Origin: Nitrosospira sp. 56-18
GTDB taxonomy: Bacteria; Pseudomonadota; Gammaproteobacteria; Burkholderiales; Nitrosomonadaceae
Length of the DNA: 64,000 nt
Direction of reading: 5' to 3'
Assembly: GCA_001899235.1 (NCBI GenBank)
Contig: MKVR01000014.1
Span: 198,059 to 262,058 of the forward strand
The first letter of the stretch is position 1. Every line of letters begins with the position of its first letter. Shown here piece after piece: positions 1-64,000 of the stretch. Under the pieces are notes generated by a model that was not told where the DNA came from, did not search any database, and saw nothing but the letters and a program-made list of their open reading frames with translations. The translations under genes were made by a program, and so were the position numbers.

Positions 1-2495
1 CCAAAACCATCCGTTCCCAAAACCCTGTAACGCGCCGGCACAAATTCACGTATCTGATCCGCGAAAACCTTCATATAGTCCGTAGCCGCCACTACCGGAC
101 CCTTCCGGTCCTTGAGGCATGCGCTCACGTATGGCAGCCTTCCGGGCTCAGTGGGATGCAGCATGTTCCATCGGTTTACGCCAAGCGCCTCACGCCGCAG
201 TTCATTAAAGCTGGTCACGCTCCAGATATCGGCGGCGACGCCGTATTCCTGTTCGAGTATTTTCCCCGCCGCGATCACTTCCCGCAGGATCGTGCCGGAA
301 CCGAGCAACTGCACGCGCAATTCGGGATGCTTTCCTTCCGAAGCCTTCCCGTCGCTAAACAGATACATGCCCTTCAATATGCCGCTTGCCGCATCGGGGG
401 GCATTTCCGGATGCGGATAATTTTCGTTCATGACGGTGATGTAGTAGTAGATATCTTCCTGCACCTCAACCATGCGGCGCAAGCCATCCTGAATGATCAC
501 CGCGAGCTCGTAGGCAAACGCAGGATCATATGATAGGCAGTTAGGAATGGTGGAGGCGGCCAGATGGCTGTGTCCATCCTCATGCTGCAGCCCTTCTCCA
601 TTAAGCGTGGTACGCCCTGCGGTGCCGCCAAGCAGGAATCCGCGGCACCGCATGTCTCCCGCCGCCCATGCCAGATCGCCGACCCGCTGGAAGCCAAACA
701 TGGAGTAAAAAATATAGAAGGGAATCATCTGGACGCCATGAGTGCTGTAGGATGTGGCTGCTGCCATCCAGGAAGACATAGCGCCGGCTTCATTGATGCC
801 TTCCTGCAGAATCTGCCCGTTTTTATCCTCCTTGTAATACATCAGCTGCTCAGCGTCCTGCGGGGTGTAGAGTTGTCCGCTCGACGACCAGATACCCAGC
901 TGGCGGAACATGCCTTCCATGCCGAAAGTGCGCGACTCGTCCGCGACGATCGGAACCACGCGTTTGCCGATATTCTTGTCTTTCACAAGGATATTGAGAA
1001 TTCGGACGAATGCCATGGTGGTGGAAGATTCCCTTCCTTCGCCGCTGGCCTTGAGCAAAGTATCAAAAGCGGATAGCTCAGGTATCTGCAGCGCGTCGGC
1101 CTGTCGCTGGCGCCGATGAATAAATCCGCCGAGCGCCTCGCGCCGCTTATGCATATAGATGGATTCGGGGGAGCCCTTGTCAAACTGGAGATACGGTATT
1201 CCATCCATCGTGTCGTCTGGAATCGGCAGCCCGAAGCGGTCGCGGAACGCTTTCAGCGACGTGGTCCCCATCTTCTTTTGCTGGTGCGTGATGTTCTGCG
1301 CCTCGCCTGCCTCCCCCATGCCATAACCCTTTATGGTTTTAGCAAGTATGACGGTGGGCTGTCCAGCGTGCGCAACCGCCGCAGCGTATGCCGCATAGAC
1401 TTTATGAGGATCATGGCCGCCCCGGTTCAGACGCCAGATGTCGTCATCGGACATGTTGGCAACCATTTCCAGCAGCTCCGGGTATTTGCCGAAAAAATGC
1501 TCCCTAACATAGGCGCCGTCTCGCGATTTGAAGGTCTGATATTCTCCGTCGACGCATTCCATCATGCGTTGCTTCAACAACCCTTTCGTATCCTTTGCGA
1601 GCAGGTGATCCCAATACGATCCCCAGATTACCTTGATGACGTTCCAGCCGGCGCCGCGAAAGGCGGCTTCCAGTTCCTGGATGATCTTGCCATTCCCGCG
1701 GACGGGGCCATCAAGGCGCTGAAGATTGCAATTGACGACGAAAATCAGGTTATCCAGGTTCTCGCGAGAAGCCAGCGAAATTGCGCCCATGGATTCGGGC
1801 TCATCCATTTCACCATCGCCCATGAAAGCCCAGACTTTTCGTCCCTCGGTCTCGACCAATCCACGGCTTCCGAGATACTTCATGAAGCGCGCCTGGTAAA
1901 TGGCCATCAACGGCCCGAGCCCCATCGATACAGTGGGAAACTGCCAGAAATCAGGCATCAGCCAGGGATGAGGATAGGACGACAGCCCTTTTCCCCCTAC
2001 CTCCCGCCGAAAGTTATCGAGCTGCTCCTGCGTCAACTCACCCAGCAGAAAAGCATAGGCATAAAGACCGGGCGAGGAGTGGCCTTGCGCAAATATGAGA
2101 TCGCCTCCATGCGCGGGCGAACGCGCATGCCAGAAGTGATTGTAGCCGACGTCGTAAAGCGTGGCTGCAGACGCGAAGCTGGCGATGTGCCCCCCAACGT
2201 TGGAATTCTTGTTGGCACGCAATACCATCGCCATGGAATTCCATCGCACATAGGACCGTATGCGATGCTCCAGCGCGTGATTGCCTGGAGACCGCGCTTC
2301 CTTACCCGGGGGAATGGTGTTGATATAGGCTGTCGTTGCACTATAAGGAAGATAGGCCCCGGACCGGCGGGCTTTCTCCACCAGCCTCTCCAGCAGATAA
2401 TGGGCCCGCTCCGTTCCCTCGTGGACAAGCACAGACTCCAGCGCCTCAAGCCATTCCTGTGTTTCAGTCGGATCGACGTCGGGTAAGGGTTCCAT
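1..2495 (-). CDS. aceE: Pyruvate dehydrogenase E1 component, homodimeric type (3' end outside window)
   Basis: Thiamine-diphosphate-dependent decarboxylase of the pyruvate dehydrogenase complex, feeding acetyl groups to E2. The frame is open from an ATG at 2495 to the window edge (about 831 codons; the family is about 890 residues), so roughly 55 C-terminal residues are missing. The thiamine-diphosphate motif GDGEMDEPES is readable near 1800-1830 on the minus strand, and the last visible residues (YMKVFADQIREFVPARY, then VLGTDGFG) match the conserved AceE C-terminal region. It follows folD by 42 bp in the same direction, so it may be transcribed with folD and the gene before it. The E2 and E3 genes would be expected to the left, outside the window. 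Several long antisense frames lie opposite and are not genes. Confidence 0.96.
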   Translation of the reverse strand, partial: MEPLPDVDPTETQEWLEALESVLVHEGTERAHYLLERLVEKARRSGAYLPYSATTAYINTIPPGKEARSPGNHALEHRIRSYVRWNSMAMVLRANKNSNVGGHIASFASAATLYDVGYNHFWHARSPAHGGDLIFAQGHSSPGLYAYAFLLGELTQEQLDNFRREVGGKGLSSYPHPWLMPDFWQFPTVSMGLGPLMAIYQARFMKYLGSRGLVETEGRKVWAFMGDGEMDEPESMGAISLASRENLDNLIFVVNCNLQRLDGPVRGNGKIIQELEAAFRGAGWNVIKVIWGSYWDHLLAKDTKGLLKQRMMECVDGEYQTFKSRDGAYVREHFFGKYPELLEMVANMSDDDIWRLNRGGHDPHKVYAAYAAAVAHAGQPTVILAKTIKGYGMGEAGEAQNITHQQKKMGTTSLKAFRDRFGLPIPDDTMDGIPYLQFDKGSPESIYMHKRREALGGFIHRRQRQADALQIPELSAFDTLLKASGEGRESSTTMAFVRILNILVKDKNIGKRVVPIVADESRTFGMEGMFRQLGIWSSSGQLYTPQDAEQLMYYKEDKNGQILQEGINEAGAMSSWMAAATSYSTHGVQMIPFYIFYSMFGFQRVGDLAWAAGDMRCRGFLLGGTAGRTTLNGEGLQHEDGHSHLAASTIPNCLSYDPAFAYELAVIIQDGLRRMVEVQEDIYYYITVMNENYPHPEMPPDAASGILKGMYLFSDGKASEGKHPELRVQLLGSGTILREVIAAGKILEQEYGVAADIWSVTSFNELRREALGVNRWNMLHPTEPGRLPYVSACLKDRKGPVVAATDYMKVFADQIREFVPARYRVLGTDGF

Positions 2496-2537
2496 CTTTG
2501 ATCTCGCAAGTTGTGAATGTAGCCGAGGTATCCACGG

Positions 2538-3404
2538 CTAAAGCTGTGTTCGCACGGCTTGTTGCCGTTCCGCAGCCTCTATGGTATTGCACAGCAGCAT
2601 GGTGATGGTCATCGGCCCCACTCCCCCTGGCACAGGCGTAATGTAACCCGCTCTTTCTTTCACCGATTCGAAATCCACGTCACCGGCAAGCCGTCCGTCG
2701 GGCAAGCGGTTGATCCCCACGTCTATGACCGTCGCCCCTGGCTTTACCATGTTCGCGGTGATCATATGGGGTTTTCCGACCGCAACCACCAGAATATCCG
2801 CCCTCGCCGTGTGTTCCGCCAGTTCGCGCGTTCTGGATGTGCAGATGGTGATGGTTGCACCTTTTTGCAACAGCATGAGTGCCATCGGCTTGCCGACGAT
2901 ATTGCTCCGTCCCACCACCACAGCATGCTGGCCTTCCACCTTTATGGCGTACTTTTCCAGCATTTTCATCACCCCGTACGGCGTGCACGGGGGAAACACG
3001 GTATTGCCGGCCACCAGCGCGCCGACATTGTAGAGATGGAACCCATCTGCGTCTTTTTCAATAGCGATGGATTCAATGACCCTGGTGCTCTCGAAGTGAG
3101 GCGGCAGCGGGAGCTGCACCAGGATACCGTGTATGGCGGGGTTGCCGTTCAGCTCCCGGATACGCTGTATCACCTCCTCCTGGCTCGAGTTTTCTCCGAA
3201 CTCGTGAATTTCGGAATAAATCCCGATTTCACGGGAAGCCCTGGCCTTGTTGCGCACATAGATGCTCGACGCGGGATTGCTTCCGACGATAATGACCGCC
3301 AGCCCCGGTTGCATCCCGGCCTTTTTCAGACGTTCGGCGCGACCCTTCCATTCCGCCCTGACTTCCTGCGCCAGCGCCTTGCCATCGATGACTGTCGCGC
3401 TCAT
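2538..3404 (-). CDS. folD: Bifunctional methylenetetrahydrofolate dehydrogenase / cyclohydrolase FolD
   Basis: Interconverts 5,10-methylene- and 10-formyl-tetrahydrofolate with NADP, supplying one-carbon units for purines (purN is also in this window) and formyl-methionine. The 288 residues match the usual length. Family marks are the catalytic Tyr49 and Lys53 (YVRNK), the GILVQLPLP segment near residue 95, the nucleotide-binding [11 protein letters not shown] segment and the C-terminal [10 protein letters not shown] motif starting at residue 257. It starts 13 bp after the upstream membrane protein gene and lies 42 bp before aceE, an operon-like arrangement. Confidence 0.97.
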
Positions 3405-3417
3405 TCTCTCGGCTGGA

Positions 3418-4095
3418 TCAGGACGGGGCGGACGGCGACGGCTTCGATTTCTTGATCTTGAGCCGGTATATCAATAGCCCAATCAGGAATGTCGGGACCA
3501 CAACCAGGGCGGCGGCTGCAAGCCCGGCCGCAAGCACATCGATGCCTTCGGTTTTGGGAAGAAAAATTGTTACCGCCCAGATTGTAACAAAGGCAGCTAT
3601 TCCCCCGCCAATAAACATGATTTTTTTACCCCGGTCGTAAAGGCGCCAGAAAGCGCCCGAGACTCTCGCCTCATCCCGATATTCGTCAAAAATCCCGGTG
3701 AGGCTGTCATCGTCCGCTTCCGCCTTGTAGCCAGCCACTACTGCGTCGGCATCATGCAGATCTGTACTTTCCTGGACGCGGGACATGTTCCTGAGAAAAG
3801 CGATGCGTTGCTGAGCCTGCTTTTTTTTCATGCCGTCGCTGATCAGCATCGATTGAAGGGCCGCAAAGGCATGCTCGCGGGGATCTTCGGACACACCCAG
3901 GTTTTCGCCGCAACGCCACATCACTCCCAGCAGATAGAGCTGGATGGTCATCTGCCTGAACTCGGGAGCAAAGTCGTATTTTTTTCCCTTGATTTTTGGA
4001 AGTTGCAACGCAAGCATATCCCGTGCTCGTTGTATGCAGATATCGGTGATGATTGCCTGCGCGTCAGTTTTTGTTTCACTCATGGTCTTGATCAT
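3418..4095 (-). CDS. Hypothetical membrane protein of about 225 residues
   Basis: I do not recognise the family. The first 145 or so residues are soluble, charged and predicted helical, with a KKKQAQQR stretch. They are followed by two strongly hydrophobic segments (about residues 155-175 and 185-207) and a basic tail rich in Lys, Ser and Pro. The topology suggests a cytoplasmic N-terminal domain anchored by a hairpin of two membrane helices. An ATG four codons downstream (4083) is an equally plausible start, as neither has a clear ribosome binding site. It is first in a tight same-strand run with folD and aceE, which is compatible with co-transcription but does not reveal a function. Confidence 0.75.
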
Positions 4096-4291
4096 AGGGC
4101 TAGCTCAGCCCAGACTTTGAATTTATAGAGGAACCCATTATATACTGGCTGTATCCAGCGCTGCGTCTGCCTCTGGCATCCGTAACATCAAAGATAAAAG
4201 AATGTTAGAGTTTCGTTGTCTTTTTTGTTCCGTTGGACAAGAAAAATTCGCAGCTTTTTGCATCTCGTTAATTTTCGGGTTCAGGCATGCA

Positions 4292-4318
4292 CAGACATTA
4301 ACAGTCGCAGACATTAAC
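4292..4318. promoter_or_regulatory. Pair of direct repeats upstream of the flavoprotein gene
   Basis: The 11-mer CAGACATTAAC occurs at 4292-4302 and again at 4308-4318, a 16 bp centre-to-centre spacing, about 60 bp before the start at 4378. This could be an operator or activator site for the downstream gene or its divergent neighbour. It is only a sequence observation and no regulator is identified. Confidence 0.3.
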
Positions 4319-4377
4319 AATATTTGTTTAAAAACACCTGCAGCGCAGACATCGCATCCAAAAAAATGGGGGGAAAC

Positions 4378-5556
4378 ATGAAACATCATAAATATCTCAT
4401 CATCGGCGGCGGCATGGCAGCCGATTCCGCTATCCGTGGCATTCGCAAGGTTGATCAGGATGGAGCCATCGCGATGATTTGCGAGGAGCGCCATCCGCCA
4501 TATGACAGACCGCCTCTCTCCAAATCATTGTGGAAGGATGCCTCGCTGGATTCGATCTGGCGCAATGAGCACGGCCTCGATGTCGCCATTCACCTGGGCA
4601 AAAAAATCGTGTCGCTGGATACCCAGAAGAAAACCGCGACCGATGACGCAGGAAACATCTATACCTATGAGAAGCTCTTGCTCGCGACTGGTGGTGTGGT
4701 GCGCCGTTTCCCCGACTTTGGGGACGATATCGTCTATTTCAGGACGTTGGACGACTTCCGGAAGCTGCACAAGGTAAGCGAGCATGCGTCGGATTTCGTC
4801 GTTGTCGGAGGAGGCTTCATCGGCTCGGAAATCGCCGCCGCGCTCGCAATGAACGGCAAACGGGTCACCATGATATTTCCGGAAAACGGCATCGGCGCGC
4901 GCGTCTACCCGGGGCCCCTGGTAAAATTTCTGAATGCATATTACCGGGAGAAGGGCGTCACGGTGATTACGGGAGAAACGATCAGGTCGGTGCGGCCAGC
5001 CGGGGGGAAAACCGCGGTGACGACTTCGAGTGGCACCGAAATACTAGTAGATGGGGTAATTGCCGGACTGGGTATTCTGCCAAACACCGAACTGGCTGTC
5101 GAGTCAGGACTCACCGTGGATAATGGCATCGTGGTGGACGGACAATTGCGCACAAGCAACCCGGACATCTATGCGGCAGGGGACGTGGCAAATTTCTATA
5201 ATGTCCTGCTGGCGAAGCGGGCCCGCGTGGAGCACGAAGACAATGCGAACGTCATGGGTGAGACGGCTGGCCGCAACATGGCCGGGCAATCGGAAGAATA
5301 TCGCCACCTGCCGTTCTTTTATTCCGACCTGTTCGACCTGGGGTACGAAGCGGTGGGGGAGTTGGATGCGAGCCTCGATATCGTCGAGGACTGGAAAGAG
5401 CCATTCCGCAAGGGCGTCGTTTATTATCTGCGGGAGGGGCAGGTGCGCGGCGTTCTGCTGTGGAACACATGGGGCCAGGTTGCCGCTGCTACCGATTTGA
5501 TCGCGGAAAAGGCAACCCACTCCCACGAAACGCTGGCAGGAAAAATAACCGATTAG
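4378..5556 (+). CDS. FAD-dependent NAD(P)H oxidoreductase, AIF / ferredoxin-reductase-like
   Basis: Two-dinucleotide-binding-domain flavoprotein of the pyridine nucleotide-disulfide oxidoreductase superfamily, 392 residues. The N-terminal FAD motif GGGMAAD sits at residues 10-16, followed by [16 protein letters not shown], which is typical of ferredoxin/rubredoxin reductases and AIF-like proteins. The NAD(P)H motif [12 protein letters not shown] is at about 142-153 and the second FAD contact AAGDVA near 265. A reductase-type C-terminal domain follows. The ATG at 4378 was chosen because it is preceded by GGGGGGAAAC and removes 18 non-conserved residues. No redox-active Cys pair was seen, so a one-electron carrier partner (ferredoxin or rubredoxin) is likely but not identified. 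pyrC follows after only 10 bp. Confidence 0.85.
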
Positions 5557-5566
5557 CCTCGTCACC

Positions 5567-6604
5567 TTGGAAACGCTGTCAATCACCCGGCCGGACGATT
5601 GGCATCTTCATCTACGCGATGACGGACAAATGCGGGCAGTGCTGGTTCACACCGCTCGCCGCTTTGCCCGCGCTATCGTCATGCCCAATCTCAAGCCGCC
5701 GGTAGCGACAACCCGCATGGCCCTGGCTTACCGCGACCGCATTCTCGCCTCCCTGCCGGCAGGCATGCGCTTCGAGCCGCTCATGACGCTCTATCTTACC
5801 GATGCCACTTCGCCGGCTGAAATCCGCGAAGCCAGGAAAAGCGGCGGCGTACACGGCGTGAAATATTATCCTGCTGGCGCCACCACCCACTCCGCTGCAG
5901 GTGTAACCGATATCGCCAGATGCTACGGAACCATCGAGGTGATGGAGGAGGTGGATCTGCCTCTTCTGGTGCATGGCGAAGTGACCGATCTCGAAGTGGA
6001 TGTATTCGACAAGGAAAGAATTTTTTTAGACCGGGTGCTTGCCCCGATTTCGCATCGCTTCCCCGGATTGCGCATCGTGTTCGAGCACATTACCACCCGG
6101 GAAGCGGTGGATTTCGTGAAGGACGCGCCAGGTAACATTGCCGCCACGATCACCGTCCATCACATGCTGCTTAACCGCAACGCCCTGTTTCGGGGAGGAA
6201 TAAGGCCACACCACTATTGTCTTCCCATACTGAAGCGTGAAATCCACCGCTGCGCTATCGTTGAGGCTGCTACCAGCGGCAACCCCAGGTTTTTCCTGGG
6301 TACCGATAGCGCGCCTCATTCCCGGCCGGACAAGGAAACTGCCTGCGGTTGCGCTGGCATTTTCACCGCGCATGCCGCGATCGAACTTTATGCGGAAGCT
6401 TTCGAGCGCGCGGGCGCGCTGGATAAACTGGAAGCGTTTGCAAGCTTCCATGGGCCGGATTTTTACCGGCTTCCGCGCAACAAAGACAAGATTAATTTAA
6501 AAAGAGAAAATTGGACGTCGCCTGCAACGCTTCCTTTCGCCGATGATGTACTGGTCCCGCTGCGAGCGGGAGAGAATATCGGCTGGAAAATGGTGGATGG
6601 ATAA
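5567..6604 (+). CDS. pyrC: Dihydroorotase
   Basis: Closes carbamoyl-aspartate to dihydroorotate in pyrimidine synthesis. The 345 residues match type II (E. coli PyrC-like) enzymes. The metal-binding HLHLRD is at residues 13-18, and the carboxylated-lysine region [16 protein letters not shown] is near residue 99. Further metal-site and substrate-site segments are [19 protein letters not shown] and [10 protein letters not shown]. Translation appears to begin at a TTG (5567), since residues [11 protein letters not shown] lead directly into the conserved domain and no ATG is available. It is probably translated from the same transcript as the flavoprotein gene 10 bp upstream. Confidence 0.95.
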
Positions 6605-6626
6605 TTCTGCGCGCAGGCCCGGCAGC

Positions 6627-6671
6627 AACGCGGGTGCAAAACAGGTGTTAACAGGCCCTGAACAGGCATCG
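6627..6671. repeat. Dispersed repeat C, copy 1
   Basis: The stretch around ACAGGTGTTAACAGGCCCTG, with its preceding GCGGG and following ACAGGCATC, is shared with 28766-28820 after mreB. This copy lacks the left arm of the inverted repeat that the other copy has. It sits between the convergent ends of pyrC and the DCC protein gene. Confidence 0.55.
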
Positions 6672-6697
6672 GACGAGCCTTGCGGAAAGGCCATCCG

Positions 6698-7066
6698 TCA
6701 CCAATTTCCGCGGGAGCGGTTCCAGCGGTATAGCTGGCGCGCAAATGCATCATATGCCCATCGCGCCAACCGCTTCAGCGCCGGCGTCCGCAATATTCCT
6801 GCAAGCCATTGCTGCCCCGGTGTTTGCGACCAGAGTCGTATGAACGCATCCGCGCCCACCTTGATCCCGCCATCGGAATCCCTGACATGCAGCCGCTCCC
6901 TCACCGCCTCCAGCGGAGCACCCACCTCCGCTGCCGCTTCGGGATTCGCATGCACATCGATCCATTCGATATCCTCGATGCCGCACGCTTCCATGCGCCT
7001 GCGCTGATCCTTGATTCCCGCATTGCATACCGGGCAGGCGCTGTTATAGTAGACCTTGCTGGACAT
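6698..7066 (-). CDS. Thiol-disulfide oxidoreductase DCC family protein (DUF393)
   Basis: A small 122-residue protein with the family-defining N-terminal pattern VYYNSACPVC (Cys11, Cys14, a CxxC in a thioredoxin-like fold), followed by an acidic DIEWIDVHANPE region and the GADAFIRLW segment common in DUF393. The biological substrate of this family is generally unknown. The ATG at 7066 was chosen over an upstream in-frame start because the extra 69 residues would lie across a repeat element (7084-7374) and have no family similarity. Its promoter region is therefore disrupted or supplied by that element. Confidence 0.85.
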   Translation of the reverse strand: MSSKVYYNSACPVCNAGIKDQRRRMEACGIEDIEWIDVHANPEAAAEVGAPLEAVRERLHVRDSDGGIKVGADAFIRLWSQTPGQQWLAGILRTPALKRLARWAYDAFARQLYRWNRSRGNW

Positions 7067-7083
7067 GTTCCTGTGTGAACCTA

Positions 7084-7374
7084 GGGAAGCGCTGAATAAA
7101 TCTCCGCTGGCGCGGCGGTGGCTTTGCGGGATGGGATGCGCGAAAGGCGACGACGCGAATGGTGCGGCCGCGCAGGGCGGAGCAGTGTCTTCCAGAGGAA
7201 GATGCGACCCCGTAGCGGGTTGTTGGCACCCCAACAGTACCTTGGCGCGCTCCGGGGAGCCACTGCGTTGCACTCCCTGGTATCGTAGTCCCGGCCACGA
7301 CCTGCGTCGCGCGCCTTATGATCATCCCGATTTTACCAGCAACGCGCTCGGCGAGTATTTATTCAGCGCTTCCC
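7084..7374. mobile_element. Element A: 291 bp non-autonomous transposon-like (MITE-like) element
   Basis: Both ends carry the same 18 bp in inverted orientation, GGGAAGCGCTGAATAAAT (7084-7101, with its reverse complement at 7357-7374), and weaker similarity continues inwards. Each end is flanked by TA (7082-7083 and 7375-7376), consistent with a TA target duplication. No transposase frame of useful length lies inside. The right flank continues directly into the end of repeat B (TAAATCCGG), and the left flank reads AACCTA, as if the element had landed in the TA of that repeat. The end sequence resembles those of IS5-type elements from memory; the parental IS is not in the window. Confidence 0.6.
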
Positions 7375-7472
7375 TAAATCCGGTAGCTGACCGCTCTTAG
7401 TTTAGAACCCTGATCCACAAAAATTTTCGCGATACTCGACATTCATCGGCGTGGTGAGTTCGCTATAGGATG
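7375..7472. repeat. Repeat B, copy B1 (left end split by element A, right end lost)
   Basis: Starts with TAAATCCGGTAGCTGACCGCTC, the family's terminal inverted repeat, and continues through the conserved core TGATCCACAAAAATTTTCGC and GTGAGTTCGCTATAGG. Compared with the copies at 17251 and 52728, the far terminal repeat is missing, and the bases expected before TAAATCC are found on the other side of element A (7077-7083). One base of the core is also missing. The remaining sequence to the next gene (7473-7568) shows nothing recognisable. Confidence 0.65.
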
Positions 7473-7568
7473 GATTGCGACTCGATTTTCACCTCGGCAT
7501 CAGCGAATCATCGGAACGATATGCCGCGTACACGATATATGCAATTATTCGATGCGGATCAGTGATCC

Positions 7569-7922
7569 CTACTCGCAGCGATACACTACGCCAAGAACAG
7601 TCGTGTTCGTGGTTCCGCGGCTTTCCCACGCGTTGGTATTGGCCGAATTCTGCACCCAGACATAGTTTCCGCCCATTTTGGCCGCCTTGTTGCGCAAGTT
7701 GTTTCTGGCGCCGATGAGCAGATTTTTGTTTGACGTGTAATCGCCGGTCAACCAGTTTCCCTGGGAACCGACAGCGTCTCCCAGCGGTTTGCAGTTTCCT
7801 GTCGGTTTTTCGGTCAGAAGCTCAACGGAGCTGCCTTCCGGCGTCACCGGTGTCGCGGAACAGCCAATGATTAGAAATGTTGATATCACAACTGACAATT
7901 TGATACCTGGTCTGGAAAACAT
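7569..7922 (-). CDS. Lipoprotein, DUF4156-like
   Basis: A 117-residue exported protein with a clear lipoprotein signal: basic start (MFSRPGIK), hydrophobic core and lipobox LIIGC with Cys21. The mature part contains GNWLTGDYTSNKNLLIG and the GGNYVWVQN segment, which resembles the DUF4156 lipoproteins; function unknown. The ATG at 7922 has AAAGGA about eight bases upstream, whereas the longer frame starting at 8138 adds 72 residues before the signal peptide and was rejected. The divergent neighbour region holds no gene, and the unit appears monocistronic. Confidence 0.8.
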   Translation of the reverse strand: MFSRPGIKLSVVISTFLIIGCSATPVTPEGSSVELLTEKPTGNCKPLGDAVGSQGNWLTGDYTSNKNLLIGARNNLRNKAAKMGGNYVWVQNSANTNAWESRGTTNTTVLGVVYRCE

Positions 7923-8076
7923 CTGTTTTATCCTTTTCTGTTTTGCCTTTCGAAGAAGAATAGCTCGGTTCTGTCCGTTTTGTTCCAAGAACGTTTTATC
8001 GGCGCCAGCAGCAGCTATCGGCCTCATTCTATCGCCAAAAGACGAAAATAGGCCGAAGGCAAATGGAGGCGCCGCT

Positions 8077-8412
8077 TCATCCTGCCTCTCTCGGAGCAAA
8101 CATGATGATGCCCATGCCCACAAGCGTGATGAGCGCACCCGTCATATCCCACGCGGTCGGCCGGATATCTTCCACGAGCCAGAGCCAGAGCAATGCGACG
8201 AAAATATACACGCCGCCATATGCAGCATAGGTGCGCCCTGCAGCCGTGGGATGAAGCGTAAGAAGCCAGGCAAACAATGCGAGGCTCATGGCCCCCGGTA
8301 TCAGCAGCCATGCGCTCTGCCCCTGCCTGAGCCATAGATAGGGCAAATAACATCCAGCGATCTCGGCAATAGCAGTCGCCATGAAAAGCACAAAGGTTTT
8401 CAGCTCAGGCAT
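8077..8412 (-). CDS. ynfA: YnfA family small inner-membrane protein (UPF0060)
   Basis: A 111-residue protein with four hydrophobic segments. It is recognisable from the family signature [14 protein letters not shown] near the N-terminus, [20 protein letters not shown] in the third segment and a terminal [10 protein letters not shown]. YnfA is a small-drug-resistance-like membrane protein of unresolved role. The ATG at 8412 matches the normal family start (about 108 residues). The 39 bp of upstream in-frame sequence to another start adds only unconserved residues. Confidence 0.92.
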
Positions 8413-8535
8413 ATGGAAACCCCTTCCACCAAGGCGGGATATGCGAAACAAGTATTAGCAGCCAGCATCCGAGCTCCCGTCAACTCTACCCTGAGCAGAT
8501 AAAAGCAGAACCTGATCGGCATATCCGCCAGGCGG

Positions 8536-9228
8536 TTATTTCCTCGTCGCCATCTCCTCGATCGAGCGCTTTCTCACCGAGTCGAAAAGCTTGGGAATGG
8601 CTATCGTATTCGATAAACCCAGGACGAAATCCGGTATCAGTCCTCCCGGGTTCGTGAGCAAGGTATAGGTGAGCCTCGTGCGCTTTCCGTCATCCAGGGG
8701 CTCCCCCCGCCAGGACCCCTCATTGAGCCTGACCCGCACCACCCCTTCAATCTCCGGCTTGATGTCGGGAGCAGCGACCCATTCGATCCTGAATGCGCCG
8801 CCATTCGAAGCAGCCCCGCCGGTTGTCCGCACGGAGAGCGGATAGTCCCGCTCGCTTACGAAGGGCGGCGCGATACGCGCGTAAGTAATCGTCTCGCCCG
8901 TGTTTTTGCGCTCGAGGATACGTGATTCCGTTACATAGGGCATGAAATCCTGATAGTGCCCGAAGTCGCTGAGCACCTTGAAAACAATTGCAGGCGGAGC
9001 TTCCATATCGGATACCGCCAGGATCTTGCGGCCCTCCTCCACATCTTTCGTGAAAATGACAAGCCCCGCGTCGCGATAGGCTTCGGTCCAGTCAGCTCCC
9101 GGGCTTTCCACTTCACCCGCCCAGGCAGGGGTGGCAGCGGCCGGGATGAGCGCCGAAGCGGCAAGGACAAATGCATAAACCAGGATAACGAGAGCACTCA
9201 TGATGACCTTCGATGAATCTTTGTTCAA
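8536..9228 (-). CDS. Exported START/SRPBCC-like domain protein
   Basis: 230 residues with a signal peptide or membrane anchor at residues 8-37 ending in AWAGE. They are followed by a single START/Bet v1-like lipid-binding fold. Recognisable pieces are VIFTKDVEEGRKILAVSD, then a helix region SDFGHYQDFMPYV, the strand pair TITYARIAPPFVSERDYPL and the terminal helix IPKLFDSVRKRSIEEM. Such proteins bind hydrophobic ligands; the ligand here is unknown. It lies alone, with a 120 bp gap to YnfA and 80 bp to the methyltransferase, both on the same strand. Confidence 0.75.
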   Translation of the reverse strand: MNKDSSKVIMSALVILVYAFVLAASALIPAAATPAWAGEVESPGADWTEAYRDAGLVIFTKDVEEGRKILAVSDMEAPPAIVFKVLSDFGHYQDFMPYVTESRILERKNTGETITYARIAPPFVSERDYPLSVRTTGGAASNGGAFRIEWVAAPDIKPEIEGVVRVRLNEGSWRGEPLDDGKRTRLTYTLLTNPGGLIPDFVLGLSNTIAIPKLFDSVRKRSIEEMATRK

Positions 9229-9308
9229 GATGGCAAATCCATTCCAGCGGCAAGCTCAGACATGCCAGCGCACGGAATGAATGGAATGCCATTCGGCTAC
9301 CCTTCGGC

Positions 9309-9917
9309 CTATCCGGTCTTTATCAGCCGGATACGGCGAAACCAGCCCCCCGCCAGTATGGGAACATCCTCTTCCAGACGCAATCCCTGGGCGCCATCCA
9401 GCACGTCCTCGAATATCACATCCAGCCGCGTAACGAGGTGCTGCGTAATCCTGTTCAGCATGCGCCGGAACCCGGCCGGCTCGCCCTGCCTGAGAAACTT
9501 GTCCAGCACCAGGATCTTTCCACCAGGTTTCAGCACTCGCGCGGATTCGCGCAAGCAGGCATGCGCATCGGGAACGATGGCGAGAATCAGGTGCAATACC
9601 ACGTAGTCAAAACTTTTGTCCGGAAACGGTAGAGACATGCTGTCGCCCCGGACTAGCTCCAGCTGAAGATTGCCGCCGCGGGATCTTGCGCGATCGAGCA
9701 TTGCGGCTGTGAGATCCAGACCCGCGTACTGGTGACAGGCCGGAAGATGGGGCAGATCCAGCCCGGTGCCGATGCCGCTGATGAGGATGCGCAGGCTGCC
9801 CTCTTGCGGAAGCTGGGCAAGGCTTGCGGCACGCAGGCCAGTGCCTGCGCCAGCCAGCACCGCGTCGTAAAGCGGCGCAATAAGCGTGTACGAGCGGCGC
9901 AAGGATATCAGGGACAT
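9309..9917 (-). CDS. Class I SAM-dependent methyltransferase
   Basis: 202 residues with the standard Rossmann methyltransferase order: motif I ILISGIGTGLDLP (about residues 44-56), the acidic ribose contact YAGLDLTAAMLDRA, the motif II region VRGDSMSLPFPDKSFDYVVLH and motif III VLKPGGKILVLDKF. The overall plan resembles UbiE-like or PmtA-like (phospholipid or quinone) methyltransferases. The N-terminal YTLIAPLYDAVLAG is also of that type, but the substrate cannot be assigned from sequence. lgt lies 16 bp upstream on the same strand, so the two are probably co-transcribed, which weakly favours a lipid substrate. Confidence 0.8.
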   Translation of the reverse strand: MSLISLRRSYTLIAPLYDAVLAGAGTGLRAASLAQLPQEGSLRILISGIGTGLDLPHLPACHQYAGLDLTAAMLDRARSRGGNLQLELVRGDSMSLPFPDKSFDYVVLHLILAIVPDAHACLRESARVLKPGGKILVLDKFLRQGEPAGFRRMLNRITQHLVTRLDVIFEDVLDGAQGLRLEEDVPILAGGWFRRIRLIKTG

Positions 9918-9933
9918 CAGGCCATCATCCGGA

Positions 9934-10815
9934 TCACGGCTGCCGTGATTTATGCCTGCCCGGCTTTTTCTCCGGCCCGGCGGGAGCCTGTTGCCGTTTC
10001 ACCCTATAATCCGCTCCCCCGGACGGGGGAAGAGATTGGCGGCGATAGGCCCACAAGAGCATTATTACGCCTGCTACCACCATCGGCAGCGAAAGCCACT
10101 GGCCCATGCTGATGCCAAGGGTCATGACGCCCATGAAGCCATCCTCCGGTTCGCGAAAAAGCTCGGCTAGCGAACGAAATACGCCGTAACCAATGAGAAA
10201 CACGGCCGAAACCGCCCCCACCGGCCGCGGCCTAGCCGAATAAATCCATAACACCAGGAAAAAGGCCACCCCTTCAAGGGCGAATTCATACAACTGGGAG
10301 GGATGTCTGGGGATATTGTCCACATCAGGGAAAATCATGCCCCAGGACACATCGGCGGGACGACCCCACAACTCGCCATTGATGAAATTGCCGATACGGC
10401 CTGCGCCCAGTCCCAATGGAACCAGCGGTGCGATAAAATCGGTCACCACCAGCCACGGCAATGTGTATTTTCGAGCCAGAAACGCCATGGCTGTTATCAC
10501 CCCCAAAAAACCGCCATGAAAAGACATGCCGCCCTGCCAGACCGCAAATATCTCCAGGGGATGCTGAAGATAGTATCCCAATTGATAAAACAGTATATGT
10601 CCCAGGCGTCCTCCCAGTATTACGCCCAGCACGCCGTAGAACAGCATGTCATCGAGCATGCTGTTTGTGAAAGCCCCGCCAGGATTGTTCTTGATGCGAA
10701 GACGCCCCAGCAGTATGAATAGCGCAAAACCCAGAAGATACATGAGTCCATACCACCGCACCGCGAGCGGCCCGAAGTTGATGGCAATGGGGTCGAACTG
10801 CGGATGAACGAGCAT
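9934..10815 (-). CDS. lgt: Prolipoprotein diacylglyceryl transferase
   Basis: Integral membrane enzyme that transfers diacylglycerol from phosphatidylglycerol to the lipobox Cys of prolipoproteins, the first step of lipoprotein maturation. It is 293 residues with seven or so hydrophobic segments. The family marks are [11 protein letters not shown], the [10 protein letters not shown] segment, the catalytic HGGFLG region and the Lgt signature [14 protein letters not shown] near the middle. The last 40 residues are a basic, proline-rich tail (PGRHKSRQP) longer than in E. coli. It is followed at 16 bp by the methyltransferase gene. Lipoproteins it could process in this window include those at 7569, 23759 and 33296. 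Confidence 0.96.
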
Positions 10816-10854
10816 GGGCCTCGGTTATTTTGCTGTAAAATGGGGGATTATACG

Positions 10855-10877
10855 TTAAGGAAGCGCTGAGCAAGTCC
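10855..10877. repeat. Solo end resembling the terminal repeat of element A
   Basis: TTAAGGAAGCGCTGAGCAAG matches the element A end (GGGAAGCGCTGAATAAAT) at most positions, but there is no partner inverted copy nearby. It lies between the divergent genes lgt and ilvD, about 115 bp before ilvD. Probably a remnant or a site of imprecise excision. Confidence 0.4.
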
Positions 10878-10992
10878 GCCTCCTTTTGGTAAAGTAGTTC
10901 GAACCGTCGCTTGCCGTTCACTGCAGCTGACGCATCCCGTCTGTTCAATTCATTCATTTATTCGTTTACTCATTTACTGAAGGGGAGCATTC

Positions 10993-12693
10993 ATGCCAGA
11001 TAACCAGCGCAGCCGAGCCATTACCCAGGGTGCGCAACGCACACCCAACCGGGCCATGCTGCGTGCCGTGGGTTTCAGGGATGGGGATTTTGACAAGCCG
11101 ATCATCGGGGTGGCCAACGGTTTTTCGACTATCACGCCTTGCAACAAGGGGTTGAATGAGCTGGCGATGGACGCCGAGCACGCCCTGCGGGGGGCCGGCG
11201 CCATGCCCCAGATGTTCGGAACTATTACCGTTTCCGATGGTATCTCCATGGGAACGGAAGGCATGAAATACTCGCTCGTGTCCCGGGAAGTGATCGCGGA
11301 TTCGATCGAGACCGCGGTCCAGGCCGAAAGCATGGACGGGGTCATCGCGATCGGCGGGTGCGATAAAAACATGCCCGGCGCCATGATCGCCATGGCGCGC
11401 ATGAATGTCCCGGCTATTTTCGTCTATGGCGGGACGATCAAGCCCGGGCACTACAACGGACGGGATCTCACCGTGGTCAGCGCTTTCGAAGCGGTGGGAC
11501 AATTCACCTCGCATAAAATAGACGAAAAGGAATTACTGGAGGTGGAGCGCCACGCATGTCCCGGCGCGGGTTCCTGTGGGGGCATGTTTACGGCCAATAC
11601 CATGTCATCCGCTTTCGAAGCGATGGGAATGAGCCTGCCTTATTCCTCAACCATGGCGGCAGAGGATCAGGAAAAGCGGTCCAGCGCGGCACGCTCGGCT
11701 GAAATCTTGGTCGACGCGGTAAGGAAGCAGATCCGTCCCCGCGATATCATCACGCGCAAATCGATAGAAAACGCAATCGCGGTCATCATGGCGGTAGGGG
11801 GATCCACCAATGCGGTACTGCATTTTCTCGCCATTGCCCATGCGGCGGATGTCGAGCTCGATATCGACGATTTTGAACGCATGCGGGCGCGGGTCCCGGT
11901 GCTTTGCGATCTCAAGCCGTCTGGCCGGTATGTAGCAACCGACCTGCATAAAGCGGGAGGGATTCCGCAAGTGATGAAGATGCTGCTCGACCATGGCTTG
12001 CTGCACGCAGATTGCATGACGATCACTGGCGAGACGATCGCTGAAGTACTGAAGGATATCCCATCTGCGCCCCGTCCTGGTCAGGACGTCATTCGACCCT
12101 GGGAGAATCCCATATATCCTCAGGGGCATCTCGCGATACTCAAAGGAAACCTTGCAACCGAAGGCTGCGTGGCAAAGATTACCGGCATCAAGACGTCCAA
12201 GATCACGGGACCGGCACGAGTGTTTGAATCGGAAGAAACCTGTATGACGGCGATACTCGCGCGGCAAATCCAGGGGGGCGATATCGTGGTTATCCGCTAC
12301 GAAGGGCCTAAAGGTGGTCCGGGAATGCGGGAAATGCTTTCGCCCACGTCCGCCCTTATCGGAGAAGGGCTGGGTGATTCGGTCGGGCTTATCACGGACG
12401 GGCGATTTTCGGGCGGAACTTATGGAATGGTGGTGGGCCACGTCGCGCCCGAAGCGTATGTCGGAGGAACGATCGCACTGGTGCATGAAGGCGATTCCAT
12501 CACCATAGACGCAGAACAAAGGTTGCTGCGCCTGAACGTTTCCGAGGAGGAACTCGCCAAACGCCGGGCAGGATGGACCCCCCCCAAGGCGCGGTATACG
12601 CGCGGCGTGCTCGCCAAATACGCCCGGCTGGTTTCCAGCGCCAGCCTCGGCGCCATAACCGATCAATCGCAGCATTCGCATACCGAATCCTGA
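10993..12693 (+). CDS. ilvD: Dihydroxy-acid dehydratase
   Basis: Dehydrates 2,3-dihydroxy-3-methylbutanoate and its homologue in valine, isoleucine and leucine synthesis, using an iron-sulfur cluster. The 566 residues are typical of the shorter IlvD type. Candidate cluster-ligand cysteines are present in TPCNKG (about residue 50), GGCDKNMPG (about 119) and [16 protein letters not shown] (about 190). The dehydratase signature [15 protein letters not shown] is near the C-terminus. The ATG at 10993 follows AAGGGGAGCATTC, a good ribosome binding site. The next gene begins 3 bp after the stop, so the two are translated together. Confidence 0.97.
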
Positions 12694-12696
12694 AGA

Positions 12697-14802
12697 ATGC
12701 CCAACCACCTCGCGAGCGAAACCAGCCCCTATCTGCTTCAGCATCGCGATAATCCTGTGGACTGGTATCCGTGGGGCGAGGAAGCGCTCGCGCTGGCGCG
12801 AGCACAGGATAAGCCTATCCTGCTTTCAGTCGGTTATTCAGCCTGCCACTGGTGCCATGTCATGGCGCACGAATCCTTTGAAGATGTAGGGGTGGCCGCA
12901 TTGATGAACCAGTTGTTCATCAATATCAAGGTAGATCGCGAAGAACGCCCGGACATAGACCAGATTTACCAAACCGCGCTCTACATGCTGACCCAGCGCA
13001 ATGGCGGATGGCCGCTGACCTTGTTCCTGACCCCTGAACAAAAGCCATTCTTTGGCGGCACCTATTACCCGAAGACGCCGCGCCACGGCCTCCCGGGTTT
13101 TCCCGACCTGTTGCCCCGGGTGGCGGAAGCGTACCATGCTCGCGGCGAGGAAATTGAACGGCAGAGCGCCTCACTGCTGGAGGCCTTCAAGCGGACGCTT
13201 CCATCGAGAAATTCCACTGCCGGGGATGCGTCGGGACACCACCTGATGGAGCAAGCGCTGGCAGAGCTGCAGAATCGTTTCGATACGGTGAATGGCGGTT
13301 TTGGCGAAGCGCCAAAATTTCTTCACCCCGCGGAACTGGAATTCTGCCTGCGCCGTTATTCGGCCGACAATAGTGAGGAAGCGCTGAGAATGGCAGAGCT
13401 TACGCTGCAAAAAATGGCCGGGGGCGGAATCCATGATCAACTTGGCGGCGGTTTCTGCCGCTACAGCACAGACCCGCACTGGAGCATTCCGCATTTTGAA
13501 AAAATGCTCTATGACAACGGACCCCTGCTGTGCCTCTATGCCGACGCCTGGCTGGCGACGAGAAATCCACGATTTGCGCACATAGTGGAAGAAATCGCGG
13601 GCTGGGTGATGCGCGAGATGCAGGCGGATGGAACCACAACCGGAGAAGATCACGAGACGAAGGGTGGAGGATATTATTCTTCTCTTGATGCCGATTCCGA
13701 AAACGTGGAGGGAAAATTCTACGTATGGAATCGTGACGAGATAGCGAAAATTTTGACGAGTGAGGAATATGCGGTAACCGCACCCTATTATGGCCTGACG
13801 CAAGATCCAAATTTCGAGGGAAAGTACTGGAATCTCGAAGTTGCCGCATCGCTGGCGGATGTAGCAGCGGCATGCGGCATCGAGCGGGAAGAAGCGGAGC
13901 AGAGACTTGCATCCGCCCGCGCGAAGATGCTGAGCGAGCGCGAGCGGCGCGTACGGCCGGGCCGTGATGAAAAAATCCTTACGAGCTGGAATGGATTGAT
14001 GATCAGGGGGATGGCGCGCGCGGGGCGTATTTTCGGTCGGGCGGAATGGGTACGATCGGCCGCGCAGGCAGCGGATTTCATCCGTCGCGCGCTGTGGAAA
14101 AAGGGCCGGCTCCTGGCGACCTGCAAGGACGGCAAGGCGCACCTCAACGCATATCTCGACGATTATGCATTCATGCTGGATGCCCTCATGGAACTGATGC
14201 AGGCCGACTTCCGGCAGCCGGATCTTGAATTCGCGGTTGCACTCGCCGATATATTGCTGGAGCAATTTGAAGACAAGCAGGACGGAGGCTTTTTCTTCAC
14301 CAGTCACGATCATGAAAAACTGATTCACCGGCCCAAGCCCCATTATGACACCGCCATGCCATCGGGTAACGGGGTAGCGGCCTGCTCACTGCAGCGGCTA
14401 GGGCATCTGCTGGGCCAATTCAAATATCTGCAGTCCGCGGAACGCGCTCTGGATCTGTTTCGGCCGGCAATGTCCCGCCAGGCCAGTTCCTGCTGCAGTT
14501 TGCTGGCAGCGCTCGAGCAATCTCTCGCGCCGCCACAAATTGTCATACTCCGCGGTCCAGCGCATTCGCTGGCGGAATGGAAAAAAGCGTTGCGGCTGCG
14601 TCGGGAAGGCGGTCTCGTATTTTTCCTGCCGGCGGAGCTTGCTGACCTCCCGCCGAGTCTGAGTAAACCGTTGGCAGCGAATGATGCTGTCAACGCCTGG
14701 GTTTGCCAGGGCGTTAACTGCTTGCCGGCGATCACTGACATGCAGGAATTGCTGCGCGTCTGCAAAATTCAAGGTAAGATAGAATCCCCTTTCTATAATT
14801 AA
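12697..14802 (+). CDS. Thioredoxin-domain protein of the YyaL / DUF255 family
   Basis: 701 residues in two parts. An N-terminal thioredoxin-like domain (DUF255) carries the hallmark [16 protein letters not shown] (about residues 48-63). The large remainder contains the alpha/alpha-barrel repeats of the six-hairpin glycosidase fold, with [31 protein letters not shown] and [13 protein letters not shown] as conserved blocks. Related proteins occur from bacteria to mammals (spermatogenesis-associated protein 20), but no reaction is established. It starts 3 bp after ilvD, so is probably translationally coupled to it, and ends 17 bp before the cytochrome c-552 start. Confidence 0.9.
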
Positions 14803-14819
14803 CGGATAAAGGAGCAAGA
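14768..14819 (+). promoter_or_regulatory. Possible promoter and ribosome binding site of the cytochrome c-552 gene
   Basis: A perfect TATAAT lies at 14794-14799, inside the end of the YyaL-type gene, and AAGGAG at 14809-14814 is five bases before the ATG. No convincing -35 hexamer is present at the normal spacing. The abundant cytochrome may thus have its own start of transcription, but this is only suggestive. Confidence 0.35.
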
Positions 14820-15131
14820 ATGAAAGCTGTCTGGATGGGAATGGTTGCAGCATCAGCCCTGTTAATGGTAGGTACCGCGCAAGCGAGCGCGGATTTGGCG
14901 AAAGCCAAAGGTTGCACGAATTGTCACACGGTTGACAAAAAATTGGTCGGACCTGCGCTGAAAGACGTCGCAGCCAAGTACAAGGATGACGCGGGCGCCC
15001 AAGCTCGTCTGGAAGACAAGGTGAAGAAAGGAAGCCAAGGCGTTTGGGGCCCGGTTCCGATGCCGCCGAATACCAACGTGAATGACGCGGAGGCAAAAAC
15101 CCTGGTGCAGTGGGTTCTGTCTCTTAAATAA
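14820..15131 (+). CDS. Cytochrome c-552 (mono-haem class I)
   Basis: Small periplasmic electron carrier. A signal peptide covers residues 1-23 (cleavage near AQAS-A). The haem site CTNCH is at Cys32, Cys35 and His36, and the axial Met81 lies in VPMPPN. The mature protein is about 80 residues and ends in LVQWVLSLK. As recalled, it follows the N. europaea cytochrome c-552 closely (KKNNCIACH, VVGPALKDIAAKY, GVWGQIPMPPN), the carrier thought to shuttle electrons from the ammonia-oxidation cytochromes to the terminal oxidase. The strong ribosome binding site and dedicated terminator fit high expression. The gene symbol is left open because naming varies. Confidence 0.92.
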
Positions 15132-15152
15132 AGCAATCTGACCTTCAAAAGA

Positions 15153-15182
15153 GCCGACGCATCGACGCGTCGGCTTTTTTAT
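15153..15182 (+). terminator. Rho-independent terminator after cytochrome c-552
   Basis: The 8 bp stem GCCGACGC / GCGTCGGC (15153-15160 and 15167-15174) with a six-base loop is followed directly by eight T residues. It ends 21 bp after the cytochrome stop codon begins to be followed by non-coding DNA and separates it from the DUF218 gene. Confidence 0.9.
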
Positions 15183-15292
15183 TTGCCATCGTAAAAACCA
15201 GCGAATAATATGATGTAATCGAATACCGATGGCAATGACCATGCCGCTCTGATTAGTGCCCCCCTGCGGCAGATCCACCTATAGACCAGCTC

Positions 15293-16078
15293 GTGAGAAA
15301 CCTGCTCAGCGCGCTTCTGCTTCCCCCATCGAATCTGATTCTGCTGGGCATGGCGGGAATCGCGCTTCTCAAACACCGCCCCGGACTCGGCAAGGCACTG
15401 GTGACCTTGGCATTGGCCCTGCTTTATCTGCTGTCCACTCCCATTGTTGCCGAAGGTCTGCTTCACAGCCTGGAAACACTACCCCAGCGCCATCCTTTCG
15501 ATACCAGTGTACAGACTATTGTAGTGCTGGGCGCCGATACCTATTTCAGCCCGCCGGAATACGATGCGCACACCGTGGGGCGCTTGAGCCTGGAGCGTGT
15601 TCGCTATGCGGCGCGGCTCTACCGGCGCACGGGCAAGCCAATACTGACAACAGGCGGTACGGAGCAGGGCAATGGCTTTTCGGAAGCCGTACAGATGAAA
15701 ACGGTATTGGAAGAAGAATTTCGGGTGCCGGTGAGTTGGGTGGAAAAAACTTCAAGAAACACACGGGAAAACGCATACAAGAGCTTTGCGATATTGAAAA
15801 AAGATGGCATTGATCACATCGCGCTCGTTACCCACGCCTGGCATATGCCAAGAGCAATACGCGAATTCGAGCAGGCCGGATTCAATGTCACCCCAGCCCC
15901 TACTGCGTTTACCACCCGATACAGGACAGGGCTGATGTCATTTATCCCCATGGCAAACGCGCTGCAAAAAAGCTGGCTGTATTTCCATGAGATCTTTGGA
16001 ATACTGTGGTATCGCCTGATTCCTGTTAGCCGGGATCTCAGGCGTCTTCACGAACGTTCTGATCATACTGCTAACTGA
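15293..16078 (+). CDS. YdcF/ElyC-type membrane protein with DUF218 domain
   Basis: 261 residues. Two N-terminal membrane helices (about 5-27 and 32-52) precede a DUF218 domain on the periplasmic side. Domain marks are TIVVLGADT, RLSLERVRYAARLYRRTGKPILTTGG split over its first half, SRNTRENAY and VTHAWHMPRAI. The two-helix plus DUF218 arrangement is that of E. coli ElyC/YdcF, and ElyC is implicated in cell-envelope integrity and lipid-carrier metabolism; the reaction here is not known. Translation starts at GTG (15293), the start that retains the basic residue before helix one. The gene stands alone after the cytochrome terminator. Confidence 0.85.
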   Translation: MRNLLSALLLPPSNLILLGMAGIALLKHRPGLGKALVTLALALLYLLSTPIVAEGLLHSLETLPQRHPFDTSVQTIVVLGADTYFSPPEYDAHTVGRLSLERVRYAARLYRRTGKPILTTGGTEQGNGFSEAVQMKTVLEEEFRVPVSWVEKTSRNTRENAYKSFAILKKDGIDHIALVTHAWHMPRAIREFEQAGFNVTPAPTAFTTRYRTGLMSFIPMANALQKSWLYFHEIFGILWYRLIPVSRDLRRLHERSDHTAN

Positions 16079-16159
16079 TCTTCTGAATTAGTATTGGCGG
16101 AAATTCTGCTTTTTTCCGAAAGGGATTAAAATAGCTTACAAAAAGGTTCAGGAATTGAC

Positions 16160-16618
16160 ATGAAAGCACGTATCAGATGGCGGAACGGAATGAGTTTCCT
16201 CGCCGAATCCGGCAGTGGGCATGAAGTCCTGATGGACGGACCGCCGGAAGCGGGCGGCCAGAATCTCGGTCCCCGGCCCATGGAAATGCTCCTGATGGGG
16301 ACCGGGGGCTGCACTGCGGTGGACGTGCTATTGATCCTGAAAAAAAGCCGGCAGGAGATCTCCGATTGCGTGGTGGAAATCGAAGCGGAACGGGCTGCCA
16401 AAGATCCCAAGGTGTTTACACGCATCCACTTCCACTTTATCCTGAGCGGAAAAAGGATGAAGCCGGAACAGATCGAGCGCGCAATAAACCTGTCCGCCAA
16501 AAAATACTGCTCGGCTTCGATCATGCTGAGCAAGACCGCGGAATTGACACACGACTTCGAAATCATCGAGACCGAAAATTCCGGCGGCGGCATTCAGGAT
16601 ATCGATCAGACCCAATAA
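16160..16618 (+). CDS. OsmC family peroxidase-like protein
   Basis: 152 residues of the OsmC/Ohr fold. The two redox cysteines of the family are present: Cys51 in [11 protein letters not shown] and Cys117 in KKYCSASIM, with the intervening domain helix [12 protein letters not shown]. It lacks the residues that would separate Ohr from OsmC with certainty, and it is closest in pattern to the YhfA-like subgroup of OsmC proteins. A role in reducing organic peroxides is inferred. Its stop overlaps that of coq7 (tail to tail, 13 bp). Confidence 0.88.
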
Positions 16619-17232
16619 GCGGTTTTGGTCATGACTTTCGAACCCAGTTTCATCGCCTGTTTCACAGGCCCCGGCAACTCCACGCCGCCATGCGATATCG
16701 CCGACGTGGCGTGCCCGGCCTCATCGATCTGCATCTGGGAAACGATGGCGCGGCTTTTCCGGTCATGAGGCGGCAGGCGCTTCAAATGACCTGCCAGATG
16801 GACTTCGACCTGGCGTTCCGTTTCGGCGAGAAATCCGAGATTCCATTTGTCGCCCAGCATGCCGGCAAATGCGCCAATGGCGAACGAACCCGTGTACCAC
16901 AAGGGGTTCAGTAAGCTCTTGCGTCCGTTCAGCTCGGCGATGCGCCTTTCGGTCCATGCAAGATGCTCTGTTTCCTCGCGCGCTGCCTGGGTGAGAGTAT
17001 CCTGAACTTCTGTCTCGCGCGCGGTCAGTGCTTGCCCCTGATATAGCGCTTGCGCGCAAATCTCGCCCACGTGATTGACTCGCATCAGAGCGCTTGCCTC
17101 GCGTTTCTCCCAATCGTTCAACTCGGCTTCCGGTAATTCGGTACCCGGAACCGGCCTCAATGTCTGTGCCGGTGTCAACAATGTTCGCAACGCACGATCG
17201 AAACCGATGATGAATTTATCCAGATTTGGCAT
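16606..17232 (-). CDS. coq7: 2-polyprenyl-3-methyl-6-methoxy-1,4-benzoquinone monooxygenase
   Basis: Di-iron hydroxylase of ubiquinone synthesis, peripheral on the inner membrane. The 208 residues carry the carboxylate-bridged di-iron ligands in the repeated Glu and ExxH pattern: [37 protein letters not shown] and QIDEAGHA. The start at 17232 has GGAG six bases upstream. A longer in-frame start at 17331 would add 33 residues encoded by repeat B (17251-17370) and is rejected. The gene follows glcF on the same strand, with the intergenic space almost wholly occupied by that repeat. Confidence 0.93.
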
Positions 17233-17250
17233 GGCGAGCTCCGTAATGTG

Positions 17251-17370
17251 ATCCCAAATCCGGCGATTGACCACTCGTTTCCAGTTTGGAGCTATGATCC
17301 ACAAAAACTTTCCGCGGTACTCGACGTTCACCTAATATGGTGAGTTCGCTACAACTGCCGGATTCAGGAT
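17251..17370. repeat. Repeat B, copy B2 (120 bp, both ends present)
   Basis: Left end ATCCCAAATCCGGCGATTGA and right end CAACTGCCGGATTCAGGAT are imperfect inverted repeats. The core carries TATGATCCACAAAAACTTTC and TACTCGACGTTCACC, shared with copies at 7375, 52728 and 59173. It fills the space between glcF (stop ends at 17373) and coq7 (start at 17232). Confidence 0.8.
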
Positions 17371-17372
17371 AA

Positions 17373-18749
17373 TCAGATTATACTCATCTGGCGCGCTAAT
17401 AATGTAACCGGGTGCAACACTTCAACCTCGGAACCTGGCTCCTGAGCCCCCCGGCACAATCCAGCCGCGATATGCATGGCGCAGCCGATATTGGACGTAG
17501 CAAGATACCGTGCGCCGCTTGCCTCCACCGCAGCCAGCTTATCGTGGAGCAATGCCTGCGCCATTTCGGGCTGGTCGAGAAAGTAGGTCCCGGCAGCGCC
17601 GCAGCATTGATCATTTCCGCCAAGCGGCAAGATCCGGGCTTCCGGAATGCGCGTCAGCAACGCATAGGCATGGCGGGAAGCCCGAAGCACATTGCGCAGG
17701 CTGCATGGCTCATGCACAGCGATGGCATGCGGCAATGGGGCAAGCCTGACACCGTCCCATCCTTTTGCAGTCACCAAAAATTCGCTGATATCGAACACCT
17801 TTTCAACGAAACGGTCGTGCTGGCATTTGGATGCATCCATGGGAGATTCTGCGCTTCCCGATCGAGCGGGACCTGATGAGGCCGACGAGAACATGGCAGC
17901 ATATTCCGACAGTTGTGCGCCACAGCCCGATGCTGTGCTGATAATCGCACTGGGTCCCGGTTCATCGAAGGCTTCCATGTTCTGACGCGCCAGCTGCTCC
18001 GCCGTCCGCTTGTCGCCGCCGTGCTGATGCAGTGCGCCGCAACAGGTCTGCGTCGGGGGCACGCGGACGGTGTAGCCCAATCGATTGAGCACGAATATTG
18101 CGGCGTTGATCGTCTCAACGTCGGTCAGCCGGGCGACACAACCGAGGAATAAACCTACTTCCCCTCGGTACTTGCCTATCGAGGGATAAACGGGTCGCCA
18201 GGATCTGGCTCCGCCCTCTGGCCTCCCCACATGCGGCAACTGCGCCTCCAGCAGCGCAAACCGTGTCTCTCCCAGCGAGCTGGATTTGCGCAATACGTGC
18301 TGCAACCCGCTTTGCTGGTAAAAGCGTAGGAGCGGCCGCAATAAATCCATTCGTGAAGGCCGGGCAATCAATTCTTTCTCCACCCACCGCCTTAATCCTG
18401 ATTTTTTCCTCTCCGGCTGCTCCTTGCCGGGATCGAGGGGTACGGATTTCATCATTGCGCGGCTTCCATCCATCAATTGTCCAAAGCCTACATGGTTCGG
18501 ACAGACCGCTTCGCATGCGCGACATGTAAGACAGCGGTCCATATGCAACGCGAAGCGGGCATTCATTGGAATTCGGCCCTCGACAGCGCCGCTTATCAAT
18601 GCAATGCGGCCGCGTGGCGAATCGGCCTCGGATTGCGTCAACTTGTAGGTGGGGCAATGTGGAAGACAAAGGCCGCATGAAACACAGCGGTTGGCTTCTG
18701 CAAGCAGGGAATCGGCGGAAAAATCCGGCAGTGGATCAGAAGGCGTCAT
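17373..18749 (-). CDS. glcF: Glycolate oxidase iron-sulfur subunit
   Basis: Iron-sulfur subunit of membrane-associated glycolate dehydrogenase, which oxidises glycolate to glyoxylate. About 458 residues from the ATG at 18749. Two 4Fe-4S motifs CVSCGLCLPHCP (about 22-33) and CLTCRACEAVCP (about 73-84) are followed by two CCG-type domains with CCGALHQHGG and QCCGAAGTY. An earlier in-frame start at 18809 adds 20 unconserved residues. The flavin subunits GlcD and GlcE are not adjacent and must be elsewhere. In an autotroph this enzyme belongs to 2-phosphoglycolate salvage, and the aminotransferase at 34457 is the next step. The region 18750-19046 shows no gene. Confidence 0.92.
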   Translation of the reverse strand: MTPSDPLPDFSADSLLAEANRCVSCGLCLPHCPTYKLTQSEADSPRGRIALISGAVEGRIPMNARFALHMDRCLTCRACEAVCPNHVGFGQLMDGSRAMMKSVPLDPGKEQPERKKSGLRRWVEKELIARPSRMDLLRPLLRFYQQSGLQHVLRKSSSLGETRFALLEAQLPHVGRPEGGARSWRPVYPSIGKYRGEVGLFLGCVARLTDVETINAAIFVLNRLGYTVRVPPTQTCCGALHQHGGDKRTAEQLARQNMEAFDEPGPSAIISTASGCGAQLSEYAAMFSSASSGPARSGSAESPMDASKCQHDRFVEKVFDISEFLVTAKGWDGVRLAPLPHAIAVHEPCSLRNVLRASRHAYALLTRIPEARILPLGGNDQCCGAAGTYFLDQPEMAQALLHDKLAAVEASGARYLATSNIGCAMHIAAGLCRGAQEPGSEVEVLHPVTLLARQMSII

Positions 18750-19046
18750 GATGGTTCGGCTGAAAAAAATCCACTGATGTTTCCTGCTCGCACTTCCGAC
18801 TTCTGACATTGGAAAGACCCTTCGGCCTGCCCGCCCATGAGGGAGGAGCGCAACACAATTCCGGCCAGCACGTGACTCGCGTCGACCATTCGTCCCTCGA
18901 AAAATCTTTGTAGATTACAGCCATAAACCAAAAAAAGAATGCCTGGACGCTGAACCCTGGTTTTATATGGCTCATGGCAGAGAAAGGTATCAGACAGGAG
19001 ATCCACGCTACAATTCCCCCCTTCCTTTCATTGGAATTTTCCCATC

Positions 19047-19613
19047 TTGGAAGCTTTTTTTACCTCAACCCTGCTGGTCGCCCTGGCGGAAATCGGTGAC
19101 AAGACACAGCTTCTTTCGTTTGTACTCGCCGCAAAACTGCGCCGACCCTATCCCATCATGGCTGGTATTCTTGCCGCCACGTTGCTCAATCATGCGCTCG
19201 CGGCCTGGCTCGGAACCTGGGTGGCTGACTTGATTACCGCCGAATCCCTGAGCTGGATAGTCGGACTATCATTCATCGGCTGCGGTTTGTGGGCATTGAA
19301 GCCGGACACGCTGGATGCGCAGCCTCGCGTTTTTGGCGCTGGCATTTTTGCGACCACTCTTGTGGCATTTTTTCTGGCGGAAATGGGGGACAAGACACAA
19401 TTCGCGACGGTGGCGCTGGCAGCGCACTATGACGCAATGGTACCGGTGGTGTTCGGGACGACTCTAGGCATGATGCTCGCCAACACGCCCGCGGTCTGGA
19501 TCGGACAGGCGCTGGCTGAACGGATCAACATGAAACTGGTGCGATGGCTGGCGGCGGCTTCGTTTGTGCTGATGGGCTTATGGACGCTAGCCAGCGGAGC
19601 AGCATCATATTGA
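19047..19613 (+). CDS. TMEM165/GDT1 family cation transporter
   Basis: A 188-residue membrane protein of six or seven helices formed by two related halves. Each half has the family motif ExGDKT: Glu15-Ile-Gly-Asp-Lys-Thr20 in ALAEIGDKTQLLS, and Glu112-Thr117 in LAEMGDKTQFAT. Members move Mn2+ or Ca2+ (for example Vibrio MneA exports manganese); the ion here is not determined. The start is a TTG at 19047 directly before the first motif helix, which matches the normal family N-terminus. It is monocistronic and divergent from glcF. Confidence 0.88.
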   Translation: MEAFFTSTLLVALAEIGDKTQLLSFVLAAKLRRPYPIMAGILAATLLNHALAAWLGTWVADLITAESLSWIVGLSFIGCGLWALKPDTLDAQPRVFGAGIFATTLVAFFLAEMGDKTQFATVALAAHYDAMVPVVFGTTLGMMLANTPAVWIGQALAERINMKLVRWLAAASFVLMGLWTLASGAASY

Positions 19614-19661
19614 TGCCTCTGCCAGAAGACAGGCGCCGCACCCCTATCTGTGCAACCCGAG

Positions 19662-20096
19662 TCAGCGAATTCCCTGAATGTATCGCTCGAGCTGATCGAT
19701 GATGAACTCCCGGCCCGAGATCGCGTCTTTTACCAGGTCGCCGATTGAAATGATGCCGATCACTTTATTATTTTCCAGCACCGGCAAATGGCGTACCCGC
19801 ATCTGCGTGACCAGAGCCATGCAATCTTCGCTGGTATAGTCGGGATCGACATATGCGACCTGCGTGGTCATGATTTCTTTTACCCGGATATCTTTCGCAT
19901 TCTTATCCAGCAGATACGCTTTGCGCGAAAAATCTCTTTCGGTAAGGATGCCTGCCAGTTCCCCCGCCTCAAGCACCAGCAGTGCGCCAATGTTTTTAGC
20001 AGCCATCAATTGCATCGCATCATACACGGAGTCATCCGGGCCGGTGCTTGCAACATCAAACCCTTTGCCCTGCAATAGCTGCTTTACGGTTGCCAT
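19662..20096 (-). CDS. CBS domain pair protein
   Basis: 144 residues made essentially of two tandem CBS domains, which usually bind adenine nucleotides and act as energy sensors. The first spans about residues 1-70 (ISSTGPDD-like start, ALLVLEAGELAGILTERDFSRK) and the second follows (TSEDCMALVTQMRVRHLPVL, then VIGIISIGDLVK). The ATG at 20096 (MATVKQLL) is the usual family start; a further 20 residues upstream are unconserved. No partner domain or neighbouring client gene is evident. Confidence 0.88.
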   Translation of the reverse strand: MATVKQLLQGKGFDVASTGPDDSVYDAMQLMAAKNIGALLVLEAGELAGILTERDFSRKAYLLDKNAKDIRVKEIMTTQVAYVDPDYTSEDCMALVTQMRVRHLPVLENNKVIGIISIGDLVKDAISGREFIIDQLERYIQGIR

Positions 20097-20240
20097 CGTA
20101 TGTGCCCCTCCTTGCCCTGTGTCATTTTTTCGGAAAGCAGTGATTAATGATAGCACGTCAGTGGCAGCCCAATACCTGCTCCACGCTGCCGATGCCTGCT
20201 CGCCACCAGTATCCTGAAAGCAGAATGAGATAGCATTGAA

Positions 20241-20651
20241 TCAGGCAAACCAGCGCAAAAAAGCGGCTGCAGCCAGTGCTGTCACACCTAGCGCAGCGAG
20301 CAATTTCCAGGCAACGCTGCGTTGTTCCGTGGTCCAGCCGGCGGCCTGGCGTAGATACATTATGGCAATACTAACGCCACCCGCTGCGCACATGATCTTG
20401 ATCAACAGTGCAGCGAAGGCCAGCCCGTATAAATCGGGCAGTTTTTCATAAAAATAATAGCTGACTGCACCGAAACCCACTCCGCTTAATGCTTGAGCAG
20501 TCCAGCTTAAACCGACCAGCCATGCAAACTTGCGCTGGATCGGGATGGGTTGCGCCGCTGGATATATGGCAAAAATGGCTACACCCACCACGGCAGCGGC
20601 GCCAAAATTGTGTACCAGCTGCATGATGGCATAGCTAAGGTTTTCAAACAC
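20241..20651 (-). CDS. Hypothetical four-helix membrane protein
   Basis: 136 residues with four clear membrane helices (about 13-30, 42-62, 75-98 and 113-133) and short loops. A WLVGLSWTAQALSGVGFGAVSYYFYEK-type second helix and loop is the most distinctive part. I do not recognise a family with confidence; it is reminiscent of small CopD-like or DUF-type membrane proteins. The upstream exported protein gene ends only 2 bp before it, so the two are very probably one operon, perhaps a periplasmic protein with its membrane partner. Confidence 0.7.
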   Translation of the reverse strand: MFENLSYAIMQLVHNFGAAAVVGVAIFAIYPAAQPIPIQRKFAWLVGLSWTAQALSGVGFGAVSYYFYEKLPDLYGLAFAALLIKIMCAAGGVSIAIMYLRQAAGWTTEQRSVAWKLLAALGVTALAAAAFLRWFA

Positions 20652-20653
20652 AA

Positions 20654-21007
20654 TTATGTGGCCGGCCCCACGCTGACGTTAATGCATTTTTGTGCACCGA
20701 TCGGGGTATGCGCCTTATTGACCACCTTGATGCATATTTCGTGCTCACCCGACGAGAGTTTCCCCAATGCGTGCTTACCTTTTAATCCACGCAACGTCAC
20801 CGCTTCATTTTTGTCTACGTAAAGGTGCGTATGATCGCCTTTATCTCCGAGACTCACATCGTAATCGATGTTGATATCTTCCTTAGGATTGAATTTGGTG
20901 CCATTCACAGGGGATGAGATCGCGACTGAGGCATCGGCGGCAAGTGCGCCCGGGACATAGCAGCTAAAAACAAGAGAAACTGCCAGGACATGTGATATCC
21001 GCATCAT
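20654..21007 (-). CDS. Small exported protein, beta-sandwich-like
   Basis: 117 residues with a typical signal peptide ending near GALAADA (residue 23). The mature 94 residues are rich in beta-strand pattern: ISSPVNGTKFNPKEDINIDYDV, then GDHTHLYVDKNEAV and EHEICIKVVNKAHTPIG. The HTHLYVD segment recalls DUF4399-type periplasmic domains, but I cannot assign it. Two Cys (EICIK and QKCIN) could form a disulfide. A strong ribosome binding site GGAGGAGAACA precedes the ATG at 21007. It is followed 2 bp later by the membrane protein. Confidence 0.72.
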   Translation of the reverse strand: MMRISHVLAVSLVFSCYVPGALAADASVAISSPVNGTKFNPKEDINIDYDVSLGDKGDHTHLYVDKNEAVTLRGLKGKHALGKLSSGEHEICIKVVNKAHTPIGAQKCINVSVGPAT

Positions 21008-21437
21008 TGTTCTCCTCCAGATAGTGAATTTGAATGATTGTAAGAAAAAGGATGAAATCGGTAAATTCAGTTCAATTACAAAAAAACAGGTCGATAGACT
21101 TCATGCAAACCCTACACCTTGAATTTTGCCTTCAAAGCATTGCTTTTTCATTATTACCCTACCCCTCTCGAAAAGTAAAATATTCTCCTTAATCCATCAT
21201 CACGCCTTCCCGCAAGGGACGCCAGAAATCCGATTTGTTATAGTGTGCTTCCGTCTGAATGTTGGCCGGTGAGATATCGGCTGCTGTAAAGCAAAGCTGC
21301 CGTTCAGATCGTTATTCCGCTACGCGAGCGGACTAAATTTAGATTCAGCGCGCAATCGCATATGACAACTGATGGGCCACCAGGGCCGCAATCCCCCATC
21401 GGCTTCGTTCCCAATCCGCTTAAACAGTGGCACGCAC
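21008..21437. other. 430 bp without a recognisable gene
   Basis: Holds the ribosome binding site of the exported protein (GGAGGAG, minus strand, just right of 21007) and an AT-rich stretch at 21040-21190 that may include its promoter. The remainder, up to the MidA-like gene end, shows no conserved frame, hairpin with T-run or repeat that I could support. Confidence 0.5.
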
Positions 21438-22622
21438 CTATAGCAAACGGCTCTTGTCGCCACTGGTAAACCCGAGGAGCGGAGTGCGCATGCTTCTGCC
21501 GAAAGCGATGGTTTTGAATAATTCTCCCATTTCGGCGGGACTCACCAGTTTTTGCAGCTGATTCGCCAGCGGGAGGTAATCCCGGGGATTTTCGGGAGGA
21601 ATCTGCGCCAGAATGTCGGTTATGCCGCAATTGATGAGGAAATGCGCCTGAGTGTTATAACCGAGCAGGACGAGGCCAGCACTCGTACCCGCATTTGCGA
21701 TAGCACTGAAATCGACATGAGCGGTAATATCCTGCAGGCCTGGAAGATAAAACGGATCATCATGGGCATGATGGCGATAGTGGCACATCAGCGTTCCGCG
21801 GCTGCGCTGGGGGTGATAATACTCGCCCCTTCCAAAACCGTAATCGATGAGCAGTATCGCGCCTTTTTGTAAAATGGGCGCGAGGCCACGAATGAAATGG
21901 CATGCGGAAAGGTTGATGTCGCTGATATACCCGGCACCTTCGCCAGCCTCGACCAGGGGTCTCAGCTCTTTTGCAGCAGCCAATAGTTCTCCCTCTTCGA
22001 GAGGATGCTCCATCCATTGAAACTCGCCATCCCGGCATATGATGCCACGCTCGAACAGGCCGGTTTCGCGCCAGGCAACCAAGTGCACCGGCATAGCATC
22101 GAGCACTTCATTGGCGAGCATCAATCCCTTGAACTCGCTCGGAAGGCGTTCCAGCCAGACGACGCGAGGCAACAGATGCGGCGCATGCTCTTCCAGCAAA
22201 CGCCGCTGCCTTTGCCGCAGCTCCGCGCTCACTTCAAGAATGAAATAGCGCGCCGGCAGGCTTCCCAGCTTTTCCAGCTCAAGCAGCAGATCGAGCGCCA
22301 GTTTGGCCGTGCCTGCGCCGAACTCCAGAATATCCGCTTCTTCATTGATAAGACGAAGTACCTGGGCCGCCTGCCGGGCCAAGGTTCGACCGAACAGCGA
22401 GGAAATTTCCGGGGCGGTGACAAAATCTCCCGCTTGCCCGAACTTCGCCGCGCCGCCGCTGTAGTACCCCATGCCGGGTACGTATAACGCCAGTTGCATG
22501 TAATGCGCGAAGGAAATCCAGCCGCCCGCGGCGGCAATTTCCGCCTGGATCAGCCTTTGGAGGGCGCGGCTATGGCCGAGAGCCGCTTGACCCGGCTCAG
22601 GTAGTGGCGGGAGTTTGCGCAT
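21438..22622 (-). CDS. SAM-dependent methyltransferase, MidA/NDUFAF7 family
   Basis: 394 residues. The family start is clear: ISFAHYMQLALYVPGMGYYSGG, then KFGQAGDFVTAPEISSLFG, leading into the methyltransferase site ILEFGAGTAKLALDLL. Later blocks are YFILEVSAELRQRQR, LMLANEVLDAMPV and the ILLIDYGFGRGEYYH segment. The mitochondrial relative methylates an arginine of complex I; bacterial substrates are not known. It is divergent from the pteridine reductase gene, with only 54 bp between the two starts, so they share a control region. Confidence 0.9.
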   Translation of the reverse strand: MRKLPPLPEPGQAALGHSRALQRLIQAEIAAAGGWISFAHYMQLALYVPGMGYYSGGAAKFGQAGDFVTAPEISSLFGRTLARQAAQVLRLINEEADILEFGAGTAKLALDLLLELEKLGSLPARYFILEVSAELRQRQRRLLEEHAPHLLPRVVWLERLPSEFKGLMLANEVLDAMPVHLVAWRETGLFERGIICRDGEFQWMEHPLEEGELLAAAKELRPLVEAGEGAGYISDINLSACHFIRGLAPILQKGAILLIDYGFGRGEYYHPQRSRGTLMCHYRHHAHDDPFYLPGLQDITAHVDFSAIANAGTSAGLVLLGYNTQAHFLINCGITDILAQIPPENPRDYLPLANQLQKLVSPAEMGELFKTIAFGRSMRTPLLGFTSGDKSRLL

Positions 22623-22676
22623 GGCGCTATGCTACCCGTAAGTGATGGAGGACGCGCAAGTGTAGAGGAGATAACG

Positions 22677-23420
22677 ATGCAAGGGAAAGCGATACTCGTT
22701 ACGGGCGGCGCCAGGCGCTTGGGTGCGGCTATCTGCCGCGAATTGCATGCGCGCGGCGCCAGCCTGATCGTGCACTACCGAAGCTCCGGCCAGAATGCAC
22801 AGGCCCTGCAGGGGGAGCTTAACCGGCTTCGTCCCGGTTCGGTAGCCCTGGTCCACGCTGACCTGCTCGATATCAGCCGGCTGCCCGGCCTGATCGAAGA
22901 GTCGGCAAGCCATTTCGGAAAGCTCGACGCGCTTGTCAATAATGCTTCCAGCTTTTTCCCCACGCCCCTAGGGGAAATTACCGAAACAATATGGAATGAC
23001 CTTATCGGCAGCAACCTGAAGGCTCCCCTGTTTCTTTCTCAAGCCGCTGCGCCGCTGCTGAGGAAGCAGCAGGGCTGCATCGTGAATATCGTCGACATTC
23101 ATTCTGAGTGGCCGTTAAAAGGATATGCCGTATATACCGCCGGAAAGGGAGGTCTCGCAGCGCTTACGAGATCACTGGCGCTGGAACTGGGGCCGGACAT
23201 TCGTGTGAACGGCGTTTCTCCAGGCCCGATCCTGTGGCCTGAAGACGGCGAGTGGAAGGAGGAAGCAGCACGCCGGCATATCATCGAGAGGACTATCCTG
23301 AAACGCACGGGCGAACCCGAAGATATCGCCAAAACCGTGTTGTTCCTTATCGCCCATGCTCCCTATGTCACCGGACAGATCATCAATGTAGATGGCGGGC
23401 GCAGCATTAATTTATCCTAA
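22677..23420 (+). CDS. Pteridine reductase (short-chain dehydrogenase)
   Basis: 247-residue classical short-chain dehydrogenase. The NADPH-binding motif is TGGARRLGAA near residue 9, with an Arg-rich loop that is characteristic of pteridine reductase/FolM-type enzymes and differs from the usual TGxxxGxG. NNASSFFPTPLGEI, the catalytic Tyr/Lys in YAVYTAGKGGLAAL and NGVSPGPILWPE complete the pattern. It likely reduces dihydrobiopterin or dihydrofolate-type pterins. The ATG at 22677 has GAGGAG seven bases upstream. The stop codon TAA lies within the terminal inverted repeat of repeat B copy B6 (23414-23487). Confidence 0.88.
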   Translation: MQGKAILVTGGARRLGAAICRELHARGASLIVHYRSSGQNAQALQGELNRLRPGSVALVHADLLDISRLPGLIEESASHFGKLDALVNNASSFFPTPLGEITETIWNDLIGSNLKAPLFLSQAAAPLLRKQQGCIVNIVDIHSEWPLKGYAVYTAGKGGLAALTRSLALELGPDIRVNGVSPGPILWPEDGEWKEEAARRHIIERTILKRTGEPEDIAKTVLFLIAHAPYVTGQIINVDGGRSINLS

Positions 23421-23487
23421 ATTCCCCTTTGTAGCGAACTCTCTATGGATCATAGGAATAAAAAAATGGCAGACTGCTGGATTTGGA
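23414..23487. repeat. Repeat B, internally deleted copy B6
   Basis: Begins ATCCTAAATTCCCC and continues GTAGCGAACTCTCTAT, the mirror of the right half of other copies (GAGTTCGCTACAA...GGATTTAGGAT). It then jumps to GGATCATAGG and ends with CTGCTGGATTTGGAA, similar to the other terminal repeat. About 50 bp of the core are missing. The left part overlaps the last two codons and the stop of the pteridine reductase. Confidence 0.5.
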
Positions 23488-23758
23488 ACTGTAGCAGGGC
23501 CAGATTATGCGAATACCTTTCCCATGAAACGATATTCACATCCACGGTGAATTGCTGTCCTCATATATCTACAAACCTACAGCAAATATTGCCTGTTATC
23601 TGTTATGTATGTCAACGAACAGATATTAAAGAGGATGGCAGATAAGCTGATAACGAGTCTGCGCAATTTCCATCTGCATAGGCAGGTCATTCAAGAGCCC
23701 CCGACTGGACTGATAGATTCGATTTTTATGATAAGCCCTAACTGATAACGGAGGAGTC
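23488..23758. other. 271 bp non-coding stretch before a lipoprotein gene
   Basis: AT-rich sequence without a supported gene. It should hold the promoter of the lipoprotein gene that follows; GATAACGGAGGAG is its ribosome binding site (about 23744-23756). No further repeat was recognised. Confidence 0.45.
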
Positions 23759-24142
23759 ATGAAACAACGGCTTTTATCCTTTACAGCAATAGCTTCGCTC
23801 ATAACACTGTATTCATGTGGGGGTACGCCGCTGAGAGTTCCGTCGCTGTCGGCATCTCCGGCCAGACCAGCGCTGCAAACCGACGGAGCGATTATGTTGA
23901 ACGGCGGCAATCTCCTCACGAACCATCAGTATGGCGTAGGAATCTTTACAGGCGGCTCACCGGTCAAAATTGGCGAGGTTACGACAGACAACACAGGAGC
24001 TATCAATAACGTGAAGCTCGAATATACCTGCCGGACGCTTTTCGTCGGCAGGATAAACGTGGAAGTCTATGAACTGCAGCCTGACAGAAGTCTTGGCGCG
24101 GGGATCGTGCAAGCACAGACTAGCGGCGATACGTGCTTCTGA
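23759..24142 (+). CDS. Small lipoprotein of unknown function
   Basis: 127 residues. The signal peptide ends in a lipobox-like LYSC with Cys20, followed by GGTPLRVPSLSAS. The mature domain is probably a small beta-rich fold: MLNGGNLLTNHQYGVGIFTGG, VKIGEVTTDNTGAI and TLFVGRINVEVYEL. I do not recognise the family. GGAGGAG is six bases before the ATG. It points away from its neighbours and ends 32 bp before the convergent gatB stop. Confidence 0.72.
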   Translation: MKQRLLSFTAIASLITLYSCGGTPLRVPSLSASPARPALQTDGAIMLNGGNLLTNHQYGVGIFTGGSPVKIGEVTTDNTGAINNVKLEYTCRTLFVGRINVEVYELQPDRSLGAGIVQAQTSGDTCF

Positions 24143-24174
24143 TCTTCAAACCGGAGGGATGGATTGTCATTTAC

Positions 24175-25674
24175 TTACTCCGTCAGTTTTTTCTTCAAGA
24201 TCTCATTTACCTGTGCCGGGTTGGCCTTGCCTTTGGCAGCTTTCATCACCTGACCGACCAGGGCGTTGAACGCTTTTTCCTTGCCAGCCCTGAACTCATC
24301 CACCGATCTGGAATTTTCGGCAATAACCCTGGTTATCAGCTTTTCCAGTTCACCCGAATCCGAGATCTGTTTCAGCCCCTGGGATTCGATGATTTCGTCA
24401 GCCAGATTTTCAACGCCCCGTTGGCTTCTGCTGCCCGCTCCTGATGCCGGCTCACTCGCTTTCGCCCACATTTGCCTGAATACTTCCTTGGCAATTTTTC
24501 CCGATATAGTTCCATCCTTGATACGGACCAGAAGCTGCGCAAGCTGTGCCGGCGAAAGCGGGCACTCGCCGAAACTTTTCCCTTCGTCGTTGAGATAGCC
24601 AAAAATCTCGCCGGTCACCCAGTTGGCGCAAAGCTTCGGGTCGGAAGGAAGCTGGCTCACAACCATTTCGTAATACTCGGCGGTCTCCCGATCGGTGGTC
24701 AGGTTCGCCGCGTCATAGCCGGAAAGTCCATAGTCTCGCTCGAGCCGCACCCGCATGTCTTGCGGCAGCTCGGGCATCGCACTCTTCAATTCGGCGACCC
24801 AGCTCTGCGAGATTTCGAGGGGCAGCAAATCGGGATCGGGGAAGTAGCGGTAATCCTGTGCATCTTCCTTGCTGCGCATGGCGCGGGTTTCATCCCGTTC
24901 GGGATCATAGAGGCGAGTTTGCTGCTGGACGGTTCCCCCGTCCTCGAGGAGCTCGATCTGCCGCCTTGCTTCATAATCGATGGCCTTTTCGAGAAAGCGG
25001 AACGAGTTCAGGTTTTTTATTTCGCAGCGCGTGCCAAGCCTGTCGGAGCCGCGGGGACGCACGGAAACGTTGGCGTCGCAACGGAACGAGCCCTCCTGCA
25101 TGTTTCCATCGCAAATGCCGATCCAGCGTACCAGCGAGTGCAATGTTTTCGCGTAAGCCACCGCCTCCGTGCTGCTGCGCATGTCTGGTTCCGACACGAT
25201 CTCGAGCAGGGGCGTGCCAGCCCGGTTCAGGTCGATGCCAGTCATTCCATGAAAATCTTCGTGCAACGACTTTCCCGCATCTTCCTCCAGATGCGCCCGC
25301 ACAAGGCGCACCACTTTTTCGCCTCCATCGGCTCCGCTGGCTCCCGGAACCCGAATCCTGATGCTGCCGCCTTCGACCACCGGCGTCTCATACTGGCTGA
25401 TCTGATAACCCTTGGGTAAATCGGGATAAAAATAATTCTTCCGCGCAAAAATCGAAGGGGAATTGATTTTGCCGCCCACCGCCAGGCCCAGCTTGACGGC
25501 GCGTTCGACCGCTCCATGGTTCAGTACCGGCAATACACCCGGCAGGGCAAGATCCACCGTGCACGCCTGCGCATTGGGGGACGCACCATAGGCGGTCGAT
25601 GCGCCGGAGAATATTTTCGATCGCGTCGAGAGCTGGGCATGCACCTCGAGCCCGATTACCGTTTCCCACTGCAT
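24175..25674 (-). CDS. gatB: Aspartyl/glutamyl-tRNA amidotransferase subunit B
   Basis: Kinase/tRNA-binding subunit of the GatCAB amidotransferase that converts Glu-tRNA(Gln) or Asp-tRNA(Asn) to the amide form. 499 residues from the ATG at 25674, in the family's usual size. It opens with [13 protein letters not shown], contains the GatB cradle motifs [35 protein letters not shown] and [10 protein letters not shown], and ends in a YqeY-like tail domain with [26 protein letters not shown] is a good ribosome binding site for this ATG; a TTG five codons upstream (25689) is less likely. Confidence 0.97.
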
Positions 25675-25773
25675 TTGGATTCCCTTCAAACTTTACCCGG
25701 TGCTCCGGGGAAAAAACGTGCATCGATGCCTGCAAGGGCCGGGGGCCGGCGGAAGTGCGGCGCGAATTCCGGA

Positions 25774-27228
25774 TCAGGCCGGGATGGGCGTGCGCATATG
25801 CCAATCCGTTACCAGCTGATACTGGTGCGCCGCGTTCAGCATCCGAGCCTCCGCAAAATAGTTTCCGACGAGATGCAGTCCTACCGGCCTGTTCTTGTAT
25901 CCAAACCCGACAGGGATGGACATGCCGGGCAATCCGGCAAGATTGACGGCAATCGTGTAAGCATCCGACAGATACATCTGTACCGGATCGCTGCTTTTCT
26001 CGCCGAGATCGAAAGCCACCGTGGGAGAGGTTGGTCCCATGATGATATCGCACCGGGCGAACGCCTCGGTAAAATCCTGCGCAATGAGGCGGCGCAGTTT
26101 CTGTGCCTGGATGTAATACGCGTCGTAGTAGCCATGCGACAACACATAAGTGCCGATGAGTATGCGGCGCTTCACCTCCGCGCCAAAACCCTGGGCACGG
26201 CTTTTCCGGTACATGTCATTGAGATCGGCATAATCCGGAGCGCGGTAGCCATACCGGACCCCGTCGAAGCGGGAAAGATTGCTCGATGCCTCCGCAGGAG
26301 CCAGCACGTAATAAACCGGAACGGACAGTTTTGTAGTGGGAAGGGATACCTCCACCGTCTTTGCCCCCAGCTTGCGATATTCCGCCAGCGCGTCATCCAC
26401 GGCACGCGCTACGTCATCATTTATTTCCTTGACGAAATATTCTCTTGGCAGGCCGATGCGCAAGCCCTCCAGCGGCTTCTCGAGAATACGGGTATAGTCT
26501 TCCGGTTCACGCTGTAAACTGGTCGAATCACGCGCATCGAACCCGGCCATGACGTTGAGCATCAATGCCAGGTCTTCCGCCGACTTGGCCATGGGCCCAC
26601 CCTGATCCAGGCTGGAAGCAAAGGCAATCATGCCATAACGTGAAACCCGGCCATAGGTAGGCTTGAGTCCCGAAATGCCGCATAGCGCGGCGGGTTGGCG
26701 AATGGAACCGCCGGTGTCGGTGCCCGTTGCGCCAGGGGCCATCCGCGCTGCAACCGCGCAGGCTGAGCCGCCCGAGCTCCCGCCGGGCACGGCTGCCGTG
26801 TCCCACGGATTTTTAACAGGACCATAAAAAGACGTCTCATTGCTCGACCCCATGGCGAATTCATCCATGTTGGTCTTGCCGATGGTTACCGCACCCGCCG
26901 CATTGAACCGTTCGATCACATCGGCGTCATAGGGAGAAATGAAGTTTGCCAGCATCCTCGATCCACAGGTCGTGCGCCATCCCTTGGTGCAAAAGATGTC
27001 CTTTTGCGCGACAGGAATGCCTGTGAGCGGAGTCGCCCGGCCGGCTGCGATAGCGGCATCTGCGGAACGGGCCTGGGTCAGGCTCGCCTCCTCGTCGAGT
27101 GTGATAAAAGCGTTGTATTCGGAATTCAGCGAGCGCGCACGCTGGAGAAATTCACCCGTCAATTCGGCGCTGGAAATTTTTTTTGATGCGAGCAGCGCGG
27201 AAAGCTGCCTGAGGCTGAAATTCAACAT
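25774..27228 (-). CDS. gatA: Aspartyl/glutamyl-tRNA amidotransferase subunit A
   Basis: Amidase subunit of GatCAB that releases ammonia from glutamine and amidates the mischarged tRNA. It is 484 residues, and the Ser-cis-Ser-Lys triad of amidase-signature enzymes is visible: Lys76 in PVAQKD, the Ser pair in GGSSGGSA (Ser151-Ser152) and Ser175 in [12 protein letters not shown]. The ATG at 27228 begins [13 protein letters not shown], the normal family start. The gap to gatC is 59 bp and that to gatB 99 bp; the three lie in the usual gatC-gatA-gatB order and presumably form one operon. The presence of GatCAB implies an indirect route for at least one of the tRNA pairs. Confidence 0.97.
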
Positions 27229-27287
27229 GGGATTTGTGGAACAGGACTCGTTAAGGGGCGAAGATAATTCGAGGGCCGCATATGCGG

Positions 27288-27575
27288 TTACTCGATAACT
27301 TTCGGCACCAGATAAAGCCCCATTTCCACCTGCGGAGCAATCGACTGGAACAATTCATGCTGATCCATCTCGGTTACCGCATCTTCCCGCAGGCGCTGCC
27401 TGACATCCTGCGAGTGGGACATGGGCGACACCGCTGAGGTATCCACTGCCTGCATCTGCTCGATCAAGCTGAAGATGTCCGTCAACTGAGCGAGAATGGC
27501 GCTTCCCTCCTCCTCAACAACTTCAATGCGGGCAAGATTTGCAATGCGTTTCACCTCGTCCAAAGACAGCGACAT
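27288..27575 (-). CDS. gatC: Aspartyl/glutamyl-tRNA amidotransferase subunit C
   Basis: Small stabilising subunit of GatCAB, 95 residues. Typical features are [19 protein letters not shown] at the N-terminus, the [16 protein letters not shown] segment and the C-terminal [15 protein letters not shown]. It is first in the operon. TTTGGAGGATGA lies directly before the ATG, and the divergent space to mreB (118 bp) has a TATGAT hexamer oriented for gatC. Confidence 0.96.
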
Positions 27576-27639
27576 TCATCCTCCAAAGGCTTATAACCCT
27601 TATATTCAAATAGCTAATAGAGTATCATAGCCGACCTGA

Positions 27640-28750
<1,111 letters not shown>

Positions 28751-28752
<2 letters not shown>

Positions 28753-28829
28753 GGCCTGTTAACAATGCGGGCGGGAAACAGGGGTTAACAGGCCCTGGAC
28801 CGCACGCCTGACAGGCATCATTCGGCCGG
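28751..28829. repeat. Dispersed repeat C, copy 2, with a 13 bp inverted repeat
   Basis: AGGGCCTGTTAAC (28751-28763) and its inverse GTTAACAGGCCCT (28784-28796) are perfect arms around a 20-base loop. The right arm plus flanking ACAGGCATC is shared with 6627-6671. There is no T-run, so it is not a standard intrinsic terminator. It starts inside the mreB stop codon. Confidence 0.65.
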
Positions 28830-28879
28830 CCTTCTTTGTGTTGAATTCCGGATAGGGTACATTCAAACACCCAAATTTG

Positions 28880-29782
28880 ATGGAAATGGCCCCGCAGTTT
28901 TTCAGACACGGCCCGAGCTTGCAGGCACGGCTATTTTTCTTCGTGCTCCTGTCGTTAACACTCATGGCCGCTGATACCCATTTCAGATATCTGGCGGGAA
29001 TTCGGCAAGTATTTGCCATCGCGCTCTATCCGCTGCAAAAGCTTGCCAATGTACCCATGACCCTCTCCGACACCATGGGTGCGGTTTTTGTCACTAATCA
29101 TCTGGCGGACGAAAATGCCTATCTGAAGCAGCAATATCTGGCCGACAAGGGACAACTCCTGCAGTTGCAGGCATTACGGGCCGAAAACGACCAATTGCGC
29201 AAGTTGCTGGAAGCAGCGCAGCGCGTGGAAAGCAAGGCAGTCATCGCGGAGATCCTCCGCGTGCCCAGCGATCCCTTCAACCGCAAGATCATGCTGGACA
29301 AAGGCAGCCAGAGCGGGATACAGACGGGGCAGGTGGTTGTAGACGACGTGGGCGTGGTCGGGCAGGTCACCCGCAATTATCCCTGGGTATCGGAAGTGAC
29401 ATTGATTACGGACAAGGATCATTCCGTCCCGATACAGGTTGTGCGAAACGGGCTGCGTTCCGTCGTTTCCGGCACCGGCAAGGATGGGCTGCTGGAGTTG
29501 CGCTATGTCGCGGTAAACACGGACATTCGGTCGGGGGACGTACTGGTGACTTCGGGGATAGATGGCGTTTATCCGCCGGGACTTCCGGTAGCAAGCGTAT
29601 CCAAGATCGAGCGCAGTCCCGCTTTCGTCTTCGCCCGCATCACCTGCACACCTACCGCAGGAGTAGGCCACCACCGGCAGTTGCTGATATTATCCCTGAT
29701 GAACCCACCCGCCGAAACCCCGGCCGATGCATTCGAAATCAAGCCTGAGACAAGGAAGCGAGAAAAAGTTGGCATTCGCTGA
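28880..29782 (+). CDS. mreC: Rod-shape-determining protein MreC
   Basis: Bitopic inner-membrane scaffold of the elongasome. One membrane helix (about 18-37) is followed by a coiled coil (about 78-113, AENDQLRKLLEAAQRVE) and the periplasmic double beta-barrel (DKGSQSGIQTGQVVVDDVGVVGQV is a hallmark stretch). It is 300 residues from the ATG at 28880; TTG at 28877 and ATG at 28886 are close alternatives. The tail overlaps the mreD frame by about 56 bp if the upstream mreD start is used. Confidence 0.93.
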   Translation: MEMAPQFFRHGPSLQARLFFFVLLSLTLMAADTHFRYLAGIRQVFAIALYPLQKLANVPMTLSDTMGAVFVTNHLADENAYLKQQYLADKGQLLQLQALRAENDQLRKLLEAAQRVESKAVIAEILRVPSDPFNRKIMLDKGSQSGIQTGQVVVDDVGVVGQVTRNYPWVSEVTLITDKDHSVPIQVVRNGLRSVVSGTGKDGLLELRYVAVNTDIRSGDVLVTSGIDGVYPPGLPVASVSKIERSPAFVFARITCTPTAGVGHHRQLLILSLMNPPAETPADAFEIKPETRKREKVGIR

Positions 29783-30293
29783 TCACCCCAAGCAGGAAAT
29801 ATTGCTCCCTGTAAAAGGCTCATTCATCGTTTTAAGCCTGGTGGCGGCCTTGCTGCTCAACCTGTTGCCACTATCGCCCGGTGCCCTGGCCGCGCGCCCC
29901 GATTTCGTTGCTCTGGTATTGCTTTACTGGTGCATCAACCAACCTCAGCGAATCGGCATGAGCATCGCCTTCTTCCTGGGTCTGCTCATGGATATCAGCA
30001 ACGCCAGCACGCTGGGCGAGAATGCTCTCGCATACAGCATCATGGCGTTTTCCGCCCTGCTGTTTCATCGCCGCCTCCTTTTTTTCAGCCCGCTCGCACA
30101 GGCCCCCCAGATAGGCTTGATACTGCTCCTCGGGCAATGCGCCAGACTTCTTGCCGGGCTGCTCGGTGGTTCCCATTTTCCGGGATGGGGTTTTTTTCTT
30201 GCAACCATAACAGGCATCATATTATGGCCGCTGCTTTTTTCGTTGCTTAGAATGCCACAAAAACCCGGCAGGTCAACCTCTGATACTCTATGA
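29727..30293 (+). CDS. mreD: Rod-shape-determining protein MreD
   Basis: Membrane protein of the elongasome with five or six helices. LLNLLPL, then RPDFVALVLLYWCINQPQRIGMSIAF and the LLMDISNASTLGENALAY segment are typical of MreD. The longest frame starts with ATG at 29727 inside mreC (188 residues). A TTG at 29769 has a better ribosome binding site (AAGGAAG) and would give 174 residues, closer to family size, so the start is uncertain. It overlaps mrdA by 4 bp (ATGA). Confidence 0.88.
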   Translation: MHSKSSLRQGSEKKLAFADHPKQEILLPVKGSFIVLSLVAALLLNLLPLSPGALAARPDFVALVLLYWCINQPQRIGMSIAFFLGLLMDISNASTLGENALAYSIMAFSALLFHRRLLFFSPLAQAPQIGLILLLGQCARLLAGLLGGSHFPGWGFFLATITGIILWPLLFSLLRMPQKPGRSTSDTL

Positions 30294-32206
30294 ATCGTAG
30301 GGTAGAGCTTCGCAATCATCTGCGCGAACTGCATTATTTCCGCATAAGGCTCGCGATCAGCGCCGGATTCATGCTGCTGCTTTTCCTTCTGCTGTTCACG
30401 CGTTTCTTCTACCTTCAGGTATCGCAACGCGAGCATTACCATACTTTAGCCGAAGCCAACCGCATATCCATCGCACCGATAGTACCCAACCGCGGCCTGA
30501 TCTTTGATCGCAACGGGGAGGTCCTGGCGCACAACTATTCGGCCTACACGCTGGAGATCATACCAAGCAAGGTGCCGGACCTCGAGGCGCTCATCAATGA
30601 ACTCTCCACCATCGTTGAAATTGCACCCAGGGACCGCAAGCGATTCAAGAAGCTGAGGGACGAGAGCAAGCGATTCGAGAGCCTGCCCATACGCACCCGC
30701 TTGACCGATGTGGAAGTTGCGCGATTCGCTGCAAATCGCTACCGCTTTCCCGGGGTGGAAATCAAGGCCCGCCTGTTCCGGCAATACCCGCGAGGAGAAA
30801 GCGCCTCACACGTGGTGGGCTACATCGGACGCATCAACGACAAGGACCTCGAACAACTTGAGGCCCGCCATGACCTGGCGAATTACCGGGGCTCGCTGTA
30901 CATGGGGAAAATCGGCCTCGAGCAGAGTTACGAAAAGGAATTGCATGGCATCACCGGTTTCGAGGAAATGGAAACAGACGCCGCAGGCCGAGTCATACGC
31001 ATCATATCCCGTACTCCTCCCATTCCTGGAAACAACCTGATGCTATCGCTCGATGCCAAGCTGCAGGAGGTGGCGGAAAAAGCATTTGGGGACCGCCGGG
31101 GCGCCCTGGTGGCAATCGAGCCGGACACGGGCGACATACTGGCGTTCGTGAGCAAGCCGGGCTTCGATCCCAATCTGTTTGTCGATGGCATCGATTCCGA
31201 AAACTGGGACTTGCTGAACAACTCCATTGACCGCCCGCTCAATAACCGCGCACTGCGCGGAATGTATCCCCCAGGTTCCACATTCAAGCCATTCATGGCG
31301 CTGGCGGGCCTGGAACTCAATAAACGCAACGCACAGCAAGGCATCAGCGACCCTGGATACTTCAGCCTTCCCGGAAGCACACATCGATTTCGGGACTGGA
31401 AAGCGGGAGGCCACGGGTACGTGGATCTCCACCAGTCGCTTGTCGTCTCCTGCGACACTTATTATTACGCGCTGGCCAACGATCTTGGCATCGACAATAT
31501 TGCCAGCTTTACCGGAAAGTTCGGACTTGGAAAGAAAACCGGCATCGATATCGAAGGCGAGGTCATGGGCTTGATGCCTACTCAGGAATGGAAGATGAAA
31601 CGGCATAAACAGAAATGGTATGCCGGCGATACCATCTCGGTGGGAATCGGCCAGGGCTATAACCTGGCAACGCCCCTGCAGCTCGCCTTCGCTACCGCCA
31701 TCCTCGCGGGAAAGGGCACAGCCTTCCGCCCGCACCTGGTAAAACAGATAAAGAATAATAGCAATGAGATATTGCGCGAGATCGCAACGGAACCCTTGTA
31801 CACGCTCGATCTCAACCCGGCTCATCTTGAAGCGGTAAAGAATGCGCTCATCGATGTCACTCGCCCCGGCGGCACCGCGGCTGTTGCGGCGGCGGGGGCG
31901 GCCTATGCATTCGCCGGCAAGACGGGAACATCGCAAGTAGTGGGCGTGAAGCAAGGCGAAAAATACATGGAAAGCAAAGTCCAGGAGCGCCATCGCGACC
32001 ACGCATTGTTCATTGCCTATGCTCCAGCGAAAAATCCAAAAATCGCGCTATCGGTGCTGGTGGAAAATGGCGGCCATGGCGGCGCCACCGCAGCGCCTAT
32101 CGCCAGACTGGTGATGGACTACTTCCTGCTGGGCATATTGCCCAAGGAAAGCGAGGCCAAGACCGCCGACCCGGCGGGAGACGACGAGGAAGCCGTTCAT
32201 GACTGA
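30290..32206 (+). CDS. mrdA: Penicillin-binding protein 2, elongasome transpeptidase
   Basis: Cross-links peptidoglycan during cell elongation. 638 residues: one N-terminal membrane helix (about 21-42), a dimerisation domain starting PNRGLIFDRNGEVLAHN, then the transpeptidase domain. Active-site motifs are Ser330-Thr-Phe-Lys333 (PPGSTFKP), Ser387-Cys-Asp and Lys544-Thr-Gly (GKTGTSQ). All catalytic residues are present. It is translationally coupled to mreD (4 bp overlap) and to rodA (8 bp overlap), so the stoichiometry of the PBP2-RodA pair may be set at translation. Confidence 0.96.
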   Translation: MNRRVELRNHLRELHYFRIRLAISAGFMLLLFLLLFTRFFYLQVSQREHYHTLAEANRISIAPIVPNRGLIFDRNGEVLAHNYSAYTLEIIPSKVPDLEALINELSTIVEIAPRDRKRFKKLRDESKRFESLPIRTRLTDVEVARFAANRYRFPGVEIKARLFRQYPRGESASHVVGYIGRINDKDLEQLEARHDLANYRGSLYMGKIGLEQSYEKELHGITGFEEMETDAAGRVIRIISRTPPIPGNNLMLSLDAKLQEVAEKAFGDRRGALVAIEPDTGDILAFVSKPGFDPNLFVDGIDSENWDLLNNSIDRPLNNRALRGMYPPGSTFKPFMALAGLELNKRNAQQGISDPGYFSLPGSTHRFRDWKAGGHGYVDLHQSLVVSCDTYYYALANDLGIDNIASFTGKFGLGKKTGIDIEGEVMGLMPTQEWKMKRHKQKWYAGDTISVGIGQGYNLATPLQLAFATAILAGKGTAFRPHLVKQIKNNSNEILREIATEPLYTLDLNPAHLEAVKNALIDVTRPGGTAAVAAAGAAYAFAGKTGTSQVVGVKQGEKYMESKVQERHRDHALFIAYAPAKNPKIALSVLVENGGHGGATAAPIARLVMDYFLLGILPKESEAKTADPAGDDEEAVHD

Positions 32207-33299
32207 TCCCTTGCGGCTGTGGCACTACCTGACGCGCTACATCGACGGCTTCCTGCTGGTCGGGCTGTTGATGTTGATGACAACGGGGCTGATCACGCTT
32301 TATAGCGCCACCGACGCCAACCTCAGCCGTGTCACCAACCAGGGCATCAATATGCTGGTTGCGCTCGGTATCATGTGGCTCGTCGCCAATATTCCGTTGC
32401 AGCACATCATGCGCATTGCTTTTCCAATTTATCTGACCGGACTTCTGTTGCTGCTCTGCGTCATGCTCTTCGGAGAAATCAACAATGGGGCGCGGCGCTG
32501 GCTGAACCTCGGCGTGACGCGTATCCAGCCATCCGAGCTGATGAAAATAGCGGTGCCGTTAATGATGGCATGGTATTTCGACATGCATGAAGCAACGTTA
32601 AGACTGAGGGATTACGGAGTGGCGACGTTGCTGCTGTTGCTGCCAGTCGTATTGATCCTGCGCCAGCCGGATCTTGGCACGGCGCTGCTGATCGCCGCCA
32701 GCGGCTTTTATGTGCTTTTCCTTACCGGATTGTCGTGGCGCATCATGGTCGGGCTGGCGATAGTGGGAGCAGGCAGCGTGCCATTCCTGTGGTCGATGAT
32801 GCATGACTATCAGCGGCGGCGTGTCATGACCCTGCTCGATCCGACACAGGACGCGCTCGGCGCAGGCTACCACACCATACAATCCACTATTGCCATCGGA
32901 TCCGGAGGCGTGCTCGGCAAGGGCTGGCAGCATGGGACGCAAACTCATCTCGATTTTCTTCCCGAGAAAAGCACTGACTTCATCTTTGCCGTGTTTTCCG
33001 AGGAATTCGGTTTGGTGGGAAATTCGTTGCTGCTGCTGCTATATGTGGTCGTGATAGGCCGCGGCATGTTCATCACCGCCAATGCCCCGACCCAGTTCAC
33101 GCGCCTGATCGCAGGGTCGATCACGTTGACGTTTTTCACCTATATCTTTGTGAACATGGGTATGGTCATCGGCATTCTGCCTGTAGTCGGCGTGCCATTG
33201 CCGCTGATCAGCTACGGCGGCACATCCATGGTGACAATGCTGTTGGGATTTGGTATTTTGATGAGCATTCAGACGCATCCTAAACTGGTAAAGACGTGA
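32199..33299 (+). CDS. rodA: Rod-shape-determining protein RodA (SEDS glycosyltransferase)
   Basis: Membrane peptidoglycan polymerase partner of PBP2. 366 residues with about ten helices. The SEDS signature blocks are GARRWLNLGVTRIQPSELMK, QPDLGTALLI, FLPEKSTDFIFAVFSEEFG and PVVGVPLPLISYGGTS. The start overlaps the end of mrdA by 8 bp, and the stop overlaps the rlpA start (GTGA). Confidence 0.96.
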   Translation: MTDPLRLWHYLTRYIDGFLLVGLLMLMTTGLITLYSATDANLSRVTNQGINMLVALGIMWLVANIPLQHIMRIAFPIYLTGLLLLLCVMLFGEINNGARRWLNLGVTRIQPSELMKIAVPLMMAWYFDMHEATLRLRDYGVATLLLLLPVVLILRQPDLGTALLIAASGFYVLFLTGLSWRIMVGLAIVGAGSVPFLWSMMHDYQRRRVMTLLDPTQDALGAGYHTIQSTIAIGSGGVLGKGWQHGTQTHLDFLPEKSTDFIFAVFSEEFGLVGNSLLLLLYVVVIGRGMFITANAPTQFTRLIAGSITLTFFTYIFVNMGMVIGILPVVGVPLPLISYGGTSMVTMLLGFGILMSIQTHPKLVKT

Positions 33300-34306
33300 A
33301 ATCCCCCTCGACCTGCACATCCCGTTCGTTGCCGGCCGCCCGCATGGCGGCATTATCGCTCATGGTCCTGGTTGCGGGGTGCGGCACTTTCCTGAAGCAG
33401 GACGAACCGGAAAAGCCCTCCTCCGGCAAAACCACAAAACCCAGCATTTTCTCAAAAAAGGGGGGATACTATCTGGATGATGGCCCTGGGGACAATCCCC
33501 CGGTGGATCTTGCGTCCATTCCCGACGCCGTTCCCCGCTACGAGCCCCTGCGTGAGGCCAATATGCGGCCCTATGTCGCGCTTGGAAAATCCTACAGGCC
33601 CATGACCGGGCTGGAATCGTATCGTGAACGCGGAATAGCGTCCTGGTATGGCCGCCGCTACCATGGACAGAAAACAGCGTCTGGCGAAATCTACGACATG
33701 TACGGGATGACCGGCGCCCACCCCGTACTGCCGCTGCCTAGCTACGTTCGCGTAACCAATCTCCGGAATGGCAGATCCGTCGTGATTCGTCTCAACGATC
33801 GCGGGCCGTTTCTTTCCGATCGCCTGATCGATCTCTCCTATACCGCGGCATACAAGCTCGATCTGCTGGATGGGGGAAGTTCGCTGGTGGAGGTGGAAAC
33901 GATACTCGTGAATGCCGAGCCCGCCATGAGGATAGCCTCCGCACCTGTAGGGGCCGCCGCCGTGATTGAGGGACCGGATGGTCCCGTTTTGTTCGCCGTG
34001 GCCTCCGCGCCCACGGCAAGCGTTCAAGCCGGTGAAGCCCGGCAAACAACCCGGGCGGCTTTTACACCCGACGCAAATGGCATTTATCTTCAGCTCGGCG
34101 CCTTCAGCGCTTACGATAACGCCGATAATTTCCTGGCGCGCATGCGCACCGAACTGCCCCTGATGACCAACAGCCTCGGAATCGTGGCAATGGATGGCCT
34201 GTTCAAGGTGCACGCCGGCCCCTATCCCGACCAGGCAGTAGCCAGGCAGGCAGCGGACAAGATCGCGCAAACGCTCTATATCAAGCCCATGCTGCTGGTG
34301 CGATAG
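33296..34306 (+). CDS. rlpA: Septal-ring lytic transglycosylase RlpA family lipoprotein
   Basis: Outer-membrane-type lipoprotein, 336 residues. Signal peptide with lipobox LVAGC (Cys29). A double-psi beta-barrel domain is shown by GIASWYGRRYHGQKTASGE, TGAHPVLPLPSYVRVTNL and LNDRGPFLSDRLIDLS. A SPOR domain ends the protein (YLQLGAFSAYDNADNFLAR, FKVHAGPYPD). The GTG start (33296) overlaps the rodA stop and keeps the basic n-region RSLPAAR; ATG at 33344 would leave a signal peptide without positive charge. RlpA proteins cleave denuded peptidoglycan in some species. Position next to rodA suggests a wall-turnover role. Confidence 0.93.
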   Translation: MKSPSTCTSRSLPAARMAALSLMVLVAGCGTFLKQDEPEKPSSGKTTKPSIFSKKGGYYLDDGPGDNPPVDLASIPDAVPRYEPLREANMRPYVALGKSYRPMTGLESYRERGIASWYGRRYHGQKTASGEIYDMYGMTGAHPVLPLPSYVRVTNLRNGRSVVIRLNDRGPFLSDRLIDLSYTAAYKLDLLDGGSSLVEVETILVNAEPAMRIASAPVGAAAVIEGPDGPVLFAVASAPTASVQAGEARQTTRAAFTPDANGIYLQLGAFSAYDNADNFLARMRTELPLMTNSLGIVAMDGLFKVHAGPYPDQAVARQAADKIAQTLYIKPMLLVR

Positions 34307-34456
34307 GACTTGCCCGAATGCCGGTTTCTATCCACCAAAGGCGAGCACAAAGGCGGGCAATTCGCCTTTGGTGCTTCCGCGCATAGCAAAATCTGCGTTC
34401 GCTTGGTAGAATCGGCGTTTTACGCTATTCCGCCCAACACTTTTTCAGGACTCGTC

Positions 34457-35701
34457 ATGACCACCAAACACTACGGCCCCACCAGGCAAATCGGCACGTT
34501 TTATCCTCCGCAACGCGTCCTGATGGGACCGGGACCTTCCGATACCCATCCGCGCGTGTTGTCAGCAATGGCGCGGCCCACCCTGGGCCACCTCGACCCG
34601 GTGTTCACGGATATGATGGAAGAGCTGAAAAGCCTGCTGCGGTATGCTTTCCAGACGTCGAACCTGCTGACTTTTCCGGTATCGGGCCCCGGCTCGGTGG
34701 GCATGGAGATGTGCTTCGTCAACATGGTCAACCATGGCGACAAGGTCATCGTGTGCCGCAATGGCGTGTTCGGCGGCCGCATGATCGAAAATGTGCAGCG
34801 CTGCGGGGGTACGGCGGTGGTCGTTGAGGACAAGTGGGGTGCGCCGGTCGATCCCCAGAAAGTGGAAGATGCCTTGAAACAGAATCCGGACGCGAAGGTG
34901 GTCGCCTTTGTCCATGCCGAAACTTCCACCGGCGCGCTGTCGGATGCGAAGCTGTTGTGCGAGATTGCCCATCGCCATAACTGCCTGACCATCGTCGATA
35001 CCGTCACTTCGCTGGGCGGTTCTCCGCTCAAGGTGGACGAATGGAAGATCGACGCGATTTATTCCGGAAGCCAGAAATGCCTGTCCTGCCCGCCGGGCCT
35101 TTCACCGATCAGCTTTTCGGAACGCGTGGTGGAACTCGTCAAGAACCGCAAGGAAAAAGTGCAAAGCTGGTTCATGGATTTGAACCTGTTGCTGGGGTAT
35201 TGGGGAACCACCCGGACTTATCACCATACCGCTCCGACCAATGCGCTCTACGCCCTGCATGAGGCGTTGTTCATGCTGTACGAGGAGGGACTGGAGCATT
35301 CCTGGGCGCGCCATCAGCGTAACCACGAAGCACTGAAGGCGGGACTGGAAACCCTGGGCATCAAATACCTGGTGGAGGAAAAATCTCGCCTGCCGCAGCT
35401 CAACTCGGTCTATGTGCCTGAAGGCATCGATGAAAAAGAAGTGCGCCGCAGGCTGCTCGCCGATTACAATCTCGAAATCGGTGCGGGATTGGGAGATTTC
35501 GCCGGCAAAATCTGGCGCTTCGGCCTGATGGGTTATTCCAGCAAAATTGAAAACGTCATGCTATGTCTGGGCGCGCTGGAAATCGTGCTGGCCGATATGG
35601 GCAAGAAGATCAAGCCGGGAACGGCCGAAGCAGCGGCACATTATGCCTATGCGGCCAATCCTTTGCCCCTGGAGAGCAAGAGCGCTGCAAAGGCGGCATA
35701 A
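34457..35701 (+). CDS. Serine/alanine--glyoxylate aminotransferase (class V)
   Basis: PLP enzyme of 414 residues that makes glycine from glyoxylate using serine or alanine. The start MTTKHYGPTRQIGTFYPP leads into LMGPGPSDTHPRVLSAM and PTLGHLDP, the standard entry of this family. The cofactor lysine is Lys207 in SGSQKCLSCPPGL, and the substrate arginine region GLMGYSS is near the C-terminus. A longer frame starts at 34310, but its first 49 residues have no family counterpart. With glcF it would carry 2-phosphoglycolate-derived carbon on to glycine. Amino-donor preference cannot be decided from sequence. Confidence 0.9.
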   Translation: MTTKHYGPTRQIGTFYPPQRVLMGPGPSDTHPRVLSAMARPTLGHLDPVFTDMMEELKSLLRYAFQTSNLLTFPVSGPGSVGMEMCFVNMVNHGDKVIVCRNGVFGGRMIENVQRCGGTAVVVEDKWGAPVDPQKVEDALKQNPDAKVVAFVHAETSTGALSDAKLLCEIAHRHNCLTIVDTVTSLGGSPLKVDEWKIDAIYSGSQKCLSCPPGLSPISFSERVVELVKNRKEKVQSWFMDLNLLLGYWGTTRTYHHTAPTNALYALHEALFMLYEEGLEHSWARHQRNHEALKAGLETLGIKYLVEEKSRLPQLNSVYVPEGIDEKEVRRRLLADYNLEIGAGLGDFAGKIWRFGLMGYSSKIENVMLCLGALEIVLADMGKKIKPGTAEAAAHYAYAANPLPLESKSAAKAA

Positions 35702-35823
35702 TTCCGGAAAAAGGGAAAGATGGGTTGTGGCTATTACCTATACCCATATACCCATCTCGTCCTGAGAAATATGTGCCAACGCCGGTGGCAATTGGCAAAA
35801 CGATGCCTGAAATCGAGATGGAA

Positions 35824-36669
35824 TTACAGCCCTAATCTCTGCCAGATGGTTGCCGTCAATCCTGCGGAGTTGAGCGTGTAAAAATGCAGCCCTGGTGCGC
35901 CGGCGCGAAGTAGCCGGTCGCACAGCTCGGTCACGATATCCAGTCCAAAAGCGCGGATCGATGCGCTGTCGTCACCATATCCTTCCAGTCTTTTCCTGAT
36001 CCAGCGCGGGACTTCGGCCCCACAGGCATCGGAAAATCTCGCCAGTTGAGAAAACTTGTTGATCGGCATGATACCCGGCACGATGGGGACATCGACACCT
36101 ATCGCTTCGCAACTGTCAATGAAATTGAAATAGGCGTCTGCATTGTAGAAATACTGGGTAATGACGGAATCCGCACCGGCATCCACCTTGCGTTTGAAAT
36201 TCCGCAAATCCTCCCCAGGGGAAACGGCCTGGGGGTGGTATTCCGGATACGCCGCCACCTCGATGTGAAAAGTATCGCCGAACTCTTGGTGGATAAAGGT
36301 CACGAGCTCGTTGGCATAGCGAAATTCGCCTGCCTGGGCCATGCCGGAGGGCAAATCACCCCTCAAGGCGACAATATGCCGGATGCCCGCATCGTAATAC
36401 TTTTGCAGCATGCTGCGAATGCTTTCGCCGGTCGAGCCGATACAGGAAAGATGGGGGGCGACAACATGGCCTTCCGCCTGAATTTCGAGCACGGTCTCGA
36501 GGGTACGGTCGCGTGTGGAGCCGCCGGCGCCAAAGGTGACGGAAAAAAATTTCGGATCGAGCTGGGCCAACTGCCTGCGGGTAGCCCGCAGCTTTTCCAT
36601 CCCCTCCGGGGTCTGCGGCGGAAAGAACTCGAAACTGAAAGTGGGTGCGAACTTTTTTTGGGATTCCAT
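35824..36669 (-). CDS. metF: 5,10-methylenetetrahydrofolate reductase
   Basis: FAD enzyme that makes 5-methyl-tetrahydrofolate, the methyl donor for methionine synthase. The 281 residues match bacterial MetF. Marks are FSFEFFPPQTPEGMEKL at the N-terminus, VTFGAGGSTRDRT, HLSCIG, the ALRGDLP segment and DSVITQYFYNADAYF. The catalytic Glu corresponds to the one in FEFFPP. It lies 135 bp downstream of ahcY on the same strand, in a unit with ahcY and metK that covers the methionine cycle. AAAGGAGGAT is a ribosome binding site further upstream of the ATG at 36669. Confidence 0.96.
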   Translation of the reverse strand: MESQKKFAPTFSFEFFPPQTPEGMEKLRATRRQLAQLDPKFFSVTFGAGGSTRDRTLETVLEIQAEGHVVAPHLSCIGSTGESIRSMLQKYYDAGIRHIVALRGDLPSGMAQAGEFRYANELVTFIHQEFGDTFHIEVAAYPEYHPQAVSPGEDLRNFKRKVDAGADSVITQYFYNADAYFNFIDSCEAIGVDVPIVPGIMPINKFSQLARFSDACGAEVPRWIRKRLEGYGDDSASIRAFGLDIVTELCDRLLRAGAPGLHFYTLNSAGLTATIWQRLGL

Positions 36670-36804
36670 CTTCTGGCTTCCGGAAACGGCGCGGCCGAGG
36701 AAAGGAGGATCGAATCGGCCGTTCTCTTATTCTCCGCGAGCGCTCCATGCCTGCCTGCTGCGAAGCGCTTCACGGAGGGTTATCCCCCACAGGGAGTTGC
36801 TGCA

Positions 36805-38262
<1,458 letters not shown>

Positions 38263-38280
38263 GAACAATCTCCTGAAAAT

Positions 38281-38356
38281 GAACGAGCGCCGTTAATACG
38301 ATACTCTCCCTGCCGAGCCTCGCGGGACGGTGCCCGTTGCAGCGCTCCTCGGCGAG
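38281..38356 (-). promoter_or_regulatory. SAH riboswitch in the ahcY leader
   Basis: On the minus strand the leader reads GCCGAGGAGCGCTGCAACGG, a variable loop, then GAGGCTCGGC and a downstream AACGGCGCTCGTT. This is the conserved core of the S-adenosylhomocysteine riboswitch: the P1 arms GCCGAG/CTCGGC, the invariant GAGCGCTGCAACGG and the pseudoknot partner GCGCTC. It ends about 18 bp before the ahcY start and covers its ribosome binding site region in proximity, consistent with translational or transcriptional activation by SAH, as established for this RNA class. Confidence 0.93.
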
Positions 38357-38390
38357 AGAGTGGTTGAAGCGATGTAATCCGGCTGGCGGC

Positions 38391-39575
38391 TTATGCCTCT
38401 ACCGCCATTTCTTCGATTCCGGCATCGGCACGAAGCCGCGCCGCCTTGTCGGTCACTTCCCAGGTGAATTCCGGTTCGTCCCTTCCAAAATGGCCATAGG
38501 CAGCGGTCTTCTGGTAGATGGGGCGTAGCAGGTTAAGGGTATGGATGATGGCGCGCGGGCGCAGATCAAAATGACGCTCGACCAACCTGGCGATCTTTTC
38601 GTCAGAAATTTTGCCTGTGCCAAAGGTATCGACCATCAGGGAAACAGGCCGCGCCACCCCTATGGCATACGCAACCTGCACCTCGCACCGGGTTGCCAGA
38701 CCCGCCGCGACGACGTTCTTCGCCACGTATCGCCCGGCATAGGCGGCGGAACGGTCCACCTTGGAGGGATCCTTGCCGGAGAATGCGCCGCCGCCGTGAT
38801 GGGCAGTGCCTCCATAGCTATCCACGATAATTTTTCGACCCGTCAAGCCGCAATCACCCATGGGCCCGCCCACTACGAAGCGGCCAGTAGGGTTGACCAG
38901 GTAACGCGTCTCGCTACCAAGCATATTCCTGGGCAGCACCGGCTTGATGATTTCCTCGATAACCGCTTCGCTCAGGTCGGAATGCGAAATGTCCGGATCA
39001 TGCTGGGTGGAAATCACCACGGTTTCCACGCGCTGCGGCTTGCCATTCAGGTAACGGATCGAAACCTGGGACTTGGCGTCCGGGCGCAGCCAGGGCAGGC
39101 GGCCATCTTTCCTCAGTTCCGCTTGCCGCTCCATCAGGCGGTGCGCATAATAGATCGGCGCCGGCATCAATTGCGGCGTTTCATCGCAAGCATAGCCAAA
39201 CATGAGGCCCTGGTCTCCCGCTCCCTGGTCCATTTCCTCTTCCTTGGAGCGATTGACGCCTTGAGCAATGTCGGGAGACTGCTTGTTGAACGCGGTAAGC
39301 ACTGCGCAGGTATGATAATCGAAGCCGATTTCCGAGCTGTTATATCCTATGCGCTTGACGGCTGCCCGAGCCACCTGAATATAGTCGACGTTTGCCTCGG
39401 TGGTGATCTCCCCCGACATGACGATCAGGCCGGTGCTGCACAAGGTTTCGCAGGCAACCCGCGCGTTGGCGTCCTGTTCCAGAATGGCATCCAGGATCGA
39501 GTCGGAAATCTGGTCGGCCACCTTGTCCGGATGGCCTTCAGATACGGATTCTGAAGTAAAAAGATAGTCGCTCAT
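38391..39575 (-). CDS. metK: S-adenosylmethionine synthetase
   Basis: Makes SAM from methionine and ATP. 394 residues with the three standard blocks: [14 protein letters not shown] near the N-terminus, [12 protein letters not shown] in the middle and the glycine-rich [22 protein letters not shown] at 39575 ([18 protein letters not shown]) is the usual start. It is followed by the SAH riboswitch and ahcY, with about 128 bp between the coding regions. Confidence 0.98.
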
Positions 39576-39899
39576 GTCGTCCAGCCGCCTATAGGAGAGT
39601 CAAAAAGGATCTAGGATATCAAATTACACCGCTATTAAGAAGCTGAATAATTTGTCCCTTGCGCTTTCCCCGGGTTCCCGGCTGGAATAGCTGCCGGTGT
39701 AAAATAGCGCCCCCACTCCCGGCATCAGCTCAAAGACCGGATGCAAAGCCTCTTGGAGGCGGAAGCCCGGAAGGCGCCGCATGTTGACAATGGCATCTTT
39801 CTGTAACAAACTCACGCTGGACAGCCGCGGTGTGCAGACTCGCCGCGGGTACGCCGGAACGATGCCTGGATGGCAGAATGACAATATGAACTGGGCGTC
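39576..39899. other. 324 bp divergent control region between metK and dapF
   Basis: No gene is supported here. On the metK side there is AT-rich sequence (39600-39660), likely the metK promoter. Hairpin-prone sequence GCCTCTTGGAGGC (39748-39760) lies in the middle. I checked the metK leader for a SAM riboswitch and saw no conserved core. In several related bacteria a lipid A acyltransferase gene lies between metK and dapF; it is not seen here. Confidence 0.45.
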
Positions 39900-40727
39900 A
39901 TGAAACTGAAATTCACGAAGATGCATGGGCTGGGGAACGATTTCGTCGTTATCGATGGCGTCAATCAATCTGTTTTGCTCAGCCCGGAACAAATGCGGCG
40001 GCTCGCCGATCGGCATTTCGGCGTGGGCTGCGATCAGATCCTGCTGATAGAGGCGGCAAGCGGCGATGCGGATTTTCGCTATCGCATCTTCAACGCGGAC
40101 GGCGGGGAAGTGGAGCAATGCGGTAATGGCGCACGCTGCTTCGTGCGCTATGTGCACGATTATGGGATGACGAGCAAGGATGAGATCCGCGTGGAGACGC
40201 TTGGCGGCCTCATCATCCCCCGGCTGGAGCCCGGTGGCGAAGTGACGGTCAACATGGGCGAACCGGGATTCGAACCGGAGGATATTCCTTTCCTTGCCGC
40301 AAAGCACGCCATGACTTATCCGCTCGACATCGGCGGCGGGGAGATTGAAATCAGCGTCGTGTCGATGGGGAACCCTCACGCCGTGCAATTGGTGGAGGAT
40401 GTGGATCAGGCGCCGGTATCGACCGAAGGCCCGCTGATCGAACGCCATCCGCGCTTTCCTCGCCGGGTGAATGCCGGTTACATGCAGGTCCTGGATCGCC
40501 GCCACATACGGCTGCGAGTATATGAACGAGGCGCGGGAGAAACGCTTGCATGCGGCACCGGCGCTTGCGCCGCGGTGGTCGCTGGAATCCGGCGCGGCTT
40601 GCTGGATTCGTCGGTTGAAGTCAGCCTGCGAGGCGGCAAGCTGCGCGTGCGTTGGGCAGGCGAAACCCAGCCCGTCTGGATGACCGGCCCTGCCGTAACC
40701 GTGTTCGATGGAGAAATCGAGTTATGA
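39900..40727 (+). CDS. dapF: Diaminopimelate epimerase
   Basis: Interconverts LL- and meso-diaminopimelate for lysine and peptidoglycan. 275 residues; the two catalytic cysteines are Cys74 ([10 protein letters not shown]) and Cys218 ([11 protein letters not shown]). It begins [19 protein letters not shown], the family start. The stop overlaps the start of the DUF484 gene (ATGA). Confidence 0.97.
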
Positions 40728-41383
40728 AATTCAGCGACGAGGAAATTGCGCTGTATCTGAAGGATCATCCGGATTTTTTTACGGAGTATGCGAGTGTACT
40801 GGCAGATATACAAATTCCCCATCCTCATGGCGATAGGGCGATCCCGATCAGTGAACGCCAGATCATGGACTTGAGAGAGCGGAATCGTGTCCTGCAGGAT
40901 AAGCTGAGCGAACTGGTCAGATTCGCCGAAGAAAACAGCGCTCTTTCCGAAAAGATGCATCGGCTGGCGGTCGTGCTGCTCCAGTTTACCGGTCTGAACG
41001 ATGTTCTGCAGGGTCTGAATTACAATTTGCGGGAAGATTTCCTTATTCCCCACATGGCGCTGCGAATCTGGGGAATAACCATCGAAGGGCAACAGGCACC
41101 GGAGCTGGATAAGACGGGGCCTGATATTCCCAGCCTGGCCGAAAGCCTGCAGCACCCTTATTGCGGTCCGCACGTGCTGGAAGAAATCCGGGACTGGTTT
41201 GGAGAAGACGGCATACGCTTGAGGTCGTTTGCCATGATGCCCCTGCGAACCGACAGGACAATTGGCTTGCTGGTGCTGGCAAGCGAGGAATCGCAACGGT
41301 TCTATCCGGAAATGGGAACAATTTACCTGGCGCAGCTGGGGGAACTGGCAAGCGCCGCGATACGCCGGTTTGCGTCGGCTTGA
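40724..41383 (+). CDS. DUF484 family protein
   Basis: 219 residues. The DUF484 family is recognisable by [32 protein letters not shown] at the N-terminus, in shorter pieces [13 protein letters not shown] and [16 protein letters not shown]-like C-terminal region follows ([20 protein letters not shown]). The short coiled-coil [18 protein letters not shown] links them. No function is established. The dapF-DUF484-xerC order is common in Proteobacteria, and translation is coupled to dapF by a 4 bp overlap. The ATG at 40724 was chosen over an in-frame upstream start within dapF. Confidence 0.9.
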
Positions 41384-41420
41384 GAAACAAGGACAGGTTC
41401 GGGCAACACGAAGGCAAGAA

Positions 41421-42350
41421 GTGAAAGAATATGAAGTCAGCATAACCAGGAAGGCCAACGGAAAAACGGCTTCCTCCTATATCGACCACCTCTCCCAGGA
41501 GCGGCGCCTGTCTCCCTTGACCTGTGAAGGCTACCGGCGGGATCTCGATGTATTACTCGGCTTCGCGGCCGAGACGCCACTGGAGCAATTACAACCCCAC
41601 CACATCCGCCGCTTCGTGGCGCAACGCCACGGGAAGCAGTGTTCCGGAAAAACCGTCGCAAGAATGCTTTCAGCCTGGCGCGGCTTTTATCGATATCTAG
41701 CAAAAAGGCACGGATATGAAGGCAATCCCTGTGCCGGAATAAGGGCGCCAAAAGCCCCCAAATCACTGCCCCGCGCGCTTTCGCCGGATGAAGCCGCGAA
41801 ACTGCTGGACTTCTCCGCCGCAGATGATGTGATGGCCTTGCGGGACAAGGCACTGTTCGAACTTTGCTACTCCTCGGGATTGCGGCTGGCGGAACTCGCA
41901 GGCGTCAAACCCGATAATCTGGACCTCGCGGACGGCACGGTGCGTATCACGGGCAAAGGCGGCAAGACCCGCATTGTCCCCGTCGGCAGCAAGGCCGTGC
42001 ACGCTCTGCACGAATGGATCAGACACCGGGAGAACCTGATCCAGCCAGGGGCAAGCGCACTTTTCATATCGCGGCACGGAAAAAACATGAGCCGGCGGTC
42101 CATCAGCCAGCGTCTAAAAATATGGGCTGCACACCAGGGAATCTCGTCCAATGTACACCCGCACATGCTACGGCATTCATTCGCCTCCCATGTGCTGCAA
42201 TCAAGCGGGGACCTGCGCTCTGTCCAGGAAATGCTGGGGCATTCGAGCATCAGCACTACACAGATCTATACCCACCTGGATTTTCAGCATTTGTCAAAAA
42301 CTTACGACGCCGCGCATCCCAGGGCCAGGAAAAAGACGGCGGGAACCTGA
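41421..42350 (+). CDS. xerC: Tyrosine recombinase XerC
   Basis: Site-specific recombinase that resolves chromosome dimers with XerD at dif. The full catalytic set of tyrosine recombinases is visible: Arg in SSGLRLAELAG, Lys in GKGGKTR, His-x-x-Arg in HMLRHSFASH, His in GHSSISTTQ and Tyr in QIYTH. About 309 residues from the GTG at 41421 (family about 300). The open frame extends upstream into the DUF484 gene, but without similarity. It completes the dapF-DUF484-xerC unit. Confidence 0.94.
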   Translation: MKEYEVSITRKANGKTASSYIDHLSQERRLSPLTCEGYRRDLDVLLGFAAETPLEQLQPHHIRRFVAQRHGKQCSGKTVARMLSAWRGFYRYLAKRHGYEGNPCAGIRAPKAPKSLPRALSPDEAAKLLDFSAADDVMALRDKALFELCYSSGLRLAELAGVKPDNLDLADGTVRITGKGGKTRIVPVGSKAVHALHEWIRHRENLIQPGASALFISRHGKNMSRRSISQRLKIWAAHQGISSNVHPHMLRHSFASHVLQSSGDLRSVQEMLGHSSISTTQIYTHLDFQHLSKTYDAAHPRARKKTAGT

Positions 42351-42457
42351 TCCTGGCCGTGCGGTCAGGAAGAATCCGCCGCAACAGGTTTGCTTCTACA
42401 TGTTATCCGCCAATCGGCGCTATAATCCTCTCTGCTCGATAAACTCATGGGCTCGCA

Positions 42458-42991
42458 ATGCAAGAATTTCGTGGCACTACGATACTTTCCGCACGCCGCG
42501 GCGCGCAGGTGGCGCTCGGCGGAGATGGCCAGGTCACTTTGGGCGCAGTAGTGGCAAAGGCAAGCGCCCGAAAAGTACGACGGCTCTATCATGACAAAAT
42601 CCTCGCGGGATTTGCAGGCGGTACGGCCGATGCCTTCACCTTGTTCGAGCGATTTGAAGGCAAACTTGAAAAACACCAGGGCCATCTCATGCGCTCCGCT
42701 GTGGAACTGGCGAAGGACTGGCGTACCGACCGCATTCTGCGCCGGCTTGAAGCCATGCTAGTGGTCGCCGACCCTAGCGTCACCCTCATCGTTACGGGAG
42801 CGGGAGATGTGATCGAGCCGGAGTTCGGCCTGGCTGCCATTGGCAGCGGCGGCTCTTATGCGCATTCCGCCGCCCGGGCGCTCCTTGAGAATACGGATCT
42901 CACGCCGCTGGAAATCGTCAAGAAATCGCTCGCGATAGCAGGGGATTTGTGCATCTACACCAACCAGAATCATGTGATCGAGGTGCTGTGA
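42458..42991 (+). CDS. hslV: ATP-dependent protease subunit HslV
   Basis: Proteolytic ring of the HslVU (ClpQY) protease, 177 residues, threonine-protease fold. The catalytic Thr7 sits in [12 protein letters not shown], so a short six-residue prepeptide is removed first, longer than in E. coli where Thr2 becomes the nucleophile. Other marks are [12 protein letters not shown] and [14 protein letters not shown]. The partner hslU is 1.9 kb downstream, separated by an inserted SmbP-like gene and a gene-free stretch, whereas hslV-hslU are usually adjacent. TATAAT at 42421-42426 may be part of its promoter. Confidence 0.96.
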
Positions 42992-43017
42992 TAACCGAAC
43001 AAGGCGGTGGCAGTCAC

Positions 43018-43043
43018 TAGCGTGCGCCATGGCGCTCACGCTA
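43018..43043. repeat. Inverted repeat after hslV
   Basis: TAGCGTG (43018-43024) and CACGCTA (43037-43043) are perfect 7 bp arms, with an additional partly self-complementary centre CGCCATGGCG. No T-run follows, so an intrinsic terminator is not clear. The rest of 42992-43328 (337 bp between hslV and the SmbP-like gene) shows no gene. It ends with GAGAGGAC, a ribosome binding site for the next gene. Confidence 0.4.
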
Positions 43044-43328
43044 AGCCTGCTGCCGGTTTGCGTCCTGATCGCTCAATAACTCTGGCAACAACTCCCATCC
43101 TATACTAATATCATAATCAGCCATCGCTTGCCCCTTCAGTAATCAGCAATAATCAGTGTCTCGATAACGTCCATCTTATCGAACCCAGGCGGTGGCTGGC
43201 TCGCTTCATCCATTTGCAGCGGCTCAAGGAACTGATCTGCTTGGATAGAGCGATTCCCAAGGGGTTTTGTGATGCATGATATAGTGACTTTGGTTTTAGT
43301 AAATGACCTATAGACGAGAGGACTTACT

Positions 43329-43955
43329 ATGAAACTTGCCAAATCAATTTTGACAATCGGGGTAGTAACGCTTTTTTCCAGTTTCCCATTATTTGCCAGC
43401 AGCAGTGTCGATAAGCATACTTCAGAAGCGATAGAGCATGCGATAGCTGCGGAGAAAGAAGGGAAAAGCGGTAAAGCCAAGGAACTGCTGGGGCATGCCG
43501 AAGAAAGCTTGAAGCATGCAAAAGCGGCGCTACCCGAAGTGTCAGATAGCGATCAAAGGGTGCATGTCACTGAATCCATTAGACATCTCGATCTAGCCAT
43601 TGCCAGCGCAAAAGAAAACGATGCTAAAGAAGCTACCAAACATGTCGATGAAGCAATAGTTCACTTGAAAAAAGTGTTTAACAAACATATCGTAGAAGCT
43701 ATAGAACATGCGAAGGAAGCACAGGCGGAAGGGAAAAAAGGAAATGCCAAAGGGTTGGCGATGCACGCTGAAGCGAGCCTGAAGCATGCAAAAATGGTGC
43801 TGCCTGAGCTGAAAGATGGCGACCAGAGAGTGAATATCACTGAATCCATCAGACATCTCAACCAGGCCATCGCTCATGCAAAAGAAAATCATGCCGAAGT
43901 GGCTACCAAACATGTTGACGAAGCTTTGGTCAACCTGAAAAAAGCTGCCAGTTAA
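43329..43955 (+). CDS. SmbP-like small metal-binding protein, tandemly duplicated
   Basis: Exported 208-residue protein: signal peptide to about residue 24 (LFASS), then two 90-residue repeats, 30-119 and 120-208, in exact register with no gap. By my count 59 of 89 aligned positions are identical. Both repeats have EAIEHA, GHAE/MHAE, SLKHAK, TESIRHL and ATKHVDEA. The 16 histidines of the mature protein recur mainly seven residues apart, as in the N. europaea periplasmic Cu-binding SmbP (a single four-helix unit). Copper or other divalent metal binding is inferred. In the second copy His79 and His112 are replaced by Asn, but two new histidines (183, 188) appear. It lies between hslV and hslU and has its own terminator. 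Confidence 0.85.
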   Translation: MKLAKSILTIGVVTLFSSFPLFASSSVDKHTSEAIEHAIAAEKEGKSGKAKELLGHAEESLKHAKAALPEVSDSDQRVHVTESIRHLDLAIASAKENDAKEATKHVDEAIVHLKKVFNKHIVEAIEHAKEAQAEGKKGNAKGLAMHAEASLKHAKMVLPELKDGDQRVNITESIRHLNQAIAHAKENHAEVATKHVDEALVNLKKAAS

Positions 43956-43995
43956 TCGTTATAAATAGTGATTTGAAATCATAAGTAATATACGC

Positions 43996-44040
43996 AAGCT
44001 GGTTTTGGTTCTGTGAATCAAAACCAGCTTTACTATTTTT
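43996..44040 (+). terminator. Terminator after the SmbP-like gene
   Basis: A 12 bp perfect stem AAGCTGGTTTTG / CAAAACCAGCTT (43996-44007 and 44019-44030) with an 11-base loop is followed by TACTATTTTT. It is 41 bp after the stop and should isolate this gene from hslU. Confidence 0.85.
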
Positions 44041-44872
44041 CGGTCAAATGTTGAACGAGCGGCCAGGATGCCTTGTCCCTGCGAAAATAAATTGCGGGGT
44101 GCATTCGCGTCCCCAAGAGCTCTCCAGAAGCCTGAGAGAACATCATGGGATATTCAACCAGGCGTTATCTATGAAGCATCGATTTTACCGGTCTTGCACA
44201 TTCTCATCCTGACCACCCGTGGTTTTGCACTTCCACGCCATAACGAAATCCTCAACCATTACCCAGTCATTGGCAACAGGTCAAGTGCTTAAGGAAACGC
44301 TGAATATGAATTCGGAATACCCGGTAACTCTCCAGCATTATTTTTAACCTTGGACTGCTCACACCAGCCAGCCGCATCTGCAGTGCCGTTGCATCCATTC
44401 CATGACAAAAGCAAAGCCGCTGACGAACGCCGGTCGGCTTTCGGGCTCTGGAACAGAGCCTGTCATTTGATGACCATCCAGGCAGTTCTTTTATCAAGAA
44501 TACCTGAACGGGATTTTTCGGGATCTGAACCACATCGAGAAAGGAAGATTCGGTGGGGAATAGACACAACCGCATGGCTGGCGATGGTAAACGCGTCCAG
44601 ACCCCGCCCCACAGGATGGGCGATAAATGCTAGACTTCCCTTCATGCACGACGATGACAGGCCATGAGCCGGGAAATGCAATTCAGATAACGAGCTATCC
44701 CAGAAGAAGCGACTATGGAATCCGGCAGCGTGTAAACCGAGACATCAAATTACTCGAATATGAGCGAACCGACTTCAAATCGGCACCAGAATATTTTGTT
44801 TGCTGACCTGCGCCGGAGCCTGGTCTTCGCACATCCATCACTGTTTTAACCGGACAATACGGAATTGAAATC
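44041..44872. other. 0.83 kb gene-free stretch before hslU
   Basis: No frame here has recognisable similarity, good codon use or a convincing ribosome binding site; the longest open frames are about 100 codons and look random. It contains a solo element-A-like end at 44289-44307. The last 60 bases should contain the hslU ribosome binding site (GGACAATACGGAA). It may be decayed former coding DNA. Confidence 0.5.
44289..44307. repeat. Second solo end resembling the terminal repeat of element A
   Basis: TTAAGGAAACGCTGAATAT matches the element A end (GGGAAGCGCTGAATAAAT) except for a few bases. No inverted partner was found within the region. Confidence 0.4.
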
Positions 44873-46204
44873 ATGTCTCAACTGACTCCCCAGGAAATTG
44901 TCCACGAACTGGATAAGCACATCATCGGGCAGGATGCCGCCAAACGCTCTGTTGCCATCGCGCTTCGAAACCGCTGGAGAAGGCAACAGGTTCAAGATCC
45001 CCTTCGGCAGGAGATTACGCCAAAAAATATTTTGATGATCGGCCCGACGGGAGTCGGCAAGACCGAGATCGCACGCAGGCTGGCGAAGCTCGCGGATGCG
45101 CCATTCGTCAAGGTTGAAGCCACGAAATTCACCGAGGTGGGATATGTCGGTCGCGACGTGGATTCCATCATCCGCGACTTGGTGGAATCCGCGGTAAAGC
45201 AATCCCGGGAACAGGAAACCGAAAAAATGCGCGCCCGGGCGGAAGACCACGCCGAAGAGCGCATTCTGGACGTCCTGCTTCCGCCGGCGCGAGAAATGGG
45301 ATCCCATTTCGAGGTTAGCGAAACCGAGAATGCTACCCGTCAAAAATTCCGCAAAAAACTGCGAGAAGGCGAGCTCAACGACAAGGAGATCGAAATCGAA
45401 GTGGCGGCCTCGCACGCCCATATGGAAATCTTTGCTCCCCCTGGAATGGAGGAATTAACCACGCAGATACAAGGCATGTTTCACAATCTGGGAATGGAGA
45501 GGAAAAAGACGCGGAAGCTGCGGATACGCGAAGCCATGAAGATCATCACGGATGAGGAAGCGGCCAAGCTTATCAATGATGAGGAGCTGAAACTGCGCGC
45601 GGTCCAGAATGTGGAGCAGAACGGCATCGTATTTCTGGATGAAATCGACAAGATTACCAGCCGTTCTGAAACCTCTGGCGCGGATGTCTCGCGCCAGGGC
45701 GTTCAGCGTGACCTGCTTCCGCTGGTGGAGGGCACGACTGTCTCAACCAAGTACGGCATGATCAAGACAGACCATATCCTGTTCATTGCAAGCGGTGCGT
45801 TCCATCTCGCCAAACCCTCCGACCTGATCCCGGAATTGCAGGGGCGGTTCCCCCTGCGGGTCGAGTTGACCAGCCTTAGCGCTGAGGATTTCGTGCAGAT
45901 TCTCACAAATACGGACGCATGCCTGACTCGGCAGTATGAAGCATTGCTGGGAACCGAGGGAATCGAACTGGAATTCACACCGGATGCGGTCAAGCGCTTG
46001 GCGCAAATTACCTTTGCAGTGAATGAAAAAACCGAGAATATCGGCGCTCGCCGTCTCTATACCGCCATGGAGAAGCTTCTGGAAGAGGTATCATTTTCCG
46101 CGGAGAAGCACCACGGCGAAAAAATTGTCATCGACTCCGCTTACGTCGATTCGAAGCTTGGCAGCCTGTCTCAAAGCGAAGATCTGGCGCGCTATGTACT
46201 TTAA
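44873..46204 (+). CDS. hslU: ATP-dependent protease ATPase subunit HslU
   Basis: AAA+ unfoldase ring that feeds HslV. 443 residues. Walker [10 protein letters not shown] near residues 56-64, Walker B FLDEIDK near 253, and the intermediate I domain (about residues 110-240, with the acidic-basic helix region [19 protein letters not shown]). The C-terminal sensor-2 region [17 protein letters not shown] and the terminal EDLARYVL, which docks into HslV, are intact. It begins at the ATG at 44873 ([20 protein letters not shown]). Confidence 0.97.
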
Positions 46205-46210
46205 TCCCTC

Positions 46211-46231
46211 GATGCCGGATTCAGGTTGAGC
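46211..46231. repeat. Lone terminal repeat of family B (B5)
   Basis: GATGCCGGATTCAGGTTGAG matches the right end of copy B4 (GCGGGTTCAGGTTGAATT) and of B2. No core or second end is present. It lies between the convergent ends of hslU (46204) and the flavoprotein gene (46232). Confidence 0.45.
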
Positions 46232-47437
46232 CTACACTACCTGCCCTGCCGCATATCCGGACGCCCATGCCCACTGGAAGTTGAATCCCCCGAGATGTCC
46301 CGTCACATCCACGACTTCACCTATGAAGTAAAGCCCAGGAACCTTTTTGGCCTCCATCGTCCGGGAAGATAATTCACGGGTATCGACTCCGCCAAGGGTC
46401 ACTTCCGCTTTCCTGTATCCGGCGGTACCGCTGGGGGTGATCGACCATTTATGCAGGCACATGGCAATGCGCTTCAGTTCCGCGACGCTGTACTCGCTCA
46501 TCGGCTTGGCTGGCTTCTCGCGCACCGTTGCCTCGCACCAGATCTGGGCCAGCCGCCTGGGAAGCTGGCCAGCCAGCACGCTTGACAGCGTGGCGCTGCC
46601 ACGCCGCTGATCGAGCAACCATGTTATCGCATCGATATCCGGAAGCAGGTCGATATCAATAGCCATTCCAGGACGCCAGTATGACGAAATCTGCAATATC
46701 GCCGGGCCGCTCAGCCCGCGGTGGGTCAGCAATATGCCGCCGCGAAAGCGACCTCCGTTGCAGCGGACTTCGCCGTCCACCGCAACTCCGGTTAGCTGGG
46801 AAAAGCTCGCGGCTTGTTCCGGCGCAAACATCAAAGGAACAAGAGCCGGTCTCAGCGGCGTGACATTGAGGCCAAATTGCTCCGCGATTCTATATCCCAA
46901 AGGGCTTGCGCCAATTTGAGGAATGGATAATCCGCCGGTCGCGATCACGAGGGAATTTGAGGCAAACCTGCCTTTATCGGTTTCCAGCACAAAACCACCA
47001 CTCTCGACGGCGGTTTTGCTAGCGCGATCTATCCTGTGTACCCTGCAGGGCATTTGCCATTCCACGCCGGCCACGGTGCATTCATCCCGCAGCAACTTGA
47101 TAATTTGCCGCGAGCTATCGTTGCAAAACAATTGTCCGGCAGTTTTCTCGTGGTAGTGGATACCGTGCTTTTTCACGAGAGAGATGAAATCCGCCGGGGT
47201 AAAGCGCGCTAACGCGGATCGGAAAAAATCGGGGTTGTGAGACAGAAAATTTTCGGGCTTCGCATACAGGTTGGTAAAATTGCAACGTCCGCCGCCCGAG
47301 ATTCGAATTTTTTCTCCCAGTTTCGCCGCATGGTCGAGCAACAGTACGGACCGTCCTCGCTTGCCCGCCTCCATGGCACACATCATCCCGGCCGCACCCG
47401 CACCTATGATCGCGACGTCTTTCCCGAACTTCGCCAT
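46232..47437 (-). CDS. FAD/NAD(P)-binding protein, HI0933/YhiN family
   Basis: 401-residue flavoprotein. It opens with the dinucleotide motif VAIIGAGAAGMMCAMEAGKRG, here split as IIGAGAAGMMCA. Then follow LLLDHAAKLGEKIRISGGGRCNFTN, the signature of the HI0933/YhiN family, and VIATGGLSIPQIGASPLGYRIA. It ends with the GEVVDVTGHLGGFNFQWAWASGYAAG block. Physiological substrate unknown (annotation as aminoacetone oxidase is only by transfer). The ATG at 47437 is preferred over a start 21 residues earlier. Confidence 0.9.
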   Translation of the reverse strand: MAKFGKDVAIIGAGAAGMMCAMEAGKRGRSVLLLDHAAKLGEKIRISGGGRCNFTNLYAKPENFLSHNPDFFRSALARFTPADFISLVKKHGIHYHEKTAGQLFCNDSSRQIIKLLRDECTVAGVEWQMPCRVHRIDRASKTAVESGGFVLETDKGRFASNSLVIATGGLSIPQIGASPLGYRIAEQFGLNVTPLRPALVPLMFAPEQAASFSQLTGVAVDGEVRCNGGRFRGGILLTHRGLSGPAILQISSYWRPGMAIDIDLLPDIDAITWLLDQRRGSATLSSVLAGQLPRRLAQIWCEATVREKPAKPMSEYSVAELKRIAMCLHKWSITPSGTAGYRKAEVTLGGVDTRELSSRTMEAKKVPGLYFIGEVVDVTGHLGGFNFQWAWASGYAAGQVV

Positions 47438-47545
47438 TTCACTTCGATCCACGGCGGCTCGGGGGACAATATGCCAATTCGGCCACAGCCCGCGCTGCAA
47501 TGCGAATGAAACACACTTCAGGATGGGTCAACGCTGGAATCCGCA

Positions 47546-48532
47546 TCAGTGTCTGCGGGAAAGCAGCAGCAATAATAAGGGAACTCCCAAAAGAGCGGTC
47601 AACACGCCTACGGGCAATTGCTGGGGAGCCCACAGGGTGCGCGCCATGGTATCGGCGCAAACCAGAAAACTTCCCCCCGCAAGTATGGACAAGGGCAATA
47701 GCCAGCGAAAATCATTAACGCCGAGCAAGCGTACGGCATGCGGCACGATCAGGCCGACAAAACCGATCGCGCCCGCAAGCATCAGGGCGGCCACCGTCGC
47801 CGCCGAGGCGCAAAAATAAAGCCCGGCCTGCAGCGGCAGCACGGCAATACCCAGCGTTCTTGCTTTCATTTGCCCAAGGCTCAGCACATTGAGGCTTCTC
47901 GAAAACAGCATGCTTACGGTGGATAGGATAATGAGCGCTATCCAGGCAGGCAGTTGCCCTTCCGCACGGGAAACATCACCCATCAGCCAAAACAGCATGC
48001 CTTTTAAATCGCTGGCAGGCGCCAAGGTAAGAATCAAGGTGGTGAGCGCGCCGAAACCCGCAGACAATACCACGCCTGTCAGCAGCAAACGGTATAGATT
48101 CCAATCCCCAGCGCGAAAGCTCAAGCTGAATACAATGGCGACCGCAGCCAGTGCGCCGGCGAGCGCAGCGGCATCGGCCAGCATATGGCTCCACCCGAGC
48201 AGCATGGCAAGCAGCGCCCCCACACCGGCGCCGCCCGAGACGCCGAGAATGTAAGGATCAGCCAGGGGATTGCGCAATAGAACCTGGAGCAGCAGCCCGG
48301 CCAAGGCGAGCAAGCCGCCGCAGGCAAAGGCAGCCGACACGCGCGGCAGACGCAGATCCCGGATGATATGGTGCGCAACTCGATCACTTCCATCATCCAC
48401 GGATAGCAAGGTTCTGGCGACCGTAAAAACCGGGATGTCTACGCTGCCGAACGACAGCCCGGCAAGCAAGCTGGCGGCAACGAGGATCATGAAGATGATC
48501 AGAAGCACTGGGCCTCTTCCAGCCACCCTCAT
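47546..48532 (-). CDS. FecCD/BtuC-type ABC transporter permease
   Basis: 328 residues with nine or ten membrane helices. Permease family marks are LRLPRVSAAFACGGLLALAG, GLLLQVLLRNPLADPYILGVSGGAGVGA and the cytoplasmic LIVPHAVRLLGVNDFRWLLPLS loop that contacts the ATPase. Related permeases move cobalamin, haem or ferric siderophores. No ATPase, substrate-binding protein or TonB receptor gene is adjacent in the window, so the substrate is unassigned. The leader was checked for a cobalamin riboswitch and none was seen. Its ATG overlaps the stop of a possible short frame (48529-48615). Confidence 0.87.
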   Translation of the reverse strand: MRVAGRGPVLLIIFMILVAASLLAGLSFGSVDIPVFTVARTLLSVDDGSDRVAHHIIRDLRLPRVSAAFACGGLLALAGLLLQVLLRNPLADPYILGVSGGAGVGALLAMLLGWSHMLADAAALAGALAAVAIVFSLSFRAGDWNLYRLLLTGVVLSAGFGALTTLILTLAPASDLKGMLFWLMGDVSRAEGQLPAWIALIILSTVSMLFSRSLNVLSLGQMKARTLGIAVLPLQAGLYFCASAATVAALMLAGAIGFVGLIVPHAVRLLGVNDFRWLLPLSILAGGSFLVCADTMARTLWAPQQLPVGVLTALLGVPLLLLLLSRRH

Positions 48533-48615
48533 GGTCTTTCAGGCAAGGGGGGCTTCGGTGCGAATTCGCGTATCAGGAATGTGGCGAGGACACCAAAGGG
48601 CCAGGCGGCCCCCAT
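48529..48615 (-). CDS. Possible 28-residue leader or remnant frame
   Basis: Short frame from ATG at 48615 whose TGA overlaps the permease ATG (ATGA-type coupling). The translation (MGAAWPFGVLATFLIREF, then PKPPLPERP) is one hydrophobic segment and a proline-rich tail. The frame is open upstream to the HAD phosphatase stop. It could be a tiny membrane protein, a gene remnant or chance. No ribosome binding site is evident. Confidence 0.25.
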   Translation of the reverse strand: MGAAWPFGVLATFLIREFAPKPPLPERP

Positions 48616-48669
48616 CCGCAAAGCCACGCGGAGGGGCTGGCATACGCAGCACACGTGCCAGTCCGACGA

Positions 48670-49332
48670 TTACCGCAGGCTGATGATGGGCCATCCATTT
48701 TCCTCTGCGTGAGCCTTCAGTGTTGCGTCGGGATCCACCGCGACAGGGTGGGTAACCTTGTTGAGCAGCGGCAGATCATTCAGCGAATCGCTATAAAACC
48801 AGCTTTCGAGGAAAGACATCCATGTCAAATTGTGTTCATCCAACCAGCTTTCCAGCCGAGCAATCTTGCCCTCCCTGAAACAGGGCAGGCCGAAAACCTG
48901 ACCGGTAAACTCGTCGTTCACCTGCTCAGGCTCGGTGGCAATGAGATGGCTTATCCCCAGAGCCCGCGCAATGGGACCGGTCACGAACCGGTTGGTGGCG
49001 GTTATGATGACGCATAAATTATTGCCAAGCATATGTCTCTTGACCAGTTCTCGCGCCTGGGGTGTTATCAGCGGCAGGATCTTCTGCTGCATGAATTCCT
49101 GGTGCCATGCATCGAGCTGGCTTCTGGGATGCCGGGACAGCGGCTTTAGCTGAAAGTCCAGAAATTCATGTATATCGAGCGTTCCCTCCTTGTACTGCTC
49201 ATAGAATTCGATATTACGCGCTTCGTAGACTTCGCGGTCGAGCACACGTTGCTCGATGAGGAATTGCGCCCACTGAAAATCGCTGTCGCCCGCTAAAAGC
49301 GTATTGTCGAGATCGAACAGAACCAGGTTCAT
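48670..49332 (-). CDS. HAD superfamily phosphatase, subfamily IB
   Basis: 220 residues. HAD motif I FDLDNTLL (Asp7, Asp9), motif II in the IITATN segment, motif III Lys in FREGKIARLESWL and motif IV SDSLNDLPLL. The cap insert between I and II is small and helical. This pattern is of the SerB/HAD-IB type (phosphoserine phosphatase-like or related histidinol-phosphate phosphatases), but substrate is not determined. It overlaps the hda end by 4 bp, so is probably co-expressed with it. Confidence 0.85.
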   Translation of the reverse strand: MNLVLFDLDNTLLAGDSDFQWAQFLIEQRVLDREVYEARNIEFYEQYKEGTLDIHEFLDFQLKPLSRHPRSQLDAWHQEFMQQKILPLITPQARELVKRHMLGNNLCVIITATNRFVTGPIARALGISHLIATEPEQVNDEFTGQVFGLPCFREGKIARLESWLDEHNLTWMSFLESWFYSDSLNDLPLLNKVTHPVAVDPDATLKAHAEENGWPIISLR

Positions 49333-50006
49333 GAGAGTTCCTGCAATAATTCGCGAGCCAGCGGAATGGTGACTTTGCGGCGATGGGACATCGAATAACT
49401 ATCGAGAGCGTCTATGGTAGCCATCAAGGTGGTCAAATCGCGCCGTTCGTGCCTGAGCAGATAATCGCATACCTCGCCGGATAGCTCGAGTCCCCGGCTC
49501 AACGCATGGTTCTGCATCGCCTCTATTTTTTCCGGATCAGTCAACTCATGAACACGATATACCAGACCCCATCCCAGGCGCGTCATGAGGTCTTCCCGCA
49601 ATTTGAGCTGAGCGGGCGCGGACGAGCCGCTTACGAGAAGAACCGCATCATCTCTTTCACGTATGCGATTATAGAGGTTGAACAATCCGATTTGAGCATT
49701 GTCCTCAAGACGATCCGCGTCATCCACCAATGTGCAGTCCGCCTCGCTGCGCTCGCGAAAACAGGTTTTTGAATTACAGGCGAAATAGGCGGTATTCACC
49801 TGGTTACGCATGGACATCGCAGCCATTGCCTGAAGCAAATGGCTTTTTCCGCTTCCCGGAACACCCCATATATAGATGAAGCGCTCCTTGACCGGTCTTG
49901 CAAGCATGGCATTCAGGGCTTGCAGCAGTTCCGTGTTGCGTCCGGGCACGAATCTGGAGAGCGCGGGCAGCGGAGATGGCATAATGTCCAACGCCAATTG
50001 CTTCAT
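49329..50006 (-). CDS. hda: DnaA regulatory inactivator Hda
   Basis: 225-residue AAA+ protein related to DnaA that, with the sliding clamp, stimulates DnaA-ATP hydrolysis. Start MKQLALDIMPSP contains the clamp-binding-type QLALDI at residues 3-8, and Walker A GVPGSGKS is at 48-55. A DDADRLEDN-type Walker B and the box VII region follow. The start at 50006 was chosen because the clamp-binding motif must be near the N-terminus; a longer frame from 50129 is rejected. It is divergent from purM, as is common in Betaproteobacteria. Confidence 0.92.
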   Translation of the reverse strand: MKQLALDIMPSPLPALSRFVPGRNTELLQALNAMLARPVKERFIYIWGVPGSGKSHLLQAMAAMSMRNQVNTAYFACNSKTCFRERSEADCTLVDDADRLEDNAQIGLFNLYNRIRERDDAVLLVSGSSAPAQLKLREDLMTRLGWGLVYRVHELTDPEKIEAMQNHALSRGLELSGEVCDYLLRHERRDLTTLMATIDALDSYSMSHRRKVTIPLARELLQELS

Positions 50007-50143
50007 TGGAGCTCTCCTATCGTTATCCTCAGCTTTACCGAAACCCACGCTCCGTCGTTTGCATCTCGATCGACGCGCATTTACGGTAGAATTGCCGTTT
50101 TTTGAAAACCCGCACTCTATCCGCAACAAAGCGAAAATTCAAC

Positions 50144-51202
50144 TTGACTTCATATAATCCAGAGAATACCGATACCGGATCGATCTCTTACCGGGATGCG
50201 GGCGTCGATATCGACGCGGGCGATCGTCTGGTTCAAAACATCAAGCCTTTTGCCAGGCGCACGATGCGCCCGGAGGTGCTCGGGGGCATAGGCGGTTTCG
50301 GAGCATTATTCGACATGCCGCGAAACTACCGCAACCCTGTGCTGGTATCCGGCACCGATGGCGTGGGAACCAAGCTGAAGCTCGCGTTCCAGTACGAAAA
50401 ACACGATACCGTCGGAATAGATCTCGTAGCCATGAGCGTCAACGACATTCTGGTTCAAGGTGCGGAACCCCTGTTTTTCCTGGATTATTTCGGTTGCGGA
50501 AAACTGGATGTCGATACGGCGACACGGGTCATCAAAGGGATTGCGGAGGGCTGCGAACAGGCAGGATGCGCACTTATCGGCGGGGAAACAGCCGAAATGC
50601 CGGGTATGTATCCGCACGGCGAGTATGACTTGGCAGGTTTTGCGGTAGGGGTGGTCGAGAAAGACCGGATTATAGATGGATCGATGATTACGGAGGGAGA
50701 CGCAGTGCTGGGATTGGCTTCCAGCGGTCCGCATTCGAATGGTTATTCCCTGATTCGCAAGATAGTGGAAAAAAATAGAGTGGACCTGTCGTCGGATTTC
50801 AATGGAAGAACGTTGATCGATGAAATCATGGCGCCTACCAGAATTTATGTAAAACCTGTACTCGAACTGATGAAGCATGTGCCTGTGAAAGGCATCGCGC
50901 ATATCACCGGAGGTGGATTGACGGAGAATATCCCCCGGATTCTACCCAAAGGGATGTCCGCGGTACTGCAAAGAAGCAGATGGAGCCTCCCTGAAATTTT
51001 TGGCTGGCTGCAGCGCCAGGGCAACGTGCCGGATGGCGAAATGCATCGCGTATTCAACTGCGGCGTTGGAATGGTGCTCATCGTGGCGCCAGAGATTGCC
51101 GGTGCAGCCATGGAAATACTTCATTCGATGGGCGAAACTGCCTGGGCTATAGGGGATATCAGACGCACCACGGCTGCATCGCTGAAAACCATTGTCGAGT
51201 AA
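50144..51202 (+). CDS. purM: Phosphoribosylformylglycinamidine cyclo-ligase
   Basis: Closes the imidazole ring (AIR) in purine synthesis. 352 residues from the TTG at 50144 ([12 protein letters not shown]), leading into [16 protein letters not shown] and [33 protein letters not shown] and [11 protein letters not shown] are family blocks. The frame can be extended to another TTG at 50102, but those residues are not conserved. Confidence 0.94.
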
Positions 51203-51228
51203 GCGCGGCGGAAAGCCGTGGCCAAGAA

Positions 51229-51870
51229 ATGATGAATTCCCTTGTTATCCTGGTTTCCGGTCGCGGCAGCAATTTACAGGCGCTGATCGACGCCAGGCTG
51301 CCGGTCAGGGCAATCACGATCATCAGTAATCGGCCCGGCGCACCGGCGCTGGATGTGGCAAAAAGAAACGGGCTGGAAACCAGAGTGATCGATCAGCGGT
51401 CCTACCCTGATCGAAAGGCGTTCGATGCCGCGTTGATGGAGACGGTAAGCGCTTATGCGCCCGATCTGGTCGTACTCGCCGGTTTCATGCACCTTCTGGA
51501 AGAAAACTTTGTTCAGTGCTATGCAGGCAGACTGATGAATGTCCATCCATCGTTGCTGCCTGCTTTCCCTGGGCTGCATCCCCATCGGAGAGCATTGCTG
51601 GAGGGTGTAAAAATACATGGGTGCACCGTGCATTTCGTTACACCCCGGATGGACCATGGCCCCATAATCGTCCAGGCAGCGGTGGCGGTAATGCCGGATG
51701 ATACGGAGGACTCTCTTGCAGTACGAGTACTGCGCGAGGAGCACCGTATTTATCCCCAGGCCGTTCGCTGGTTCATGGAAGGACGCCTGAGACTTTCGGA
51801 TAACCACGTCAGCGTGACGCATGCGGTGCCTGACGACACAGCTTTATATTCACCTGGGTTCTGCAAATGA
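51229..51870 (+). CDS. purN: Phosphoribosylglycinamide formyltransferase
   Basis: Transfers formyl from 10-formyl-tetrahydrofolate to GAR in purine synthesis. 213 residues. ILVSGRGSNLQAL at the N-terminus, LAGFMHLL, the active-site NVHPSLLPAFPG and HGCTVHFVTPRMDHGPIIVQ are present. The C-terminus ends in GFCK. It lies 26 bp after purM and overlaps the DUF3108 gene start by 4 bp. Confidence 0.96.
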   Translation: MMNSLVILVSGRGSNLQALIDARLPVRAITIISNRPGAPALDVAKRNGLETRVIDQRSYPDRKAFDAALMETVSAYAPDLVVLAGFMHLLEENFVQCYAGRLMNVHPSLLPAFPGLHPHRRALLEGVKIHGCTVHFVTPRMDHGPIIVQAAVAVMPDDTEDSLAVRVLREEHRIYPQAVRWFMEGRLRLSDNHVSVTHAVPDDTALYSPGFCK

Positions 51871-52622
51871 AATTTCCATTCATGGCACTGTTGTCGGGAT
51901 CGGTCCTTTTTGCCATATCTCTGTTCCCGGCTCACGCAGCGGATATTCCTTCACGAGTCGATATCAGTTATTCGATCAGTTCCGGCGGTCTGGAAGGCGA
52001 AGTCAACGATACGGTTGAGATTAAAAAAGGCAATCATGCCCGGAGCTATACCATCAACAGCGAAGGACGCGCAAAAGGACTGCTGGCCTTGACCCAACCC
52101 GATAGCGTGGTGCGGGATAGCGAGGGAATCATCACGGCGCAAGGGTCGTTTCGCCCCAGCCGGTTTTCAGATCAACATGGAAACAGGCCACCCAAGGTGG
52201 CAATTTTCGACTGGAACAATAAACTCCTGACGCTCCAGAATAAGCGGGGGGAAGAACAGAAACCTCTGCCGGCCGATGCGCAGGACAAGCTGAGCTTGCC
52301 CTACAGCTTCATGTTTTCCCCTATTCCGGGCAAGATGGTCACTCTGCATGAAACCGACGGCCGCCGGCTCGAACCGGTCCGTTATGCGGTGGGAAAGGAA
52401 ACGCTGGATACCCCTATGGGCAAGCTTGAAACTATCGTATTGACCAAACAGGTGGATGATAGCGAGGGTCGCGACAAGAAAATCTGGCTGGCGGTCGACC
52501 ACCACATGCTTCCGGTACGGATAGTTTCAACCGAGAAACTCGGGATCATCACGGACCAGATTGCCACCCGAATAACTTACGGCGAGTCATCGGACAGGCT
52601 CAAGCAGGGACGCCTGCAATAA
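51867..52622 (+). CDS. Exported DUF3108 protein
   Basis: 251-residue periplasmic protein. Signal peptide to residue 24 (FPAHAAD). The DUF3108 body is recognisable from SRVDISYSISSGGLEGE, SYTINSEGRAKGLL and FRPSRFSDQHGNRPPKVAIFDW, and the C-terminal WLAVDHHMLPVRIVSTEKLG segment. Function unknown. purN-DUF3108 coupling (ATGA) is a frequent order in Betaproteobacteria, but no purine role is implied. Confidence 0.88.
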   Translation: MKFPFMALLSGSVLFAISLFPAHAADIPSRVDISYSISSGGLEGEVNDTVEIKKGNHARSYTINSEGRAKGLLALTQPDSVVRDSEGIITAQGSFRPSRFSDQHGNRPPKVAIFDWNNKLLTLQNKRGEEQKPLPADAQDKLSLPYSFMFSPIPGKMVTLHETDGRRLEPVRYAVGKETLDTPMGKLETIVLTKQVDDSEGRDKKIWLAVDHHMLPVRIVSTEKLGIITDQIATRITYGESSDRLKQGRLQ

Positions 52623-52727
52623 GAAGCGTAACAGGGATCCGAATCCTTTCTCGGGCTTTGCACCCGTACGCTCTAAAACCACTCGCTTGCTTCACTTGCT
52701 TCCCTTACACGTGCGATATCCGGGATA

Positions 52728-52865
52728 ATCCTAAATCCGGCAGTTGGACGGGGTGAAGTGTGCGATAGCGAACTCGCTATACAGGTGAACGTCGAGTGCC
52801 GCGGAAAGTTTTTGTGGATCATGGCTCTAAACTGGACGTGAGCGGTCAACTGCCGGATTTAGGAT
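52728..52865. repeat. Repeat B, longest copy B3 (138 bp)
   Basis: Bounded by perfect 19 bp inverted ends, ATCCTAAATCCGGCAGTTG (52728-52746) and its inverse (52847-52865). Relative to B1, B2 and B4 it is in the opposite orientation. It contains a further palindrome ATAGCGAACTCGCTAT and the core GTGGATCATGGCTCTAAACT. The rsmB start codon is one base after its right end. The sequence 52623-52727 before it shows nothing else. Confidence 0.82.
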
Positions 52866-52866
52866 A

Positions 52867-54126
52867 ATGCGCCTCACCCCTGCCCACCTGGACATCGCAA
52901 CCGCTGCGCTTCGCGCCGTGCTTCCGCTCCAGCATCCCGCCGATTCCGCGCTAGGTGTTTTTTTTCGCCAGAACCCGCAATTGGGGGCTCAAGAACGGGC
53001 ATTCATAGGCCAAAATATATTTGGCATCCTGCGCCACCGCTTGTTCCTTGAATCCGTCGCAGAGATCCCTACGCCCCGTTCACTGCTGCTTGCTCATCTG
53101 GCCAGGTTCCAAGGCATCAATTTGCGCGAGCTGGCACCGCTTGTCAGCGAAGCGGAAGCAAAGTGGCTGGGATACGTCAAGGGATTGTCCCTGGAGACGC
53201 TATCTCCAGGAGTGCGGGCCGAATTTCCGGAATGGTTGATAAAAAAGCTCCGGGGCTTCATGCGAGAGGACGAGATACTCGATCTGGGACTATCCCTGCA
53301 ACGGCCAGCCCCTCTCGATCTGCGCGTCAACTCCCTTCTTGCCAGCCGAGATGAGATCATCGCTGCACTGGCCGGGGACGGGATCGAGGCTGCGCCCACC
53401 CCCTATTCACCTTTGGGCATACGGCTTGCAGGCAAGCCGGCGATAAACCGGCATCCGCTGTTTCTCGCGGGAAAGGCCGAGGTTCAGGATGAAGGCAGCC
53501 AACTGCTGGGCTACCTGCTCTCGCCCAGGCGCCGCGATATGGTGGTCGATTTCTGTGCTGGAGCAGGCGGCAAGACTCTCATGCTGGGAGCGCTGATGCG
53601 CTCCCATGGGCGGATCTACGCCTTCGATACATCGGACAAACGCCTGAAGAACCTCGGCCCCCGGCTCAAGCGCTCCGGCCTTTCCAACCTGTATCCCCAG
53701 CATATCGTCAATGAAAATGATATCAAGATCAAACGGCTGGCCGGAAAAATAGATCGGGTGCTGGTGGATGCACCCTGCAGCGGCATGGGAACCTTGCGCC
53801 GCAATCCTGATTTGAAATGGCGGCAATCACCCCAAAGCATCGAAGAACTCAAGCATAAACAGGCGGCGATTCTGTCATCCGCGGCAAATCTTCTTAAACC
53901 CGGGGGCAGGCTGGTCTATGCCACCTGCAGCTTCTTTCCGGAAGAAAACCAGAATATTGTGGAGCATTTTCTGAATGATCATTCCTCATTTACGCTGATG
54001 AATTGCGCGGATATTTTGCGGCAGCAAAAAATTCCACTGGACACCGGCATATTTCTGGAATTATCGCCCCGACTTCATGGAACGGACGGCTTCTTTGCCG
54101 CCGCAATGGAATTGAAGCAAAGTTAA
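52867..54126 (+). CDS. rsmB: RsmB-type 16S rRNA (cytosine-5) methyltransferase
   Basis: 419 residues. An N-terminal NusB-like region precedes a SAM-dependent RNA m5C methyltransferase core: VVDFCAGAGGKTLMLGALM (motif I), then DAPCSGMGTLRRNPDLKW with one catalytic Cys and YATCSFFPEENQNIV with the other. It is of the RsmB/Sun family, which modifies C967 in E. coli, although no functional fmt-def context is present to confirm orthology. The ATG at 52867 is one base from repeat B3. It ends in a 4 bp convergent overlap with gloA. Confidence 0.85.
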   Translation: MRLTPAHLDIATAALRAVLPLQHPADSALGVFFRQNPQLGAQERAFIGQNIFGILRHRLFLESVAEIPTPRSLLLAHLARFQGINLRELAPLVSEAEAKWLGYVKGLSLETLSPGVRAEFPEWLIKKLRGFMREDEILDLGLSLQRPAPLDLRVNSLLASRDEIIAALAGDGIEAAPTPYSPLGIRLAGKPAINRHPLFLAGKAEVQDEGSQLLGYLLSPRRRDMVVDFCAGAGGKTLMLGALMRSHGRIYAFDTSDKRLKNLGPRLKRSGLSNLYPQHIVNENDIKIKRLAGKIDRVLVDAPCSGMGTLRRNPDLKWRQSPQSIEELKHKQAAILSSAANLLKPGGRLVYATCSFFPEENQNIVEHFLNDHSSFTLMNCADILRQQKIPLDTGIFLELSPRLHGTDGFFAAAMELKQS

Positions 54127-54512
54127 GCGGTTTTTTTCTGGATGAATTCGATCTTGTAGCCATCCGGGTCCTCCACGAAGGCTATGACCGTCAAACCGTG
54201 TTTCATCGGCCCTGCTTCCCGGACGATTTTGCCGCCACGCGTCTTGACATCCTCGCAAGCACGGTAGGCGTCTTCGACTTCTATGGCAATATGCCCATAG
54301 CCCGAGCCCAAGTCATATCGCTCCGTATCCCAATTATGCGTCAATTCCAGCACGGATCCGCTTGCCTCATCCTGATAGCCAACAAATGCGAGGGTAAATC
54401 TTCCATCGGGATAATCTTTCCGGCGCAATTCCTTCATTCCCAGCACACCCGTATAGAAGGCCAGGGACTTTTCCAGATTTCCCACTCTCAGCATGGTATG
54501 AAGAATACGCAT
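54123..54512 (-). CDS. gloA: Lactoylglutathione lyase (glyoxalase I)
   Basis: 129 residues. Converts the methylglyoxal-glutathione hemithioacetal to lactoylglutathione. The metal ligands follow the family: His5 (MRILHTMLRVGNLEKSLAFY), Glu in GSVLELTHNW, His in GYGHIAIEV and Glu in DGYKIEFIQ. It begins immediately after the rubredoxin stop codon (TAA then ATG), so the two are one transcript. Confidence 0.95.
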   Translation of the reverse strand: MRILHTMLRVGNLEKSLAFYTGVLGMKELRRKDYPDGRFTLAFVGYQDEASGSVLELTHNWDTERYDLGSGYGHIAIEVEDAYRACEDVKTRGGKIVREAGPMKHGLTVIAFVEDPDGYKIEFIQKKTA

Positions 54513-54701
54513 TTAGATTTCCACCATCTCAAAGTCTTCTTTGCGGGCGGCGCACTCGGGACAGGTCCAGTTCATCGGCACATCTTCCCACCGCGTTCCG
54601 GGAGGAATTCCCTCGGCCGGCGAGCCTTCCGCTTCGTCGTATATGAAACCGCAGATAAGACACATGTAGCAACGGTAAACGCGCGTTTCGGTAGGAGGCA
54701 T
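54513..54701 (-). CDS. Rubredoxin
   Basis: 62-residue one-iron redox protein. Fe ligands are the CxxC pairs Cys14-Leu-Ile-Cys17 (CLICGFIYDEAEG) and Cys47-Pro-Glu-Cys50 (NWTCPEC), with the DVPMNWTCPEC block of the family. An additional Cys11 precedes the first pair. It is immediately upstream of gloA. Rubredoxins can serve as partners of flavoprotein reductases such as the one at 4378, which is only a possibility. Confidence 0.95.
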   Translation of the reverse strand: MPPTETRVYRCYMCLICGFIYDEAEGSPAEGIPPGTRWEDVPMNWTCPECAARKEDFEMVEI

Positions 54702-54745
54702 GATAGAGGCGATTTAGGTTAAAATATTATTTTACGGTATAGCTC

Positions 54746-55588
54746 ATGCCCCAGTCACCCCCAATAGCACTTTCTTTCGCTGGCAGCGACTCCAGCGGTG
54801 GTGCTGGCATCCAGGCCGATATTCTCACCCTTGCCAGCATGGGCTGTCATGCGCTGCCCGTGGTTACGGCAATCGTGGTCCAGGATACCGCCGGGGTGGA
54901 AGAAATACTTCCGCTGGACCCGGAATGGGTTGCCGATCAGGCAAGAGCGGTTCTGGAAGACATGCCGGTCCACGTCTTCAAGCTGGGAATGCTGGGCAGT
55001 GTCGAAATCATCACCGCAATTGCCGAGGTGATTTCGGACTACCCCAACATTCCGCTCGTGCTGGACCCGGTACTGGCCTCCGGCCGCGGCGATGAACTGG
55101 CCAGCGATGAAATGGTCGTGGCAATGCGTGAATTGCTGCTTCCGCAAGCGACCATCATTACCCCAAACAGCATGGAAGCACGCCGGCTCGCGCGGGATGA
55201 CGACGAGGAGGAAGAGGATATCCAGCTCCTGAACCGGTGTGCCGACCGGCTTCTGCATATGGGATGCGAATACGTGCTTATCACCGGCACGCATGAGAAT
55301 ACTTTCCAGGTGATCAACAAGCTGTATGGAAGCGGGGGCGAGATGCGATCTGATTCCTGGGATCGCCTAGCGGGCTCCTATCATGGATCGGGCTGTACGC
55401 TCGCCGCGGCCATTGCTGCCGCTCTTGCCAACGGCCTGCCCATGATCGAGGGCGTATACGAAGCCCAGGAATACACCTGGCAATCGCTGAAGGCGGGTTT
55501 TCGCCCCGGAATGGGGCAGTATTTGCCGGATCGGCTGTTTTGGGCTCGCGACGAGTCTGAAGCTGTCAACGGGGATGAGGCCAAATGA
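54746..55588 (+). CDS. thiD: Hydroxymethylpyrimidine/phosphomethylpyrimidine kinase
   Basis: Ribokinase-fold kinase of thiamine synthesis, 280 residues. SFAGSDSSGGAGIQADI at the N-terminus, PLVLDPVLASGRGDEL, ITPNSMEARRL and GSYHGSGCTLAAAIAAALANG with the catalytic base region are typical. An acidic stretch DDDEEEEDIQ (about residue 151) is a local peculiarity. Its stop overlaps the thiE start (ATGA). Confidence 0.95.
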   Translation: MPQSPPIALSFAGSDSSGGAGIQADILTLASMGCHALPVVTAIVVQDTAGVEEILPLDPEWVADQARAVLEDMPVHVFKLGMLGSVEIITAIAEVISDYPNIPLVLDPVLASGRGDELASDEMVVAMRELLLPQATIITPNSMEARRLARDDDEEEEDIQLLNRCADRLLHMGCEYVLITGTHENTFQVINKLYGSGGEMRSDSWDRLAGSYHGSGCTLAAAIAAALANGLPMIEGVYEAQEYTWQSLKAGFRPGMGQYLPDRLFWARDESEAVNGDEAK

Positions 55589-56253
55589 CGCGCGGGACCA
55601 TCGGGGGCTTGTATGCGGTTACGCCGGATATGGCAGATACGATGGCGCTTCTGCGCATGACCCGGCAGGCGCTGGAAGGCGGCGCGCGACTGGTCCAATA
55701 CCGCAACAAGGCCGCTGACCCTGCGCTGCGCATCCAGCAGGCCGCGCTTCTGGCGGATCTGTGCCGTGATGCAGTCACACCATTCATTATCAACGATGAT
55801 CCTCGCCTGGCCGCTGCGCTTGGTGCCGATGGAGTGCATCTGGGAAGGCAGGATGTCTCCATATCCGATGCCCGGCAGCAGCTGGGAGAAGGGAAAATAA
55901 TCGGGGTGTCCTGCTACAACGAACTGGAACAGGCGCTTGAGGCCGAGCGGCAAGGCGCAGACTATATCGCATTCGGCGCTTTTTTTGTTTCCGGCACGAA
56001 GCCCCATGCGGCAAGGGCGAACCTCGATCTGCTGCAGCGCGCCAGACGAAGGCTGCGTATCCCTATTGTCGCTATTGGTGGCATCACTTTGGCCAATGCC
56101 GCCGAGCTGATACGGCATGGCGCCGATGCGCTGGCCGTGGTCAACGGCCTGTTTGCTGCGCAGAGCGTTCAATATGCCGCCGAACAGATTTCCCGATTAT
56201 TTCCGGGGAAGCCCCATACCCTACATCATGAGTTCTCAAATGATCTCGCGTAA
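55585..56253 (+). CDS. thiE: Thiamine-phosphate synthase
   Basis: Joins the pyrimidine and thiazole halves to thiamine phosphate. 222 residues, TIM barrel: [67 protein letters not shown] and [11 protein letters not shown]. Coupled to thiD upstream; the end overlaps hemL by 26 bp, so thiamine and haem synthesis genes are translated from one mRNA. Confidence 0.95.
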
Positions 56254-57523
56254 CCAGCAACTATTCGAGCTTTCGCAGAAATATATTCCCGGCGGAGTAA
56301 ATTCCCCTGTTCGCGCTTTCAAATCAGTTGGCGGTACGCCTGTTTTTTTTCGTCGCGGACAAGGGGCTTACGTATGGGATGCAGACAATAGAACATATAT
56401 CGACTATGTTGGCTCTTGGGGTCCTCTCATCCTGGGTCATGCCCACCCTGAGGTGATCGCCGCCGTACTGGCGGCGGCTCATAACGGCCTGACCTTCGGC
56501 GCGCCCACGGAGGCGGAGCTGGAGATGGCAAAGTTGCTGTGCGGGCTGCTGCCGTCGATCGAGCAGGTGAGACTGGTCAGCTCGGGAACGGAAGCGACGA
56601 TGAGCGCCATCCGGGTGGCAAGGGGCTACACCGGGAGAAATCGCATCATCAAATTCGAAGGTTGCTATCATGGGCATGACGACGCCCTGCTGGTCAAGGC
56701 TGGATCTGGCGCGCTGACTTTTGGTCACCCCAGTTCTGCTGGCGTCCCTGATGGAACCACCTCAGCCACTCTGGTCCTGGATTACAATAACCTTGATAGC
56801 TTGGAGCAGGCCTTCAGCCGTTTTGGGCAGGAAATCGCAGCGGTGATCGTTGAACCGGTGGCGGGCAACATGAATCTGATAACGCCAAAGCTTGGTTTCC
56901 TGTCGACATTGCGCAACCTGTGTACCCGGCACGGCACCATGCTGATTTTCGATGAAGTGATGTCAGGCTTTCGGGTAGGGCTGGAGTGTGCGCAGGGGCT
57001 TTATGGCATCAAGCCCGATCTGACCACCCTGGGCAAGGTAATCGGAGGCGGAATGCCAATGGCGGCATTTGGCGGCAGGCGGGATATCATGCAATGCCTG
57101 GCCCCGATCGGGCCTGTGTATCAGGCCGGTACGCTGTCTGGCAATCCCGTTGCGGTGGCGGCGGGACTTGCGACATTAAGACTGGTGCAAGCTCCAGGGT
57201 TTTACGAAAAACTTGCTGCCAGCACAAGGAGACTCATGGAAGGGCTTACCAAAACTGCGGAAAAACATGGCATCGTTTTTTGTGCGCAGCAGGTGGGAGG
57301 CATGTTCGGCCTTTATTTCCGGGAACATCTGCCGACAAGCTATGCTGAAGTAATGGACTGCAACAGGGATGCCTTCAACCGGTTTTTTCATGCAATGCTC
57401 CAGGAAGGCGTCTACTTCGCTCCTTCAGCATTTGAGGCGGGCTTTGTTTCGGCAGCGCACGGAGATGACGAAATCGGCAAAACGCTGGCTGCGGCAGAAC
57501 GCGTATTTGGAAGCTGGAAATAG
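56228..57523 (+). CDS. hemL: Glutamate-1-semialdehyde 2,1-aminomutase
   Basis: PLP enzyme forming 5-aminolevulinate in tetrapyrrole synthesis; demand is high in an organism with many cytochromes c. 431 residues from the ATG at 56228. The PLP lysine is Lys270 in [18 protein letters not shown]. Other marks: [40 protein letters not shown] and [22 protein letters not shown] at 56240 ([10 protein letters not shown]) is an alternative start that would reduce the overlap with thiE. Confidence 0.96.
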
Positions 57524-57532
57524 GAATACCGC

Positions 57533-57552
57533 AAAAAGAAGCGTAGCGCTTC
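57533..57552 (-). terminator. Intrinsic terminator of the cytochrome c4 gene
   Basis: On the minus strand GAAGCG-CTA-CGCTTC is followed by TTTTT (57537-57533). It is downstream of the cytochrome stop (57584) by about 32 bp. The hairpin is convergent with the hemL end. Confidence 0.75.
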
Positions 57553-57583
57553 CTTAGCGGATACCCGGAATGCGCGCAGCGCT

Positions 57584-58243
57584 TCAGCGCAGACCGGATA
57601 TGAACTGCGATACAGCCTGTATTTCCCTCTCGCTCATCCGGGAGGCGATCATATGCATCACATTATTCGGGTCCCTGGTACGCTCTTCGGTTCTGAACGC
57701 CCGTAGCTGCGCGACAAGGTAGTCCGAATGTTGTCCGGCAATTCGAGGATAATTGGGAGGAATGCCTACTCCATTGGGGGAATGGCAGCTCGCGCAAGCG
57801 GGCACGCCTTTCTCGAGATTGCCGCCGCGATATATTTTCTCACCCTGTTCCGCCAGAGTTTTATCGCTGGCCTCTCCGGGCTTGGGCGTCTGCCTGGAAT
57901 AATAGGCGGCCAGATTCTTCATGTCCTCCGGGGAAAGCGGCGCCACCATTGCCGACATTATCGCGTTTTCGCGTTCTGCGGGCTTGCCTTCCTTCGGCTT
58001 GAAATCATTCAGCTGCTTGGTGATATACTCGGCATGCTGACCGGCCAGGCTGGGATTGGCAGGAATGGAACTGTTACCGTCCGCATTGTGGCACGCTGCG
58101 CACACCTGAGTTGCGATTTGCTGGCCTTTCGCCGCATCTCCTTTCGTTTTTCCGGATTCAGGAGCGGTTTCCGCCAAAAGCTGGCTGGATAACGCCAGCG
58201 CGGCGACGATTGCAATGTTCGAGACGAACTTTATGCCCTGCAT
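57584..58243 (-). CDS. Dihaem cytochrome c4
   Basis: 219-residue exported dihaem cytochrome. Signal peptide to about residue 25 (SQLLAET). Two class I haem domains: CAACH (Cys48, Cys51, His52) and CASCH (Cys150, Cys153, His154), with axial Met residues likely those in MSAMVAPL and MHMIASRM. The two halves have similar organisation, as in cytochrome c4 (NPSLAGQHAEYITKQL and YPRIAGQHSDYLVAQL). It probably carries electrons to a terminal oxidase. ATG at 58243 is the normal start; five residues before it are unconserved. Confidence 0.93.
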   Translation of the reverse strand: MQGIKFVSNIAIVAALALSSQLLAETAPESGKTKGDAAKGQQIATQVCAACHNADGNSSIPANPSLAGQHAEYITKQLNDFKPKEGKPAERENAIMSAMVAPLSPEDMKNLAAYYSRQTPKPGEASDKTLAEQGEKIYRGGNLEKGVPACASCHSPNGVGIPPNYPRIAGQHSDYLVAQLRAFRTEERTRDPNNVMHMIASRMSEREIQAVSQFISGLR

Positions 58244-58332
58244 TCCTGACTCCCGCAAAATGAATATGCCATACTGTTAACGTGGTATTTTAACAACGAA
58301 AGGGCAAGTTAACAATAATAAAGCGTCAACAT

Positions 58333-58950
58333 ATGAGAACAGTATTCTTTCTGTTGTTGTTCATCAATATTGCTTTCGCAGTTTATATTCAGTCGGAGCC
58401 GGCCTCAGGCGATCATGCCCCGTCTCGTGGCCATGCCCAACCTTCAAGCGAGGAGGACCAAACGGAAAGGTCCAAGCCATCCAGGGAACCGGTCGCCTGT
58501 CTTGAATGGGGAATTTTTCTCGATGCCGACATGGAACCGGTTGAGGCGGAGATTGCCCAGGTACAACTCGATGCCAGGCTGGATCGCGAGCAACGGGGCA
58601 AGACCCCCGTCTTCTGGATACACATACCGCCGCTAAAAAATGCCTTTCTCGCGGAAAAGAAGATGGGCGAACTTGGAAGGCTCGGGATAGGCGGCTATTC
58701 GCGCGTCCAGAACGACGATAAATGGAATAACGCGATCTCGCTGGGATTTTTTCATAGGGTCGAGGATGCCCAAAGCGCATTGACGGCATTGAGAACAAAG
58801 GGAGTCAGATCAGCGGTTATCGGTGCGCGCAATCTTGACCAGGTAGCGTTTGTGCTGCGCAGCCCCTCGGGGGAAGATACCGCAAAGCTGAGAATCCTCG
58901 AAAAGAAATTTCCGGGCAGCGAGCTGAAAAGCAGCAAATGCGCACCGTGA
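58333..58950 (+). CDS. Membrane-anchored SPOR-like domain protein
   Basis: 205 residues: a hydrophobic N-terminal anchor (residues 3-19), a charged linker (about 25-52), then a domain with CLEWGIFLDADMEPVEAEIAQ and a C-terminal region that resembles SPOR repeats (GFFHRVEDAQSALTALRTKGV, AVIGARNLDQVAFVLRSP). SPOR domains bind denuded peptidoglycan, so an envelope role is inferred. Stand-alone gene, divergent from cytochrome c4. Confidence 0.75.
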   Translation: MRTVFFLLLFINIAFAVYIQSEPASGDHAPSRGHAQPSSEEDQTERSKPSREPVACLEWGIFLDADMEPVEAEIAQVQLDARLDREQRGKTPVFWIHIPPLKNAFLAEKKMGELGRLGIGGYSRVQNDDKWNNAISLGFFHRVEDAQSALTALRTKGVRSAVIGARNLDQVAFVLRSPSGEDTAKLRILEKKFPGSELKSSKCAP

Positions 58951-59172
58951 ATTCAATCAACGATGAATTTGCAGGATGAGTGGAACGGAGCGCAGCCCAT
59001 CGAAATTATGGAACCGATGGGATCAATGATGAGGCAGGATGGATATTCTCATGAAAGTTCTGATGTTGCTTGTGCCTCCATACGCTACAAAAGCCGAATT
59101 CCATTCCGCTGCGCGGATATTGAAACGGGCCCACACAGCCTCCATCTTACGTTTATCATGATCCGTGAATTG
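58951..59172. other. Non-coding stretch with a short palindromic-type motif
   Basis: No supported gene. The segment GGATGAGTGGAACGGAGCGCAGCCCATC (58974-59001, quoted here only as motif halves GGATGAGTGG and GCAGCCCATC around AACGGAGC) resembles a dispersed motif often seen between genes of Betaproteobacteria. The rest shows nothing. Confidence 0.35.
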
Positions 59173-59289
59173 AACCTGAATCCGGCGGATGACCGCCCAT
59201 TTCCAGTTTAGAGCCATGATCCACAAAGACTTTACACGATATCCGACGTTCACCCATATGGTGGATTGGCTGCAAGGCGGGTTCAGGTT
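59173..59289. repeat. Repeat B, copy B4 (117 bp)
   Basis: Ends AACCTGAATCCGGCGG (left) and GGCGGGTTCAGGTT (right) form an imperfect inverted repeat. The core GAGCCATGATCCACAAAGAC and CCGACGTTCACCC are shared with the other copies. It ends 9 bp before the map start codon. Confidence 0.78.
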
Positions 59290-59298
59290 GAATTGATT

Positions 59299-60099
59299 AT
59301 GCCGGTTAATCTCAAATCTCCTGAAGAAATAGAAAAAATGCGGGTAGCAGGCAAGCTCGCGTCGGAAGTGCTGGATTACATTGCGCCTTTCGTCAAACCG
59401 GGCGTGCGCACCGGTGAGCTTGACGCGCTATGCCACGACTACATGATCAATGTCCAGGACACGATTCCCGCCCCGCTCAACTATGCGCCGCCGGGATATT
59501 CGCCCTACCCCAAATCCATTTGCACCTCGGTCAACCATCAGGTATGCCATGGGGTTCCCGGCGAAAAAGTCCTGAAAAATGGCGATATCGTCAATATTGA
59601 TGTGACTGTGATCAAGAATGGGTATCACGGCGACACCAGCCGAATGTACTACATAGGCGAACCGGGAGTCCAGGCGCGGCGCCTGTGCGAAATTACCTAT
59701 GAGGCAATGTGGCGCGGAATCGAGGAAGTGAAGCCAGGCAGACAGCTAGGCGATATCGGCCATGCCATCCAGCGTTTTGCGGAAGACCATGGGTGCAGCG
59801 TGGTAAGGGAATTTTGCGGGCACGGGATAGGCAAAAAATTCCATGAGGACCCGCAGGTGCTTCACTATGGGCGGGCCGGCACCGGCCTGGAATTGAAAGC
59901 CGGGATGATCTTTACGATAGAACCGATGATCAATGCCGGCAAGGCCCCGATACGCCAGATGGCGGACGGATGGACTATCGTGACCAAGGATCACAGCCTC
60001 TCGGCGCAATGGGAACATACTGTCCTGGTTACCGGGAGCGGATACGAGGTGTTGACCTTATCCGCCGGCTCGCCGCCAAAGCCTGCATTCAGGGCTTGA
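59299..60099 (+). CDS. map: Methionine aminopeptidase, type I
   Basis: Removes N-terminal methionine from new proteins. 266 residues; metal ligands are in NIDVTVIKNGYHGDTSRMY (two Asp), CGHGIGKKFHEDP (His), IFTIEPMI (Glu) and SAQWEHTVLV (Glu). ATG at 59299 (MPVNLKSPEEIEKMRVAGK) is the normal start; a frame beginning at 59266 would include part of repeat B4. It has no adjacent rpsB-tsf in the usual arrangement and is instead followed by glnD, an arrangement also seen in several beta- and gammaproteobacteria. Confidence 0.96.
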   Translation: MPVNLKSPEEIEKMRVAGKLASEVLDYIAPFVKPGVRTGELDALCHDYMINVQDTIPAPLNYAPPGYSPYPKSICTSVNHQVCHGVPGEKVLKNGDIVNIDVTVIKNGYHGDTSRMYYIGEPGVQARRLCEITYEAMWRGIEEVKPGRQLGDIGHAIQRFAEDHGCSVVREFCGHGIGKKFHEDPQVLHYGRAGTGLELKAGMIFTIEPMINAGKAPIRQMADGWTIVTKDHSLSAQWEHTVLVTGSGYEVLTLSAGSPPKPAFRA

Positions 60100-60186
60100 T
60101 ATTGAGAGGATTGCTGCGAGCTATGCTGCGCGAGTCCTGACGTTCATGATCATCTCCCTTCTTTCCGGCAACGCGCTTCGAGAGAC

Positions 60187-62796
60187 TTGTCCAGAACGGT
60201 CTTAAATATCGAAGCGATCAAAAACACGCTGCATGAAGCGCGCGAACTGCTGCGCCAGCGTTATCAGGAAACCGGGAATGGCGCTGCCCTGCTTCGAAGC
60301 CATTGCCGGCTGGTGGACAGCATCCTCCGCCAAGCCTGGCGCGAAATGGACATGCATCATTCCCTTGCCTTGCTGGCAGTTGGCGGTTATGGCCGGAAGC
60401 AGCTTTTTCCTTATTCGGATATCGATCTGCTCGTTCTGCTTCCCCCACCTGAACAGGGCAGGGGGAAACCCGACGATGGCATTGCCTGCGGGCTGGAACG
60501 GTGGGTGAGCTTGCTCTGGGACATCGGGCTGGAAGTCGGTCACAGCGCACGCAGCCTGAACCAATGCGCGGAAGAGGCAGCGAAGGATATCACGGTCCAG
60601 ACCAGTTTGCTGGAAGCCCGTCAACTGGCTGGAAATAAAATACTATTCCAGGAATTTTCCCATAATCTCACAGCCGGGCTAGACCTGAGCGCATTCTTTG
60701 ACGCCAAGCTGTTCGAGCAGGCGCAGCGCCACGAGCGGTACCACGATGCGACTTACAACCTGGAGCCCAATATAAAGGAAAGCCCCGGTGGTCTGCGCGA
60801 TCTGCAAAACGTGCTCTGGGTCAGCCGTGCGGCGGGCCTGGGAAAATCCTGGCTCGAATTGGGGCGCTACGGGCTCGTCACACCCTCGGAAGTCCGCCTG
60901 GCAATGCGCCACCACGCCCTTTTGCGGGATCTTCGGATCCGCCTGCATTATCTCGCCGGAAGGCGGGAAGATCGCTTGCTGTTCGACTATCAGACTCCCC
61001 TTGCCGGGGAATTGCATATAGCGGCCAGAAAGCCGCGCCGCTCAGGCGAAGTGCTGATGCAGCGCTACTATCGTGCCGCCAAGTCCGTATCGCAGCTTAA
61101 TGCCATCCTGATGCTCAGCTTGCGCGCCAGGATTTTTTCCGATACAGAAAACGCCCCCATCATCATCAATGAGCGGTACCAGAAACGGGACGAGTTGCTG
61201 GAGATTCGCGACGAGAAATTATTCGAGAAGGATACGAGCGCGATCCTGGAAAGCATCCTGTTGCTGCAACAGCACCCGGAGATAAAAGCGCATAGCGCAG
61301 AAACCTTGCGAGCACTGTGGCGAGCCGTGCCTCTCATCAACAAGGCATTCAGGCACAACCCTCGCAATCGGGAACTGTTCATGCAAATTCTGCGGCAGCC
61401 GCGCGGATTGACCCGGGCGCTGCGCCTGATGAATCGCTGTGGAATCCTGGGACGTTATATCCCCGCGTTTGGCCGCATAGTGGGGCAGATGCAACATGAC
61501 CTGTTTCATGTCTATACGGTGGATGAGCATACCCTGATGGTAGTGAGAAACCTGCGCCGCTTCATGTCTGCGGAATATTCCCACGAATATCCCCTGTGCA
61601 GCCGGCTCATAAGCAAATTCAGCAGGCCAGAGGTGCTTTATCTTGCTGCCTTGTTTCATGATATCGCCAAGGGCCGCAATGGCGACCATTCGATCCTGGG
61701 CAGGAAAGATGCACGGAGTTTTTGCGAAAGCCACGGTTTGCCACTCGAAGATACCGAACTTGTCGTCTGGCTCGTGGAAAATCACTTGTCGATGTCGCTG
61801 ACCGCGCAGAAAAAAGATTTATCCGACACCCGGGTTATCGCGGACTTTGCCAGCCGCATGGAAAATAAGCGGCGCCTGGTCGCGCTTTATCTCCTTACGG
61901 TGGCGGATATACGTGGCACCAGTCCCAAGGTCTGGAACGGATGGAAGGGCAAGCTGCTGGAAGATCTATTCCGCGCAACTCGCAGCTATCTGAGCGGCGA
62001 GTCGTTCCATTTCGACGAGGGCGCCGCGAGCCGCAGGGACAAAGCGCTCGAACTGCTAGGAATAGCGGGCGTCCCTTCCGAAGCATATGACCAATTCCTG
62101 TCAGCGCTCGATCCTGCCTATCTCTTCCTGCATGACCCGCAGGAAATTGCCTGGCATGCCGGCCATCTGTACCGGCGCATGAAGTCGCCCGTTCCAGTGG
62201 TGAAGGCACGACTTGCTCCAGCGGGTACCGGCATACAGGTATTAGTCTACACAGCGGACCAGAAGGATCTATTTGCCCGCATCTGCGGCTTTTTTGATCG
62301 AACCGGCTATAACATTGCGCAGGCTCAAATTCACACCAGCCGTCATGGCTATGCTCTCGACAGTTTCCTGATACTGGATCACGTCAATTCGGATGAAGCG
62401 CACCGCGAGGCGATCCGCCACATCGAGCATGACCTGGTACGGCAATTGATGCAGCAGGCTCCATTGCAGCCCCCTCTGCAAGGGCGTCTCAGCAGGCATC
62501 TCAAGCATTTCCCGATCAAGCCCGAAATCGATATCGAACGGGATGAAAGGGGCGCCTATCATATTCTCTCCGTCGTCGCCGGCGATCAACCGGGCCTGCT
62601 GTCGCGCATCGCGCAGGTGCTGGCGGAATTCGCCATAAGCGTGCACAGTGCCCGGATCAATACCCTGGGGGAGCGTGCCGAAGATACGTTTCTTATTGCG
62701 GGAAACGCACTGAATGACACGAGAAGCCTGGTTCACCTCGAAACAAGGCTTCTGAAAGCGTTGCAACTCAGTGAAAAGCTATCAGGAAACCTCTGA
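60187..62796 (+). CDS. glnD: Bifunctional [protein-PII] uridylyltransferase/uridylyl-removing enzyme
   Basis: Nitrogen sensor that uridylylates or deuridylylates PII in response to glutamine. 869 residues. The nucleotidyltransferase motif [17 protein letters not shown] is at about 66-82 with Asp78 and Asp80. The HD domain [15 protein letters not shown] lies near residue 490, followed by two ACT domains (about 690-760 and 798-869). All domains are intact. Start is TTG at 60187. It overlaps metE tail to tail by 15 bp. Confidence 0.97.
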
Positions 62797-64000
62797 ACGA
62801 GCCCTCGCAGGGTGTGTTGCCGGCCGAATCGGAACCGGATCCGTTGCCGGGATGTCAAAACGCGAGCGCAGCAGGCGTGCAGCATCGACCATTCGCTCCA
62901 GCGCAGTGACAACTTCCGGCCAGCGGCGTGTTTTCAAGCCGCAATCCGGATTGACCCAAAGTTGCTGCGGACTGATGACCTGGCAGGCTTTTTCCAGCAG
63001 TTCCACCATTTCTCCGGTTTGGGGAATTCGTGGCGAGTGGATATCGTATACGCCGGGGCCGATTTCATTGGGATACTTGAATTCACCGAATCCGTCGAGC
63101 AATTCCATCCTTGAACGCGATGTTTCGATGGTAATCACATCCGCGTCCATATTCGCGATAGCTGGAAGGATATCGTTGAATTCGGAATAGCACATGTGGG
63201 TATGTATTTGAGTGTCATCTTCCACGCCTGAACTGGATAGGCAAAACGCCTCTACTGCCCAACGCAGATATTCGGCCCAGTCACGTTTTTTCAACGGCAA
63301 TCCTTCCCGGAATGCAGGCTCGTCGATCTGTATGATTCCTATGCCGGCGGCTTCCAAGTCGGCCACTTCGTCGCGGATAGCCAATGCCAGCTGCAATGCC
63401 GTGACGGGGCGCGGTTGATCGTCACGCACGAATGACCACATCAGCATGGTTATCGGCCCTGTCAGCATGCCTTTGACCGGCTTTGCCGTCTGGCTTTGCG
63501 CATATCTGATCCAGTCTATCGTCATCGGCTCGGGCCGGTGGATATCCCCATAGAGTACTGGAGGCTTGACACAGCGGGAACCGTAGCTCTGGACCCATCC
63601 GTTTTCGGTAAAAGCATATCCGGACAGTTGCTCGCCGAAATACTCCACCATATCATTGCGTTCGGCTTCACCATGGACAAGCACATCCAGGCCGATCTCT
63701 TCCTGCTTTTTGATCACCGTCCCGATCTCATTTCGCATCGCTTCGAGATACTGCAAATTTCCCATTTCGCCTTTTTTGTATGCGGCACGCGCATGGCGTA
63801 TCTCCGGTGTCTGCGGAAATGATCCGATAGTAGTCGTAGGAAGCATGGGCAATAGAAAACGTTGTCGCTGCAGCGCTTGCCGGACGGAAAACGGGCTCTT
63901 TCGCGCTTTATCGCGCTGAGTCAGGCGTAGCAGGCGCTCCTGCACGATGGGATTATGTATGCGGCTCGATGCCAGGCGTTCCTGGCGCGCCTCGGAGGAA
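62782..64000 (-). CDS. metE: Cobalamin-independent methionine synthase (5' end outside window)
   Basis: Transfers methyl from 5-methyl-tetrahydropteroyl-triglutamate to homocysteine. The frame is open through 64000 (about 406 codons, the C-terminal catalytic half of a roughly 760-residue protein). Zn ligands: His and Cys in HTHMCYSEF, Glu and Cys in [29 protein letters not shown] marks the start of the C-terminal barrel. The upstream residues ([16 protein letters not shown]) also match MetE. An apparent GTG start at 63945 is internal, not the true start. Cobalamin independence fits with metF in the window, though a permease of BtuC type is also present. Confidence 0.96.

Follow-up and report, generated by a model that had tools for sequence, protein, structure and literature searches.

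Several small mobile elements of bacteria are on record. In one review, the Chunjie MITE of Geobacter uraniireducens is given a full length of 235 bp, with 37 further copies of 178-235 bp and 57 partial ones, and the Correia elements of Neisseria and RUP of the pneumococcus are listed as bacterial MITEs (PMC10969869). TIMEs, which are Tn3-derived and non-autonomous, measure 262 bp in their simplest form, with AT-rich targets and 5-6-bp duplications, and their source also covers ISPsp9, a divergent member of the IS1380 family (1718 bp, IR 21/18, 5-bp DR; PMC4133298 Table 1), and ISPa33a, with a DR of 4 (PMC4133298). To this company can be added repeat B, a family of small repeats in the genome of Nitrosospira sp. 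56-18, approached here through one 64,000-nucleotide stretch of that genome (the window, by which we mean the whole stretch of DNA analysed).

Repeat B is a genuine family of MITEs, for which the searches turned up no name, and ordinary in kind: a new family of a well-known type of element. With good confidence, we read it as a MITE most likely moved in trans by a divergent IS1380-type DDE transposase. Its copies share terminal inverted repeats, duplicate their target, are small and have no transposase gene, and the family has both an autonomous relative and element-free sites, the features by which a MITE is recognised. Compared by description only, it resembles Chunjie in size, copy number, range of shortened copies and intergenic placement. 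With TIMEs it shares non-autonomy, small size, AT-rich targets and a 5-bp duplication; unlike TIMEs, which have 38-bp Tn3-type ends, it has ends of about 17 bp that start CCTARAA and match those of an IS1380-type IS. Tn3 ends start GGGG, and identity with a Tn3-derived TIME was rejected on this difference in the start of the ends. Correia elements and RUP are likewise small intergenic bacterial MITEs, with TA duplications and other ends, and repeat B differs from them by its 5-bp WTNAW duplication. The preliminary description of the window knew of no named family for the repeat, and this still stands: Rfam holds no family matching repeat B, and in the part of the MITE literature covered no title was found that names this family or links Nitrosospira to such MITEs. 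A repeat of which several Nitrosospira genomes carry tens of copies, and which recurs in related bacteria, can now be given a probable parent, a rule for its target and a minimal anatomy; its interest lies in its breadth of occurrence, its near-fixed full length, a hairpin common to it and the IS, and its placement at stop codons.

The preliminary description had proposed a dispersed element of 74-138 bp with shared inverted ends and a core, in several copies and both orientations. Dispersal and shared sequence are borne out by the four window matches to the core ATGATCCACAAAAACTTTC at up to three mismatches and the four to the end ATCCTAAATCCGGCAGTTG, each against a mean of 0.01 in shuffled windows. 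A profile made from 66 copies of the window's own genome, B2-B4 among them, picked out four window copies at E <= 1e-25 (about 52725-52868, 59170-59285, 17248-17373 and 7373-7490) and gave zero matches in the reversed window. The boundaries originally drawn around these copies have to be moved: the ends are CCT...AGG, B2, B3 and B4 are shorter than claimed, and the 5-bp target flanks lie outside them. The proposed size holds for the window copies, but these are internally deleted forms of an element of about 236 bp, whose full length is about 235-237 bp.

B2, B3 and B4 are two-ended, B1 is without its right end, B6 is degenerate, and one lone end completes the set; the names of neighbouring genes (coq7, glcF, rsmB, map, hslU) are readings of the translations, made without a family search. 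B2, a short form of 116 bp on the plus strand (17253..17368) identified by profile match and flank reading, has on one side a coq7-like gene (minus strand, starting upstream) and on the other the stop codon of a minus-strand glcF-like gene; its target flanks, GTGAT at 17248..17252 on the left and ATAAT at 17369..17373 on the right, agree at 3/5 positions. B3, an internally deleted copy of 134 bp on the minus strand (52730..52863; profile E 3.7e-35) with both inverted ends full, sits immediately upstream of an rsmB-like gene with its ATG at 52867, between perfect ATAAT duplications at 52725..52729 and 52864..52868, the latter running two bases into the rsmB-like start codon. B4 (59175..59287, plus strand, profile match), a short form of 113 bp, is separated by 11 bp from the likely start of the map-like (methionine aminopeptidase) gene downstream, again within a perfect duplication, TTGAA at 59170..59174 and 59288..59292. 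Of B1 (7373..7490, plus strand, profile E 9.5e-26) the left end, leader and hairpin region are present and the right end is gone, so that the claimed copy survives as a left part. B6 (23416..23486, minus strand), a further-deleted copy, was missed by the profile but is readable by eye as an intact right end plus the fragments ATGATCCA and GAGTTCGCTACA; its CCTAA end (23416-23420) contains the TAA stop codon of an upstream oxidoreductase-like gene. The lone right end, CCGGATTCAGG followed by TTGAG (46215..46225, plus strand), is also legible by eye though too short for significance alone, and the region 46211-46231, with this right end plus TTGA(G), lies just past the stop codon of an hslU-like gene.

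The window's genome (3.29 Mb, 54 contigs) contains 75 core matches at up to three mismatches, 38 forward and 37 reverse, as the claim of both orientations would have it, and 155 end matches at up to two mismatches, against none for either control (the reversed pattern in the case of the core). Thirty copies were read with their flanks and ten full-length ones were aligned. The full-length unit, about 235-237 bp, has the inverted ends CCTAAATCCGGCAGTTG (CCTAGAAACCTCAGTTG in other genera), about 17 bp long and starting CCTARAA in the copies read; between them lie a leader, in which a TCACC-N5-GGTGA hairpin stands about 76 nt in from the left end, and an extended imperfect palindrome; no transposase is carried. 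Of 79 candidate elements, ten with more than six end mismatches were removed, leaving 69 copies, a few of which are doubtful as end pairs (for example those 73 and 404 bp long). Lengths are mostly about 113 bp or about 235 bp, with 64/69 spanning 105-262 bp, and 27 of the 62 classified copies are the short form, from which most of the palindrome is absent. Missing from this class is what lies between two direct repeats, GCGGATT and CCGGATT, and its ~113-bp members look like deletions from one to the other. A single origin of the short form is not supported, the left-end tree, itself largely unresolved, requiring 18 changes against a shuffled mean of 20.3, with 96/500 shuffles as low. The 35 full-length copies of this genome have a median pair identity of 80%, the best pair reaching 90%; the family is therefore old in this Nitrosospira and probably immobile or silent there now. 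The preliminary description would have given up its reading had a genome-wide search returned only the window's copies, with no shared boundaries; instead, boundaries are common to the copies and copies are spread genome-wide.

Insertion has left a clear imprint on the flanks. An exact 5-bp duplication surrounds 26/69 copies (shuffled right flanks: mean 3.7, maximum 12), compared with 0 at 6 bp, 2 at 4 bp, 1 at 3 bp and 20 at 2 bp, the last being what AT-rich ATNAT-type flanks give. At least four of the five flank positions agree in 46/69 copies, where shuffles average 18.3 and reach 32 at most, and the duplicated target has the consensus WTNAW. A 3-bp TNA duplication of the IS1031 type was rejected, flank positions 1 and 5 agreeing too (48/69 and 51/69). 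Orthologous spacers lacking the element were found at two window loci. At B2, 15/22 relatives align unbroken over the junction, any extra sequence amounting to no more than about 31 bases, and with a shorter query 9/15 loci align across it, the relatives' spacer being short and diverged beyond reading of the exact target; of the other seven relatives, one (G021) has its own short copy there in the opposite orientation, and the target of that copy overlaps the same glcF-like stop codon. At B3 the alignment is unbroken in G004 and G020, and G011, G014 and G021 have a short copy at a different position of the spacer. With relatives' spacers empty or differently occupied (the separate copies in the B2 and B3 gene gaps of other Nitrosospira are L391, at G021 C1 851600-851880, and L388-L390), these sites are lineage-specific and the same gene gaps have been used repeatedly. 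Elsewhere, three miniature copies in G068 have differing flanks and are identical at 120/120 bases, and are thus a sign of recent movement in that genome, which also contains fragments of the transposase described below.

The family extends to other Betaproteobacteria. A full-length unit was matched in 22/41 genomes drawn from the organism itself, its genus, its family and one representative per family elsewhere in the order, and the ancestral-end pattern in 54/300 genomes and 31/135 genera of the order, its reversed control giving one match each in six of the 300. The exact pattern of one conserved inner stretch, run against an 84,980-species collection, returned 46 stretches, of which 35 belong to Nitrosospira or Nitrosovibrio (many from one MAG) and the remaining 11 include Sulfuricella, Sulfurimicrobium, Gallionellaceae, Hydrogenophilales, Propionivibrio and a contig binned as a Methylococcaceae MAG. 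Of 22 full elements taken from these hits and from relatives of the organism, 15 are 236 bp long and 21 fall within 234-237 bp, a uniformity overstated by their having been chosen as full-length matches (3/25 chosen loci gave none). End pairs in the 300 genomes also occur at other spacings: those matched by eye, among the ancestral-end pairs listed, lie from about 86 to 406 bp apart, none of them far enough apart to hold a transposase gene. A long form of about 390 bp in Nitrosovibrio and other same-genus genomes (L070-L080, L086) has an additional GC-rich, hairpin-rich mid segment of about 150 bp, and in G093 (L228-L231, L233, L234) an end and a TCACC/GGTGA hairpin of the same type enclose unrelated interiors rich in CCACAGAGGCACAGAGA-type repeats, so interiors appear exchangeable. 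One copy lies at 881-1010 of locus L090, in a 25.7-kb IMG/VR contig (phage or host DNA). Nucleotide searches of plasmids and phages gave no match, a diverged Polaromonas miniature being reached through the transposase of the IS instead.

Of what the preliminary description had called for, a profile was built, and relatives' sites without the element and a full-length IS with the same ends were found, the IS in other genomes. The first lead was a weak IS1380 match in G053 (L302, cut by a contig end), which starts just inside the end CCTAGAAGCCTCATTTG and has the hairpin GTCACC-CGATG-GGTGAG at its start codon. Relatives of this protein occur in 18/300 genomes of the order, and they lead to elements of about 1.6 kb that have the ends and hairpin of repeat B as well as 5-bp duplications, and are its probable parent. 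In G092 the IS is 1639 bp long, and the outer 16 bases of its right end are those of the Nitrosospira miniature end; in G058 this identity covers the outer 17, whereas the right end of L334 matches over 7 bases only, which tells against the parentage. Exact duplications flank three copies of the G092 IS (L332 ATCAC/ATCAC, L335 ATGAA/ATGAA, L337 TTTAT/TTTAT), the first departing from WTNAW at its last base, and at L310 and L337 (G092 C1 about 2750962-2753590) one IS copy apparently sits inside the leader of another at TTTAT. On the plasmid of Polaromonas sp. P1-6 (CP087967.1) an IS of 1630 bp, which encodes a transposase of 510 residues and is flanked on either side by TTAAA, lies 357 bp from a 234-bp miniature with the ends CCTAGAAACAGCAGTTG and CCTAGAAACGGCAGTTG, flanks agreeing at 4/5 positions and an interior 67% identical to the by-eye consensus. 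With IS and miniature together on one plasmid, a direct test of mobilisation in trans is feasible.

The hairpin ties miniature and IS together. TCACC-N5-GGTGA lies 76 nt from the CCT in 9/9 IS loci that have a left end and the exact hairpin (L308, L313, L320, L326, L332, L334, L335, L337 and L338, four of them copies of the one G092 IS). Where the left end was found at L314 and L323, the right half of the hairpin and the start codon are present and the left half is imperfect; L309 has the hairpin and an unconvincing left end. Of the 22 diverse miniatures, 16 have the hairpin at 74-77 nt (up to two mismatches allowed), one has it at 100 nt through an insertion, and in five none was found. Its loop holds the transposase start codon in the IS and varies in the miniature, from which we infer that the hairpin, rather than coding sequence, is conserved. 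The ~1.6-kb IS1380-type elements would supply a DDE transposase that recognises the ends they share with repeat B; this enzyme would cut and insert the miniature in trans, duplicating a 5-bp WTNAW target, and the hairpin may serve it as a second recognition site. Mobilisation by this transposase and the second site are both inferred, whereas the ends, the duplications, the dispersal, the element-free orthologous spacers and the anatomy common to miniature and IS are direct observations.

Members of the IS1380 family make 4-5-bp duplications and have ends starting CC. The 5-bp duplications and CC-starting ends of the probable parent fit this rule, although 3/6 tabulated copies are imperfect: TTTAT/TTTAA (G092), TTAAT/TTAAA (G058) and TTCAT/TTAAT (G068). 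Like members such as ISPsp9, it combines the PF13701 domain and CC ends with a 5-bp duplication, and it is about 1.6 kb long. Its transposase matches PF13701 (DDE_Tnp_1_4) at 46.9 and 86.5 bits against a cut-off of 34.7; its best match, the NCBIfam IS1380 equivalog NF033539, is reached at 95 bits (for the protein cut by a contig end) and 155 bits, under the cut-off of 180, and we therefore term it IS1380-like. The transposase used as a query of PDB at E <= 0.1 gave no match. Other IS1380 elements of the order, as read, have ends such as TTAACCC with TTAA/CTAA flanks and are not of the repeat B type. The IS has no counterpart of the miniature's interior palindrome, which counts against the parentage, and the miniature is thus not a simple internal deletion of it. 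The transposase is in pieces with a stop in G058, and the pieces in G068 are short or stop-bearing; these breaks, together with the two IS loci with an imperfect hairpin, slightly reduce our confidence in the IS1380-type explanation. The window's own genome gave no match to a parent-type transposase; two low-scoring PF13701 fragments with stops on contig C50 fall below the cut-off, and no repeat B ends were found near them. Across the genus, remnants or distant homologues of the transposase occur in 3/23 genomes.

Other searches for a partner covered IS1380 and IS1634 genes more widely. The IS1380 genes of 41 relatives (21 loci) were rejected as parents, none being bounded by the ends; near one IS1380 locus (L185) there is a separate miniature-like end pair. 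Among 30 loci examined with the IS1380 model in the 300 genomes, L302 has a good left end, and at L298 (G098) a right end overlaps the 3' end of the frame. An IS1634-model parent was likewise set aside, 30 loci yielding no convincing end pair and one (L265) a single exact short WTNAWCCTAGA without a partner. Ends occur in 8/18 genomes with the parent-type transposase against 46/282 without (p 0.007), an association weakened by the ability of the IS itself to match the end pattern. Co-occurrence with the IS1380 model (23/54 vs 38/246) is accompanied by a positive IS1634 control (24/54 vs 53/246), and because this control associates too we give genome co-occurrence little weight.

Repeat B copies lie at stop codons more often than intergenic control sites do. 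With each site modelled without its element, and 64 copies counted (5/69 being too close to the end of a locus), the target TNA doubles as the stop codon of a frame 100 codons or longer in 14/64 copies against 21/329 intergenic WTNAW sites of the same loci (p 3.5e-4), and for frames of at least 150 codons in 11/64 against 22/592 (p 1.1e-4). The gene reads into the left end of the element in 13 of the 14 stop-codon copies (p 0.002), or 10 of 11 at the longer threshold (p 0.012). A cruder control gives 16/64 against 53/1067, split 13 to 3 between left and right sides; no enrichment is seen at start codons (30/64 copies, 488/1067 controls). Because the duplication restores the stop codon, such insertions are cheap. 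The preferred orientation could reflect either targeting or survival, and, together with the excess, it offers a testable account of how an element may spread in compact genomes without breaking genes.

The preliminary description had offered a miniature transposon and a structured intergenic repeat as alternatives. The former is upheld by precise shared ends, the 5-bp duplication, spacers lacking the element, both orientations and transposase-bearing relatives, and the question becomes which enzyme moved it. IS5/IS1031-type enzymes have TNA targets, and it is improbable, in our judgement, that one of these, or an unsampled enzyme with the same end specificity, mobilised the miniature: the TNA core of the target and the 23 genomes of the genus without an intact partner would suit it, but the duplication is of 5 bp (26/69) rather than 3 bp (1/69), IS1380-type elements match in ends, target and hairpin position, and the 30 IS1634-model loci produced no convincing pair of ends. 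REP/REPIN sequences moved by a RAYT (HUH/Y1) transposase would also be palindromic, intergenic, numerous and found in both orientations, as repeat B is; the presence of 5-bp target duplications, where to our knowledge RAYT/IS200-type movement makes none, together with the size of the element and the finding of a probable DDE parent, makes this reading scarcely credible.

The structured-repeat alternative was right to the extent that a long imperfect palindrome makes up the full-length form, predicted to fold strongly (57/1208 cells unpaired), but it is the MITE reading that the evidence supports. Retention of the element, whatever its origin, as a functional structure (a terminator, an mRNA stabiliser or gene-end punctuation) would agree with the 234-237 bp of 21/22 diverse full copies, a sample biased by its choice as full-length, with both-side changes in 12/55 predicted pairs, a raw count made without a covariation control, and with the oriented enrichment at stop codons. 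Copies within the genome are nevertheless divergent (median pair identity 80%), 27/62 classified copies are short with most of the palindrome absent, the B2 insertion is missing from most relatives and Rfam returns no match, so we hold such a role to be unlikely and claim no RNA function. The stated lack of a coding frame needs amending, since the full-length form has a stop-free frame in 22/22 diverse copies (two indel-shifted) and 16/17 alignable copies of the own genome, the longest being about 65 codons in the consensus and reading SLEWNDHSASLRLALHPKNRTLHPVQL in several full-length copies. That it encodes a small functional peptide is very doubtful: minor-allele cells are flat across codon positions (70/76/83), the reverse frame is open in 20/22, and coding selection is not significant, with 2 stops observed against 4.6 expected (p 0.15; L088 left out) and 3 against 6.3 in own copies (p 0.12), the own codon test leaving out 8/25 rows with too many mismatches. 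The frame is probably a by-product and a spurious small gene, likely to be annotated as small hypothetical proteins.

A bolder and decidedly tentative picture can also be drawn, in which the 236-bp unit would be a stable non-autonomous lineage and not a decaying deletion derivative, its fixed length and palindrome conserved across several families of Betaproteobacteria; the hairpin 76 nt in would be a second transposase signal, and insertion would be aimed at stop codons, with copies capping genes harmlessly and perhaps usefully. Among the sequences covered by the target TNA are the stop codons TAA and TGA, both restored by the duplication. Apart from repeat B, the window contains an SAH riboswitch at 38278-38356 on the minus strand, with an Rfam score of 64.1 bits against a gathering score of 37.
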